Origin: Pleurostoma richardsiae
Lineage: Eukaryota; Ascomycota; Sordariomycetes; Calosphaeriales; Pleurostomataceae
Direction of reading: 5' to 3'
Length of the DNA stretch: 64,000 bases
Assembly: GCA_030052745.1 (NCBI GenBank)
Contig: JANBVO010000042.1
Coordinates: forward strand, 1 to 64,000
A model generated the notes under the pieces. The model made no database searches. It was not told the DNA's origin and saw nothing but the letters and a program-made list of their open reading frames with translations. Of this stretch, positions 1-64,000 are shown piece by piece; position 1 is the stretch's first letter, and each line of letters begins with the position of its first letter. The translations under genes and the position numbers were made by a program.

Positions 1-3000
1 CCCCCCCCCCCCCCCCCCCCAAAAAAAAAAAAAAAAAAATGAGTGGACAGGCGGCTTGTCCACTCGGATCAGAGTGTATGGACGCCACAATCTGATCTTA
101 TCCTTGGGGGCTCGGTGGGCGCACGGAGCTGAAACTCGCAGAGAGGAGGGGTGTCGTTGACACAGAGAATCCCCTGCCATAGATTTCCTGCCCAATCACC
201 ACATGGAAAATTTCAGGGACTGAACTGAGAGCTGAAAGACTGAGCCATTGCAGGGTGATGATGGAAGTTGCGATATAGGACGCGCAGTCGATATGCGTGC
301 TTGCAACAGCGCTGCCGGTCAGAGATGAGACATCGACGGAGACGGAGAGGAAGAGGTGAGATATTCTGCTGCTGATTAGCGGGCAGCGTTACGCGGCACC
401 GTTGAAGGCTCGTTGAGCCCGGAGATACATACATGATGTCTCCTGATACTGGCCGAACGTTGTGAGAAATAACTTTGACAGCTTGAAAGAGACATTGTGT
501 GCAACGCCGCGTAAGACCATCATGCAGACGGAAGTACTTCGCATCCCGCCACAGACGCATAGAAGCCTCGCAAGCCCAATCTCCGAGAGGCGATCCAGTT
601 TCAGCAACTGACGACGCGCTCACCGCTTTTCTCAGCTCCGAGAACGCGAGTAATCAACTGCTTGACAAGAGGCAAAAGCGGCTTGACCCTGTGAGTGCTG
701 CTGATGGAAGTCACAATTCGTCCGAGTCCACTGCAGCACCTAGATTAGCACACAGATGCCTCACTTTCCCCGACTTTCGGTAGGCCGCAGGTGGCGAGAC
801 CTCATCCGACACGTTGTGGGCGGGGGCCAGAGCATGTCGTTTGTGCCATTGGGTCACTGGCTTCTGTCTGGCGGCTTCGCTTGGCTTGAGGCGTGGTCAT
901 CCGAGTCAGGTTCTCACGCTTCGTAGACAAGGATGCGACGTCGAGGGATGTTCGATGCCGACGAAGTTCAGCGTTTGCGGTTGAAGGTGGGTGTTGAGAC
1001 ATCGGGCATCGGACCGCGGGAAGTGGGAGGCCGTTCGGTCGATCTCCGCTTTTTCGGTGGGAGGGCGCCGGCGATGCCGCCCGTGAGGCAGCCCTGTACC
1101 TCCGTACCCCGTACCCCGAACAGGTACAGCACGGAATACACGAGTTACGTACCCCTACAGAGTACAGTTGCCTTCTGCTGGGTTTGGGTTTCTTCTCGTC
1201 TTCAAGCTCCCAGATGGGATCCCCTTGGCTCCAGGCGCCAGGGTTCTGAGGCAACATACCGGTGTCGAGCACCCAATGCACGCTCATGCAATCATGAATC
1301 AATCAATACCTTTGTCCTCGGGAGACGACGACTGGCGACGACTGGTGCTCCTCGAGGGTTACACGCATCCACTGAGCTGGCATTAGACGATGCGGTGTAG
1401 AGGCTTGGGGCCTCGAGATCTCAGGGCGTAAGCAATATCAGATCCCGCACGCGACTCTATACGGGCTCCCGCCACGCCACAGTGCAATGCAGCCCTCATT
1501 ATCAACATGGGTAATGTGTTACTAGGAAAATCCAGTCCTGGAGGGTCGCACAGAACCACGACTTCGGGGCCTGTAGACGAAGCCAGCAGACATCAGCACC
1601 GGTCGCTTATCAAGCCACCATCGGATGCCTGCAGGCAAATTATTAGCTCTGTGCCTTCAAGCTGGAGCATGACACAGATCCCCGCCGCCGAGAGAGAGGG
1701 TGTGTGAGATTGTGCTGAACGACGGGGCGGTAGGGGCAATCGAGGCTGAGGATCCCAGCTGCTTCCGCAGGGAGCAGCCATTGCCGTCTCGGCGGTCAAG
1801 TTCCCCTCCGCTTGTATCTGCTTCCGCTTCGCACGCTTTTGCAGTGTCTTGCGAGCACGGAGGGTCAGGGATCCTGGGCACAGCTTATTGGGTTACTTGC
1901 ACAGTGAAGCCCCCCCAGGCTGTTTCTGAGCAAACGGGACAGAGGCTTCCCCACCTTCAATGGCACCAAGTACCCTACTACGTACAGCAGCGGTTGAGGC
2001 CTCGCTCAACGCAGCAGCTGCCGTGAGATGGCCAAGCAATGTACTGCTGGCTGAGCATGTTGAGCCCGAATGGAGAGCGCTCTTCTGTTACTGCAGATAG
2101 AACAAGAAAAGGGGTGGCAGCTCAGGCGGATGGGAGGTGCCGCCGCGTGTCCGCGTCGTCCAAGTCGAACCGCCAATGTTCCTAGCGAGGCGGATGGAAA
2201 GCCCGCGTGCCTGTACTCGGGTGGCTTTTCGCCGGGCCCACGACACGACCGACGGAGCCGTGACAGAGAATCGCATCCCAGCCAGTCAACTAACACAGCA
2301 GGCTCAAGAGAACAACTAGCTCTGTGGGCTTGCACCCTTTCTCCTTAGCTCTCTCAGGCTCTCCGTCGGGAACTCTTGCACCATCCGGGGCAATGCAGCA
2401 GCTCCACCCGAGCAAGTATATGCAGGTACCTTGGCGCCAGGTACGTTACCTTGTTGCTCAAGCATCTCGCGTCGATGCTCGGGGCAGAACGTTGAGCCTT
2501 TCCGGTGGAGTCCTCGCCGACAGATAGCAGCCCACGACGATGGGGCACGCGCTTCAGAGTGAACGGCAACAATACCGACCCCATGAAGCTCAGACGGCCC
2601 TCCAACCACTCCCATCTTCAAGTTCCTGGCAATTCCCCTTGCCGCGAGCCTCATTGTGAAGTCAACACGCATCCAGACCGCTCTTGCGACCGCAGGACGT
2701 ACGTGCGTTCTGTCGAAACGGCACACTCCCACCCGGCGGTTACACATGCCGCCTGTACTCGGGGACCGGCGCTGTGATCGAACTCACCAGAAAAAGCAAG
2801 CTTATTTAGGGCCCATCTATTGCTGTCTGGATGCCTTGATGACCTTTGACAGAGGGCGTCAGCAGGAATACCGGTCACAGTACTTTTGAATACCTTCTTA
2901 CCTACAGGACCTCGCTGCCGACGGAAACCCCCTCATACACTACACTACAACCTTCTAGAGAGGCGCCCAAGGGCTCCGCGGATGCAACGCTAGTCTAGCC

Positions 3001-4795
3001 GCTCTAGCGGCGAACATCTTCCAGAAAAAAGGGCGACGGAGAACAGGATTGTGGCCCTCTGTCGTCACTTGTCACGCCATCACCCACATTTTCTCATGCT
3101 TGACAGATCCTAGCCTGCCTGAGTCTGGAGTTGAGCTGCAACGTCTGTCTGTCGTCAGGCCGGATCTTCATCCAATTGACGGACGAAACTGCCTTCCCTC
3201 CTCCCGGATCGTCGAAGTGTGGTGAGGCCACGGGAGATCCGCACTAAACGACGACACGACCCAACGTTAAACGCTGCTGGGAGCGGCATGGTATGCTGCA
3301 GGACAGCAGCGCCTGGATCAGCGGCCCAAACCCCGATTGCCCAGGGGCCCAGCGCCGCCGCCGCTGGCCACCCACAGGGTACGTACCTCACGTCGCTCGG
3401 CCCAACTTCTGGACACGGACATCGGCCGCTCAACACCACGCACGGCATCGCCAACCATCGCCGCAAGACACTGCACGAGCGACAGCCTGCGTGGTCAGGG
3501 ATATGTGGGTATTAGAGTTTTCTAGCCGCCTTCTCTGCAGCTGACCATCTCCTTGTCCGAATCCCTGCAAGCCTTCTCGTTGCTGCATCTTGTTGCTTTC
3601 CCAATCCCCAATCAATCCGCCCCCTGTGGCACCGCTCTGCTCTGTCGCCCCCGACCATCTCGATAGCCCTGCCTTACCTGATCTGTCTGTGCCCTAATAA
3701 CACCATGGTACCATGGGAACGGGCACGGGCACGGGCAGGCCGGGGCTCCTTCCTAACCGTCCTCCTCGTTCCTCCACAGCGGCGCATCTAAGCAGGAACC
3801 CTGCCCCCCATGGCGTAGTGCGGTTGCAATTGAGGACAGGGGACTCTCGGACGCTGTTCTGGAGGCGTGTGTCTCAGGCGCCTACCCTTGCTGGCGTGTC
3901 CCTGTCGTGGCTTTTCGTCTGTGTCGTTTCCTCCCACCCCCTCGGGTTGCCCTCTCAAACGGAGATCCTCCGTCCTAGACGCGCAAACGCCTGCCACCAT
4001 CAGCTCTGTTCTCTCAGCCTACCTATATGTGATCGACCCCATCTCCCCACACGGAATACCACATGCCGGCAGGCCTGACGCGCCTTACCGCCCTGCCTGG
4101 GTGATGGTCTTTGCATGTACCTCTACTGTTGGCTCTCTCCGAGAGCCGTCCAGTGTGAACATGACGGTTCAGCTGTCATGCCCCCTAGATCGGGTCGAGG
4201 TGACATCTAGCCCTGTGCAAGTACCTTAGTATCTCCGGCGAGTGCCACCTTGGGCAGCTTGTGGGTCTTGCTCTCTCATTCCTATCTCTCCTTTCCTTTC
4301 TGTCACCTCCCAGATGGAGTATATGCTGCCGCGAGGCGCACAATGTTGAGCCCCATCGCATCGCATCGAGATATAAATAACGTGCAGCCATCTCTGCTCG
4401 CTTCTTCCCGTCCCGTCTCCCCCACCAAGGCCGGTTTTAAGCAGCCTATCTCCTCCTTGCACGTTGGTCTTGCCGGCAGAGACTCCATTTCGGCTCGATC
4501 CATGTTTCAACCACCCGTCCAACATATAGTGTCTAGTCTGTAACCTAACGGCCCGTAAGGAATCTCGAAGGACACCCGTCGACAACGCCACCGTCTCAAG
4601 GAAGACCCAGGCAGCCGCGATATAGGCAGACGGCTGTTTGACACGGCGAGTGCTTTGCTGGGTTTACCATATGCCAGCGCAGCCTGTTTTAGCAGGCTAG
4701 ATACTCGCCCACCCTCATCGTCCTGCCTTGACGACCACCACATCGCAGCTCAGCAAACTGCAGATACTACGGCCCCCAAGAGCTTGGGAGCATAC
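1..4795. other. gene-poor leading stretch
   Basis: No convincing gene is seen in this stretch. It opens with 20 C followed directly by 19 A. Open frames here are short, overlap on both strands and lack domain-like composition or paired splice signals. An AGGTACCTT motif of the kind recurring in other intergenic regions lies at 2424-2432. The last few hundred bases are likely the promoter and leader of the gene starting at 4796. Confidence 0.6.
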
Positions 4796-5606
4796 ATGGC
4801 CTTCTCAGGTCATCCAGGCGGCGGCTCATCGTCGTCGTTCCAGCGGGCTCAAGTAACACTCACCATTTCCCAGTCCTGTTCCTCACACTCTCCTAAGCCT
4901 CTGCTGCCCTCCCACGCACGAGGACATCTGAAATACTAACGACGTACCCGCTCTACAGCCCTTCATGGACCCCCAGTTCGACATCTTCGAGTGGCACGGC
5001 AAATTCAGATCTTGTGTGCGCTACTTCTTGGACCACGCGCAGTACTCGGGTCCCGTCCAGGCCGTCGCAGCATTCATCAATATCCAACTACCGTTCCAGA
5101 GGCCGAGGCAACCGGTGCTCTCCTCAAAGCCAGCGGGATCACCGGCTGCCGCCCTCGGTGCAGGGGGCGGTAGCATCGCAATGCCGGGGGCCCCACCAGC
5201 TCAAGTCCAGACGCAGCAGCCCCTCGCATACGTGACGCTTATTCCTTACATCCGCCGGTTGATCGCGACAGGCTTCGACGTGCCTGCGGTGCTGCACAGC
5301 TTCTTCGGAGACGACTGGGCCGCCGGCATCGGGCCCATGCACGAGGCGGAGCGAAGAAATTACCTGTTCGCGGCCAAGAGCGACAACTGGCTGAAGGTGA
5401 AGGCTGACTACGACATGGACGAGGGGCAGGGAGTACCGTTCCTCGTGCCATTACAGAACGTCTCCGAGAAGGAGATTCTTGCTGCCGAAAGCAGGTGGAG
5501 CGAGTGGCTCGCTATGCAGGACTGGATGCTGGGCCCGCGGGCGCCGCAGGAGGTGAGGGAGTCGCCGTACGGCGGCGGCGTGAGGGTCAAGCGGGAGGAG
5601 GATTGA
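4796..5606 (+). CDS. conserved fungal protein of unknown function, 234 aa
   Basis: Two exons: 4796-4852 and 4959-5606. The 106-nt intron has a GTAACA donor, a CTAAC branch site near 4936 and a CTACAG acceptor, phase 0. The first exon encodes a short Ser/Gly-rich leader from its ATG; the second starts PFMDPQF. The body has an aromatic segment (FEWHGKFRSCVRYFLDHA), a Pro/Gln-rich linker, a hydrophobic helical part around PLAYVTLIPYIRRL, and a basic-acidic tail. No signal peptide or membrane helix is visible. From memory, similar Sordariomycete proteins carry the automatic label 'ilp is an apoptosis inhibitor', which is not a tested function; I treat the function as unknown. The alternative is a start at 4965, giving 213 aa, but the intron reads cleanly. 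Confidence 0.6.
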
Positions 5607-7660
5607 GGAGCGAGTGGACTACAACGTACGTACGCAAGTGCGCTGGCGGGGATGCTAACGGAGTCACGAGGTCCGACTCCGAGGATCTGGGCAGTGTTTG
5701 AGTCAGTCGTGGAATGAAACGGTAGCGGGCCGGGACGGTACGAAGCTCGGTAGCGGCACGAGCGGGTACGCTTCGCGTGGGAAAGGGATAAGCAGTTACG
5801 GGAGCACACCAGCTGCAGCCTCTCTCTTAGGGGAAACCATGACATAGAGGTCTCGCGATACCAAGGGCCGGAACTAGGGATTTTGCCTTGGCAGACCGTT
5901 GCTGAAGGGAAAGGCCAAAACGGAGAACAGTCACTTGGATTTTCGGCGGTATTCAACACGGGAGGCATTTGTGTCGGGCCTGGATTCGGGTCTTGAAGCT
6001 ATCGTGTACATTCTCTGCAAGGCCATCGTCGGTTTCAGATCTTAGGGGGTCAAACAGGGCGGAGGTTCTAGTGTAAGTCCATTGGGCGGTACTTTTGGCT
6101 TTGAGGCTATTAGGATCAACAGCACTAATAGCACTCTAAACCCTTCCGTTTGCTTCCACAGATAATACCAAGCTTACTTTGTAGCCAGCCATTCCCTCGC
6201 TGTTCGCTCGGGTTCGGGTTCTCTCGGCGGCGGGGGAGAGAAAGTGCTCCTTGGTTGCTCACTGGGGTGAGCCACGGCTGGACGAGATCGCCTCGCTAGC
6301 AGCTACTCTGAAATCTGATCAGCGAGACGCGGCAGCACGCCGCCCGCGGAGCACATGTCGTCACCGCGAAGCGTCCTGCGCACGTACGCAGAGAGGTGTA
6401 GGCGTGCGATCCGCTCGAGCTTTGAGCTACCTCGGCTGCCTCGACCCCCCTCCCCAGCCATAAGGGTCCTGTCCGCACCCTCAACCCCTCCTCAACCCCT
6501 CACCAGGCCGATTTCCGCAGGTGCAGGCAAGGCTGGGGCCGACATGGAGACTCCGGGTCATGCACGATAGCGCCCGCTGCAAGTGATACAGAGCCACCGT
6601 GACACGGCATCTGCGCCGCAAGGACGTAGTGCACATTAGCTAGATGGGACGGAGCGACGGGCGGCCCTTTCTCACCCCCCCTTCTCCTCCCGTCCCGAGC
6701 CACCATCCATGGACCGGCTGCAGGCTTCCCCGAAAGCTATCGGGGTTGGGGGCAACATAGCGCATCTATGCCCTGCTGCGTCGCCGCCCTGCACGCGAAG
6801 CACTGGGTTTGGTTGCTTCTTGCCCTTGGGGATGGGCGGTTTGGTCGGGAGATGATCCACGGGGGAAGCTCCGGCGGAGCGACGGTCGTGCAAGAGCAAC
6901 ATTAGGATATTCGTATGGCGTAGTGATGGTGATAAGATGGCAGTGGGGGGGGATCGGTTCCTCTATCAGATGAAACCGTGTGTACTGTACAGAGGTACCT
7001 ACCTCCTGTAACGTGTACCCGACACCCACAGGAAGCGACACCCGTAGGTACCTAAGGCAAGGTCCTTTGCTACTGGGCCTGGGCAGCCTCGGTACCTCCA
7101 CTCCCACCTCCCACCCCTCCCACCACCTCCGACTCGGGCTTTCAGCTGGCCTGGCACTTTTTAGTGGGGAAGAACAGGGGGGGCGCAAGTGAGGCTGGTG
7201 CGCTCGAGCCACACGTCGATTGGACCTGCGCTGCGCTCGGCATGTGCCGACCTTCAACGCTTCCACAGCTTCAGCGGAGGTTGTTCCGACGAGACACGAC
7301 GACGATCTCTGCAGCTTCACCCTCAGCTATCCTTGTCACATCTCCTCTCGGTCAGCTGGGTAAGGCATCTGTAATACGCGTTCCGACCGCATGTGGCGAC
7401 GACACCAGGGGATCCCGGCCTGATCATCTCAGACACAGCACCGCTCTCACGCCGGCTCTCGTGTGCGCTGTCTCGCGGCGACGGACAGTCAAGCCTCCAT
7501 GGGCTACAGTCCATGATTCGTGCTCAACCCTCCTCGGACTCTCGGCGGCCTTGACATGCCGTCCCACCACGACTAGGCCATCAGCGGAGCTGCCTCCGAG
7601 TCGAATGAAGGGAGGCGACGATACGACGCAGATCTCGAAGCCCATCCACACACGAGCACC
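5607..7660. other. intergenic region upstream of the Med5 gene
   Basis: No gene is recognised. The stretch contains a G-run near 6945, AGGTACCTACC at 6993-7003, a perfect TAGGTACCTA palindrome at 7045-7054 and GGTACC at 7091-7096. These lie 560-670 bases before the Med5 start, a plausible promoter position. Open frames on both strands are compositionally unlike the neighbouring genes. Confidence 0.5.
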
Positions 7661-10600
7661 ATGACCTCCATCACCAAGCCCCCCGGTCCAGGGGCTCATC
7701 ATCATCATCATTCGGCACCTCGCTCCCTGTCGGCCGCGCGCGGCCAATGGACCGCGTTCCTGGACCGCTGCCTCGTCACCCGCCTCGACCTCGACGAGTT
7801 CGAGGCGTACGTGCCCCTCCTCCAGGCGAAGCACCCGCTGCCCGCCGATGCCATCGCCGACATCTTCCTGCGGCCATCGCCCCGCAGCCGCGACTGCCTC
7901 GACTCCCGCGTCCACGGATACCTCCAGGCCCTACTGGATCTGCGTTACATCGACACGCCGGCGATCCTCAAGGCCCTGTACAAGTACTCGACGTCGCACA
8001 CGCAGTCTGCCCCGGAGCACGAGCACCAGCACCAGCACGACGATGCAGGGGGGGAAGCCGGCGCGGGGGCCCAGGGGCAGCGCCCGCACAAGGAGGGCGG
8101 CGCCGATGGTGACAGCGGAGGGGCCCAGGCGGACGGGGGGGAGGCGCTGCGCTGGCGCTCGTCGTACGGCGCCGAGGAGGTCATCTTCTACCGGCTGACC
8201 AAGGCGGTGGCGCAGGGCACGGGGATCCGCAGCGCACAGGACGGCGTCGCGGTCGCGCTCGTCATGGCGCGGTGGATGACGCTGTTCACGGCGGCGGCGG
8301 CTGCCTTCGCCGAGGACGTCATGGGCGCGCTGCACAGCTCGCAGTCGCAGCGCGACGAGATGGAGGCCGCGCGGGCGGCGTTCGTGATGCTGCTGCTGGG
8401 CGTCTGCGAGAATCAGATTGTGCTGGAGGCGCTGAGCAAGCCGATGGCTAAAGGTGAGCCCCCAGGTTTCAGCAGTCTCGTCTTTTTGGTTCGTGTGTGA
8501 TAGAGGATCGTTTCGCTGACCGCGGCACGGCCTGAGGTGAAGACGCGAGGAAGGCGCTCTCGGAGAGCCTGGCCACCTTCGTGCCCTCCATCATGCAGGG
8601 CGCGTCGCAGATTGCTGCTAGGCTTGAGCTGTTCCGCACGGACACGCTGGCCAGCTTCGAGCCGGCAAGCAAGAAGGAGGCGGCGAATACCGAGATCGAC
8701 GAGCTTCTCGACTCGACTATGGGCCTTGATAACTTTGCCGTTGCCGACCTGCACATCGAGAACTCGCGCGCAGGCCTGTATATCTATCTAAACGCTTCGG
8801 TAAGTCTAATGTGCTTGGATGGGCTGTTGGTTGATACTAAGAGTGAGTGCCAGCTCGTCGGCCGGCCATTGATTGATGACAATGCTATCTATAACTATCT
8901 ACACAACAGATATCAGGTAGGGCTCACAGATTCTTCTCTGATACAGGTGTAGAGCCATGCTGACTATGGCGGACAGGGTGACATACAAACCACTGCCATC
9001 GACCTGATTCTAGCTTCCTTCGACGTCCTCGCCAATGCTGTGTTCCGTAATGAGGGACAAAAGGCAGCTCATCTCCTTCGTTCGTACCTTATCAACAAGG
9101 TACCCTTAATACTCGCGTCCTTTGCGGCGTCGGCTTCGCCGGTATATCCCTTCAACCCCGAGTACTGCATTACGGAAGCGCTCAGCCAGGTGGACACGAA
9201 CGCCTTCCCGACGTTATCGTCCATGTTCGACGACACAAACAATAACAACACCTTCACCGATTCTGTCCGTCAGGACTTCTGCTTTGCCTGCTGTCTGCAT
9301 GGCCTGGTGCCTGAGACCAGCATCGAGACCTTGCTAGGCGAGATTACTTATCAGACTCTGCCTGCTGGCGGTCGCTATGTGAAGGAGGACCTTGTCCAGC
9401 AGTGCCTTGCAGACCATGACCGGATGCTGCAGCTCGTTGGAGAACTGGATAATATGGATGGCAACGTCGGTGCGGTCTGCCAGGCCCTGACAGAGGTATG
9501 TATTAACGACACCTTGACGCTTTGCTGTAGACACGTATTGACTCTACCGCTTTGAATTGCAGATGCTTGGCCGCCTGTGCGCTAACAAGGAGACGATGTC
9601 TCTCAAGGCGCTATGTAGTCACTTGGCCCGGAAGCCTCTGTCGCTAGATGTGCTGCTCCTGTTCGACAAGCCGGGAACCATTTTGCACCCGCTTTGCGAC
9701 CTCCTGGACAACTGGAGATATGATGAAGACCAAGGCGAGTATCAACCTGTGTACGAGGAGTTTGGCTCGATCTTGCTTCTCTTGCTGGCCTTTGTCTACC
9801 GCTACAACCTCTCCATTGCGGACTTGGGAGCCCGTGCTCCAGATTCCTTCGTTGCGAAGCTGCTGAGCAAGGGTCATCTAGGCAGGCCCCTTGACGATCT
9901 CAGCGACCAGGAGAAGGGGCATCTAGACGGCTGGATCCATGGTCTCTTCGACACAGATGCCGGTGGGCTGGGCGATGAATTGATGTCGTCGTGTCCGCCG
10001 CAAGACTTCTACCTGCTCATACCAGCGCTCTTCCACAACATTGTTCTGGCTTTCAGCACCGGCTACCTTGTGGAGGAAAGCCTTAAGGGCGGTGTCGAAT
10101 GTGAGTCTCTACTTTGTTCCGCGTCTGTGATGGGATTGTTAATGCTGACTTCGAGGAGACCTTGTCGACACTTTTCTACTCCCATCGCTAGTCACAGCAA
10201 TTATGTATCTCTCGAACTGCCTCTGGGCAGACCCGCCAGACGAGCAGAAGGCCATTGTACGGATCCTGCAGCTCATACTTCTGCCTAATCAGATATCCAA
10301 CGAAGCATCGACGATGCTATCGTCGCTCCTAAATATTGTAGCTAAACCGCTGGAGCACTCCCTCCGGATGTACCAGCGGCAGGACCCCAAGAGCCAGGAG
10401 GTCGAGCCGCTACTGCGCGCCCTGAAAGAGAACCTCAAGCTTTCGCGGCGGACGGGCAGCGCCGACCACAACGAGCTCGAGGCGTGGACGAGCACGGCCA
10501 ACGGCGGCCTCACCGCGTCAATCCGGCACACCATTCAGGGCCTCGTGCAGTGGAGCCTCCACCCGGGCATGAACATCATGCCCACCTCCTACACGCACCG

Positions 10601-11249
10601 GCAGATCCTCGTCGGGCTCAAGATCCTCGGCGCAAAGCGCCTGCTGCGCATCATCCTCGAGGAGGTCAAGCAGCAGACCGAGGCGGGCAGCGGCGGCGTC
10701 GCCTACGACGTCGGCACGGCGCTGGTCTGCGCGCCGGATGTGGCCAACGATCCTACCGCCGCGTCGCCGCCCTCGCTGCTGGACGACGGCTCGGCACAAT
10801 CGCCGCCGGCGCCGGCGCAGCGGCGGCTGTCGCTACGGGAGGCGCTCAAGTTCGAGGCGGAGGAGTGGAAGAAGATCCAGAAGGCCAGCCCGGTCATGGC
10901 GGAGACGGTGGTGCGGCTGTACCGCAGAGTCGAGGCGCAGATGGTGCAGACGCACCACCCCCCTCACGTGCACCACCACCAGGCGGGGCCCGGGGACATG
11001 CTGCAGGGGGCAGACCTAAGCGGGCTGGACGGGACGAACCTGGGCGACGCGATCGCCGCCGCCGCCGCGGCCGGGGGCGCTGAGGCGGGGGACGCGATGG
11101 CTATCGACGCGCATGGGATGGACCTGGGGCTCGGGGCGGGGAGCGCGGCGGGGTCGACGGGGGGGTTGGACCTGGGCGGGGATCAGGACATGTTCTCTGG
11201 CCTGGGGAGCCTGGATGGGTGGGAAGGGATGGGGATGGATATTGGGTAG
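7661..11249 (+). CDS. nut1: Mediator complex subunit 5 (Med5/Nut1)
   Basis: Six exons are inferred: 7661-8453, 8543-8799, 8854-8916, 8977-9495, 9563-10100 and 10192-11249. They give 1075 aa, a normal Med5 length. Med5 is a tail-module subunit of the nuclear Mediator complex, linking activators to RNA polymerase II. Family-like blocks include [18 protein letters not shown] near the N-terminus, the passage LYIYLNAS joined to [16 protein letters not shown] and then to [20 protein letters not shown], and [20 protein letters not shown] in the C-terminal third. The third exon is only 63 nt; skipping it would break the conserved block. The start ATG follows a CCATC-rich leader; a natural run of five His lies near residue 13. 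The C-terminal 100 residues are low-complexity Gly/Ala/Asp with a His-Pro patch. The call rests on recognised conservation, not a search. Confidence 0.85.
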
Positions 11250-12117
11250 AGGAGTTGCCTGAGAACGGGGTCATAGGTGGAGGTGTTGCTGCGATAAGGA
11301 GGACATTCGAAGTGGAAAGAAAGAGGTCAAAGAAACTATGTCTGTCTTGCTGGTGTTTGGTATGGTATGGCTTGGGGAGCTTGAGGTACAGATACAGGTG
11401 CATATATACCCATATCCTTGTCATAGGCAGGATTCTGTGCGATGCTTCACCGATTCGAGCTCATCAGGTCTTTACTCTGCGTCTACCTTATCACGATTTC
11501 TTGAAAGAGACTGCATTCTACTGCCTACGCTGAATATCATCGCCACTGTCAACAGACTGACTAGGATAATTCATGTTCTTTTTGTCTATCCTCGGACACA
11601 TCTTCCAATATGTATGAGAGTACCGCATCCAAGCTTGGAGACATGGCCATCACGTTCGGCGCAACCTTGGAAGGAAGAGGTCGAAGTCTAGAACAAGGAA
11701 GCCATTAGACGAAGATAGTGCTAATAGCTTCTTGGTCTGTATCGACGAGTGCTATCTAGCGTGCAGGGCTAAGGTCGAGGTTAGAAGAGGCGAGAAGGCG
11801 TTGGAGGCTCAACCCAGCAAAGGCTCCCATGAATAAAAGTGGATCAACACCGGCAGGCGGTCGAAATTGAGGCTGGACCAGCCCTTGTCAGAGCTCCAGC
11901 CCCAGCCCAGGGTCGCGTGGCGCAGAAGCCAGATTGCACACACACAGACACCACGCACACCCACTCGGTCAACCAGTCAATCAATCAATTGGAGCTCTTT
12001 TTCTCCTCAATTACTTCATCGAAAAGCTCCTGCTCCCTCCACTTCTCTCCTTTTCCCCCTTCTCCCTCTCCCCCATCCCATCACCACCCGCCCTTTCTCT
12101 TCGTCTGGCCCGGCACA
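11250..12117. other. intergenic region with CT-rich leader
   Basis: No gene is seen. The last 90 bases before 12118 form a pyrimidine-rich tract (about 12031-12076), typical of highly expressed fungal gene leaders, preceded by a CA-rich stretch near 11935-11965. Confidence 0.5.
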
Positions 12118-13107
12118 ATGGCGTTCCTCAAGCTCTCGGCGCTGGCTCTGCTGGCCCTTCGTGCCGTCTCTGTCTTTGCCCAAGCAGGTGTGAGTAGATG
12201 TCCCAAATCCGCGCGCCGTCGTCGCGTGCGCATGCACACGACAGCTGCAGCGGCATATTCCCATTGCAGCAGCTCAGGCCCAGCTGACTCTCCTTCGCGA
12301 ACAGACTGACGATGCGACCACATCGCCTGAGGGTCCTGACCTGAAGGTGGACATCTCCACGAGCTTCCCAGACTCAGACATCTTCGGCGTTAAGCTCGTC
12401 AACGGCCGGCCGACCAAGGCCATCATCGAGATCAAGAACCTCGAGGATGGCCCAGTCCAGGTCGCCTTTGTGGGCGGCATGCTGTCCACCACCCAGCCGC
12501 TGCCCGAGGACGCTCCGCCCATGGCTGGAGTGCTTCGCAACCTGTCTGCCGTGAGCTACGACGTGTCTATCCCCGCCGGCGAGACCCAGACGCTGCCCTT
12601 CCAGTTCGTCCTGGACATGCAGCCCCAGGACATCAAGCTTGACCTCCTTGCTGTCATCAGCAACCCCGCTGGCCAGGTCTTCCAGGTTCAGGCCCACAGC
12701 GGCACCGCCAGCATTGTTGAGCCCCCCACCAGCATCTTCGACCCCCAGATGTGAGTAATGTCGCTGTAATCAAAATTGAAGAGTCTACAAGTTACTAATC
12801 GCCATCCAGAATCTTCCTGTACATCTTCCTGACCGGCATCTTCGGCGGAACCCTCTACTTCGTCTACAAGACCTGGATCGAGGCCCTCTTCCCCAAGACC
12901 CGCCGCGTCAAGCCTGGCAAGAAGGGCAAGAAGACTGTCGAGGTCGCCGAACCCCTGTCCGGCTCTGAGTCCACCGGCGTCACCACCGGCGCCGACAGCA
13001 AGGACTACGACGAGAGCTGGATCCCCAAGCACCACATGAACCGCCCGACCGCCAAGCGCGTCAAGAGCGGCGCCAGCTCCAAGGCCAAGACCAAGGTGGC
13101 CGAGTAG
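12118..13107 (+). CDS. irc22: Irc22 / TRAP-alpha-like ER membrane protein
   Basis: Three exons, 12118-12189, 12305-12750 and 12810-13107, encode 271 aa. Residues 1-21 form a signal peptide ([16 protein letters not shown]...). The lumenal part reads [20 protein letters not shown] and continues with the beta-rich domain of the TRAP-alpha/Irc22 family, which binds or supports the Sec61 translocon. A single membrane helix follows ([19 protein letters not shown]), then a Lys-rich cytosolic tail ending KTKVAE. The second exon could instead start at 12278, adding nine in-frame codons; I prefer 12305 because CTGAC at 12284 makes a good branch site. The tail and topology match the fungal family. Role in translocation is inferred from the family. 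Confidence 0.85.
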
Positions 13108-13516
13108 CTATCGGCGCTGCCTCCTAAAACGGCGCGAGAGGAAGTTGCCCGGGAGCGAAAGCAGCGGAAAATCCAATAAATGTTTTCATCTGTGTCAGAT
13201 TACCTATATATGTCGCAGAGGGATACCAGGGATGATTTTGCACCATGGGACATGGGGAGTCTTGCGAAGAAAAGCTATTTCCGAATGAAACATGGGCTGG
13301 GCAGTGAGGGCGACGTGTACTGTTATCACATGGGATGGGAAGACAAAAAAAAGAATGGTCAATGCCATGGCTAATGCGTTGCAGTTATGTACAGTTTTTT
13401 TCGTTATCATTGTGCCGGTTCCAAGACTCCCATCGAAATGCAGACATGATTTTCCCTTTCGATCCACTGCCGGTTGTGCGCGCGAGGATACCTGGGACGC
13501 GACGTTTCATCTCTCC
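13108..13516. other. convergent 3' region
   Basis: This lies between the stop of the Irc22-like gene and the stop of the oppositely oriented oxygenase gene. AATAAA occurs at 13176-13181, about 70 bases after the Irc22 stop, and may be its polyadenylation signal. An A-rich run lies near 13345. No gene is seen. Confidence 0.5.
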
Positions 13517-14625
13517 TCACGATGCAGCTGCCACCATGCTGGGCTGTGCGGCCGCCATGGCGTTCATGGCCTTCTTCTTCTCCAGGGCGGCGAAGTTGCG
13601 CCGCATGGCGTTCTCGGTGAACTGCCTGCCGGTGACCATGGGGTACTTCTTCTGGGGCCCCTGGATCTCGCAGTCGGTGCAGGGCTGGTTGAAGAAGGCC
13701 AGGCTGTAGCGCGGGCCGTAGTAGTCGACGGCCGGGTCGGTGGGCGTCTTGACGCGGTGATACGTGGACTTGAAGCGGTCGTCGCTCCAGGACATGAGCA
13801 GATCGCCGCTGTCGGTTCCCCGTTAGCAGGATGATTCCGGACACTTTCTGGGATGCGACTCGTCATTCGACGGTCTAGAACTGGGACTTACATGTTGCAG
13901 ACGATCTCCCCGGCGGTGGGCTCGACCTTGGTCCACTCGTCGCCGATGCCGTACTCGGTGAAGACCTCCCTCCCGGGGCAGATCTCCAGGCCGCTCTGCC
14001 CGGGCCGCTGGAACAGCAGCGTCAGGAAGTCCCAGTCGGCGTGCTCGCCGGCGCGGTAGTAGCCCTCGGGGGTGGGCGAGGAGGGGTCGACGGCGAAGTA
14101 GTGCAGCGCGCGCAGCACGGACTGCGACTCGGGCCGGCGGACGTCGTGGGCCCTGACGAAGTAGTCGTCGGGGAAGCCGAGGCCGCGGGCGAAGCACACC
14201 ATGAGCCGCTCGCTGACCTCCTGGCAGCGGCGCATGAAGCCGAGGCTCTGGGCGCGGAAGCCGGGGAGCGCGTCCTCGGGCAGCCACATGCCGTCCATGT
14301 TGGCGCCGAACTGCATCTGGTAGCTCTCCTTGCGGTCCGCGGCGCCGGTGGAGGGCCGCACCTGGGCGTTCTTCTCCCAGCCGGCGTTGCGGTGGCTGAA
14401 GGGCACGGCGGCCTTGGCCTCGTCGGGCAGCGAGAAGAAGCGCTCCGCGGCCAGGAACTGCGCCTCCACCTCGTCGGGGCTGATGCCGTGGTCGACGAGG
14501 GCGAAGAAGCCGTCCGTCTCGGCGGCGGCGATCAGGGAGGAGGTGATCTCGTCGATGCGGGCGTCGAAGTCGCGGAGGGAGATCTTGGGGATGGTGCGGG
14601 TGGAGTACTTGGTTGGGGGAGCCAT
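13517..14625 (-). CDS. Fe(II)/2-oxoglutarate-dependent oxygenase, IPNS-like
   Basis: Two exons (minus): 14625-13892 and 13808-13517, 341 aa, with an 83-nt intron splitting an Ile codon. The N-terminal part (residues 10-130) matches the DIOX_N type (IPKISLRDF, DGFFALVDHGI). The catalytic double-stranded helix shows the iron triad H195-x-D197 (GEHADWDFLTLLFQ) and H262, and the 2-oxoglutarate pair R278-x-S280 (PRYSLAFF), so the enzyme should be active. This superfamily couples oxidative decarboxylation of 2-oxoglutarate to hydroxylation, desaturation or ring chemistry on small molecules; it includes isopenicillin N synthase and fungal thymine-7-hydroxylase. Its substrate cannot be read from sequence. 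It shares a GATA-rich divergent promoter with the amidohydrolase at 15671, which suggests a nitrogen-compound pathway. No signal peptide, so probably cytosolic. Confidence 0.85.
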
Positions 14626-15670
14626 CTTGAAGAACGGGGACTCAGGTGAGACAAAGGTGTTGAGAAGGGGAGAAAGGGGATGTGAGTCTCAATATCCTGA
14701 GAGATCTGAGAGTTGAGTGCTGCGAGAGACTCTTGCGAGTTTCGTTATGGTATGGACTGAGGGAATCTTGTCTTATTCCAACTGCTCTCGATGAAATAAA
14801 TCAATTTATTATATATAGAAACCTCCAACTCTGACAACTCGGTCGTCCGTCGGCCAGGAAATAAAGCGGAAGAATCTCGTCATCCGGCCTCTGTCCATCT
14901 CGGCGCCAGCCGCCTGCGCATCCACAGCCCAGGAGAAGCATGAATGGCCCTTGGAGGTCTCAGGCGGCTACACTAGGTCGCCACCGTGCATGTCCCGCTG
15001 GAGATAGTCTGATAGTCTAGAAAAACACTGCGCATGCACGAGGACAGGGTTTGCTATCAACGGTCTCCCCCGCAATCTGCGCGCCTCCCATCCTGCCGGG
15101 ACTGCGCCGGCGCGCCCGTATCGGGGCTATCGGCTGCCTGCACCGGGTTATCTGCCGCCTTAGGCCTTATCGCTGTCGGAGCCCGCCGCCGCCGCCGCAA
15201 TCTGCACGTGGGCTCCACCCGGCTCCATCTTCATCGACGATGATTCCTCCTGCGACTCCGGCGGGGAGCTAGGCATCGTGATGCTGCCCTATGAGGAGTT
15301 TTGAGCTGTCATTGATTGAGGTCTGTGATGTGGGATACGGCATCCCACGGCAAGTGCTGAGCTGGGCTCGTCGGCCAACTCCTAAACGCGAGGAGAGCGA
15401 GGATAGCGAGCATCCTCTCGAGGGACACCCTCTCGGAACGACGAAGGAGAACTCCAGGAGTTCCACAGTCTCGCAGGAAGAGGGACGAGGGGGAATCCAT
15501 TTTGATGACTGTATGGATCTCGTACTTGTTGTGTTACAGAGTCGTTCTCATTACCACATGATACCCATCCCCCCTTGCCCGTGCCTTAGGTAGGTAGTCT
15601 GGCATCACACCCCTTTGACACTCGCCTTTCTATCATCCAACCCCTGAGTCTGACTTGGTTGCCAGCCAAG
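14626..15670. promoter_or_regulatory. divergent promoter with clustered GATA-factor sites
   Basis: The 1045-bp region separates the oxygenase (leftward) and amidohydrolase (rightward) starts. Sites fitting HGATAR on either strand lie at 15002, 15010, 15054, 15127, 15148, 15167 and 15630 (first base of the six). Six of them fall in 171 bp. HGATAR is the binding element of AreA/NIT2 nitrogen regulators. AT-rich TTATTATATATAG lies near 14804-14819, about 180 bases upstream of the oxygenase start, and could be its TATA region. Regulation is inferred from motif density only. Confidence 0.5.
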
Positions 15671-17143
15671 ATGTCGGACAACGCGAGTGAGAACGCAAAT
15701 GAGAGCATCCTCCTCACCGACGCGACAATCATCACTGTCGATCCCTCCCGGCGCATCATCCTCAATGGCAGCATCCTCATCCAGGGCTCCCGCATTACCC
15801 ATGTCTCCTCCAAACCCCCTTCATCCCTCCCGCCCGGCACCCGCACCATCTCCCTGCCCGGCCGGATCATCATTCCCGGGCTGATCAACACCCACGCCCA
15901 TCTCGCACAGTCTATCCTGCGCGGCCTGGCCGAGGATCTCCCCCTGCACAACTGGCTCTGCGACCGCATCTGGCCCCTCGAGGCCGCGTACGCCGGCTCC
16001 GGCGACGCCGCGGACGGCTACGTCGCCGCGCGGCTGACCATCGCCGAGATGCTCCGCAGCGGCACCACCTGCTTCCTCGAGGCGATGCTCACGCACGGCA
16101 GCGGCGTCGACAACGTCGCCCGCGCGGTCCGCGAGTCGGGCGTGCGCGCCTGCCTGGGCAAGCTCGTCAAGTTCACCGAGACCAACCCGGCGCTGGGCAT
16201 CGCCGACGCGCGCGACCGCGACATCGACCACATGAGCGTCGCCTCGCTGCTGGGCGCCCACGCCGCGCACCACGGCTCCTGCGGCGGCAGGCTGCGCGTG
16301 TGGGCCGCGTGCGGCACGCCCCGCGGCGCGCCCGTCGAGGGCTACGCGGCCGTGGCGGAGGCGTGCCGCGAGAAGGGGATCGGCGTCACGATGCACTGCG
16401 CCGAGGCCCCGCGCGACCTGCCCATCTTCCGGGAGGTGTACGGGTGCACGCCGGCGGAGTTCTGCGCGCGGGCGGGGCTGCTGGGGCCGGGCAGGAGGAC
16501 GGTGCTGGCGCACATGTGCCACCTCGACCTGGCCGCGGACCTGCCGCTGCTGGCGGCGGCGGAGAGCGGCGCGTCGGTGGCGCACAACCCGGCCAGCAAC
16601 CTCAAGCTGGCGTCGGGCATCGCGGCGGTGCCGGAGATGCTGGCGGCGGGCGTCAACGTGGGGCTGGGCACGGACGGGGCGCCGTGCAACAACACGTACG
16701 ACATGCTGCGGGAGATGCACCTGGCGTCCATCCTGCACCGGGGCGTCAGCCTGGACGCGGCGTCGGTGGGCGCGCACGCGGCGCTGGAGATGGCGACGAT
16801 CAAGGGGGCGAGGGCGCTGGGCCTCGAGGACGAGGTGGGCAGCCTGGAGGTGGGCAAGAAGGCGGACATCGCGGTCCTGGACGTCAGGGGCGGCTGGGCG
16901 GCCCCCTGGGACCCGCAGGCGGCGAGGGAGGGTGGGATGGACCCCGTCGATCTCGTCGTGGGCACATGCACGGGGAGAGACGTGGAGCTGGTCATGGTAG
17001 ACGGCAAGATCTTGGTTGAGGGAGGGAAGCTGGTCGGCATGGACGAGGAGGAGATCATCGAGGCTGCGCGGCGGGCAGTCAGGGGCATACGGGAAAGGAG
17101 CGGAGTGAAGGCCACGCAGAAGCCGGAGTGGGTGTATGAGTAG
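15671..17143 (+). CDS. cyclic amidohydrolase/deaminase (TrzN/MTA-SAH deaminase-like)
   Basis: A single-exon gene of 490 aa; the first ATG is at 15671 (MSDNASENAN). It belongs to the metal-dependent amidohydrolase superfamily, TIM-barrel deaminases acting on purine, pterin or triazine-type rings. Visible metal ligands are H75 and H77 (NTHAHLAQ), H242 with nearby E245 (MHCAEAP), H281/H284 (AHMCHLD) and D335 (GTDGAPCNN). HNPASNLKLASG near 305-316 is the usual substrate-loop signature of the guanine deaminase, TrzN and methylthioadenosine-deaminase branch. Together this predicts hydrolytic release of ammonia or another leaving group from a C-N bond. All catalytic positions are intact. It is unusually GC-rich at third positions, as are its neighbours. 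Divergent from the oxygenase and followed by a permease. The exact substrate is not assignable; simple guanine deaminase is one alternative. Confidence 0.85.
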   Translation: MSDNASENANESILLTDATIITVDPSRRIILNGSILIQGSRITHVSSKPPSSLPPGTRTISLPGRIIIPGLINTHAHLAQSILRGLAEDLPLHNWLCDRIWPLEAAYAGSGDAADGYVAARLTIAEMLRSGTTCFLEAMLTHGSGVDNVARAVRESGVRACLGKLVKFTETNPALGIADARDRDIDHMSVASLLGAHAAHHGSCGGRLRVWAACGTPRGAPVEGYAAVAEACREKGIGVTMHCAEAPRDLPIFREVYGCTPAEFCARAGLLGPGRRTVLAHMCHLDLAADLPLLAAAESGASVAHNPASNLKLASGIAAVPEMLAAGVNVGLGTDGAPCNNTYDMLREMHLASILHRGVSLDAASVGAHAALEMATIKGARALGLEDEVGSLEVGKKADIAVLDVRGGWAAPWDPQAAREGGMDPVDLVVGTCTGRDVELVMVDGKILVEGGKLVGMDEEEIIEAARRAVRGIRERSGVKATQKPEWVYE

Positions 17144-18101
17144 CGAAGCAGCATAGAAGGCATTCATATCAAATGATGCTCATGATCTTTACCTGCTGGC
17201 ATAGACCGATCTTGACATCTCCGTTTTTCACCCTCACAAAACCCCAGTAGCACTGCCGGCTGCCCAGCACCGTGAATCTCCCAGGAGGTCCCAAATACAC
17301 GCCACTTCTGGAGTCTAGTAGATTTCACAGTAGTGTACGGGACATACACGAACAGACACGCTTCTCGGACATGAGCGCTCCGTTCAGACTCACTCACTCT
17401 CTCAACCTGAGCGACTTCGCCCCGGTCTCGTTCAACTAGTTCGTCGATGGCCACGAATTCCGGCCTCGTGTTCGACCAAAACTCAGCAGAACCGACTCTT
17501 CCGAACGATAACGGCCGCTGCCGGTGGTGAAGAATCTGCTTCTCGCGCGGAGAGAGCTATAGTTACCGCGATCTCGTCCATCGCTCGCGACCTTGCGAGT
17601 CATAAGCCAGAATGACGATAGTGACGAGCAAAATAACGCGACCGGAGGCTGGCGACGTGATAGCAGGCCCCCGGCAGATAAGGCGTTGTGGAGGAGGAGC
17701 CTAGAGAGCGCCCGCCCGGTCCCTGCATTAGCGATCGGGCCCGCTGTGGCAGGGCCAATTAGGGGCTTCTAGATTGCACACACCCACTGGCGGCCACCTC
17801 CGATAGATACCAGACACCCGCCGCCCTATCACGTCCGGGCAGAGATATGCCCCAATCTGCCATACAGCGTGGCAGCGTGGCATCGCTGCCTCGATCCGGA
17901 GCCGGTGGGGACCGCGAGACCCCGGTCGCTGGGGGGCGGGATGGGACTCCCGACGCTCAGGTTCGTGTCGACTGTCAGAAAATGCTATATAGAATCCGCG
18001 ATGATCGCGCCCCCTTGTCGATGGGCCCTACTTGGCATCTGGCCCTCGTCAACTGCCAGTCTGACTCTGCAATCGCGCCGCTGACAGATAACTGACAAGG
18101 A
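17144..18101. promoter_or_regulatory. permease upstream region with GATA-factor sites
   Basis: The 958 bp between the amidohydrolase stop and the permease start hold HGATAR-type sites at 17506, 17616, 17658, 17676, 17801, 17826 (minus) and 18086, the last only 16 bases before the ATG. No gene is seen. This resembles nitrogen-regulated uptake genes of fungi, but only the motif is seen. Confidence 0.45.
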
Positions 18102-20072
18102 ATGGCTTCATCGTCGCCGTCGCTCGAGAAGACGATGGCGCCTAGAGACGTCGCCGAGGAGCCCGTGGTGGCCGAGCAGGGCGTGACAGTGGACAACACC
18201 ACCTGGAAGGGCAGGCTGGCGTACCTGAGATGGTATTTCACCAGCAAGGCTGGCTGGCTTGGCGACTATGTGAGACGCTCATGTTCCCCGTCCCCCTTTT
18301 TTCGAGATATGAGACAGGCGCTGACATTCTTCACAAGGACTACCTGTATCTTGTCACGCCCAACATCTACCCGCTGAATCGCAAGTACAAGGACTATAAG
18401 GCGCCCTTCTACGGACTGAATGACGAGGTCCCTGTGCTGTTGACTATCATCCTCGGTCTCCAACATGTGAGTATCTGAATGAAAGGTCCCCAACAGGCCC
18501 GGATCAGCAGAGAGACTGACAGAGCAGTATCTAGGCCCTCTGCATGATCGGCTCCATCGTGAGCCCGCCCCTGGCCATCGCCGGCGGAGCTTTCTATTTC
18601 AACTCTGAAATAACACAGTATCTCGTGTCCGCGGCCTTCATCTGCACCGGCATCGCGACCGCCCTGCAGGTGACCAGGGTGCACCTGACCAAGACCCCCT
18701 TCTACATCGGCACCGGGCTGCTCTCCGTCGTGGGCCCGACCTTCGACATCCTTCCCATCGCCTTCAACTACACGAGCATGCGCTACGCCAACGGCACCTG
18801 TCCGACGGCCGAGGACGGCACCCAGCTGCCCTGCCCGGACGCCTGGGGCGCGATGCTCGGCACCATGCTCTGCACGGTCTGGGTGCAGATCCTGATGAGC
18901 TTCGTGCCGCCCAAGACCCTGAACAGGATCTTCCCCAAGATCGTGACGGGCAGCCTGCTCCTGCTGGTCGGTGTCTACCTCATCAGCAACGGCATGCAGA
19001 ACTGGGGAGGCAGCAGCAACTGCCACGACGGAACGGGCTTCTACGCCCTCTGCCCGAATACAGGTGCCCCCAGGCCGCTAGCGTGGGGCGACCCCAAGCT
19101 CATCGGCCTAGGGTTCAGCGTCTTCGTCTCCATCGTCGTCGTCGAGCAGTTCGGCTCGCCGCTGATGAAGTCCGCGTCGGTCATCATCGGCCTCTTCGTC
19201 GGCTGCCTCATCTCCGGGCTCACCGGCTACTGGTCGATGGACAACATCCATGCCGCCCCCGCGGCGACCTTCCTCTGGGTGCATACCTTCCACCTCTCCG
19301 TCGACGGCGCGCTCGTGCTCCCGCTGCTGATCATGTTCGTGTGCGAGGCCGTGTCCTGCATGCCGGACATCCTGGCCACCGCCGAGATCAGCAACGTCGA
19401 CATCGAGGGCACCGAGTTCAACTCGCGCATCCAGGGCGGCATCCTCTGCGACGGCATGGGCAGCCTGATCGCCGCGTTCGGCACGGGGCCGCCCATGGTC
19501 TCGCAGGCGGGCAACAACGGCGTCATCTCGCTGACCGGCTGCGCCTCGCGGAGGGCCGGCTGGTGCGCGGCCGCGTTCCTCATCCTCATGGGCATCTTTG
19601 GCAAGTTTGGTGCCGTCTTCGGGTCGATGCCTCCGTCGGTATTGGGAGGAATGCAGGTGTTCCTGTACTCGACCATCGCGGTGGCCGGTATCAGGGTTCT
19701 TGGCCTTGTGCCGTTCACGCGGAGGAACCGGTTCATATTGACGGCCAGGTAAGACTCCTTCCCTTCTTCATCGAGTTCTCAGCCCCAATGTTCATCTGCT
19801 AACCCACCATTCTCGTCTTCAGTCTCGGCATCGGCTTCCTAGACATTGTCCAGCCAGACTGGTTCGACCAGATCCTGGACTACTCCGGGTCCAACGTCCA
19901 CTTGGCCGGTTTCGAGCAGGGTGTCAACCTGATCGTCGAGACACCCTTCATCATCGCGGCTGTCATCGGCGTGTTCCTGAACCTGGTGCTGCCGGACGAC
20001 AAGAGTGAGATGGACATGATGCTCCGTGACGCCAACGGTAGGCCAATCTTCAGTGGGGAGCATTACGATTAA
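18102..20072 (+). CDS. nucleobase-ascorbate (NAT/NCS2) family permease with altered motif
   Basis: Four exons, 18102-18269, 18338-18466, 18535-19748 and 19823-20072, give 586 aa, normal for fungal UapA-type permeases. The cytosolic N-terminus has WKGRLAYLRWYFTSKAGWLGDYDY, typical of the family, followed by the first helix with the QH pair (GLQH, residues 98-99) and about 13 further hydrophobic segments. The NAT signature in helix 10 reads GNNGVISLTG (residues 425-434), where known purine permeases have Q/E/P at the first position. In helix 8 the usual E-x-x-G-D is replaced by S-C-M-P-D (373-377), although a Glu lies at 370. These positions bind the purine in UapA, so the ligand may differ from uric acid or xanthine. 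It sits beside the deaminase and oxygenase, and is probably their plasma-membrane importer. Confidence 0.85.
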
Positions 20073-20707
20073 AAGAGTGAACTGGATATTAGAATAGAGG
20101 ACATAGGTAACCCCTAATACCAATAGACCCCTAATTTATTTACTACGGTGGCTTGCGCACCTTGATGAATCTCAACGAAGCTCAGCCGATCCGTTGTTCG
20201 ACCGAGGCTTGGTGCAGATACAGCGTATAGACGTAGGTACGAACAGGGGAATTAATTATATGCGCCACGGAATGACAAAATGTACGAAGAGAGCAGGAAA
20301 GAGACCCGAAGCAAATGAAAATGGGAAAAGAAAGAATAAGAAGAACGCCTGGAAAAGGTACGCCGCTGCTTGCCTGTTATTCCTCTCCTTATCAGAGAGC
20401 TCCGATAAGAACGCGAGGGTCTGACGCCTAACTGCCTCTACGCGTTTCAACCAGCTCTTCTGCCAAAATTGATCCCAAAACAAGAGGCACAAAGTTCCCC
20501 GGAATAAACCCATCCCGTCCTCGTGCGCATCTTCCTTTTAATTCTCTCCCATTTCTCTCTTACTTCAGGCTCCTCTCGTCGCCACGCAACAAAGCCAAAA
20601 GCCGGTCGTCCCACGCTGATCCACCCCGCGCGCAAATACCAACGCCTGCGACGCGTTCAGCTTCCCATCTCGTCTTACCAAACACACACCTCGCCGCAGA
20701 GACCACG
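20073..20707. other. intergenic region
   Basis: This holds the permease 3' end, a twice-repeated ACCCCTAAT-like 9-mer near 20109 and 20127, an A/G-rich patch (20275-20345) and a CT-rich leader before the AT-hook gene. No gene is seen. Confidence 0.45.
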
Positions 20708-21361
20708 ATGGCACGACCCAAGCGCAGCACCGCCGCCGCTGCAGCAAAGGAGGAGCCCAAGCCCACCGCCGAGCCCACAACGACCGCCGCTGACGCCCCG
20801 CCCGTCAAGCGTGGCCGCGGCCGGCCCCCCAAGAACGGCATCAGCAAGGTCGTCAAGGTCCCCAGCGGGCGCCCGCGCGGCCGGCCGCCCCTCGACCCGT
20901 CAAAACGCAAGACGCCCGTGCCCAAGCCCAAGGCAGCTGCTGCAGCGAAGGCCGGCGCGGCTGGCAAGGGCACGGGGCTTGGGCGTGGACGGCCTCGCAA
21001 GTCTGACGCCGCCGTCGCTGCCACGCCGGTTAAAAAGGGATCTACCACCGCGAGGGGCGGGCCAAAGAAGGCTCGGGCGTCGGCTGCCAAGGAGGAGAAG
21101 TCGGCGGAGGAAGATGAGGACGAGGAGGTCGAGGATGAGCCGATGGAGGATGCCGGTGAGTGAGGGGGGACTTTGGCGAGTCTTTTCATACCTGACGCTC
21201 TCCTACACCCCGCTCCTCTGCAAACATTCATCGCTTCATGCCTAGCAGCACGTGGGATCTTTCCGGGCTAATACGTTGTGTCTTCTTCCTCTGCAGATGG
21301 CTCAGAAGTGTCAGGAAAGGAGGACACGCCGGAAGACGGAGCTGCCGCCGACGAGGTATAG
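20708..21361 (+). CDS. AT-hook DNA-binding protein, HMGA-like
   Basis: Two exons, 20708-21155 and 21297-21361, give 170 aa. The protein is Lys/Ala/Pro-rich and holds at least three AT-hook cores: KRGRGRPPKNG, GRPRGRPPLD and GRGRPRKSD. A strongly acidic tail (EEDEDEEVEDEPMED) follows. AT-hooks bind the minor groove of AT-rich DNA, so this is likely a small nuclear chromatin protein. The intron is 141 nt with a GTGAGT donor and CTGCAG acceptor; the short last exon ends DEV-stop. The 3' end is uncertain, since a further donor (GTATAG at the stop) could splice on. In some fungi such an N-terminus precedes an EVE domain; I see none here. Confidence 0.65.
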
Positions 21362-21999
21362 CCTTTCACTCTCGAACTTTTCCGCCCACTCCTTGCCTCC
21401 CGCAGCATTAAAAACGAGATTTTCTCTCAGCAGGGGACGACGACCAAGGACGGCGGCAGATACTTCTTTTCCTCCCTTGTTGGGCGGCTCTCGGGACGAT
21501 GAGGCAGTGCGGGAACGGCGTTATGGGAGTCAAAATTGGATGGTCTGTTTACTCTGGGTTACGCACTTATTACTCATATGGCCCGCCCTATCGAGTTATC
21601 TTTCAGAGAAAGTACCAGGACTGAGGTCCTGAAGCGTCATGTTAAGCTGCCAGGTATGAGCACGACTTTGAGGTTATGGTTCAGGCGGGGATTGTTTTGG
21701 AATTGCTCTGCTTCTTTGGACGGCTCTACCTCGAATAGCAATATCACGGGTATATACCAAGCTGTTTACGCGGGACGACTTCTCTCTTCACCAGCTCTTC
21801 AACTCTTGTTGCACGTCTCATCTAATGCTCATCCGCTCCATTTTCATTTGTAATCAGCAGAAACAACCACCACAACCCCAAGCAAACAAACCCCGAGTGC
21901 ATTGATGCAACTAACCGCCTTTCCGGAACGCCTCGTCCATCACAAACTCTCAAGAAGGTAACCAGACCGCTCCCCCCCTTCCCAGCCCTCCCTCCCCCT
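21362..21999. other. intergenic 3' region
   Basis: No gene is seen between the AT-hook gene and the convergent HIT-domain gene. I looked for a continuation of the AT-hook protein and found no domain-like frame. Confidence 0.45.
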
Positions 22000-22942
22000 C
22001 TACTCCCTCTTCCACGCCTCAAACTCCACCTCCAGATGTTCCTTCAGCTCCTTGAACCTGTTCCTGAACCCCCTCCGGCACCGCCAGCACACCAGCTCAC
22101 GGCCCAGGTACCCCTCCACGCCGGGGTGCCGCCGCGGGTCCGCCGCCGCGAGCGGGAAGTCCTCGAGCCCCACGAAGAAGGGCGTGTTGAAGCTGTTGTA
22201 GTGCTTCCGGTGGCGCATGGACGCGCTGTGCATGTCCCGGCTCATGACGTGCACGTGCAGGTGGCTCATGCTCGGGTGCGCGTGCACGCCCACCTTCACC
22301 TCCGCCTCCCAGTCCCGGCCCGCCGGGAGTCCCCCCGACGCCTGCGGCGGCGGGACGCGGCCGTCGAGGACGGCCTCGCGCGCGGCGTCCTGCGCGCTCG
22401 AGGGGCCGAGGAGGCGCTGCAGCTCCTTGGCCACGGTGCGCTTCAGGGTGGCGGCCTCGGCGCGGACGGCGGCGAGGAAGGCGGGGTCGTCGAAGGCGTC
22501 GAAGGGGTGCTGGAGGGAGTGGGTCGGGGAGCGCGGCAGGAGGAGGGTGTGCACGGTCGACTTGGGGTAGAGGTCGTGGATGGCGACGAAGGAGGGGGTG
22601 TGGTAGATGACGCGCGGGCTGTGCGCCGGGTCGGCGATGTAGGCGCCCAGGCCGTCGCGGGTTCCGAAGAGGCGCGGGTGCGAGCGGGAGGTTTGCGGCT
22701 GGGGAGGTGGCGGTTTGGGCTTGGGCTTCATGAGCTCGGAGACTGGAAGGGAGAATTATTGTGAGTGATCGTGAGTTGAGGAAGACACTGCAGGAAGACT
22801 CGGGACGAGCTGCAAGTTTGGCTAACTTACAGGCATTTCGAGGTTTTGGCGCTGGGCCAGGAGCCGATGAGGCTGGAACAGCGGTGTTCGTAATTTCGCC
22901 CTTTGTGATGGCCTCTTCAGGCTCTGAATCCGTTTCTGACAT
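22000..22942 (-). CDS. hnt3: aprataxin-like HIT-domain DNA repair hydrolase (Hnt3 family)
   Basis: Two exons (minus), 22942-22831 and 22742-22000, encode 284 aa. The HIT domain spans about residues 55-215 and contains the catalytic HLHVHV motif with His198, His200 and His202. The C-terminal zinc module has C256-x-x-C259 followed by H273 and E277, the CCHE arrangement known from the fission yeast aprataxin. Aprataxin removes AMP from abortive DNA ligation intermediates (5'-adenylate) in the nucleus, protecting against failed ligations. The N-terminus is acidic and Pro/Lys-rich without an FHA domain, as usual in fungi. The 88-nt intron is supported by a GTAAGT donor and an in-frame join through NAFSELMKP. 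An internal Gly/Pro-rich insertion (about 165-185) is unusual but lies in a loop region. Confidence 0.85.
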
Positions 22943-23442
22943 CTCTACGGAATATGGTTGCGCTGAGACTTGCGGTTGAGGTGAGAGTTCGGAACTGGCA
23001 ATGGCTCGAGGATCACGTCGGCCCCGCCCCCACCACGAAGCTCGCCGGAGCTGTCCTTATCGCTGATAAAGCTGTCTGCAGCTACCTCAGGTACCGTCTT
23101 AGTACCTTACTTTAGCTTCTTTGCTCACCCTCGTCACGGTCGACCTCGATCGCGCCATATCTTGCACTGTTGACTATTCCTCTATGGATTAACTCGTCGA
23201 TTCGTGTCTGCGAGGCTACTTTAGGGGCAGGACCATCATCTAAACTATCCATCATGAGAATCTCCAGGACGCGCTTCTGCTCGAGTGTGCACAAAAAGCA
23301 TCAGTGCCGAGTCGGCACCGAATGCTACCGCGGAATATGTGAATGTGCTCGAACATAAATACGGCAGACCACGTTTCGCAAGACATCCTCCTTGATATCA
23401 TACCCATTGATAACAGCCCAAGAAAGCAAGGAGAGAGCAAAC
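22943..23442. promoter_or_regulatory. divergent intergenic region between HIT and methyltransferase genes
   Basis: It contains AGGTACCG at 23089-23096 and a nearby AGTACCTTAC. No gene is recognised. It must hold both promoters since the flanking genes diverge. Confidence 0.45.
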
Positions 23443-24291
23443 ATGGCGCAACAGAATCAGCCAAGCAGCTACAAGCATGGCCACTCCGACCACACCATCT
23501 CAACCCACCTGTTACGCACGGCGGAGACAGAGGCTGCCTTCCTCCTGCCACACATCAAGAAGACAGACCATATTCTCGATGTCGGCTGTGGGCCGGGCAC
23601 TATCACAATAGGCTTGGCCCAGCGTGCTAGCGAAGGCAGGACGGTCGGCATCGACATCTCGGCAGGCGTCTTGCAGAAGGCGAAGACGGTGGCAGCCGAA
23701 GCCGATGTTCCTACCGAGGGACCAGGCTCCGTTGTCTTTGAGGAAGGCAACATCTTAGGGCGGCTCGCCTACCCGGACAACACGTTCGACGTCGTTTACG
23801 CCGCCCATGTCTTCGGGCATTTCCCGCCCCCGGACCTGCCACTGCAGGCGCTGGCTGAGATACGGCGGGTCCTGAAGCCCGGCGGCGTCCTGGCCACGCG
23901 CGACGCAGCGGCCCAGCACTTCTTCCCGCGGAGCATCGGCCTGGACCGGCTGTGGGTGGGCAACTTCACCCGGGTGGTGCACAACGGCGACCCCGACGCG
24001 GACCTCACGGGGACGATCATGCCGGCGATGTTCCTCCGCGCAGGCTTCGACGCCGACAGGATCCGCGTCGGGGCCGCCGCGCAGATGAGGTCGGCGCCGG
24101 AGGACCGGAGGTGGCTCGCCGCGCGAGCCGCCGGCCAGCTGGGGGAGGGCGACCCCTTCCGCCAGAACTGGCTGGACGCCGGCATCACCGAGGACGAGAT
24201 CCGGCAGACGGTGCTCGCCGCGGAGAAGTGGGCCGAGACGGAGGGTGCTTGGTCTGCAGCGCTGCATTGCGAGATGCTTGCGTGGAAATAA
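23443..24291 (+). CDS. class I SAM-dependent methyltransferase
   Basis: A single-exon gene of 282 aa; the ATG at 23443 is preceded by a purine-rich leader. The Rossmann fold shows motif I DVGCGPGT (residues 46-53), the acidic post-I residue in GRTVGIDIS, motif II NTFDVVYAAHVFGHF and motif III VLKPGGVLATRD. This places it in the UbiE/COQ5-like methyltransferase_11 group. Such proteins methylate small molecules or, less often, macromolecules in the cytosol; the acceptor cannot be read here. No targeting peptide is visible. The C-terminal half (GEGDPFRQNWLDAG...) resembles fungal proteins annotated simply as UbiE family. It is not adjacent to a biosynthetic cluster. Confidence 0.8.
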   Translation: MAQQNQPSSYKHGHSDHTISTHLLRTAETEAAFLLPHIKKTDHILDVGCGPGTITIGLAQRASEGRTVGIDISAGVLQKAKTVAAEADVPTEGPGSVVFEEGNILGRLAYPDNTFDVVYAAHVFGHFPPPDLPLQALAEIRRVLKPGGVLATRDAAAQHFFPRSIGLDRLWVGNFTRVVHNGDPDADLTGTIMPAMFLRAGFDADRIRVGAAAQMRSAPEDRRWLAARAAGQLGEGDPFRQNWLDAGITEDEIRQTVLAAEKWAETEGAWSAALHCEMLAWK

Positions 24292-24808
24292 AGTGAACGG
24301 ACGGGTTTCTGAGGCCTGAAATGTATTGGCACTGCTGGGCTGCAATGAGCAGATTCAGAGATCATTAACGCGAGTCAATGTGAGGCATGTCAAGCTCCTT
24401 CCGAGTAAAATTTGCATGTTATTTGCAATGTCCAGCGTAGCTATCGAGCCTCGCGCCGTAATCCAGTTCCTCCCGACAAACTGACGCCCTCACAGGGTCT
24501 GCGTCGAGCGCAGACCGGCGCCAGGGGTATCTCTAAAAATGACACATTAGTAGCCCAGAACCACTCCCAAACCCGTTTGCACCTGGATGAAGCGCCCCAA
24601 AGCGCTGATACCCTGCATGTACGAGAAAACCAGCGCTCCGCTTCAGGACAAGGACAACAAGTGCCGAGATCCCAGGTTCCATGGACAGAAGCCGTCCTCG
24701 TCACCGGAGGATGACTCCCCCGCCATCCTTGCTTGTGCCTGACCGGTTCGATAGCGTACAGCCAGGGACAAAGTAGTAAGAGACCGCCTCACGGTGGTTT
24801 CGCTGGGG
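24292..24808. other. convergent 3' region
   Basis: No gene is seen. The neighbouring genes both end into it. Confidence 0.45.
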
Positions 24809-25981
24809 TTACAATGTATCGGACTCGATGCTGACCTCGCTTTCTTGCTCTCCTGCCGCTGCATCCTCGAATCCATCCTGCGCGTCTTCCACTCCTTCGT
24901 CGCCGCTGTCTCCATGCTCACGCTTAACACCGCGTGGAACTCCCTCCGTCTCTGCCAGCATCGCTTCCTCATCTGTCGCTGTCGCCTCATCAAAGGGCGA
25001 GATGCTGGACGGCGGTATCGAGTTCAGCATGGAATGGATGACAGGCTCGTCAAGCGAGGGGCCTGGAGTAGCTTCTAATTCGATCGGCATGACCTCGGTA
25101 CCGTTTCCAGCAAGCCCTGCGGGTTCCGCCACGGTGTCTGATGCCTGCGCCGGTGCACTGTTCAGCGCGGCGGTAACATCCTCGTCGCCCTGCCGGACGC
25201 AGTTCTCCACGATGTCCGTCAACCACTTGATGCCGCGCTTGAAATGCTTCTCGCTCGGGTACAGCAGGGGCTGCGCGGCGCGCACCTCGATCGCCATGCG
25301 AATCTTCTCCTCGCGCGGCTGCTCGGGCGTGCCTGGAATGAGCATGCGCTGTCCGGCTAGCTTAGCGAAGTAGAAGGCGTCGGACGGGCAGGGTGGCAGC
25401 ATGCCGTCGCCGTTGCCGAGGGCCACATCCGAGTAGCCCAGCACGCGCATGTACGCCCATACCGGGCCCGTGACCGTCTCATGGATGATGCGCCAGGCGG
25501 TGGCGAAGCGCGCCTGGCAGATGAAGTAGGCGACGGTGCCGGGGCTCGGGAAGGCGTTGAACTTGTTGGTCAGTTCGGCGTAGCAGTGCGTCGCGCGCGC
25601 CATCGACTCGGTCTGCTGGATCCACTGGTCGACGTTGTTGATGCCCGTCAGGAAGATGAGCTTGCCCTCGAAGGAGAACATGGGGCTCGCGGACGCTGAG
25701 CCTTGGTAGTAGGGTATGTGTGCCGTCGGGGCCGCGGGCGTGGAGGGACCTGCGGCCATCGGCGCTGCCTGGACGGTCGGAGCAGGTGTGCCTGGCTCGG
25801 CCGCCACGCCGAATTGTTCGTGGTCACACCCCTGCCCCTTTGCTGCTATTGTGCGAGGCTTCCGTTCCGCCGGCCTGTCGCTCCTCGATCTCGGCGAGAG
25901 CCTCGGTCGCCCGCGCGGAAGAGGCGCATAGACCCTCAGGCGCGTGAAGGATTCGCCCGCTGGAGTTGCCGGTGCAGACAT
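24809..25981 (-). CDS. unknown protein, 390 aa, with Gag-like layout
   Basis: A single open frame from ATG at 25981. The first 90 residues are low-complexity (Pro/Ala/Arg) and may contain an unrecognised intron. The middle (about 100-265) is compact and globular: FEGKLIFLTGINNVDQW, then TAWRIIHETVTGPVWAYM and KHFKRGIKWLTDIVENC. The last 110 residues are acidic with Ser/Glu and EHGDSGDEGVED. I do not recognise the family. The LTGxxNxxxW and AWxxIxxTVTGPV spacing recalls Gag of Copia-type elements, so a domesticated Gag is possible, but no protease, reverse transcriptase or LTR is nearby. It may equally be a lineage-specific nuclear protein. Third-base GC resembles neighbours. Confidence 0.5.
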   Translation of the reverse strand: MSAPATPAGESFTRLRVYAPLPRGRPRLSPRSRSDRPAERKPRTIAAKGQGCDHEQFGVAAEPGTPAPTVQAAPMAAGPSTPAAPTAHIPYYQGSASASPMFSFEGKLIFLTGINNVDQWIQQTESMARATHCYAELTNKFNAFPSPGTVAYFICQARFATAWRIIHETVTGPVWAYMRVLGYSDVALGNGDGMLPPCPSDAFYFAKLAGQRMLIPGTPEQPREEKIRMAIEVRAAQPLLYPSEKHFKRGIKWLTDIVENCVRQGDEDVTAALNSAPAQASDTVAEPAGLAGNGTEVMPIELEATPGPSLDEPVIHSMLNSIPPSSISPFDEATATDEEAMLAETEGVPRGVKREHGDSGDEGVEDAQDGFEDAAAGEQESEVSIESDTL

Positions 25982-26490
25982 GAGAAGAATCCAGCAGCAG
26001 ACGATAATGCCGTATTCATTCTATGCGGTCTCGATGAGGTCGGTATCATGGCTTTGTAGAACGTATTCGAGTCATGGATATGGCGCGGACCCGCGATCGT
26101 AAAGTTGTAACGGAGTACTGAGCTCGGGTTGCAGCGCTTTTGAGAGGTACAAATGCCAGTGTGTTATTTGCAACTCCCCTGTGTACACGGAGGGCTACAC
26201 AGAGGTAGTCGCTGTGTTCTCCTAGATCTTTTCAAAGGAAACCAGACCGCTGGTTTTAAAATAACGGGAGACTAACCTAAAATAGTTCTTACAAACCGCC
26301 ACTGTCCTGCCCAAATTCTTAGAAAACTTCAAGGTCGAGATACCAGGACGAAACGTCTCTTTCACAAAGGCATTTGTGACTTATATTATAAATGAGAGGT
26401 CTCTTGCGCCAGCGGCTCGTCTGACTATTGAAAGCGAAGTAGAAATGAGCCCTTAGATGCCTCACTGCTGACAGAAGGTTGGGTATCGAC
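25982..26490. promoter_or_regulatory. divergent intergenic region
   Basis: Promoter region between two divergent genes. It is more AT-rich than its surroundings (about 26100-26460). No gene is seen. Confidence 0.45.
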
Positions 26491-29400
26491 ATGGCCAAGA
26501 AGGGGAAGAACACCGCCTCGGCCGCAGGGTCGTCGTCCAAGCAGCCGGAGGATGACTTGATAATATTCACCACCGACAAGGGACCGAGAGGCAAGAAGAC
26601 AGGAGGCGCGGGCTCGAGTAAGACTGGGCCTGGCTCCTCGTCTGGGGGTCCTGGGGGCGCCTCGGATGAGCTTCCTGGTCCTCCCAAGCCGACTGTCAAG
26701 CAGATCATCGGCGGGCAATCGTGGACCGGCAAACTGCCGGTGAATCTCCTGTCTGAGCACTGTCAGAAGCAGAAATGGAACAAGCCCGAGTATGATACGG
26801 TGAGCTACTGCCTGCGACTCTGAGTCTGCGCCCCTGCTGATGCGGTCCCCTAGCGCAAAACCTCTGAGGGATACTCCGTCATGGTTACGCTCAGTGCGAC
26901 GAACCCAAAGACTCGGGAGACCACGAAGCTTCCGACGTTCAAGCTGCCCCCGAGTCATGTTCATCTGGCCTTCAAGCCGACTGCCCTGGAGGCCAAGCAC
27001 TTCGCGGCCACCTATGCTCTCTTCCGGGTTTGTAGCATGAAGAACATGAGCATGATCCTGCCTCCCGACTACAGGTCCATCTGGAAGGAGCTGGAGTCGC
27101 TGAAGAAGCAGGATGTAAAGGATGGAAAGGGCTGGATGTACGATGCTGACCCCTTTGCGACGATCCGGGAGAGGGAGGAAGCCAAGGCTGCGGCAGAGAA
27201 GAAGAGAAAGGAGCAGCAGGCCAGAGTAGAGAAGGCAGCGGCCATGCCTGGAGCCTCTGGCCTAGTCCTCAGGAGTGGTGGCTCTGGTGGTGGAAGCGGC
27301 GGGCACAATCCCATGAAGGGCTGGACTACCGTCCCCAAAATCGAGATGGGCAATCGTACTCGGACTCACATCGAGAGCCTCCTACGGCGCGATTCTGTCT
27401 GGAATCCGTACGGGGTGGTATTAAGTGGTCACGAGAAGGCTGCTATTCTGAAGGAGTTCAAGGGCCTTGGCTTCCGGCCGAGCCACATCGAGGAGGCTGT
27501 GGGAGAGTGCAAAGATCGCGAGGAGACCTTAGAGTGGCTTCTGATCCATGTTCCCGAAGATGATCTGCCAAGGTGGGCGTTACCGGAGAGCTACTCGGCT
27601 GGCGTAACTGTAGGAGCCACGGATCTACGGAGAGAAGGCGCTGTGCAGCGTCTCTCCCAGTCTGGCTACTCAGCAGAACTCTGCCGAAAGGTTTATGATG
27701 AGAGCGGAGGAGATGAGGGTAAGGCTGCGGAGAAGCTGCAGAGCATTCTTCTTGGGAGCGGCTCAACACTAGGTCAGCAGTCGCTTGATACTACCGCAGA
27801 TTTCTCGGGAGACCGTGAAGAGCTGTGGGAAGAAGAGCTGGCCAGCCTGGAATCGGTATACGGCGAGCTTTACAGCCGCCTCTCTCCCGAAGTCTGCCAG
27901 ATCCGGCTACAAGCTGTCGAGAATGGATCAAACAAGGATGTCGAGGCTTACGTTCAAATTCGGAAGTCGCCCAGTTATCCCACGCAGCTGATAATATCAG
28001 TCGTTGCGGGAATCCCAGCCTACATAAAGCTTAGCATCATCAAGAAGACCTTGGCCTACGTCAACGAAGATCTGAAGGAAGAGGAGATGAAGATGTTCTA
28101 CGTCGTGAGTTGGATCCAGGAGCACATCAACGACATCATCGAGCGGCCTGGAGCACTTCGAGATGTCGCGGCTGTTGCGTCGGCAGCTTCCGAGGGAGAG
28201 ACGGCTTCTGCGAGAAAGCCTGCGCGCAGGAGGCCTAGACACCCTAACCCAATCCGCTGGAGCGCCGACAGCAGGAGTGCACAGGAATGGGCTGCGAGAC
28301 AAGAGAACCCATCATACCAGAAAATGATGGCCCAGCGGAAGAAGCTGCCTGCGTGGCAGGTACAAGAAGACGTTGTTAGGGTGGTCACGGAGAATCAAGT
28401 CACAATCATTTCCGGAGAAACGGGTTCCGGAAAGTCCACACAGTCAGTACAGTTCGTCTTGGATGACATGTACCGCCAAGGCTACGGAAACTGTGCGAAC
28501 ATCATCGTCACCCAGCCGCGGAGGATCTCTGCTTTGGGTCTGGCAGATAGAGTGAGCGAGGAACGCTGCTCATCCGTCGGTCAAGAGGTCGGCTACTCTA
28601 TACGGGGAGAGAACAGAACGAGTACCAAGACGAAGATCACGTTTGTCACAACCGGTGTGCTTCTGCGCCGCCTACAGACCTCGGGAGGGCGTATCGACGA
28701 TGTGGTCTCTTCTCTGGCGGATGTCAGCCACGTGGTCATCGACGAAGTCCACGAGCGAAGCCTCGATACCGACTTCCTCTTGAGCATTCTTCGAGATGTG
28801 CTAAGGAAGCGAGCGGACCTGAAGCTGATTTTGATGAGTGCAACGCTCGACTCTGCTACGTTTGGAGACTACTTCAAGCAAGAGGGCCTGAAGGTCGGCA
28901 TGGTAGAAATTGCCGGTAGAACGTACCCGGTGACCGACTACTACCTTGACGACATCATCAGGATGACTAGGTTCACCTTTGACGGGTACCATGACTCTAG
29001 GAGTACGGACAAGCAGCTGGATAAGGATCCAGTTGCGAGGACAATCCAGAGGCTGGGAAGCAGGATCAACTACAACCTCTTGGTCGACACCACGAAGGCT
29101 CTTGACGAGGAGATGGCACAGACGAAAAAGTCTGGTGGCATCTTAATCTTCTTACCGGGTGTTGCCGAAATCAATCAGGTCTGCAACCTGCTGAGGTCCG
29201 CTTCGTCCGCCCTTCACGTCCTACCACTTCATGCCTCTCTCGAGACAAAAGAGCAGAGAAAGGTGTTCGCAGCACCGCCTCCAGGAAAGCGGAAAGTCGT
29301 CGTCGCAACTAATGTCGCCGAGACGTCGATTACGATCGATGACATTGTTGCAGTCGTTGACAGCGGCCGAGTAAAGGAGACAAGTTTCGATCCTCAGAAC

Positions 29401-30728
29401 AATATGCGAAAGCTGGAAGAGACATGGGCGTCACGCGCGGCCTGCAAGCAGCGGCGAGGCCGAGCAGGTCGTGTTCAATCCGGTGACTGCTATAAGCTCT
29501 ATACTCGAAACCTCGAGGAGCAAATGGCGGAGCGGCCAGAACCCGAGATCCGCCGTGTGCCTTTGGAGCAGCTATGCCTCTCGGTACGGGCGATGGGCAC
29601 GAAGGATGTGGCAGGTTTCTTAGGCCGAGCTCCGACACCCCCTGAAGCCACAGCAGTAGAAGGGGCGATCAAGATGCTCCGGAGAATGGGAGCACTCGAT
29701 GGGGACGAGCTCACGGCTCTTGGCCAGCAACTAGCCATGATTCCCGCCGACTTGCGATGCGGGAAGCTCATGGTCTTCGGAGCCATTTTCGGCTGCTTGG
29801 CTGACTGTGTCACTATCGCTGCGATCCTTAGCACCAAGAGCCCGTTCGTGTCCCCACCGGAGAAGCGAGGCCAGGCTAAGGAGGCGAGGATGAGATTTGC
29901 TAGAGGTGACGGAGACTTGCTCACGGATCTACGCGCCTTCCAGCAATGGGACGAGATGATGCAGGAGCGAACGCCTCAGCGGCAGGTCCGCGCGTTTTGC
30001 GAGGAGAGCTTCCTCTCCTACCAGACGCTATCTGATATCGCATCCACACGGACACAGTACTATTCGGCACTGGCTGAGATCGGGATAGTATCTCCGGCTG
30101 ATGTCTTGGCTGCCACCCAGGCTCGCTCCTCTTCCTCCATGACCCTGCTTCGAGCATTGACGGCATCGGCTTTCAGCCCGCAGATTGCCAGGATACAGTT
30201 CCCCGATAAGAAGTTCCAGGCATCGGTATCTGGCGCCGTGGAGCTGGACCCGGAGGCGAAGACCATCAAATATTTCACCCAAGAACATGGCAGAGTGTTT
30301 GTCCATCCAAGCAGCACGTTGTTCGATAATCAGGGCTTCTCTGGCAACGCTGCATTCCTCTCATACTTCACCATGATATCGACCTCTAAGACCTTCATAC
30401 GCGATCTTACCCGTAAGTACTACACCCCCAGGATCGGCAATCGCTTTGCCATGGACTACGGCTGACTTGTTGCTTAGCTTTTAATGCGTATACACTGCTC
30501 CTCTTCTCCGGTGCGATCGACCTAGATACGCTTGGAAGAGGCCTGGTCGTTGACGGATGGCTCCGTCTCCGAGGCTGGGCTCGGATTGGTGTTTTGGTGT
30601 CCAGGCTCAGGGGCATGGTGGACAACATCATCGCGATGAAGGTTGAAAATCCCGGGATGGATCTAAGGAACAACGACGTGCTCAAGGCTGTGGCCAAGCT
30701 TATCGAGCTGGACGGATTGGATGCGTGA
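26491..30728 (+). CDS. UBA-RWD DEVH-box RNA helicase (Ucp12/YLR419W, DHX29/DHX57-like)
   Basis: Three exons, 26491-26799, 26854-30412 and 30478-30728, encode 1372 aa. The order is a low-complexity N-terminus, a UBA-like segment (about 296-340), an RWD domain (about 425-535) and the helicase core. Core motifs are I GETGSGKST (624-632), Ia TQPRRISA, II DEVH (733-736), III SAT (about 765-767), V TNVAETSI and VI QRRGRAGR (about 969-976), followed by the HA2 and OB-fold parts (FSGAIDLDTLGRGLVVDGWLR across the last intron). This is the SF2 DExH family that unwinds RNA, related to DHX29, which aids translation initiation on structured leaders, and to fission yeast ucp12. All motifs look intact. The last exon is supported by an in-frame join (TPFNAYTLLLFSG). 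Confidence 0.9.
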
Positions 30729-31045
30729 TAGATGATGGTGTGACTTTGTTTGCGACGAGTCACAGGAGACTGGGATGGGAGAAAGACAGGAGAGAAAGGG
30801 GGGGCAGTCGGATAGATGCATAAAAAGTAGACCCGATTGGTGAATATACATCTATGTAATGCTGGATATAGCGTTGGTATCTGCAATCGTTAGTGCCTCA
30901 GGCCCCCCCACATCTTCATAACATCCACAATTTGGCAGTCACGTCCCAATCGCGAACCCCCCCAATCCGGACGCGACAATATTTATCTCGCTTTCCAAGA
31001 CGTCGCAGCGCCACAACCACAGCGACTGCACATCGACCTAAATCG
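30729..31045. promoter_or_regulatory. short intergenic promoter region
   Basis: This lies between the helicase stop and the cohesin start. A purine-rich patch at 30775-30805 and a C-rich patch near 30903 are the only features seen. Confidence 0.4.
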
Positions 31046-34000
31046 ATGCCATCTGCGAGACTGCCCCTCATGGCGAGCACAGAGAACACCGCGACGCCCT
31101 CCCCCGCACCCACCGCGGAAGCGCGGCGTCGCTCCGGGCGCGTCTCAAGAGCGCCCGAGAAGTTCGCGCCTGAGCCCTCCGCCATTGCCAAGAGGAAGCG
31201 CGATGCCGAGGACGAGGACGACGAGGACGACGAGGACGTGGAGAACCAGGAGCCCGAGGATGAGGACGACGTGAGCGAAGAAGACGAGAGCGATAGTGCG
31301 TCAGACGAAGAAGTCGCGAGACCGAAGCGCAAGAGGCCTGCGTCGTCGCAAGCCGCCAAAGCGAAGAAGCCCGCGGCCAAGAAGCCCAAGACCAACGGCA
31401 CTGCGCCCAGCTCGTCGAACAATGGCGCGAACCTCCCTAGTAGGCCGAAACCGAAGAAGACAGTGCGTGTTGTCACTGGGGACCGTCGTGACGGCGACGG
31501 CATCTATGGTGAGGATATACTGCAGTATCGCAAGTTGCGCGTCTTCAGATGCTGATCGCAATATAGCCGAGATATTTGGCTCCGGAGACTCTTCCGATGA
31601 CGTGGCGAGCCATTGGTACCAGAGCTACACGACCGAGAAGGAGGCCGCCGTGACGGACCTCGTTAACTGCATTCTGCTTGCATCTGGCTGCGACCAGCAG
31701 GTGACGGAGGATGATATCAGAGACCCAGACAATATCCAGAATAGGCTGTCTGAGTTGCAGGATCTCTACCAAGAGGTTAGTTCTCGCCGCGTGATTGACT
31801 TTCACGGAGAAGCCACCAGGACTGACACGGTAATTAGCAACAAATAACGGACTATCCCCTCGCGAAAGCTAAAGAGGGCAAAGCATTCCGGGATCTGCTC
31901 GTTGGTTTCTTCAAATCCCTGGTCAATATTATGCACGAGACGGAAGTCCTGTATTCAGATGGCCCGCTTATGGAGAATATCGCACGTTGGGTCGGCACCA
32001 TGTCCTCATCCACTTTGCGGCCGTTCCGCCACACCGCGACTACAATTGCGCTGGCTATCGAGCTTGCCCTAGTTGACGTTGCGAGAAAGCTGGATGACCG
32101 AATCACCAAAATGACGCAGCAGGTCGAAGCAGAGAAGCACCGCAAAGGGAAAAATAAGAACAAGGATGTGCTATCACGCCTGCAGCAAAGCCTTGATGAG
32201 GCGAACCAAAATCGTGAGGTCTGTGGAGACCAGATACGAGACTTTTTTGAGGTAGTCTTCGTCCACAGATACCGGGATGTCGATCCGCGGATACGAACGG
32301 AATGTGTTGATGCGCTGGGGGCGTGGATCTGGCATCTCCCTACGGTTTTCCTAGAACCCGAGTATCTGCGGTACCTAGGATGGATGCTCTCAGACATTGT
32401 CCCTTCTACGCGCCTGGAAGTCCTGAAGCAGCTCGCGAGGATCTTCAAGCGCGATGCGGAGAAGCTGGGCCATTTCATCGACAGATTTCGTCCACGTCTG
32501 ATGGAGATGGCGACAAGAGATGCGGACGTTAGTGTGCGAGTGGCAGCCCTGAACGTCATTGAGACTCTCCGAGGCAAGGGTATGCTGGATCCCGAGGAAA
32601 TTGACACGACTGGGAAACTCATCTTCGACTCTGAGCCGAGAGTAAGGAAAGCGGTTGTGCAGTTTTTCGCGGACTGCGTAGCCGATGTCGTGGAGCTTAA
32701 AGTTGAAGAGGTCGGTGGTGCCGACGCTCTGGACGAGCTGTTTCCTGACGACGATGATGCCGACCCCTCAGTACCTGGCAAAAGCTGGCTGCATATCAAG
32801 GCCTTGGCTGAGACTCTTGCAACTTACGATGCGCAGTTGGACGAAGAGGGCTTGGCTTCAAACATCCCTCGTGGCCTTGATATTGCGGCAGATGTGGCAA
32901 ACGTTGCTGCCATGGAAACTCGGATTTCCCTCGCGGCACAGGCCCTGTATGAGAAGATGGATGTCGTGAGGGATTGGGAGACGCTGTCCCACTACCTTAT
33001 CTTTGATCACACTGCTAGCACTAAGTCCAAGTCAAAGGCCAGTGCAAACTCTCCAGAGAGGATATTCCGGAAAGCCGTTGCACCAGAAGCCCAAGAAGAA
33101 TCGATCTTGCTAGAGGTCCTGGCCGCGGCAGTCAAAGTGAGCCTCGCCCAGGGCTCGGAAGCGGAGAAGCATAAGAAGAAGCCGACAAAAGTAGAGGCCG
33201 TGGAATCCACGGAGGAAGTCGCCCTGCATCTGGCGACTATAATTCCGAAGCTGCTCAAGAAGTTCGGGGCTGAACCCAGAACGGCGACGATCGTGCTGCG
33301 GTTGGAACACTTCCTGGACCTCGACGTATTCGTACAACTGCGCCAGGATTCCACAACTTACGCCCAGTTACTAGACGAGATATGCACACAATTCAACCGG
33401 CACGTCGACAAGGATGTCCTCACGGAGACAACCACAGCACTGCTTCACGCGCGGAACCATGAAGAGCTCGAGGAGATAGCGGAAAGCAAGCTGTCCAGTC
33501 TTTGGGAAGAAGTGTTGAACTCCCTCCGAAACTTCGACAAGACGAACGAATTGTCAATACGTGGAAATCTGGACGAGGCTGTCTTGACGCAATTTTCCAA
33601 TACGCTGGCGAAGATTAGCAAACTCGCTTCGGTGTCAAACTGTGTTGACGTGCTTGAGGCAGAGGGCAGCTCTGACGAGTCTAAGGCACCCGCCATTGAT
33701 ATCTTGACTCAGACCGTCCACCGTGGATTGTACGAGAGAGTTGACGAAGAGCTTGATGATCTGGAGGACGAAGTCACTTCCTACGCCATTCAGTCCTGCC
33801 ATTTCTACTTTATGTGGAAGGTTCGGTCGTTGATGTCGGCGATAGAGATGCAAACCGCCATTCTCAGCGCAGAGGTCGACCGCGTGTCTATGCTGCGCAA
33901 GACCTACCAAACCAACCTAATACACACCCTGTCCTCTCGAGCAACCAACGACGACCTCCGCCTCCTGGCAACGGGAAGCCTCTGCGACCTCCACGTCCTC

Positions 34001-34750
34001 TTCGGCACCCTCGGCCGCGTCCTCGACCAGTGGCGTGGCGCCGGTGCCATGCAGAAGTACGCGGGCCTGCAGGTCCTCGTCCATGAGATACCGACCGGCC
34101 TCGTCCCGGAGCTCATCAGCATCTTCGACGGCGCGGAGCGCGCCTACGCCAGGAAGACGAAGAAGACGCTCAACGAGCCCGCGGAGGACGAGGACCCCAT
34201 TGATGACGAGTTCCTCTCTGACGACGAGGACGAGGACGACGTCTCGCCCGAGCAGAAGCGCGCCGCCGAGCTCAGGGCCGAGAAGACGCTCTGCGAGCTC
34301 GCCGCCAAGTACGTGGTCGCCATCCACGCCGGCGTCCTGGACCTGAGCGGGCCCCAGGCCGGGAAGCTCAAGAGGCGGCTGCTGCGGAACCAGCACAAGC
34401 TGGGCCCCAGCTACAGGGACACGGTGGCGTACCTGGACGACTCCAAGCTGCGGGAGCTGACGTCGGGGAAGAAGAAGAGCGCCGCTAAGAAGAGCAGCAG
34501 CAGCAAGGGCAAGCAGCCCGCTGGGGCCGGCGCCAAGACGGCCGCGCGGAGCGAGGAGATTGTCGTCGCGGATGACGAGTCCGAGGACGAAGATCCCTTC
34601 GCTGATGACGAGCCCGAGGAGGGGACTGCCGAGGACCTCCGGCGGCGGGAGCTGCTCGAGGAGGACGAGCCGGAGTCGGAGGAGGGCGAGGATGGGAATG
34701 ACCAGGCTAATGACGGTATGGATGAGGATGACGACATTCTCGGTGACTGA
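31046..34750 (+). CDS. scc3: cohesin subunit Scc3/SA (stromalin)
   Basis: Three exons, 31046-31508, 31567-31775 and 31838-34750, encode 1194 aa; a second in-frame ATG at 31070 gives eight fewer residues. The N-terminus is disordered with Ser/Arg, acidic (DEDDEDDEDVEN) and Lys/Pro patches. The STAG domain follows (about 230-340), then the stromalin conservative domain (about 360-445) with FVHRYRDVDPRIRTECVDAL. Helical HEAT-like repeats fill most of the rest. The C-terminus is alternating acidic and Lys-rich. Scc3 binds the kleisin Scc1/Rad21 and DNA and is needed for sister-chromatid cohesion and loader action. The two short introns are both supported by frame and by conserved protein flanks. 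Convergent with pot1. Confidence 0.88.
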
Positions 34751-35186
34751 GGGACGGATTTGGAGCCTGTTGGGAGGACATGGCAGATATCGGCGTTCTT
34801 TCAGCAGGGTTAGGCTGTCAGGGTAGGCGGCTAGTATTCCATTTGGCGGCTTCACAATGGTGTCTATCTGCCTGCCGGGCTGTGTATCGTGTAATGAATT
34901 GGGGGCTTGAAACCATGGCTTGGAATTGACGGCTGGACGGGTGGCTTTTTACCTGGTATCGAACCGGCATGGCGGGTTTTTTTTTCATTCATCTTTCTAT
35001 GAAGGTACATAGGGGTATTTTACAGCAGCAAGCTGAGCAGAGCCAATTCCAGCAATGCTGCCGTCAAGATCGCGAAGACGAATATTCAAGTAGCTCTAGG
35101 GCGTTCACGCATGAGCCATAGAGTGTCATAACTCCCCATACCTAGTCACCCACAGCGGACTAGACAATATCATGCAGGACAGCTCC
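34751..35186. other. convergent 3' region with T-run
   Basis: This lies between the ends of scc3 and pot1. A run of nine T's crosses 34978-34986. A tRNA-like B-box on the minus strand near 34955 lacks a matching A-box. No gene is seen. Confidence 0.45.
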
Positions 35187-37453
35187 TCAAGCGCAGATCT
35201 TCGTGCCGAACAGCGCAAACGTCCGCTGCCACTTCTTGCCGTTGCCGGCATCCGCCTCGGCGGGGTCTGCAGCCTTCACCTCAACGCCGTACTGCTTCAC
35301 GCAGCACGTAAACGGCTTGTTCGACGCCTGACTCAGTCCCGGCTCGCGCTGCTGCGTGGGGTCCACATCGCCCTCCTCGTCGGAGCTTTCCAGCGGCGGC
35401 CGGTCTCCGGGCCGTCTGTCCCTCTTGGCGGCAGCCTCCTTCTTTTTCCTCCGCTCCTCCACCGCCGCCTTGCGTTCCTCGAGGTCGCCCCACAGCTTGA
35501 ACATCTGCTCCCGCAGCGCATCCAGCGTCTTAGGCTCCGCCCGGAGGTCGGTGGCGTCCAGACCCGTGAGCAGCTGGCCCTCGAGGTTGTCGACGACGAC
35601 CCAGACGGACGCCGGGCGGTCCACCGTCCCGTCCTTCTTGCTCTTGGACGGCTGCGGTGCCGCGGCGTCCTCGAGCTTTAGAGCGAAGCGCCACTCCCAG
35701 ATGCGCTGGCCGGCGAAGTGGTCGAGGGTGCCGTCGTCGGAGGCGGCGGAGTCGGAGTCGCTGACGCTAGCATCTGAGAGCAGGTCGAACTCCGTGGTGC
35801 GCCGGCTGACAGCGAAGTCCACCAGTCGCGAGGGATGGAAGTCGACGACGCGGGCATTGATGCGCCACTTGACGTTGGTGAAGGGGAGCGGGGTCTTATC
35901 GGTGTCGCTGTTGGGGAAGTATGCGGGCTCGAGGAGGGAGGGAAAGGGGGAAATCTTTTGATCGTGGTTCTCGCATTTCACTTCGTCAATGTCAGCCCGG
36001 GTCTTCGCCCGTCAGGGTCGGGCTTGCGAGCCTTACCAAGGTCATTAACGTCTGGCTCCTCCTCCTTTGCCTTCTTCTCCAGTCCAGCACGTCTTTGCCT
36101 CCTCCGCTCCTTGGAATTGGTCTTCATGACAACCTCCTCGACCTCCTCGGCTTTCCGCTTCATCCCCGTATTCATCCCGGACACTTCGGACTTGATATCC
36201 TTGAGCTGTCCCTTCTTCTCCTTTTCATAGCCCTTCTTGCGGCGGATAGCCTCCTTGAGTCGCGGGTCTGCCGACTCGGGGTCGTGGACATCCAGAAGAG
36301 CCACGTTTACCTTGTCCGGAAAGTCGCGGTCTTGGCGGACAAAGCCCTCGATATTGGCTGAGTTTCTCCCGTATCTAATCTGCACGTTGCGTAAACGCAC
36401 CCAGTCGCCGAGCTTCAGGTCGTTGCGGACGACGTTAGCATGCGGCTCCCAGCAGGTTACCTGTAGGGATTTCTTCCCAAACGGTCCGGTCCATTTTGAC
36501 CCGGGATTACCGTTGGCACTGAACTTTCCGGTCGTGTAGCCGTATGGGTCGCCGTCCCTCTCCAGGAGGCTATCCGCGCCGTCCCAGGTCATGTTGTAGA
36601 AGCTGGGGTTCTCGGTGTAGTCCGAGACCCAGATTGTGATCTTGTCTCCCAGATCGTAGGGCTCTTTGACGATCTGGACGATAGCGTCACAGAACTTGCC
36701 GTCCCGGACGTCCTTCAAGAGGCTGAACTTGTCCCGGACGTTTAGTGACTGCGCCGAGCGGGCTTCCAGCTGGGTCTCATCCGGGAGGTTGTCCTTGTCA
36801 ATTTCATCGTACATCCAAGACACGTACTCATGAACGTTCTGCTTCAACTCCTGCTTCAGCTTCCGGCTGGGCTCTTTCAGAGCAAGAAAGGCGGATCTCG
36901 GTGGTCTAGGGATTTTTGCTCTCTCATAGATGTGGATATCTGTCCCCCAGTTCGAAATGAGAGATGTTTGCTCGCTGCCGTACCTCTGAGTCTGCCGGGT
37001 TGGTCAGCACCTTGGTTGAAACACCATGTGCCATAAAATATGTGGAAGCAGAAACTAGACTACCTTTGCCAGATGAACGACGACAACGTCGCCTCCGGCG
37101 ACTGGGGGCATCTCCTCCTTCTCCCTGAAGATGTTGAGAACGATGCCATCATTTCCGTCCTGGGTCGACTGGTCGTAGATTGTCAGGGTACATTTCCAAC
37201 CTTTGGTGCAAATGTTAGGGTATGAGAACACGACCAAAAGGAAGAGTAGGCACTGCGTACTTGAGCCCTTGGTGGAAACTGGCCGCCGGTAGTCCTTGAC
37301 GACACCGATAACGCTGACCGGCCTGCCGACAGGGATACGCTCGTCAACGAGGTCACGTATGTTGGTGAATCCCGAAGGTAGTGGGGGTGCAGTCCGGGCC
37401 TCTCGACGCCGGTAGGAGGCCGAAGATGATGAGGGTGGATTCCACGAAGGCAT
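35187..37453 (-). CDS. pot1: telomere end-binding protein Pot1, with apparent frameshift
   Basis: Exons (minus): 37453-37261, 37200-37064, 36992-36037 and 35980-35187. Pot1 binds the single-stranded G-rich telomere overhang within shelterin. The first OB-fold reads FTNIRDLVDERIPVGRPVSVIGVVKDYRRP, joined to KCTLTIYDQS. The second includes SQSLNVRDKFSLL-like sequence and KFCDAIVQIVKEPYDLGDKITIWVSDYTENPSFY. The C-terminal exon has KVKWRI-type and WEWRFALKLED blocks. The third exon starts in frame as TQRYGSEQTSL but the conserved continuation ISNWGTDIHIY is in the next frame, so one extra base is present between about 36947 and 36975. With that base ignored, exon phases agree throughout and the product would be about 692 aa. 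As written, translation stops early. It may be an assembly error rather than a real loss. Confidence 0.8.
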
Positions 37454-38452
37454 CGTCAATGCTAGGTGCTGGCCCTAGCACCAGATGCTTGGATGGAGAG
37501 TTCTCGATATGCGTCCATGCGCCTTATGAGGTAGGTCGTGATGATTCCAACGGATTGTGTGAAAAAAAGAAATAAAATGAAAAGGGTCTTTAAGCACGGT
37601 AACGCAGACTGACTTGAATTGGATTCTTCTTTGAGTTTCTTGTGGCCTTCCTGACACGGCAGAGGAGCTCTCAGCTCACCATGAGACGCGGTTTCCATGT
37701 ATCTACACGATAACTACCTTAGGTACGTACCTAGGCGCGTCTCGCTCATCTTATTGAAGCATGTCTGTAGCCGTGGTGGTCCGTGCGTTATTGACAATGG
37801 GAGGGCAATGAGGGGTCCAGGCTTGGTGGGGGTGATGTGGGGTTAATCACAGTGCGGACCGAGACAGAGCATAAAGGCGCACGGACCAGCACTAGCATCA
37901 GCACGAGCGAGCGCACGAGTCACATCATTGACTTAGCAGAAGCGGGAGGGACCTGCGAGGGAGAGGTACCTACACACAGCACAGAGTACCTACGTCGATG
38001 TACCCAAGTGCATCATTGTCCTGCCTTGCTGCCTGAGGCGAAGCTCGCTGGCCTTTTCTGCGCAGGGGCCCCACTTGGGCTTGTTTTTGCCTTCTCAGTG
38101 GCCACGCAGATAGGAGAGCTAAGCCGATTATCGAACCTAAACATACCTGCAAGTTGCGAAAGGACTCCCGCTTTCGTTTCTCATCTCACGACTCAAAATC
38201 TTCTTCTTCCCCGATTCAGATTGACGTCGCCGCTTCTTTCCTTTCCGGCTTTGCCTCAACTTGTGACCGACTCTCCTCATTTGGGTTTCCGTCCTCCCCT
38301 CCATCTTCTTCTACCCATCTCTCCTCCGTCGCGAGCGTCAGAAGAGCCTCTGCCGTCTTATTTCTTGCCCCCTCCTTGCAACTTCTCCCCACCACCGCAA
38401 GAACAGTGCACTGCACTTAGCCAGTCAGCCAGCCAGCCAGTCACCTGCAGCC
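37454..38452. promoter_or_regulatory. divergent promoter of pot1 and importin alpha
   Basis: A perfect 14-base palindrome TAGGTACGTACCTA lies at 37720-37733, and AGGTACCTAC at 37964-37973, followed by GTACCTAC near 37986. The importin leader has tandem GCCA units at about 38420-38443. No gene is seen. Confidence 0.5.
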
Positions 38453-40511
38453 ATGGCCGAGAGATACATCCCCGAGCACCGTCGGACGCAGTTCAAGGCG
38501 AAGAACACCTTCAAGCCTGAGGAGCTGCGTCGCCGTCGCGAGGAGCAGCAGGTCGAGATCCGAAAGGCCAAGCGCGAGGAGAACCTGGCAAAGCGGCGAG
38601 GTATTGGCAGTGGTGACTCGCGCCCTGGCGCTTCCCTCGGGGCCGCGCCCGACAGTGACGATGACACCGCGCCCACGGAATCTCAGGTAATGTTTTTCTT
38701 ATACTTTCCTTTCTGCTTGAACTCTCCGCGCTTTTGATGGGGCAATTCTTGCCCTTCATGTACCCTGGCCCGTCTGTTTTCGTTGTGGGGTTGCTTTGGC
38801 AATCGTGTGGTCCTGGCACCAATTTTCTTGACCGCGTTCTACCTCCTAGCCGAGGCCGAACTTGGTTGCTCCAGGACTGCACCGCGACCATCTGCTTTTA
38901 CCATCCTCGATAATCCTCCTGAGTAGCAAGATCAGGTGTTGTCATGGAATTCGGGCTGTTTCTTGTTCCGTTTTGTTCTGTGGCGTATCGGGCTGCTGGT
39001 TCAGGCGTGTCGTGAGGCTCTAGCTAACGCCGTGTAGCTCAACGAGGACCTCCCTCAGATGGTCGCAGGCGTCTTCTCCGATCAGATCGACCTCCAGATT
39101 CAGGCTACGACGAAGTTCAGAAAGCTGCTTTCCAAGGAGCGCAATCCCCCCATCGAGGAGGTCATCAAGACCGGTGTTGTCAGCCGATTCGTTGAATTTC
39201 TCCGATCCCCACATACTCTGGTCCAGTTCGAGGCTGCTTGGGCCCTGACCAACATTGCTTCGGGCAGTGCGACCCAGACTCAGGTCGTCATCGAGGCTGG
39301 TGCCGTGCCGATCTTCGTTGAGCTCCTGCAGAGCCCTGAGCCGGACGTTCGTGAACAGGCGGTCTGGGCGCTCGGTAATATCGCTGGCGATAGCCCCCAA
39401 TGCCGCGACTATGTCCTCAGCTGCGGTGCGCTCAAGCCCCTGCTGGCTCTGCTTGGTGACAGCCGCAAGCTTAGCATGCTTCGCAATGCAACCTGGACGC
39501 TGAGCAACTTCTGCCGTGGCAAGACTCCCCAGCCTGATTGGAACACCGTAAGTCGCGCTCGTCCCGTCCATTGTTACATGTCCATTTCTGACAAGCTTGC
39601 AGATCGCTCCCGCGCTGCCTGTCCTAGCTAAGCTGGTCTATTCGCTCGATGACGAAGTCCTGATCGATGCCTGCTGGGCTATCTCGTATCTCTCCGATGG
39701 CTCCAATGACAAGATTCAGGCCGTCATCGAGGCGGGCATCCCCCGCCGCCTGGTTGAGCTCTTGATGCATGCCTCCACCTCGGTCCAGACGCCCGCGCTC
39801 CGCTCCGTTGGCAACATCGTTACTGGAGATGACGTCCAGACCCAGGTCATCATCAACTGCGGCGCCTTGCCGTGCCTGCTGTCTCTTCTGAGCTCCAACA
39901 AGGACGGTATTCGAAAGGAAGCCTGCTGGACCATCTCCAACATCACCGCTGGTAACTCGTCGCAGATCCAGGCGGTGATTGACGCCAACATCATCCCTCC
40001 TCTCATTCATCTCCTTTCCAACGGTGACCTGAAGACGCGGAAGGAAGCCTGCTGGGCCATTAGCAACGCTACCAGCGGAGGCCTCCAGAAGCCCGAGCAG
40101 ATTCGCTACCTCGTCTCCCAGGGCTGCATCAAGCCTCTTTGCGATCTGCTGGCGTGCCCTGACAACAAGATCATCCAGGTTGCCCTCGATGGTCTCGAGA
40201 ACATCCTCAAGGTTGGTGAGCTGGACAAGCAGGCCGCGGGTGAGGGACCGGACTCTATCAACCGCTACGCCCTATTCATTGAAGAGTGCGGTGGCATGGA
40301 GAAGATCCACGACTGCCAGACCAACGCCAACGAGGAGATCTACATGAAGGCCTACAACATCATCGAGAAGTACTTCTCCGACGAGGACGAGAATGCCGAC
40401 GATGGCATGGCCCAGGCACAGCAGGGACCGAATGGCACCTTTGGATTCGGCGCCAACGGAGCCCAGGGTGGCTTCAACTTCGCCAACGGTGGAGAGTCGA
40501 TGGACATGTAA
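38453..40511 (+). CDS. srp1: importin alpha (karyopherin alpha, Srp1)
   Basis: Three exons, 38453-38686, 39038-39547 and 39603-40511, give 550 aa, the usual length. The N-terminal importin-beta binding domain (about 1-80) begins [21 protein letters not shown] with the [24 protein letters not shown] segment. About ten armadillo repeats follow, with the NLS-binding Trp/Asn pattern ([79 protein letters not shown]). The C-terminus is the usual acidic, Gly/Asn-rich tail for Cse1/CAS binding. It carries NLS cargo with importin beta through the nuclear pore. The first intron is long for this window (351 nt). Intact and highly conserved. Confidence 0.95.
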
Positions 40512-41616
40512 ATGCGCTCGTCTGCAAATGGTCCATCGAGGATGCGGCCCGCTGGTGGTCACCTCGTCTCTTCACTGTAGCTGGACTGCACCCCGGTCTC
40601 GTCATCCCCGAACGCCCCGACGCATCATACCCATCAATCACGCGCCATCCGGCGGCCCCCAGACACCACGACACAGCACAGTACCTCAAGGTTGACACCC
40701 ATCCAACCCCGGCCCACATCACAACAAACGGCGTTATTCGATTTTGATTTCTAGCAGGTCTGCGGGCGAGTCATACCCGGCAGATGAGAGCAGGTCCGAT
40801 GGTAGCTTGATAGCTCCAGCCTGAGTGGTTTGAGTGCGGAGAGAAACGAATTCTAATATCGAAGGAAGAAGAGGGTCGGCAATGGTGGCTTTAAAGCTCC
40901 AACCCTACGATTGAGTCTGCATGATGCAGACATGATGATGAAGAACGCCCAGGCAGGTTGAGAGAGGCCTGCTACGAATGTGGCGGAATGGGCGGGAGGA
41001 ATGAGTACGGGACGTGTTGATGAGGACGGGTCGCCATTGCTAGTGCATGGCATAATCTCCCGTGAGATCCGTATAGAATCACATAGCTTGTGGTCTAAAC
41101 CAAGTGGTTGACCGGTCACGATGACCTTGACTATGTGGTTAAGTGGATAGTGCATCAAGTCGCACAATATGTCACGCACTGTCCATGTCTTATGCTTCGA
41201 CGTGAGGGTGAGCTGTATGCGCTTGTTGATGTACGACCTGTATGACCGCGTAAAGTCAGTTGCTCATCTCACCTGGCACACCGAGGATTGAGATGCATTT
41301 CACTGGCGACACTCCGATCCAATAACTATGAAACCATCTACGCATGGAGAACTGGTCTGTGCTACTCCATCCGCTTAGATGACCGATCTTGCGCGGTGAT
41401 CATGATCGGAAATGCGGGGGTTTGGATCTCCTTGTTATAATAATAAGACAGACGCCTGCGGGCAACATCCGACCACGTCGAAGGTGGCCTATTAGCAAGA
41501 AACCACGGACGGAACTGGCGGGAAGCTTCATACAATCATTATATCCGGACTAGCTTCACACAAACAAACATCTTGTCTAACAAAAGAAACAGTTTTGACA
41601 TGCAGAGCCTATCAAC
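40512..41616. other. intergenic region upstream of the rhamnosidase gene
   Basis: No gene is seen in 1.1 kb. It is more AT-rich than the flanking genes, especially about 41380-41600, and probably contains the GH78 promoter. Confidence 0.45.
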
Positions 41617-44213
41617 ATGATCTTCCATGCAGCTCTGCTCAGCATAGCATCTCCCTGCCTTTTCGCCATCGCGGCGTCGGCAGACCCGCCGCCACGATTT
41701 GTCAACTACAATTCGCTTCCTGACGAGACGGTATTTCCCGGACCGTGGGAGCAGTACATCAAGGCGCCAGCCAACAAGTCGTACATCACCCCAGCGCGCA
41801 TATGGAAGGCCAGGGGCAACGTCAGCGACTCGGGCTTCGAGGCCGCGCTGCGGAGCGGCGGCGAGCACCAGCCCGGGAGCAGCATCCTGATCGGATCCGG
41901 CGGTACGCTGACTCTTGAATTCGATGAGAACATCTCCGGAAGGTATGGTCTCTATCTCTCCGTCCCTATCTCGATGGTTTCAATTGCTGACAGACGGCAC
42001 ATCATAGGGTGTGTTTCGACGTCGAGTCGGTTGGTGATGAGCCGACCGTGAACCTGGGCTTCTCCGAGTCGCCGCTGTTCGCCGGCCCCGTGCCGGACGC
42101 GACGACGGACCGGCAGGAGAGGGACCTGCCGCTTGCCTTTGACTTTGGCAGCCGCACGGGGCATCTTTGCGTGGAGCCCGAGTTCAACCGTGGCGGCTTC
42201 AAGTATCTTACCATCCAGCTGCCGTACGTGCCGCCCTGGCACCAAGGAGGTATCTCTCGCCTCCGGAATGCGCTGGACCTGGTCGTCGCCGCCGGACAGA
42301 AGGTCATCGGCCTTGAGCCCGCCACCGCTGCGGTGGCCCGGCGGCCCTTCGTGGCCCTCCGCGGCCTGTGGGTGAACTGCACCGCCTTCCCCTCGCAGGC
42401 CAACGGGCGCGCCTACACGGGCTACTTCTCCAGCTCCTCGCCGCTGCTCAACCGCATCTGGTATGCGGGCGCCTACACGCTGCAGCTCTCGACCATCGAC
42501 CCGCGCGAGGGGTCCGCGCTCATCGACTACAACCGCGTCGTCGACGGCAACGGCTCGCCGACCGGCTCCTGGTACAACAACTTCACCATCTCCAACGGCA
42601 GCGCCGTGACCACCGACGGCGCCAAGCGCGACCGCGTCGTCTGGCCGGGCGACATGTACGTCGCCGTGCCCGGGATCGCCGTCAGCACGCACGACATGGC
42701 GGCCGTGCGGGCCGCGCTGGACACGCTGTTCGACCACCAGTACGGCGACGGGAGCCTGCCGTACGCGGGCCCGCCGTTCGGGACCCGGCGCGAGTTCAGC
42801 GACACCTACCACCTGCACACGCTCCTGGGCGTCTACAACTACGTCGTCTACAGCGGGGACGTCGAATGGTTGAAAGCTAGGTGGCCCGCGTACGTGCGGG
42901 CGCTGGCCGTCAGCGCGGCGAAGGTCGACGAGCTGGGCCTGCTGCACGTCAGCAGCACCGCGGACTGGCTGCGCCCGGGGATGACGGGGCACAACCTCGA
43001 GGCGAGCGCCATACTCTACGAGGTGCTCACGCGCAGCGCGCAGCTGGCCTCCTTCCTGGAGGAGGACGAGGACGACGGAGAAGAAGATGGCGAGGGGGCC
43101 CTGGCTATGCGAAAACTGCGGTCCGCGCGGAAGGAGTGGGCGGCCCTGCAGCGGACACTCGAGACGGGTCTGCCGCGGCTGTACTGCGCGGACACGGGGC
43201 TCTTCGCCGACAACGTCGGACGGCGCGGCTGCGCGGGCGCGGAGCGGGTCGACCCCCAGGACGGCAACAGCTGGGCGCTCATCAGCGGGATCGTCCCTCA
43301 CCTGCTCCCCAACACCAGCACCACCGACAGCATCGGCGGCACGGGCGACACCGGCGCGCTCACCTCGCCCGCCAACGTCTCGGAGGCGCTCCGCCGCCGC
43401 TGGACCCGCTACGGCGCGCCGGCCGTCGAGTTCCCCAACGTGATCAGCCCGTTCGCGTCCAGCTTCGAGCTGCTGGGCCACTGCGCGGCGGGGCGGGCCG
43501 ACTCGGCGGTCGAGCTGATGCTGCTGGAGTGGGCGCACCTGCTGGACGGGCCCGGCTTCACCAACAGCACGCTGGCGGAGGGGTTCCGCACCGACGGGTA
43601 CGTGCAGTACCCGGCGTACTGGAGCGCGGCGCGCAACAGCCACGCGCACGGGTGGGCGGCGGGGCCGACGGGGGTGCTGATGGGGGAGGTGCTCGGGGTG
43701 GAGCTGACGGGGCCGGGGGGCAGGGAGTGGGTGGTCAGGCCGGTGCTGACGAGGTGGCTGGGGTGGGCGAGGGGCGGGTTCGCGACTGGCTTGGGGAAGT
43801 GGGAGGTCAGTCTGTCGAGGGTGGTGGAGGAGGACGAGGGGGAGAGGAGAGGGAAGAAGGGCGTGCTGGTTGTGGTGAGCACCCCTGATAGCACCAATGG
43901 GACCGTGAGGCTGGGAGAGGGAGGGTACGAGGTGGCAGTTGAAGGGGGAGAGACGAGAGTATGGGTCCTGGGGGAAGATGATGCCACCGTGTACGAGCTG
44001 CCTACGTTGGAGAGCGCTACTACCGGCGATGATGGGGTGGACGCGGAGCTGGCTGCGCTGACGATGCGGGAGAGCCCGTTCACAGAGGGCTGGGGTCTGA
44101 TCTTCGACAATGAGTTTGTCATGCCGGAGATGGAAGAGTGGCCTGTTGGGGTGGTCGACTGGGACGCACTGGAGAAGAACTATGCGGTGCCGCTGTGGGA
44201 TATGGAGTGGTGA
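41617..44213 (+). CDS. secreted GH78-type alpha-L-rhamnosidase
   Basis: Two exons, 41617-41942 and 42008-44213, encode 843 aa. A signal peptide (residues 1-22, MIFHAALLSIASPCLFAIAA) directs secretion. Beta-rich domains come first, then the six-hairpin (alpha/alpha)6 catalytic barrel from about residue 250, with GAYTLQLSTIDPREG, DGAKRDRVVWPGDMYV and HSWAAGPTG-like sequence (HAHGWAAGPTGVL). DGAKRDR..W.GD holds the acidic residues used by this family; the enzyme would remove terminal L-rhamnose from plant glycosides or pectin (rhamnogalacturonan) or related polymers. Several N-x-S/T sites agree with secretion. An acidic insert, EEDEDDGEEDGEG, lies around residue 460-475. Exact linkage preference cannot be told. 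The gene is very GC-rich with dense third-position G/C. Confidence 0.8.
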
Positions 44214-44552
44214 TTCCAACTCCTTAAGCGACAAGTATAATGAGACTCTAAGATTTGAGATGCTTATATTGATCATTGTGTGATACACTGTGATTCACTT
44301 AATCCACAAATGTGGCTCTACCCTCTCGCAAAGCATTGATATCGTAAATGACTGCTCTTACAGTTCGCACGCGTCTCCCATTTCAAGACATCTCCTTTCA
44401 AAGTCTCGAACCGTCGATGATGAGCGCAGTGGTGTCGATCATGGTGCCGGCTGCCATGTCTGCTTGCTCTCAAGGCGTCCTGCCCGTCGCAACCCGCAGT
44501 ACCAGCAGGAGGTACCCGAACTCTTCGTACAGAAGAATATTCCTTCAGAAAA
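44214..44552. other. convergent 3' region
   Basis: This lies between the rhamnosidase and UreD stops. It is AT-rich just after 44213. Nothing else is seen. Confidence 0.45.
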
Positions 44553-45551
44553 TCACCTTACACACATCAATGCCTGATCTCCAAACTCTTGAGCAACGCT
44601 GCCTTCCTTCGCGAGCATCGATCCGATCCATAGGCGGCCCGCCTCCACATCCGGAGCGCCAAACTTGACCACGACGCATCCCCTGACATTCGCGGCCGAC
44701 CACAAAATCTTCTGCTCCTTCTCCATCTTGAGCCGCTCGGAGCGCCACTTCTCGTGAGGATCCCCGGCGACCTCATCGTCTGCCTCCTCAGCGTTGTCAC
44801 TGTGCCTGAAGTCTCGTGCCCCGATGCGAGGCAGTGCGGCGAACTCCGCCAGCAAGAAATCCCCCAGGCGCTTCACCAGCGGACCACGGAGAACAAGGGT
44901 CCCAAAGATGCCCAGGCCGTGCATCGTCTCCTTCACCGAGTTCAGCTGGGAATGTGCGGGCTGATCGCTGTCCAGGATGACAGTATCCCTGACCAACAGC
45001 CTCTCCTTCTCCGCAGCGTCGTTCCCGCGCGCCCACACCTCATTCCTGCCAACCCACTTGACCAGGCTCCAGTCCTCCCCGCGCGCCGCTCTGCCCTGAG
45101 TGACCCAGTCCAGCAGACACAGCGAGGCGTCGCCGGTCAGATGGAAGAGCTGCGTCTGCTCGTAGACGCTGCCCTCGAAGGGCTGGACCGGGTCCGGCAG
45201 GAGACACAGCGCAGCGCCGTCGGCAATGTGGACGTGCAGCGTCTGCCGGGTGACGATGTCTGGCGTCGCCGACTTGAAGACCTTGGTGTGGCCCTGGGTG
45301 ACCACGCTCAGCCTGGCGCCCCGATGGAGGTCCATGGCCAGGTTGATGGCGTCGCCTCCGACGAGGCCGCCCCCGTAGGACAGGAGGAAGACCAGGACGC
45401 TCTTCTGGTCGTGGGAGCGCGGCGGGGAGATGAGCTTCAGGGGGTACTGGTAGCTCATGGTCTCGAGGCCGGAGACGCCGTTGGGGAGCTGCTTGACGAC
45501 GATCTTGCCCTCCCCGGCGGCCGAGGAGGACTTGGGGAAGGGGGAGTTCAT
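44553..45551 (-). CDS. ureD: urease accessory protein UreD
   Basis: A single-exon gene of 332 aa starting at ATG 45551. The characteristic beginning MSYQYPLKLISPP, LLSYGGGLVGGDAINLAMDL, VVTQGHTKVFKS and ALCLLPDPVQPFEGSVYEQ blocks of UreD/UreH are present. UreD is a chaperone that binds apo-urease together with UreF and UreG so that nickel and the carbamylated lysine can be installed. Its presence implies a urease elsewhere in this genome. No metal motif is expected in UreD itself. A charged insertion (NAEEADDEVAGD) near residue 260 is specific to some fungi. Divergent from the RPC53 gene, sharing a short promoter. It is not linked to the GATA-rich trio, though both concern nitrogen release. 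Confidence 0.9.
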   Translation of the reverse strand: MNSPFPKSSSAAGEGKIVVKQLPNGVSGLETMSYQYPLKLISPPRSHDQKSVLVFLLSYGGGLVGGDAINLAMDLHRGARLSVVTQGHTKVFKSATPDIVTRQTLHVHIADGAALCLLPDPVQPFEGSVYEQTQLFHLTGDASLCLLDWVTQGRAARGEDWSLVKWVGRNEVWARGNDAAEKERLLVRDTVILDSDQPAHSQLNSVKETMHGLGIFGTLVLRGPLVKRLGDFLLAEFAALPRIGARDFRHSDNAEEADDEVAGDPHEKWRSERLKMEKEQKILWSAANVRGCVVVKFGAPDVEAGRLWIGSMLAKEGSVAQEFGDQALMCVR

Positions 45552-45999
45552 GTCGGCTATGATTTAGGGCTCATGGTCATAGAGGCGTCCGTATCGTCAG
45601 ACTATACGGCTGCTGTTCCTGCACGGTGATGATGAACTGTACTTGATATTGCGCTACAGAACCCTATCAGTTTACGGATAGAAAGTACGGAGTACCTCCG
45701 TGCCCAGGCGATCTCTTAGCGCCATCGAGGTACCCTTACCTCACCATAGTTAGCCCCTCTCAGCACCGCGGGGCAGCTCTCGAGTTCGTCCCCCACCTTT
45801 TTTTCTCTACCGAACTGTGTGAAGGAAGTTCTTTCTGAATTGTAAGCCTCGAACTCGCTTTGAGAGAGTGACTCTTGCTCCGAGAACAGCCTCCCTCTGC
45901 ACAAATAACATGTGCGTCCTTCACCCCAATTCTTCTTTTTAGACGTCAATATCGACCAGCTCTTCTGCACTCCCGGATTCCCCAACCCGCCAAACAGAA
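45552..45999. promoter_or_regulatory. divergent promoter between ureD and rpc53
   Basis: Contains AGGTACCC at 45728-45735 and a T-rich patch near 45790-45810. No gene is seen. Confidence 0.45.
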
Positions 46000-47798
46000 A
46001 TGCCGGCACGACCAGCCCGCGGCGCTCGCAGCGCACGCGGAGGTCGCGGTCGCGGCGGTGCTGCTGCTGCTTCACAGGCCAAACGCACAGAGACCGAAGA
46101 CAATGGCGCTTCAGCCCAAGCTGCCTCCCAGAGCGAGACGGCAGCCACCCAGAGTACGGTCGCCGCAGCATCGAGCGCACGATCAGCCACCCCCCAGACA
46201 GTCTCGACCAGCGCGACGCCTCGCGGAACGACACCAGCGACGCGGGGCGGCGCTGCCTCGCGAGGAGTCGGCGCCGGGAAGTTCCTGCCGAAGGGCGTAC
46301 GGAGAACACAGGCAGAGCGGGACGCCATGGCTCAGCAGGAGCTCAAGAAGCAGAGTGACAAGGCAGCAGAGGACGCCCGCGCCAAAGCTCGCGCAAACCG
46401 CTTCCGTGGCCGACGGGCTCGTGGTGGCCGCGGTGATGCGATGGGAGTGCGTCTAGCTCGGGGTGGCGGAGGCATCTTCGAGGCCCCGGCTTACCGTATG
46501 TCACACAATGTGATCTTTTCTTTCCTTAGGAGCCACACATGCTAACCACATGCACAGAGCCTGGACAGAAACAGCACATTTACGATGGATCGCGTGGGAG
46601 TGGATCCGGTGGCGGTGGCAGGGGGTTTAAGGCAGACCCTACCTCAAGGGCCCAAAGCATTTACTCGAGCTCGAGCCGCGTCCAGGGACGTCGCGTCAAT
46701 GCAGACATGCTGGCGCCTGTGGTCGACCTGACAGAAGACGTTAAGGACGAAGATGGAGAGGACCGAAACGTGGTCATGCCAATGGGCATGCTGCGTCTCC
46801 AGCATAAGGAACCTGAGATCGTGGTGGCGACCACAGCAGAGCTCGAGGCGGCGGAACAGGCCAACGAAGACGACACAAGTTCAGACGACGTCTACATGGG
46901 CACCGTCGAGAAGGGCGAGATCGTCGACGACAAGCAGGTGTGGCCCGGCGCTCCCGTTAACCGGAAAGTTAAGATCGAAGGGGAAGACGGGACACTGGAG
47001 GAGATCACCGAGATCGACACCCTTGCCGATCGCAAGGCAGCCCTGGCGCCAGAGTCGCCGGAACAGAAGAAGAAGCAAGATGTCATCCGCGAGCGTGAGT
47101 CGGCCGCGAGCGTAAAGAAACGCAAGACTGCGAAAGATCCAGAGGAGGCAGAGGCAGCCGAGGACTTGGCTGTCCTCCTGGATCAGTTTGGCATCAAGAG
47201 CATGGATGATGCCCACGAGAGCGAAGATACGGATATGGATGGAAGCCCAGCGACCGACCTATCCGCGGCGCAGAAGAAGCTGGAAGGACACATGTACATG
47301 TTCCAGTTCCCTCCCGTACTTCCTCCGCTCCTCAGCCATGCTAAGCCCAAGCCGGGTGGGCCTGTTAAGGAGGAGCCCAACGACGACACGGTGATAATGG
47401 ATGCGTTGGCAAACGGGGCAGAGTCCGCCATCGACCTGACAGGCGACCAGTCCAACGTCAAGCAGGAAGACGGGGCCGAAGGCGGCGCCAGCGGCGACGC
47501 GCAGAACCCGTCGGCCGCGGACCTGTACGGGCAGGGTGGGTTCCTGGGCAAGCTCGTCGTGCGCAAGTCGGGCAAGGTGGAGCTGAGCTGGGGCGGCCGG
47601 ACCCTGGAGATGGCGCCCGGCCAGGCGACGCAGTTCCTCACGACGGCCATCATCACCGAGGAGTTCGACCAGAAGCCGCGGCCCGGCGAGATCGCGGGCA
47701 AGAGCTACGGCATGGGCCAGATCTACGGCAAGTTCGTCCTCGCGCCGACGTGGGAGGAGGAGGCGGAGTGGGTCGTCGACCCGGCTGAGCTGCCCTAG
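46000..47798 (+). CDS. rpc53: RNA polymerase III subunit RPC53 (RPC4)
   Basis: Two exons, 46000-46495 and 46558-47798, give 578 aa. The N-terminus is Arg/Gly/Ala-rich with RGG-like repeats (SARGGRGRGGA, RGRRARGGRG). The middle is acidic and Lys-rich. The C-terminal domain, about 430-578, contains DLYGQGGFLGKLVVRKSGKVELSWGG, which is the conserved core of the RPC4 family, and ends near DPAELP. Rpc53 with Rpc37 forms the TFIIF-like module of Pol III needed for termination and reinitiation on tRNA and 5S genes. The 62-nt intron has a GTATGT donor and joins APAY to QPGQKQH in frame. After the TAG at 47796-47798 the same frame stays open for 57 codons and begins with a Lys-rich stretch. Confidence 0.88.
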
Positions 47799-48836
47799 GC
47801 GGGCAAGCCGCAGAAGAAGGGGAAGACGCAGAATGGCAAGGCCCAGAAGGGGAAGGGGAAGGGAGGCAAGAGCGCCGGATGCAATGTCCGGGGGGCCAGA
47901 GTGCAGAAGAAGCGGTGTCCGCCTACCGCCATGGTGCCGCCTCTGCGGAGGAGCCGGCGCATTCGACGTTGATGGACGGATGCTACGCTGCTATAGAGTG
48001 TACTATCGTGATGATTCGTGGGCGTCGGATACACAAAAGGACAGGGCAGGGCATCGTGGCTGTATATTAGAGGGACCGCTGTCCCGTGAGACATTGATAC
48101 CCATGCCGAGGTGGAGAGGCATCAACAGCAGCATATCGAGGCCGCACTTTGCTAGCTAGGGCCTTCTCCCTATATGAGGACAAAGCTAATGCACGATTAC
48201 TGATATAACTCAACGCATTAAGTATCTAGGAGTGACAGTAGTTGTTGATTCTCCCTCTCCCCCTCCCCCCTCCCCCGTCCGCAATCGAGAACAGCCACCT
48301 CTTCCTATCTTCCCATCTCCCCATTCAGAGCAGCGGCCTGTGGGAACTTCTTGAAGTCTCTAGCCGCACAATGTCAGAGAAGTAAGGCTGTTTTCAAACA
48401 TGATTTCGTACAGATTCATCTATGTATGCGAATACGCCCAGGCCCTGCCGTGATGCCCAGCTCGCCCTGCCGCGAGGCAGACTAGTAGGTAGTATGTACA
48501 TAGGTATACATCTAAGAAAATATCATAATAAAAGGGCTCCTTGCTCGCTTGGGTATTCCTTTTTCGCGACCGTTCCCCAGATGCTTTCCCCCTTGGCCTC
48601 CCTCCCAAAGAACCGGCGACAGCCCATCGATGATGCCGTAGCGCTCTCTTTCTTCCCTAGGCAAAGGGAGCCTCATCCCAAACCTGTAGGCCGTTTCCTG
48701 GTCCCAGGCCTGCCCTGCCTCCCGGGTCCCCATGCAGTTCGCTATACACGCCAACGCCTTCCTCCATCATACCCGACCTTGATTCCTCAATATCCCGTAG
48801 AACCCGACCCCGCCGCGCGAGCCCAGTCAGTCCTCG
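47799..48836. other. 3' region with in-frame basic extension
   Basis: The first 171 bases after the RPC53 stop are open in the same frame; the rest is intergenic. A pyrimidine-rich tract (CTCCCCCTCCCCCCTCC) lies near 48257-48277. Neighbouring genes converge here; no other gene is seen. Confidence 0.45.
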
Positions 48837-50670
48837 TCACCTCCTCCCCCCGAGCCCGACCTTCCCGCTGTACTGACTCTGCGCCTCCAGCGCGTCGATC
48901 TCCTCGGACGCCACGCTCGGCGAGTCGTCCCGGCCCCTCCACCGCCCGTGCTGGTCGTGGTGCTGCCGCGGCATCGACCCTACCGGGCCCTCGATGACGA
49001 ACACCTCGCTCTTGGAGCTGCCGTCCCCTCCTCCTCCTCCCCCGCGCGCGTCGAGGTACGAGGAGGAGCGGTCACCGCCCGCGCCCACCGCCCCGCCCCA
49101 CACCGGCGTGGAGTCGCCGCTGCCCGAGGCGCGCGACGCCTTGGACGCCGTGAGCGTCCGGTCCGTCAGCGTCGTCGCCTGCGACGGGAAGCCGTTATTG
49201 ATGCCGCCGATGCCGCCAGTACCGCCGCCGCCGCGCCGAGCTCCCATCCCGTCGCCGCGCCCCGTCTCCATGTCGATGAGAGTGAGGTCGCCGGGCCCGA
49301 AGCCCGGCATCCCGCCGCTGATCCTGACTCCGCGGGCCGCCGCTGCCGCCGCGGCGCCGGACCGCTGGGTGTTGCGCCCGCCGGTGTTCTCGGTGGACTC
49401 GAAGCCGCGGAGGCGCCAGGCGCGCAGGAGGGGCCGCAGGACGACGAGGGAGGCGGCGGAGATGGCGATGCCTGGCTCGATGAGAGTCCAGACCATTGCG
49501 TCGGTGCCAGCGACTGCGGAGAAGAGGTCAGATTAGCCGAGTTGGCTCCGGGGAATGCGGGAGGGAGAAGGTTGGATAAATTGTGGTTGTGGTGGGATGG
49601 ATATTAAGGGGTAAGGGGACCGCCATCTGAATGCGCCACATGACGCCTTCAAGCATAGAGAGTAGAGACGATGATATGCAGGCAAAAGGAGAAGGGGAGA
49701 AAGGCGAATTTCACTGACAGAGGATATCGTCGGTGTCCGTGAGGTCAGACAGGAACTTGAGGCGGATGAGTGTCGCGACCGAGGCGAAGACGCCAAGGCC
49801 CAGGATGACGACGACGGTGACCTTGGTCTGCGTGGTCATCTTGACGCCCCAGATCATGGGGATGGGCAGCAGGGCGAACAGCCAGTCGGAGCAGATCGTC
49901 ATGACGGACAGGGCGTAGGCGGCGTTGACAATCTGCTGGGCGGACACGCACTTGGAGTTGGGGATGGTGTAGTCCCACTGCGCATCCACGGGGCTGCACT
50001 GGAAGATGTCCCAGAAGAAGAGCACGATGCTCCAGACCGTGACGATGGCCATGCTGGAAGCGAGAGTAAGCGCGTTAGATACAGGCCGGCTATAGGATGT
50101 GCGGAAAATGGCAAAGAGACATACGTGACCCATAAAGTGTAAGTATAACGTTTCTGGACGGACAGCCTGAGCAGGAAGACGCCGATGCTCAGTTTGACGA
50201 ACAGCGTGTTGAGGATGTAGTTTGCGGTTGCCAGAGCTTGCCACTGTAGATGGTGCTGTTAGAGTGGCCGATCACATATCGCAGACGGCGACAGGCACTG
50301 ACCTTCAGCGCTTCTATCTCCTTGTTCTGTTGCAGAGCCTTGTTGTGATGGCCGATGCCGACATGGACACCGACGAGGATGAAGGAGCATGATATCGTGA
50401 ACGAGGCCTGGAATGCAGTGTCAGTTCTGATAGAAGTTGAGGAAGTTATATAAAATGGACCGCGTCGCAGCAGCAGACAGCAGAGGAGCAGCGCGCGCAT
50501 ACCAGAGCCAGCAGCATGAGCCAGTCATCCGCCTGGAAGCCCTTGGTCAAGAAGCCCCTGACATAGGTCCTCAGCGCGACGGAGATGTACGTCAGGACGA
50601 GGAACGAGACGGCGGTGCCGACCAGAGCGGCGCCATTGTCCTCGTTGAGAGTGTCCGCATCGTCGGCCAT
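48837..50670 (-). CDS. fungal rhodopsin-like / Pth11-related seven-helix membrane protein
   Basis: Five exons (minus): 50670-50503, 50407-50303, 50243-50125, 50053-49719 and 49513-48837, 467 aa. The N-terminal 280 residues hold about seven hydrophobic segments, starting VGTAVSFLVLTYISVALRTY. Signatures of the fungal rhodopsin-domain family are present: DDWLMLLAL after the first helix, W-x-x-DIFQCSPVDAQWD in the middle and IEPGIAISAASLVVLRPLL in the last helix. The cytosolic tail (about 290-467) is Gly/Ser-rich and ends EAQSQYSG. These proteins sit in the plasma membrane; relatives such as PTH11 act in surface or nutrient sensing, but most are uncharacterised, and no retinal-binding Lys is claimed. 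All introns join at consistent phases. Function is family-level only. Confidence 0.82.
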
Positions 50671-53600
50671 AGCGCCGGCCGCCCTTGCGAGGGATACTGA
50701 CGTTTGGCGGAGCGATGCGCAAACCGTCTGTCACTTGATGACACTCAACGACATGGGCCAGAAACGAGAAGCCAAGGACAAGAGAAAAGGATAGATGCAG
50801 GGCGGCGCCTGGAATGCGAGGTATGATCGACCTAAAAGTCTAAAAAGAGGGTGAGCAGCACCCGGGGGAGGGAGGGCTGGGGGGCGGACCCGAACCCGAT
50901 GGAGTGCTAGGCCGGGGGTGGAAACATGGAGCTCATCCTACGAGGAGCGTCCAAGTGAAGGGATGCTTGCCAGGCCACGCGAGCAAGACGCACGAGACGC
51001 AGGAGACGCTCCGGAGAGGGGGTCTGGAAGGGATCAGCCCTGTCAAGTTCGCCTGATGAGGATGCTGGGACGCGCTAGAAAAACCATTGAACTCTAAGCG
51101 GCGGCCGCCATTGTTGAAGAACCAGGAAGCCCGCGGTGACTCGAGCCTCCGGGGCGATGGCCGGGGCCAAGGGTGGCTTGACGCCGATCGAGGAGATTTG
51201 GCTAAAGCCGAGAGAGGAGGGGGGACAACTACTGTGTACTCCGTAGAGAAGACGGAGTGACAGGCACATCATGGAGAGGCTTGCAGCACTCGTCTGCACA
51301 CTAACGAGTCGTCACTTGCGCCAAGGCTGCTTTGCTGTGCCGTGGAGCGGTTCCGGACGCCGCTTTTCTCTGCAGCAATTCCGCGTCTGCATTCGGCCTG
51401 CAGTCTGCTGCAGCGACGGAGGAATGATAGATACGCGCTTGGAGACATCCGTCTCCGCGAAGGCGCAATGGCGGCCTGACATAGCAGACGGGAACACGAT
51501 GGGAGAAGCACTTGCTGGACTAAACAGCAGGCAAGCTTTCTAGTGAGTTCAGTCGCTCGACGAGAACAACCAGACAGAGAGCCTGGCGACTCGGAGCAGA
51601 ACGGCCGGAAATGGGTGAAGGATTCAGAGGTGAGACCTCGAGTGCGTGCAATGAGTGGTGGTGGCACAGCCAGGACCGAGTCAGGAACGGGTGGTGGAGC
51701 GGGCATGGGGTGGGTTGCAATCCAAGGGGGGCCCGACCGATCGCCGGCAGGGGCTCCCGCATCCCAACCCTGTGGATGGATCCATCGTGGCCCTTCCCGG
51801 AGTGGGTTCCTTCGACTAGGTGCACTAGAGTATGTGCGTGATGCTGCTATTCACGGTGCTAGAGCAGAGCTCAGCTCCGCGATGCGATCCGCGCGACGAC
51901 ATCAGTGGATGGAGGCGGCAAGAGGCGCAGAGCCGGCACGCCAGCGTTGCAGTATTTGTCCCGTTTTGGTGCTCCCGTTCCGCGCCGGCAGGGATGCTGC
52001 CAATTTGCTCTTTATTGTCTCATGTTGCCGACAGCCCACCATAGTAAGTTACCGGTGAGGGCGGACGGCTGGCAGAGCAGCATACCGGTGCGCTCCGTCC
52101 CCTGTCGGATGTCATCCGCTCCGGCCCATCACCCATCAGCGGCACCCCTGTCGGATGCACACCCCGCCCACGCCTGTTCCTTAGGGGTCGCACCAAAGGA
52201 AGCCCCTGTGAGACTGGCATGCCAGGGGCACCTTGCATGCGCACTTGCACAGAGCTGATCGGCCATGTCAGCCTGGTGCCGCTTCACCCAGGGCTGCCAG
52301 GATAGGAACCCCGTGTCGTATGGGGGAACTGTCATAAGAAGGCTTGTCGTCCCAAGTTCAACATGATCTGCAGAAGAGACGGGTCTCCGTCAAGAGACTC
52401 GAGACAATACAGGCCAATCTGCAGCCTCTGCAGCTTTGCGCCTTCGACACTGGTGCAGCGCTGTTGAGAGTTGGCTGCGGTGGTCAACCCCGTCCCCTGA
52501 ACCGTGACGCGGCCAGCATAAAGTTATATCTCGTTCTGTTATGCGGTCAGTCTGACACCCTCCAGGCCACATCAGCACACCTTCACCCGTTGTGGTAGTC
52601 GCTAGAGAGCAGCAGCGAGCTATTGTGCTCAAGTGTGGGCGCCTCTTCTTGGCGAGACCGCCAGAGTCTCTGCTGTACGGAGCACACTACCAAAAGAACC
52701 GTCTCTGCGCTTCTGGTTAATCCGGCAATATCCATCATAGGTTTTGGCTTATAGACGGACTCTATTACAGAGCTTTTAGCCTGGAAATTCCAAAGACTTA
52801 CGAGCTGTGGGTTATCTGTACAGTGTCTCTTCTGGTTCAACCTCTCTATTTCCCTGAAGTGACACTAGGAAACACTGTATGGCGAACTGTGTTTACTACT
52901 GCGCCGTTTGAGCAAGATAGTTCTTTTGGTAGCGTCCTCCGTACATACTCTAGAGTGACAGCGTGATAGCGTTGCATCGTGCAGGTGCCCATCTCCGGTA
53001 GAAGCGTCCGGTTTGCAACCTCGGTCTGCAGGGGGCCGAGCACTCAGCGGGCACGGCCCTTCAGCCGCTGCACGCTAGAGATTGTGTTGGGAGACATGAG
53101 AGCTTTTGAAAGATCGAGGAGCTCGAGGTTGTTGATAAGAATGGCAACCATGTGGCAGCGGGTAATGAAAGGGTCTGCTCGGACTTTTTTTCTGAAGCCC
53201 CGGATCGTCGAGAGAAATGATAGCGCTTGGCCGCTCAGATCATCTTCGCTCGACTGTGCCTGATTCTGCGAGTCCTCGACAGGGGCTTCCCTGGGGATCG
53301 TTAGTGGTTCGGATCCGCACTCGATGCCTGCCTGCACGCAAGAGTGTTGCGACATTTGTGGTGGATTTGATGCTGGCCCGTTTTTCTGATATCTCCACGG
53401 GCACCTTAGCCGTGGAATACAGTGCCCCGGTCATAGTTAGTAGGATAACTATCATGTTGTGCTTGTTGTACAGTCACCCATGTATGAGCCTTCCTCCTGC
53501 CGCAATAGCCAGCGTAGCTCAGCAGTTACCTGCACTTGGAGGAGGTGGTGCCCCCCGGGATCTGAATCCTTCTAGGAACTGGAGAGATTCCACGTGGGCT

Positions 53601-54692
53601 TGGCTTTGCTTGTCTCCAACTCACATGCGACAGGTACGTGAGTGCTCGAGCCGGTTCCATCCCGGACGACGGGACACTTCCGCGTCCTCTTCCGTGGCTG
53701 TTTGGTTCTGCCGCGCCGGCGTCCTCTTGCGCTGAACGGCCACCCATGTGAGATAGATATGCAGAGTTGGAAGTGCCGGCGCAAAAGCAGCGGAACAGCC
53801 TACCAGCGGAGCATGAGCGAGAAGAAGCCGAATACTGCCGACGAGCTGCGGCTTTCCAGCAAGGCGAGAGCTAGCGGGTGAGGACGGATACAGGGGATCA
53901 GCCGGGCGAGATTCCAAGTTGTTATTTACATCGAAGAGATTACAATGTCAAAGGGTATTTATTTAATACAGTCTTGCAGGATCCGGGTAGCTCCAGGGGC
54001 TTGGAAGCAACACATCGATAAGATGTTTTTCTCGACACTTTTTCCACCAGGGTTTTATCCGACATCAGGAAACACGGAGCCGTCAGGAGTAGATACAGCG
54101 TTACTAATCAGGGCCTTGACCGGCGTCCTTGTACTCTGTAATATGTGAATGCGTAGCACGTGCTTCACTCTTGTTGGGGTCCTCGGGGTTTCGAGGTTTC
54201 GACGACGTCGTACTTAGCTGCCATTGCTATGGATAGTAATGCATCATGTCGAGAATCTCATGTCCAAGAACCTCAGTCTGCTCGTTAACAACTAGGGGTG
54301 ATGAATGGCTCCGGGCCTTCATGGATGTATAACTCCCACTTCTGTTTGTTCCTCTGTTTCCTCCTCTCATGCTCTGTGCGTCTCTATGCGTTTCGGTGGC
54401 TGTGGAGGTACTATTCTGAGCCCCCTTAGGACAATGCCTCAGTATACCCGAGAAGTCTCACAGCCTACACTAGTTCTCGACACTGTAACAACCCGTTAGA
54501 TCCAGGCATAAGGGGTATATGGTCAGACGTCACTCTGGCGGACATCACGAAGAGAGCATGGGGTCCGAAGAGCGCTATACAACGATAAGCGAGAAGGTCA
54601 GCGGATTCAGAGTATGAAGATATCGAATTGTTCGTCGCCTGTATTAACAGCGATCCATCACTCTCCTGTGCTCCTGCAGCATCCCACGCGAC
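50671..54692. other. 4-kb gene-poor region
   Basis: No gene can be confidently called. Open frames are short and overlap on both strands. One frame on the minus strand (53044-53355, 103 codons, TGA at its end) has protein-like composition and is listed under findings. A tRNA-like A-box/B-box pair near 53514-53568 does not fold as a tRNA. The part before 51100 probably serves as the rhodopsin-like gene's promoter. There are no long repeats that I can see by eye, and no reverse transcriptase or transposase motif. Confidence 0.5.
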
Positions 54693-55601
54693 CTAGTCCA
54701 GCCTCCTTCCATCCCCGTTCTCCAACAGCGCGTCCCTCTCCGCGTCGGCCTCCTTGCCTCCCGCGCCGGGATACAGCACGTAGTGCTGCGTCATGAAGAT
54801 GACGTCGTACACCATGCTCACGTTCCCCAGCGCCAGCTTGACCGGGTTGCCCGTGATCCCCGACCAGTCCCCCTGCAGCGCGCTGTCCAGCACCAGCTGC
54901 GCGATGCTCAGCACCCCGCCCGTGAAGTCCAGCAGGATCTGCCAGATGCTCCAGCCCTCCGTGCTGCGGTTGCGCCGGTTCGCCACCACCTGCGGCGTGT
55001 ACTTGACCAGCGTGATCAGCAGCTTGACGTACGACACCGCGTACACCGCGTCCAGCCAGCACCAGTCCGTCCGCGGGTCCAGCGCCGGGTCCGAGGCGTG
55101 TCCGGCCACGAGGAGCACGATCGCGACGACGCCGACCGCGCACCCCAGCGCGAGCCCCAGGATCAGTCGGCTCGGGCGCGTGCCCCTGCTCGGCGCGAAG
55201 CCCCACAGCCCGGGGACGTACTGCGACGCGGTGATGAGCGAGAGGAGCAGCGCGTGTCCCGCGAAGGCGATGTCGTTGAACTGCACGGCGGGGTAGTGGC
55301 CGTGGTTGCGCGCCGCGTACTGGGCCCTGATCACGGGTGACCAGTAAAAGGCGCTGTTGGATACGAAGTAGGCGAGGAAGCCTGCGACAGCTGGTCAGCT
55401 CGGCGGTGCTGAGGCCGGTATGGCACCGGCGAAAGACAAAACCTTACCGAGGGAGTTGATGAAAGGGAAGTCAACCGTGCTGCCCGAGGTCATCCCGCGC
55501 CGGAAGTTGAGCAGCGGCTGCGGGTAGAAGGACAGCGACCAGGCGAAGGTGTAGATCCAGCCGAAGACGGCGGACAGGAAGGGGAGGAACTGGAACGCCA
55601 T
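54693..55601 (-). CDS. ers1: cystinosin-type lysosomal/vacuolar cystine transporter (PQ-loop)
   Basis: Two exons (minus), 55601-55448 and 55381-54693, encode 280 aa. Seven hydrophobic segments are seen. Two PQ-loop motifs occur: SFYPQPLLNFRR (residues about 25-36) and VKYTPQVVANRRNRSTEGWS with the conserved N-R-x-S/T-E-G-W-S-I that follows it in cystinosins. FINSLGFLAYFVSN joins across the intron. LLDFTGGVLSIAQLVLDS is the typical sixth-helix block. Cystinosin and yeast Ers1 export cystine with protons from the lysosome or vacuole; this protein probably does the same. The second exon has two usable acceptors nine bases apart (55381 or 55390), which would insert three residues. The tail ends acidic, without the human GYDQL signal. 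Confidence 0.88.
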
Positions 55602-56768
55602 GGTCGCCCGCCACAGAGACTCCGGCGAATGTGGTTTCTTGACGCGGCGTATCACCGACACACAGTTAATGCGCAGGCATATGTCGGCGGCATCGCTAAG
55701 CGTTGTGAGATGAAAGCTGAGAGAGTTGGTGAGTGAGGACCTTGACGGAGTTAAGGTGCGCTTGCGGAATGACGCAAAAGCGGGGCTGAATGACCCGAGC
55801 CGCTTGGGTAAGGGAACTCAAGAACAAGACCCTTCCACATGCTCAGGAAGTACAGATGAATAAAACCAGAGGAGGTTAAGATGAGGGATAAGGGATCTCA
55901 TGAAAGTGCCTGTGAATGACTGTGACATCTGATCTGCAGTTGTGGAAATGTGACGCACTATGTTCCTGGGCGCTGGGCGCTGGGCACCGTGCGTTGAGGC
56001 AGGTTTTGGGAGTATGAGAGGGCTAGAAGGGTGCGCAGCAAACCCGGGTCTGAATACTGCGAGTAAGGATAGCCAGAACGGACGATGGACAAGCTGGATG
56101 GCACAGATACCGGAGAGTACGTATATCGGATCTCACGATATGCTGTAGATCAACGCCAGAAGTGTGATGTAATGCAGTCCATCACGACAAAGACGTTCCT
56201 CGAGACGCCCCCACGGATTCCATATGGCGGTTCTTGACATTTATTCTACTCTAACATCAGTACAACATCTGTACTTCTATCCACACAACTGTATATACCG
56301 GGTGCCAACCGAGGCACGGAGATGTATGATACCTCCATGACACCGAGATCTAGTCCTGACACGCTGCCACCGCTCTCTATCCTGTATACCGCCGAAGCTC
56401 TGATGCCACGGCTTTAGAGGTGAAGGTGCTGATACAGCAGGAGAAAGTAGTCCACGGCCTACCCTCCTCAGATGCGAGGACGGAGTGGACGGGGGGGATG
56501 TCTCGTATGTTCAACGGAGAGGGAGTCGAAGATTCCCGCTCGAGAAATGAGACATGGAGGAAGCAAAAGAAAACGACAGAGAAAGGACAAAAAACGACGG
56601 GGGTAAGAACACATTATTACCGCCCCGGTGCAACCTAGAACGCCAATGCCGTCAACCCATGCAAATGCTCATGCATCAAATGCGGCCGAGTGACCAGTGC
56701 CACTCCATCACGATGCATCCAACAGCCGAGCTGCCTCCCCTCAGAACCGGCCCGCCGGGCCGAGCTCT
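55602..56768. other. intergenic region
   Basis: This covers the cystinosin-gene promoter and the carrier gene's 3' end. No gene is seen. Local AT content rises near 56220-56290. Confidence 0.45.
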
Positions 56769-59034
56769 CTAAACCTTCTTTCCGCCCCCGCCCATAAAGC
56801 TCGGCAGGGTGCTCCAGCCGTTCTGGTCCGGCATCTTGATCTTGCCAAAGTCCTCGTCCAGGTCCAGGATGATCTTGAGGGCGTTCCGCGAACGAGCGAA
56901 CGGGCTGGTGTCGACCTTGTCCTTCATGGTGATGATGGCGTCGGCGACGCCCGTCTGCGTCTGACCCTGGGTCTTGCCCGGGTAGGGTAGCACACTCTGG
57001 AGCACCTCGTACGCCGCGAGGGTGAAACCGAACTGTGGGGACGACCGCAGGATACGGGCCGGGCCACCCTTGAAGAATGCGCGGAAGCCCTCCTCCTTCC
57101 AGATCGTCTTGGCGGCGTGCCGCAGGCCGTGGTAGGTAGCCTCGCCCTTTCTGGCCTCAACCTGCAGGCGCGTCTTGATGACGTCGCAGGGAGTCGTGAG
57201 GTAGGCTGCCGGCATGCCCGCAATGGCGCCGGCCGTGAGCAGCTGGAGGACACCCAGCTTCTTGGTCTTGGACTCGCCGAAGACGTCCTTCTTCAGGTGT
57301 GCATAGGCAGGGAAATAGATGGCCGAGAAAGGCACGTCGCGGAGGAGGCACGCAGATGCGCCCTTGTAAAGGCCGACCAGACCGAGGTTGCGTACAATCC
57401 ACATGGCAGATCGCTTGGGAGCGCCTTCAACACTTTTGGAGACCTCACCTTGGACCTGCAGCCGGATCTTGACAATTTCCAGAGGGTTTGTGAAGACCTA
57501 GATCTTCGAGTCAGGACGCTGGAGAAACAACAGAAAGGACAGTGTTCATATTGGCAAGGGACGGTCACTCACCACCTGGCATCCACCAGCACTTCCACCT
57601 GCGAGGACTTCGTATCCCCACCAGATATCGCCGGTCTTCTTGTCAGTAAATTTGCCTCGTACGAGATCGTTGACGGTAAGCTTGATGGCCTTCTCCGGCG
57701 CCACGCCAACAAGCTGCGGCAATACACCAGAATAGAGGCCCAGGAAGCCCTCGTTGCGAATGACCTTCTGGAAGCAGTCAATCGAGTTCTTGTACAGTCG
57801 CTGTCCCGGCACAGCCCCGCGCTGGTTCTGCATGCGGGTCTTGACAAGATCGATGGGGTACACCATAAACGCTCCGAAGGCGCCGGCCACGCTGCCCAGG
57901 AGGAAGTTGTATCCGGACTCGACGGCGGATGACAGGAACTTCTGCGTCGCGGACTTGGCTTGGATCGCTGCTCCCCTGGCTCCGTCTTCAGCCTCGTAGG
58001 CGGGGCTCCTCCACGAAGGGTCCAGGACCTTGGCGAAGTCGCTGAGGCCGAGCCGTCCTGACGGCTCGTCCATGCTGGCGAAATGGAACAGGATGTTCGC
58101 CTCCATGGGCGTGAAGAGCGAAAACCTGGTGATCTTGGCTGCTTCATTGAGGAACTCCGTCCGGGTGATCTTCCTGTCCTTGCTCTTGGCGCATGCCCGT
58201 CGCACGATCAGCTCGACGAGGTCCATCTCCTTGATCATGTTCTGGAAGGCGCGCACGTTTGCGTATGAGACCTTGCTTCCCTGCGAGATGTTGCATAGAG
58301 TGCCCAGGTTCTCGAGGAGGTGGTCGGACAGCTTGTGCTTGGATGTCTCCAGGATAATGCGCTCAAACTCCTCAGGCTCGATGTAGCCGTCGCCGTCCGT
58401 GTCAAATACCTGGAACGCCTGTCGGATCCTCTCTCCCTGCAGCCCGCGCAGCATCTGGGAGAACTGTTGGTAGTCCATGTCGTGGCGCTTCTTCTTGCCG
58501 CCGCTGTACAGCTTGACCCATTCCGATTCCCAGTCGAACGGAATGCTGTCGGGGCCCTTGTTCATCTCGTATATTCTCCGCAGGTGCTCGAACTTCACGG
58601 TCCCCAGGCGGTCAACATCGAAGAGTCGAAATGCGATTTCATACTCGGCATCGGGCTTCATTAGGAGATTCTCGAAGTATGCCCAGTCGGAGATGTTAAC
58701 TCGGCCGCTGCCCTTGCGATCGGCGACACGAAACAGGATGGAGTACTGATCTCGCTTGATCTTGTGCTGTTGTTGCGCGGGCCGATGTCAGTCAATTGCA
58801 CTGCGAACAAGATATAGTTGCGGTCGGGAGCTGTTGACTCACGTAGTCTTCGTCTGCGGGAGCTACAGCGTTGATGAACTGCTCTGGGCCCATGAACAGC
58901 TCACCGCTCTCGGGGTCTTTGATCGCATTGCTCTGGAACCGCGCCTTGGTCTGCGCGGACAACTGCGTCGGCTCTTCGCTGCCAAGGAGACTCTCCTTGA
59001 CAGCTTCCTTCACAGCTATCGCTTTCGACGACAT
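56769..59034 (-). CDS. agc1: mitochondrial Ca2+-regulated aspartate/glutamate carrier (AGC, Aralar/citrin-like)
   Basis: Three exons (minus), 59034-58843, 58760-57573 and 57497-56769, give 702 aa, the full AGC length. The N-terminal half is the EF-hand regulatory domain; the clearest loop is [13 protein letters not shown] (about residues 184-196). The C-terminal half is the carrier domain with the three solute-carrier signatures: [21 protein letters not shown] and [11 protein letters not shown], each with the P-x-[DE]-x-x-[KR]-x-R core. The protein sits in the inner mitochondrial membrane and exchanges matrix aspartate for cytosolic glutamate plus a proton, as part of the malate-aspartate shuttle. 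Intron joins GGCQV to [14 protein letters not shown] exactly as in relatives. Yeast Agc1 lacks the EF-hands; this one keeps them, like animal proteins. Confidence 0.93.
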
Positions 59035-61163
59035 TGTAACGCGGGTGTTTTCGGAAAGGCGGATGCCAAAGGTGTCGAGAGGAGACGGATGGACAGCGTC
59101 GTGAGGTCTAGATACAGATATTCATCAATCGTGAAGAGAGTCGGTCGGCGAGGGAAGGAGGAGAGAGCGCGACTGCTTCCAGCTGGGGGTCCTGAGACTC
59201 TGCACGAGGAGACTGAGTCAATTTGCGGTATCGCCCGTCCAAGTCATCCAGGGCTCGGTGATAAAACAGCGGGTCCGGGGATTTCAGATCGATGCGCGTG
59301 GACAGTAGAGAGACGAGAAGGAAACGCGAAGAGACAACAGAGAGGGCGGTACCACAGCCCGGATGACGAAGTCTGTGTGCAAGAGGTCAGAAACCCTCGA
59401 GTGACTGTGCAGAAGTGGCTGGACTGTTTTGTTGATATTTACCAGTCGCCAATCTCTCCTCAAATATTTTTTTTTATTCCCTCTTTGCCTTCCTTCACTC
59501 TGTTCGACAATCGGAGGCGCACGGACGCTGCCGTGTACCCCCTGTGCCTCCCTTCCCGTCCAGGCACAACCGCCATCTCGGGCGCCGGGCTGATGAATGT
59601 CCGCTCCGATAATCTCTAGCGGCGCCACACCGACCGCTGGGAAGCGTTCCCATTGGCTGGACTGGGCTGGGTATCGAGGCGGTACATCGGGTTGCCCCGG
59701 AGCGGCGCCTCCTTCGAACGCTCTGCATGAGGAGAGTCCTGTTCCTGTCAACCATGGCTGGAGGCTGTCTCCAGCTTCTTTGTACCATTTCCATATATCT
59801 ATAGCTCTCACAAGGAAGGCAGGTATCGGATTAATCTGTCTCTGCGTGATGTATACGCCGGTAGATGCGTTACGGACGACTGCCGTGTGGTGGTCGGGAT
59901 TTGCTTCCCGTTTTGGTGGAGAGGGTCCCCCGATTTCCGGAGGAGTCCCTGAACTCTGGGGAACGTTTTCCGACGGGGTCAAGGGGTTTTAACGCCGTTC
60001 TCCAACTTTAGCCCCAAAAAGGCAGCCCGGCCCGTTTCTACTGGCGCGGATAAATGTGTGTGCTGTAACCCAACGTTCCTAATGTAACATACGCAGTACA
60101 GGACGCCTTGATGATGTGTCAGCAATGTGTTTGGCGATGGGAATCGAATAAGTCAACAAAGCTGTGCTGTGGCTCACCAAGGCTTAAGTTAAGTGAAGGA
60201 CAACAGCTGGTGCTCCTCTGGTCATGACCTGGGCGGATACTCTGTCGAGTGACTAGGATCAGACGACCACAACAGACATCAGACGAAATGAAGAGCAAGA
60301 CGAAAAGTACCTAAGAACATGTCTTTATTCCGGACGGATACCCTCTCTACATGAGCCTCCCTACAAACAAGTTGAGACGGAATGCCATGTGCCCCCAGAC
60401 GACCCCATTCGTGTTGTCTGCAAGATTGGACGACATGAGTAGTCGTCTGGGTGCAGAAAGCAGACCCTCCCATCATCACTAAGCGAGATTATAGTCATTA
60501 TACACGAGAAGAACCTCTTTCTTTATGGGCATGTTTGAGGCCTAGTATGCCCTTGTCCCTTGACGCCGTTTTCTTCCAGTTCCATCAATTCCCACGCGTT
60601 TCTGCGAATTCTGGGATCCTGTATATAGGCCACCCGCAACACCATGCCAGGACCTGTATAACCTCCGCCGGGCAGGAACAATTGAGGTAGCAAGGGCATC
60701 GCGGCGGGGGAATCCTTGAAATTATGTGTGTGTATCCTTTTCGTGGGTCTCGTGAGCGTCGTTAAAGATAATTCGTAGATATCGACTGGGGCGCTCATCG
60801 TTGTCGCCCTCCGGCGGCAACTACGTCTGCGGTCCCGTCGGCCAGTAGGACGCAAAGCTAGAAAGGATTATGAGAAGCATCGACTGCGGGAAACATCGTC
60901 TCAGCACGGGGGGAACCCCCCGGTACACCTCAGTGTAGTCTGGACAAGACCTGTCATACTGCACAGCGTCCCAAGGTTGTGATGCTGTGGAGTTTTATGC
61001 AAAGAAATATGGAGAAAAAAAAAGGTCGTGAGAGCAGGATAGTGCAGGTTTGAGCAGGCAGATGGCCGAATCACACCATTGTCCAGATGGCATCGCTGCA
61101 TGTTTTTCCCTAACATATACAGAGAAGATGCAAAGCGGATCGTTGTTCGCTTCGACGTGTCGA
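59035..61163. other. intergenic region between carrier and cyclin genes
   Basis: No gene is seen. A run of nine T's lies near 59467-59475, and an A-run near 61014-61023. A 232-codon open frame on the minus strand (59284-59982) lacks any ATG and is rejected. The first part should hold the carrier gene's promoter and leader, the last part the cyclin 3' UTR. Confidence 0.45.
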
Positions 61164-63374
61164 TCAGCTTTCGGTGGGGATGAGCAAGCCAGAGTTATCT
61201 GGGGGCGGGTAGCGCATGAGCGCAGATTCATCCTCGAGCGGGCCTGAGATAGAGAGGCGCGGCAGGGAGTAGTAGAAGGGGAGGGCGAATCCCTTCTCTA
61301 CCTCGTCTTCGACAAACGCAGCAGCGCGCTTGAATTTGCGGTCGCAGTACTTGTCGTACACCGCACCGTGGTGCTTGCGGGGAGATTGGCAACATTCGAG
61401 GAGCATGGCAACCAGGGGCTTGACCTGGCTCCATGTATATCCGGAGTAGTGCGCGTGGGCGTGGGACTGGAGGAAGGTCAGTATTTGCGGCAGCGCGGGG
61501 TCGAGCAGCGAGCAGAACTTACCCAATCACCCTTCTTCAGCATCAGGCGCGCAAGACAATGTGCACCAGCTGCTAGGTAGCTGGGAGGGCTCCCGACGAA
61601 CCGCTCGTCCATGATGGTCACCTCTAGGAAGTATTTGGCCAAAGTCCGCGTTTCCAGATCATAATCATCGGCCTTGCTGACCCGTCTCAAGAAGCTCATT
61701 GGACCGGGCCAGCCTAGCTCGAAGCCAAGCATGCTCAGCATGAAGCGCTCCGCCTTGAGGATCTCGTCGATAGTGTATACACCATCAACCATGAACACGA
61801 TCTCTTGAACCGACGGACAGTTGATCTCCTCGTACTTGGCCGCAACGAAGATGGCAGTAGCACCAACGAGCTGAAGCTTTCCGAGAGATACGACCTTGCA
61901 TGAGAGGAATCGGTCAATGTAGTTGACGGTCAAGAACAATGTCTCTGGCAGGAGGTTGAACCGGTTATGGACTTGGACGAGCCAATCCATCAACACTGAA
62001 CGCATAGACCACTGCATCTCCGTCTGGATGTCCATATAATGGGGGCTAGGCAGCATCCTAGTCTGCTTACCAGTCAGTAAAGCAGCCCCGTCAGACATAA
62101 ATAGACTCAGGAAACGTACCTCCAGATCCTTCATGTAATGGAAGATCTCCTCCCCGTACTCAGCAACCATGCTGACGTCCCACATCTCCTCGTCAATATC
62201 ATCCTGCGACAAGTTGTTCTCCGTGATGATCCTGGCTTCCTCGAGCTCCCGCTGGACCTTCGTGGTGACCTTGGGTGCAAGGATCATTGTGGTGTTGTCA
62301 CCATGAGATCGGTAGGAATGGGCCGTTGTGTATCCCTGTTCATCGTAGAGGTCATCGTCTTCCTCATCGTCCCAGTACTCCTCGTACTCGGATGACGCAG
62401 GAGCCGGAGGAAGTGGTTTGAGCGCCTTCATATTGTCATCAAGAGGTTCGGGGTTTGCCGCTGGCTCCAGGTGTTCCGCAGGCGCAGCAACCTCGACTGA
62501 GTGAAGGTAGCTGTCCAGAGGGCGAGGCTCCTCCTCTTGCGCAAGCTCTTCCACCGCGTCCTCGTATATTAGCCCAGTTAGGTCGTCTTCGAAAGCCGCC
62601 GCTTCGTCAACTCGGTCAAGGTTCTTGCTCTGAGTGCGGCGCAGGACGGGCTGTTCCGCCTTCAGATGCGGCTGGCTCTTATATTGACGTGAAAGCAAAG
62701 GCTTTTGCGGTAGGTTGGCTGAAAGGGTGGGCAGCACATGGGACCTAGTCTCTAGAGCGTCGCTGTAGACAGAGGTGGCCCTCCTCGTAGCTACCGGCTT
62801 GGCTAGTGACAGAGGTTGTAAATCTTCCGTGGGGCCGTTTGGCACAGGGACATGTACTAGCGGTGGTAAGATTGACAAGGAGAACTGGGACGATGAAGGT
62901 TTTAGGCCCTGCGGACCTAGTCGCTGGGCTGGACGGAGAAAGGCCTCGTTGGTACCGCGATTAGGGTTTTCCTTATTGCTGATCTGCAGTGCCACACCCT
63001 TCCCGGGCTGATTGTTCTTCGACAGCCCTTTTGTCTCCTGAAAAGCCATGGTACCGGCTGTGTTGCTGACGTCTGCGAACGCGGTTCTCTTGGCGGGTCC
63101 CTTGAATGTAGTGGTGCTCATCTTCTGCGCGTTACCGAGAGCCTTGTCTTTTGGGGGGGCTATCGAGGTGTAGGGAACGATGTTCTCGTTGTTCGCAGGC
63201 GCGGTGAAGGCACGCAGCGGACGTTGAGGCTGCCACACACATTACTGTCAGCAACAACTCGGACGCCAGTTCACATTGCAACGAGATGTAAGAGCATAAC
63301 CCTGCCTCTCACGTAGTAGACAGTGCTGAGAAAGGATCAGACGAAAGCAACGTTCATCTCACCTTCGCGTCCAT
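61164..63374 (-). CDS. B-type mitotic cyclin (Cdc13/NimE/Clb family)
   Basis: Four exons (minus): 63374-63363, 63229-62120, 62062-61523 and 61466-61164, 654 aa. The first exon holds only four codons (MDAK). The N-terminal half is disordered and has a destruction-box-like RTAFADVSN (residues 52-60, Phe where Leu is usual) and a KEN box at 90-92. An acidic patch EEYEEYWDDEEDDD lies mid-way. The cyclin boxes begin after about residue 385, with MRSVLMDWLVQVHNRF, VNYIDRFLS, VGATAIFVAAKYEEI and FELGWPGPMSFLRRVSKAD as hallmarks. The protein binds Cdk1 to drive G2/M and is destroyed by the APC/C. The 57-nt second intron is a multiple of three with no stop. The C-terminus ends GLLIPTES. Which B-type paralogue it is cannot be settled by eye. 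Confidence 0.9.
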
Positions 63375-64000
63375 TTTGATATCGCAGAGACCTCGTATGC
63401 CTAGCAAATGCTGGTTGTTTCTGTTGTAGGGCTAGGGAAGCTGCTGAGTGTCAAATACGTGTCGAAGAGTGACGGGCAACGCGGGAAGTCGCGTGGGGGA
63501 TAAGTAGAAATAAAGGCTGGGCGTGCGCTTGAAAGCGTCCAAACATTCCCAAGAATCACGGTTGGGGGGAACAGAGCTGTCTCAGAAGATGTTGTCCGGG
63601 TGATGGGGGCAGCCTAGTGGAGGTTCGACACGCGGATTGGCGAGGCTGTGGGTAGATTCGATTGGGGGGGATCGTACCTTAGCGGTGAGTACAACCCGAG
63701 CTGGTGTTTGTCGTGCCTTACGGGTGAGAAGAAGGTGGCACTTCCGTCTTCGATGGGGAAAGAAGAAGGTGAGATGCGAGGAAGGTGAGGTCTAGGCGGC
63801 GGACTTCCGAGCTTGTCGACCTACTCCATAGATTTCACCACTGGCAGTTGGCAGGAGGGGCGCGTTTGTCCGGAGGTGCAGCCGTGTTTCTCTTCCTTTG
63901 TAGACTGGAGCGTCGAGTCGGGATGGTTCTTGGGGTCGGAGGGCACGAAAAGGGAAGAGAAACACGTAGGATTGTTGTGTTTGGCGAGTTGCGGCCCGTG
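63375..64000. promoter_or_regulatory. upstream region of the cyclin gene
   Basis: This 626-bp stretch to the end of the window is the likely cyclin B promoter and leader. G-rich runs lie near 63563-63571 and 63663-63671. No gene is seen; a further gene beyond the window cannot be excluded. Confidence 0.45.

Follow-up and report, generated by a model that had tools for sequence, protein, structure and literature searches.

A candidate three-gene cluster for catabolism of a purine-type base in the fungus Pleurostoma richardsiae

Among described fungal NAT permeases is UapA, the uric acid-xanthine permease of Aspergillus nidulans, in which the accessible sections of PMC3405029 list Q85, E356, D388 and N409 as irreplaceable. 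Divergent UapD-like fungal NATs lack canonical motifs for nucleobase or ascorbate transport, according to the part of PMC5972032 consulted. Among oxygenases acting on free bases, thymine-7-hydroxylase (T7H) has its Fe, 2OG and base-contact residues named in the available text of PMC4787775. The nicotinate cluster of A. nidulans contains a T7H-like protein, HxnY, which keeps the stacking residues and to which the portion of PMC9304392 consulted assigns no step. A search of the open-licence literature returned no paper on a cluster combining a NAT permease, an amidohydrolase and a 2OG oxygenase, which is weak evidence of absence, and the partial texts consulted on UapD-like NATs make no mention of a deaminase and an oxygenase linked to them. 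Such a linkage would narrow the range of substrates for the non-canonical fungal NATs, a group without an attached function.

A sequence-only reading had placed three adjacent genes at 13517-20072 of the window (the whole 64,000-nucleotide stretch of P. richardsiae DNA analysed here): an Fe(II)/2OG oxygenase (A), a metal amidohydrolase (B) and a NAT permease (C). Open frames could be modelled for all three, and they fall in these families with every Pfam match above its curated cut-off (DIOX_N and 2OG-FeII_Oxy for A, Amidohydro_1 for B, Xan_ur_permease for C); C also exceeds the NCBIfam ncs2 cut-off (333.1 bits versus 291.8). As had been proposed, A and B diverge from a common promoter region and the permease has one of its own (Table 1). 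We tentatively read the locus, at somewhat less than an even chance, as a small co-regulated catabolic cluster that would use a purine-type base or a close ring analogue as nitrogen source.

Table 1. Coordinates of the genes, intergenic regions and substrate-site codons in the window
Feature	Position	Strand	Details
Gene A, Fe(II)/2OG oxygenase, 341 aa	14625..13517	-	Splice model, Pfam
Gene A exons	14625-13892, 13808-13517	-	Single intron 13891-13809 (83 bases)
A-B divergent intergenic region	14626..15670 (1045 bp)		CGG-N6-CCG at 14901, 15061, 15177; 7 HGATAR
Gene B, COG0402-type metal amidohydrolase (deaminase), 490 aa	15671-17143	+	One exon
B-C intergenic region	17144..18101 (958 bp)		CGG-N6-CCG at 17512, 17791, 17903; 7 HGATAR
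Gene C, NAT/NCS2 permease, 586 aa	18102-20072	+	Splice model, Pfam, NCBIfam
Gene C exons	18102-18269, 18338-18466, 18535-19748, 19823-20072	+	Three introns
Gene C Ser373 codon	19354..19356	+	Aligned with UapA xanthine-binding Glu356 (TMS8)
Gene C Gln423-Ala424-Gly425 codons	19504..19512	+	UapA Phe406-Ala407-Gln408, TMS10 NAT signature

Permease C shares 249 of 526 aligned residues with UapA (47%) and retains Q85, H86, D360, D388, N409, N410, G411, T416, R481, T526 and F528; the canonical Gln-His motif of TMS1 is present (Q98-H99, equivalent to Q85-H86). Of the four irreplaceable residues only E356 is changed, and across 30 functional UapA positions compared 16 are the same, mostly structural ones, while 14 differ. 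The xanthine-binding side chains E356, F406 and Q408 are replaced by Ser373, Gln423 and Gly425. TMS8 reads S-C-M-P-D against the canonical E-x-x-G-D (as given in the part of PMC5972032 consulted), and TMS10, compared with [Q/E/P]-N-x-G, begins with Gly425 but retains N426, G428 and T433. The transport motif had been taken to be intact; instead, both segments are altered at a substrate-binding position. C matches the loose description of the UapD-like non-canonical NATs in the partial text available, a comparison by description rather than by sequence. An acidic residue, E370, lies three residues ahead of S373, and the amide Q423 lies two ahead of G425, which suggests that the binding site may be shifted and not lost. 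In the favoured reading C would be a NAT-fold symporter with a rebuilt site, importing a ring compound that is probably neither xanthine nor uric acid. A single scan of viral contigs found no relatives of C.

The oxygenase had been called IPNS-like; its closest solved relative is the Neurospora thymine dioxygenase 5c3p (E 1.2e-26). The expectation of an intact catalytic motif was borne out, the residues that bind Fe and 2OG in T7H all being present as R172, Y176, H195, D197, H262, R278 and S280. Compared with Neurospora crassa T7H, A is identical at 94 of 260 aligned residues and has, besides the Fe/2OG ligands, Arg190 and the stacking Phe292. Tyr217 of T7H is Trp in A, a change that occurs in some T7Hs, whereas at the thymine-contacting positions N87, E122 and N294 it carries His, Gln and Gln. 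We rejected the possibility that A is the T7H of this genome, because a gene at C71:115613-116407 is 77% identical to the Neurospora enzyme and the exons of A score far lower. Judged by its sequence, A is a T7H-like oxygenase and not T7H itself. It may act as a free-base Fe(II)/2OG hydroxylase, in which a flat ring could stack between Phe284 and Trp198, and would either hydroxylate the ring or oxidatively remove a side group, yielding a product that would enter the general purine route. HxnY resembles A in its Pfam pair, its T7H-like character and its divergent orientation next to a gene for a transporter (PMC9304392 and PMC8478523, both in part; compared by description), but its partner is an MFS transporter.

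A paralogue of A, 63% identical, lies within C62:176500-196300 of the same genome. This stretch also encodes an NCS1 base permease, an oxygenase of the TauD family and a protein of the CDA fold that, among solved structures, is best matched by guanine deaminases; the TauD-family neighbour gave one weak TfdA-type match, and its identity as XanA was not confirmed. The two loci are alike in bringing together a base permease, a deaminase and an A-type oxygenase, but at the second locus the permease is NCS1, the deaminase is of the CDA fold and further genes are interspersed. Two further A-like genes on C43, read by eye, stand near a transporter-like frame and degradative-looking frames.

B retains H75, H77, H242, E245, H281 and D335, as expected of an intact amidohydrolase motif. 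It shares the fold family, the metal ligands and the HxxE acid with the COG0402 deaminases (guanine, MTA/SAH, 5'-deoxyadenosine, 8-oxoguanine), but falls below the cut-off for all 25 listed of the 50 NCBIfam models matched. Its best model among the matches listed is 5'-deoxyadenosine deaminase (PRK07228), at 326.6 bits far below the cut-off of 522; the L054 protein scores 433.6 bits against the same model. In the tree B stands apart from two MTA/SAH-type PDB rows and from two of the fungus's own guanine deaminases. Assignment as a guanine deaminase was rejected on this separation and on the TIGR02967 score (151.4-151.6 bits versus a cut-off of 375.4). The fungus already has five genes of the guanine-deaminase family, one of them above cut-off, which counts against the favoured reading. 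MTA/SAH deaminase was rejected because B lies outside the group of 4f0r and 4dyk and has G in place of the P-H-A-P-Y histidine, which is present in 22/22 lower-class and PDB rows. A plasmid protein annotated as 5'-deoxyadenosine deaminase (L102) falls outside the clade of B and also lacks this histidine. Recent bacterial transfer of B found no support, the best plasmid relative among 696 matching records being 35.3% identical. The structure predicted for B from a four-row alignment has a mean pLDDT of 48.8.

B groups with an archaeal amidohydrolase clade at 100/98, in a tree whose 14 archaeal rows were collected with a profile containing B and three of those rows. Genes of the adenine-deaminase family or for Moco hydroxylases adjoin the archaeal clade in 10 of 13 loci, or 7 of 10 once the three query loci are left out, against 0 of 20 lower-scoring loci. 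None of the 13 archaeal genomes that carry a B-like gene has a guanine deaminase scoring above cut-off, and in all 13 the B-like protein was the best match. Members of this clade may deaminate a purine, perhaps guanine. An earlier placement of B in the purine-pterin-triazine branch of deaminases holds as to the amidohydrolase, but the nearest relatives found sit in archaeal purine-type operons and not in a triazine or pterin branch. E137, L140, W211, T240 and Y343 of B are common to 14/14 archaeal rows. However, an R and a G invariant in all of these are absent from B (columns of B 215 and 218), and its E104 is found in 22/22 lower-class rows, against Q or L in the archaeal clade; the substrate of B may therefore differ from that of the clade and may be a nucleoside. 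Also counting against the favoured reading are the long branch of B (1.38), a NAT permease in 0/13 of the archaeal genomes with a B-like gene, and the archaeal Moco protein, whose top score is to glyceraldehyde dehydrogenase alpha and below cut-off. In the proposed pathway B would hydrolyse an exocyclic amino group and release ammonia.

The palindrome CGG-N6-CCG is the consensus for purine-pathway activators (UaY/Ppr1). Three distinct sites were found in each gap, against about 0.36 expected for A-B and about 0.45 for B-C; the rate across the window predicts 0.9 for the two gaps combined. These gaps hold the window's only CGG-N6-CCG triplets within 400 bp, and a spacing of 6 is conspicuous among CGG/CCG spacings of 0-20. 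The direct-repeat control CGG-N3-CGG also occurs three times in each gap, but for this the window rate predicts 3.5. HGATAR, the AreA consensus in the source text available, is found seven times in either gap (2.57 and 2.49 expected). Two observations weigh on the other side: the full TCGG-N6-CCGA occurs at 0 of the 6 sites, and HGATAR is somewhat enriched on the 3' side of A as well (3 versus 0.89 expected).

Uptake, deamination and oxidation of a nitrogen ring compound, as suggested earlier, is still the best reading, although the permease motif, the branch of B and the type of oxygenase had to be corrected. It rests on the purine neighbours of B's relatives, the nucleobase neighbours of the A paralogue and the paired promoter sites. 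The trio could instead be chance neighbours, three metabolic genes of expanded families with no common pathway; all three families are well populated here, with 42 exon-level matches found for A, 12 for B and 8 for Xan_ur_permease, and the flanking genes (Med5, TRAP-alpha, a HIT protein and a methyltransferase) are unrelated to the trio. We consider this doubtful, given paired sites in both gaps and nucleobase genes beside both the A paralogue and the relatives of B. A like cluster for another ring, whether a pyrimidine such as 5-methylcytosine, a pyridine as in the nicotinate pathway or a pterin, is in our view unlikely. The kinship of A with thymine-7-hydroxylase, the example of HxnY (PMC9304392, in part) and the surroundings of the C43 genes would suit it, but the purine genes accompanying the archaeal clade, the changed thymine contacts of A and the presence of a separate T7H gene speak against it.

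An improbable explanation for the permease, compatible with the other readings, is that C does not transport at all, being a UapD-like NAT that misfolds or has been retired, while the neighbouring A-B pair still works. A UapD protein was reportedly found misfolded in 2015. The loss of E356, F406 and Q408 would agree with this, as would the reduced or absent transport of UapA Q408P and F406S/A407S/Q408P (PMC5972032) and the lack of a demonstrated function for UapD members (PMC5307856), as far as the consulted parts of both papers go. Against it stand a frame open across four exons, the eleven retained UapA residues and the possibly shifted site marked by E370 and Q423.

Returning to the purine-type catabolic cluster, we infer joint expression, transport, the order of steps and the action of B on a free base. 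All three parts would be compatible with a purine base carrying a modification such as a methyl group. A fuller version, which we regard as quite unlikely, is that UapD-like NATs import a modified purine base such as methylated guanine or adenine and that the cluster is an undescribed fungal pathway: the T7H-like oxygenase would oxidise or remove the modification, the archaeal-type purine deaminase would free ammonia, and the parallel C62 locus, with its NCS1 permease, CDA-fold deaminase and oxygenase paralogue, would serve another base. NAT loci elsewhere in the genome, on C91 and C51, gave no tblastn match with C or UapA as query and are presumably of the AzgA type.

The three adjacent genes that a sequence-only reading had placed at 13517-20072 (a permease, an amidohydrolase and an Fe(II)/2OG oxygenase) were confirmed, as splice sites connect open frames across the interval and each product matches its Pfam family (table). 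Five flanking frames were scanned and show no relation to the trio: Med5 and TRAP-alpha lie upstream, and downstream come a methyltransferase, a HIT/zinc-finger protein and a basic protein that matches no Pfam family. The surrounding genome comprises 39.4 Mb in 136 contigs.

Features discussed, with their coordinates
Feature	Location	Strand	Content
Gene A	13517-14625	minus	341 aa, one intron; DIOX_N/2OG-FeII_Oxy enzyme (Pfam, over cut-off)
A-B gap	14626-15670		1045 bp, divergent intergenic
Gene B	15671-17143	plus	490 aa, no intron; Amidohydro_1 enzyme (Pfam, over cut-off)
B-C gap	17144-18101		958 bp, intergenic
Gene C	18102-20072	plus	586 aa, three introns; Xan_ur_permease (Pfam, over cut-off)
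L044, L045	own genome (G000), C62:176500-196300		second nucleobase-looking stretch, around paralogue of A
L046, L047	own genome (G000), C43:123239-125914		two further A-like oxygenase genes, facing apart, 44-53% by exon
L104	Rhizobium tumorigenes pRt1078, 3965-9221		distant B relative (34%)

Among solved structures, the oxygenase A is closest to the Neurospora thymine dioxygenase (E 1.2e-26), with which it shares 94 of 260 aligned residues. Compared with thymine-7-hydroxylase (T7H), A retains the Fe and 2OG ligands, Arg190 and Phe292, whereas N87, E122 and N294 are replaced by His, Gln and Gln, and Tyr217 by Trp; the last change is present in the T7H of some species, according to a section of PMC4787775. 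Assignment of A as the genome's T7H was ruled out, the fungus having its own on contig C71 (77%). PMC9304392 portrays HxnY of the nicotinate pathway as T7H-like too, and assigns it no step.

The closest relative of A in its own genome is a 63% paralogue on contig C62. Its neighbours in that stretch are a GFO/IDH oxidoreductase, an amino acid permease, a TauD-family oxygenase with a CDA-fold protein beside it and, about 8 kb off, an NCS1 permease represented by its 3' part. With one predicted intron removed, this CDA-fold protein scores 40.7 against PF00383 (cut-off 25) and has a signal-like start; of the solved structures, guanine deaminases come closest to it (E 3.9e-6), followed by cytosine deaminases (3.7e-5). 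Taken together, the trio and the C62 stretch place a base permease and a deaminase near an A-type oxygenase twice, with different folds each time.

The amidohydrolase B retains its metal ligands and HxxE acid. Of the 50 NCBIfam models matched, 25 were listed, and B stays below the cut-off of each; the top one among those listed is 5'-deoxyadenosine deaminase (326.6 vs 522). The fungus has five guanine-deaminase-family genes (contigs C84, C130, C43, C50 and C66), of which one exceeds the curated cut-off and the other four score 330-370 bits, and B should therefore act on a substrate other than guanine. A single scan of genome contigs with six short exact peptides, a method limited to close relatives, gave three hits at 37-43% identity, each of them archaeal; the best among 696 plasmid records reached 35.3%.

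In all three archaeal loci (L054-L056), reading of the frames placed an adenine-deaminase-family gene immediately before the B relative and PuuE-like and carbamoyltransferase genes after it, with a Moco-hydroxylase gene in two; L054 also has AllB/dihydroorotase-like and cytosine-deaminase-like genes. NCBIfam scores at L054 exceed the cut-off for AllB (372.2 vs 357.85) and aspartate carbamoyltransferase (344.1 vs 236.95) and fall under it for adenine deaminase (442.2 vs 472.5) and cytosine deaminase (305.2 vs 438). The PuuE-like protein is far below (62.4 vs 424.6), as is the L055 Moco protein, whose top model is glyceraldehyde dehydrogenase alpha. Because the evidence is mixed in this way, 'purine-type operon' is a putative reading of these loci.

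To control for these neighbourhoods, 151 genomes of the phylum were searched with a profile built from B and the three archaeal proteins; 28 of them matched at E <= 1e-100. The 33 rows listed split into two score classes. Three lower-class rows without a locus and four weak-match loci (L067, L068, L070, L071) were left out of the neighbour counts, which leaves 13 loci above 550 bits, L066 at 515 bits and 20 that score lower. Each was inspected for about 1.5 kb per side, or less where a contig end was close (five loci). An adenine-deaminase-family gene adjoins 8 of the 13 high-score loci and a Moco subunit 4; one or the other adjoins 10 of 13 (10/14 counting L066, 7/10 without the three query loci), and neither was found within that range in the 20 lower-score loci. 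The remaining adenine-deaminase neighbours resemble the L054 protein at 32-36%, and their family was assigned by eye rather than by a curated model. No guanine deaminase over cut-off was found in the 13 archaeal genomes, which are possibly incomplete, and the B-like protein was the best match in every one; a NAT permease was likewise found in none of them. From these neighbours and the lack of an over-cut-off guanine deaminase, the archaeal clade (L054, L055, L056, L073-L082) emerges as a candidate guanine or purine deaminase.

A 44-row tree places B with the 14 high-score rows (support 100/98). Outside this group fall the lower class, two MTA/SAH-type PDB rows, two guanine deaminases of the fungus and a plasmid protein whose annotation is 5'-deoxyadenosine deaminase. 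B sits on a long branch (1.38) and has an unusual composition. It has E137, L140, W211, T240 and Y343 in common with all 14 archaeal rows. It lacks their R and G at columns 215 and 218, and its E104 is the state of all 22 lower rows, against Q or L in the archaeal ones; for these reasons B may have departed from the clade's original substrate.

Fungal purine-pathway activators bind CGG-N6-CCG-type sites, and this motif was for that reason fixed before counting. Each gap holds three, against shuffle expectations of 0.71 (A-B) and 0.89 (B-C) with both strands of the palindrome counted, which corresponds to about 0.36 and 0.45 sites; of 300 shuffles, 0.7% and 1.3% reached the observed count. Across CGG-Nk-CCG with k from 0 to 20, only k=6 gave 3 + 3, the next-highest sum being 3. 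Within the window, three such sites within 400 bp occur in the two gaps only, and triplets with other spacings occur at zero to four places each, none in the gaps. The direct-repeat control CGG-N3-CGG likewise gave 3 + 3, with 3.5 expected at the window rate vs 0.9 for CGG-N6-CCG. The longer form TCGG-N6-CCGA is complete at none of the six sites. HGATAR occurs seven times in each gap (2.6 and 2.5 expected) and three times in the 409 bp 3' of A (0.9 expected); GATAAG shows no excess in the gaps. At L044, two CGG-N6-CCG sites precede the deaminase-like gene and one A's paralogue; that stretch usually has about three per 9.9 kb, so their position alone is suggestive.

The permease C is identical to UapA at 249 of 526 aligned residues. 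Of 30 functional positions compared, 16 are the same (Q85, H86, Q113, F155, D360, A363, D388, A407, N409, N410, G411, T416, L459, R481, T526, F528) and 14 differ (M151, V153, S154, E356, T404, T405, F406, Q408, R417, F460, V463, S466, A469, G527). UapA holds xanthine through the side chains of E356, which is irreplaceable, and Q408, with F406 as a packing ring (parts of PMC3405029 and PMC4837479); C has S373, Q423 and G425 in place of E356, F406 and Q408, respectively. The sequence-only reading had taken all motifs as intact, which holds for the ligands of A and for the metal site of B; the transport motif of C is altered at its substrate end. A UapA-like gene with the usual FAQNNG stretch lies on contig C115. 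C matches the published description of UapD-like NATs, a likeness by description rather than by sequence comparison: these form a divergent fungal group without the motifs (as excerpted from PMC5972032), and UapD occurs in section Nigri with no function shown in the portion of PMC5307856 concerned.

The trio is best explained, tentatively, as a co-regulated cluster for a purine-type base, a reading that we would put somewhat short of even. Its strongest support is the independent gene company of two of the three proteins, A and B, together with the paired promoter sites; its weakest points are that the fungal comparison covered the window's own genome, that the known base-binding side chains are missing from C, and whether B would act on bases or nucleosides. 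Chance neighbourhood of the three genes, for which the single-genome comparison leaves room and against which the paired sites speak, is unlikely. Slightly less probable again is a cluster for another ring, for which the likeness of A to T7H speaks and against which the company of B's relatives does. Equally doubtful, and compatible with the other readings, is that C does not transport: UapA carrying Q408P or F406S/A407S/Q408P shows lowered or no transport (according to part of PMC5972032), set against the 16 positions retained.

By eye, frames near the two A-like genes on contig C43 look like a transporter, a flavin monooxygenase and an M20-type hydrolase, and one long frame is similar to a fungal transcription factor. 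After the B relative at L104 come genes for an aromatic ring-hydroxylating dioxygenase subunit and a molybdopterin enzyme, a further set that pairs an amidohydrolase with ring oxidation, here with an unrelated oxygenase.
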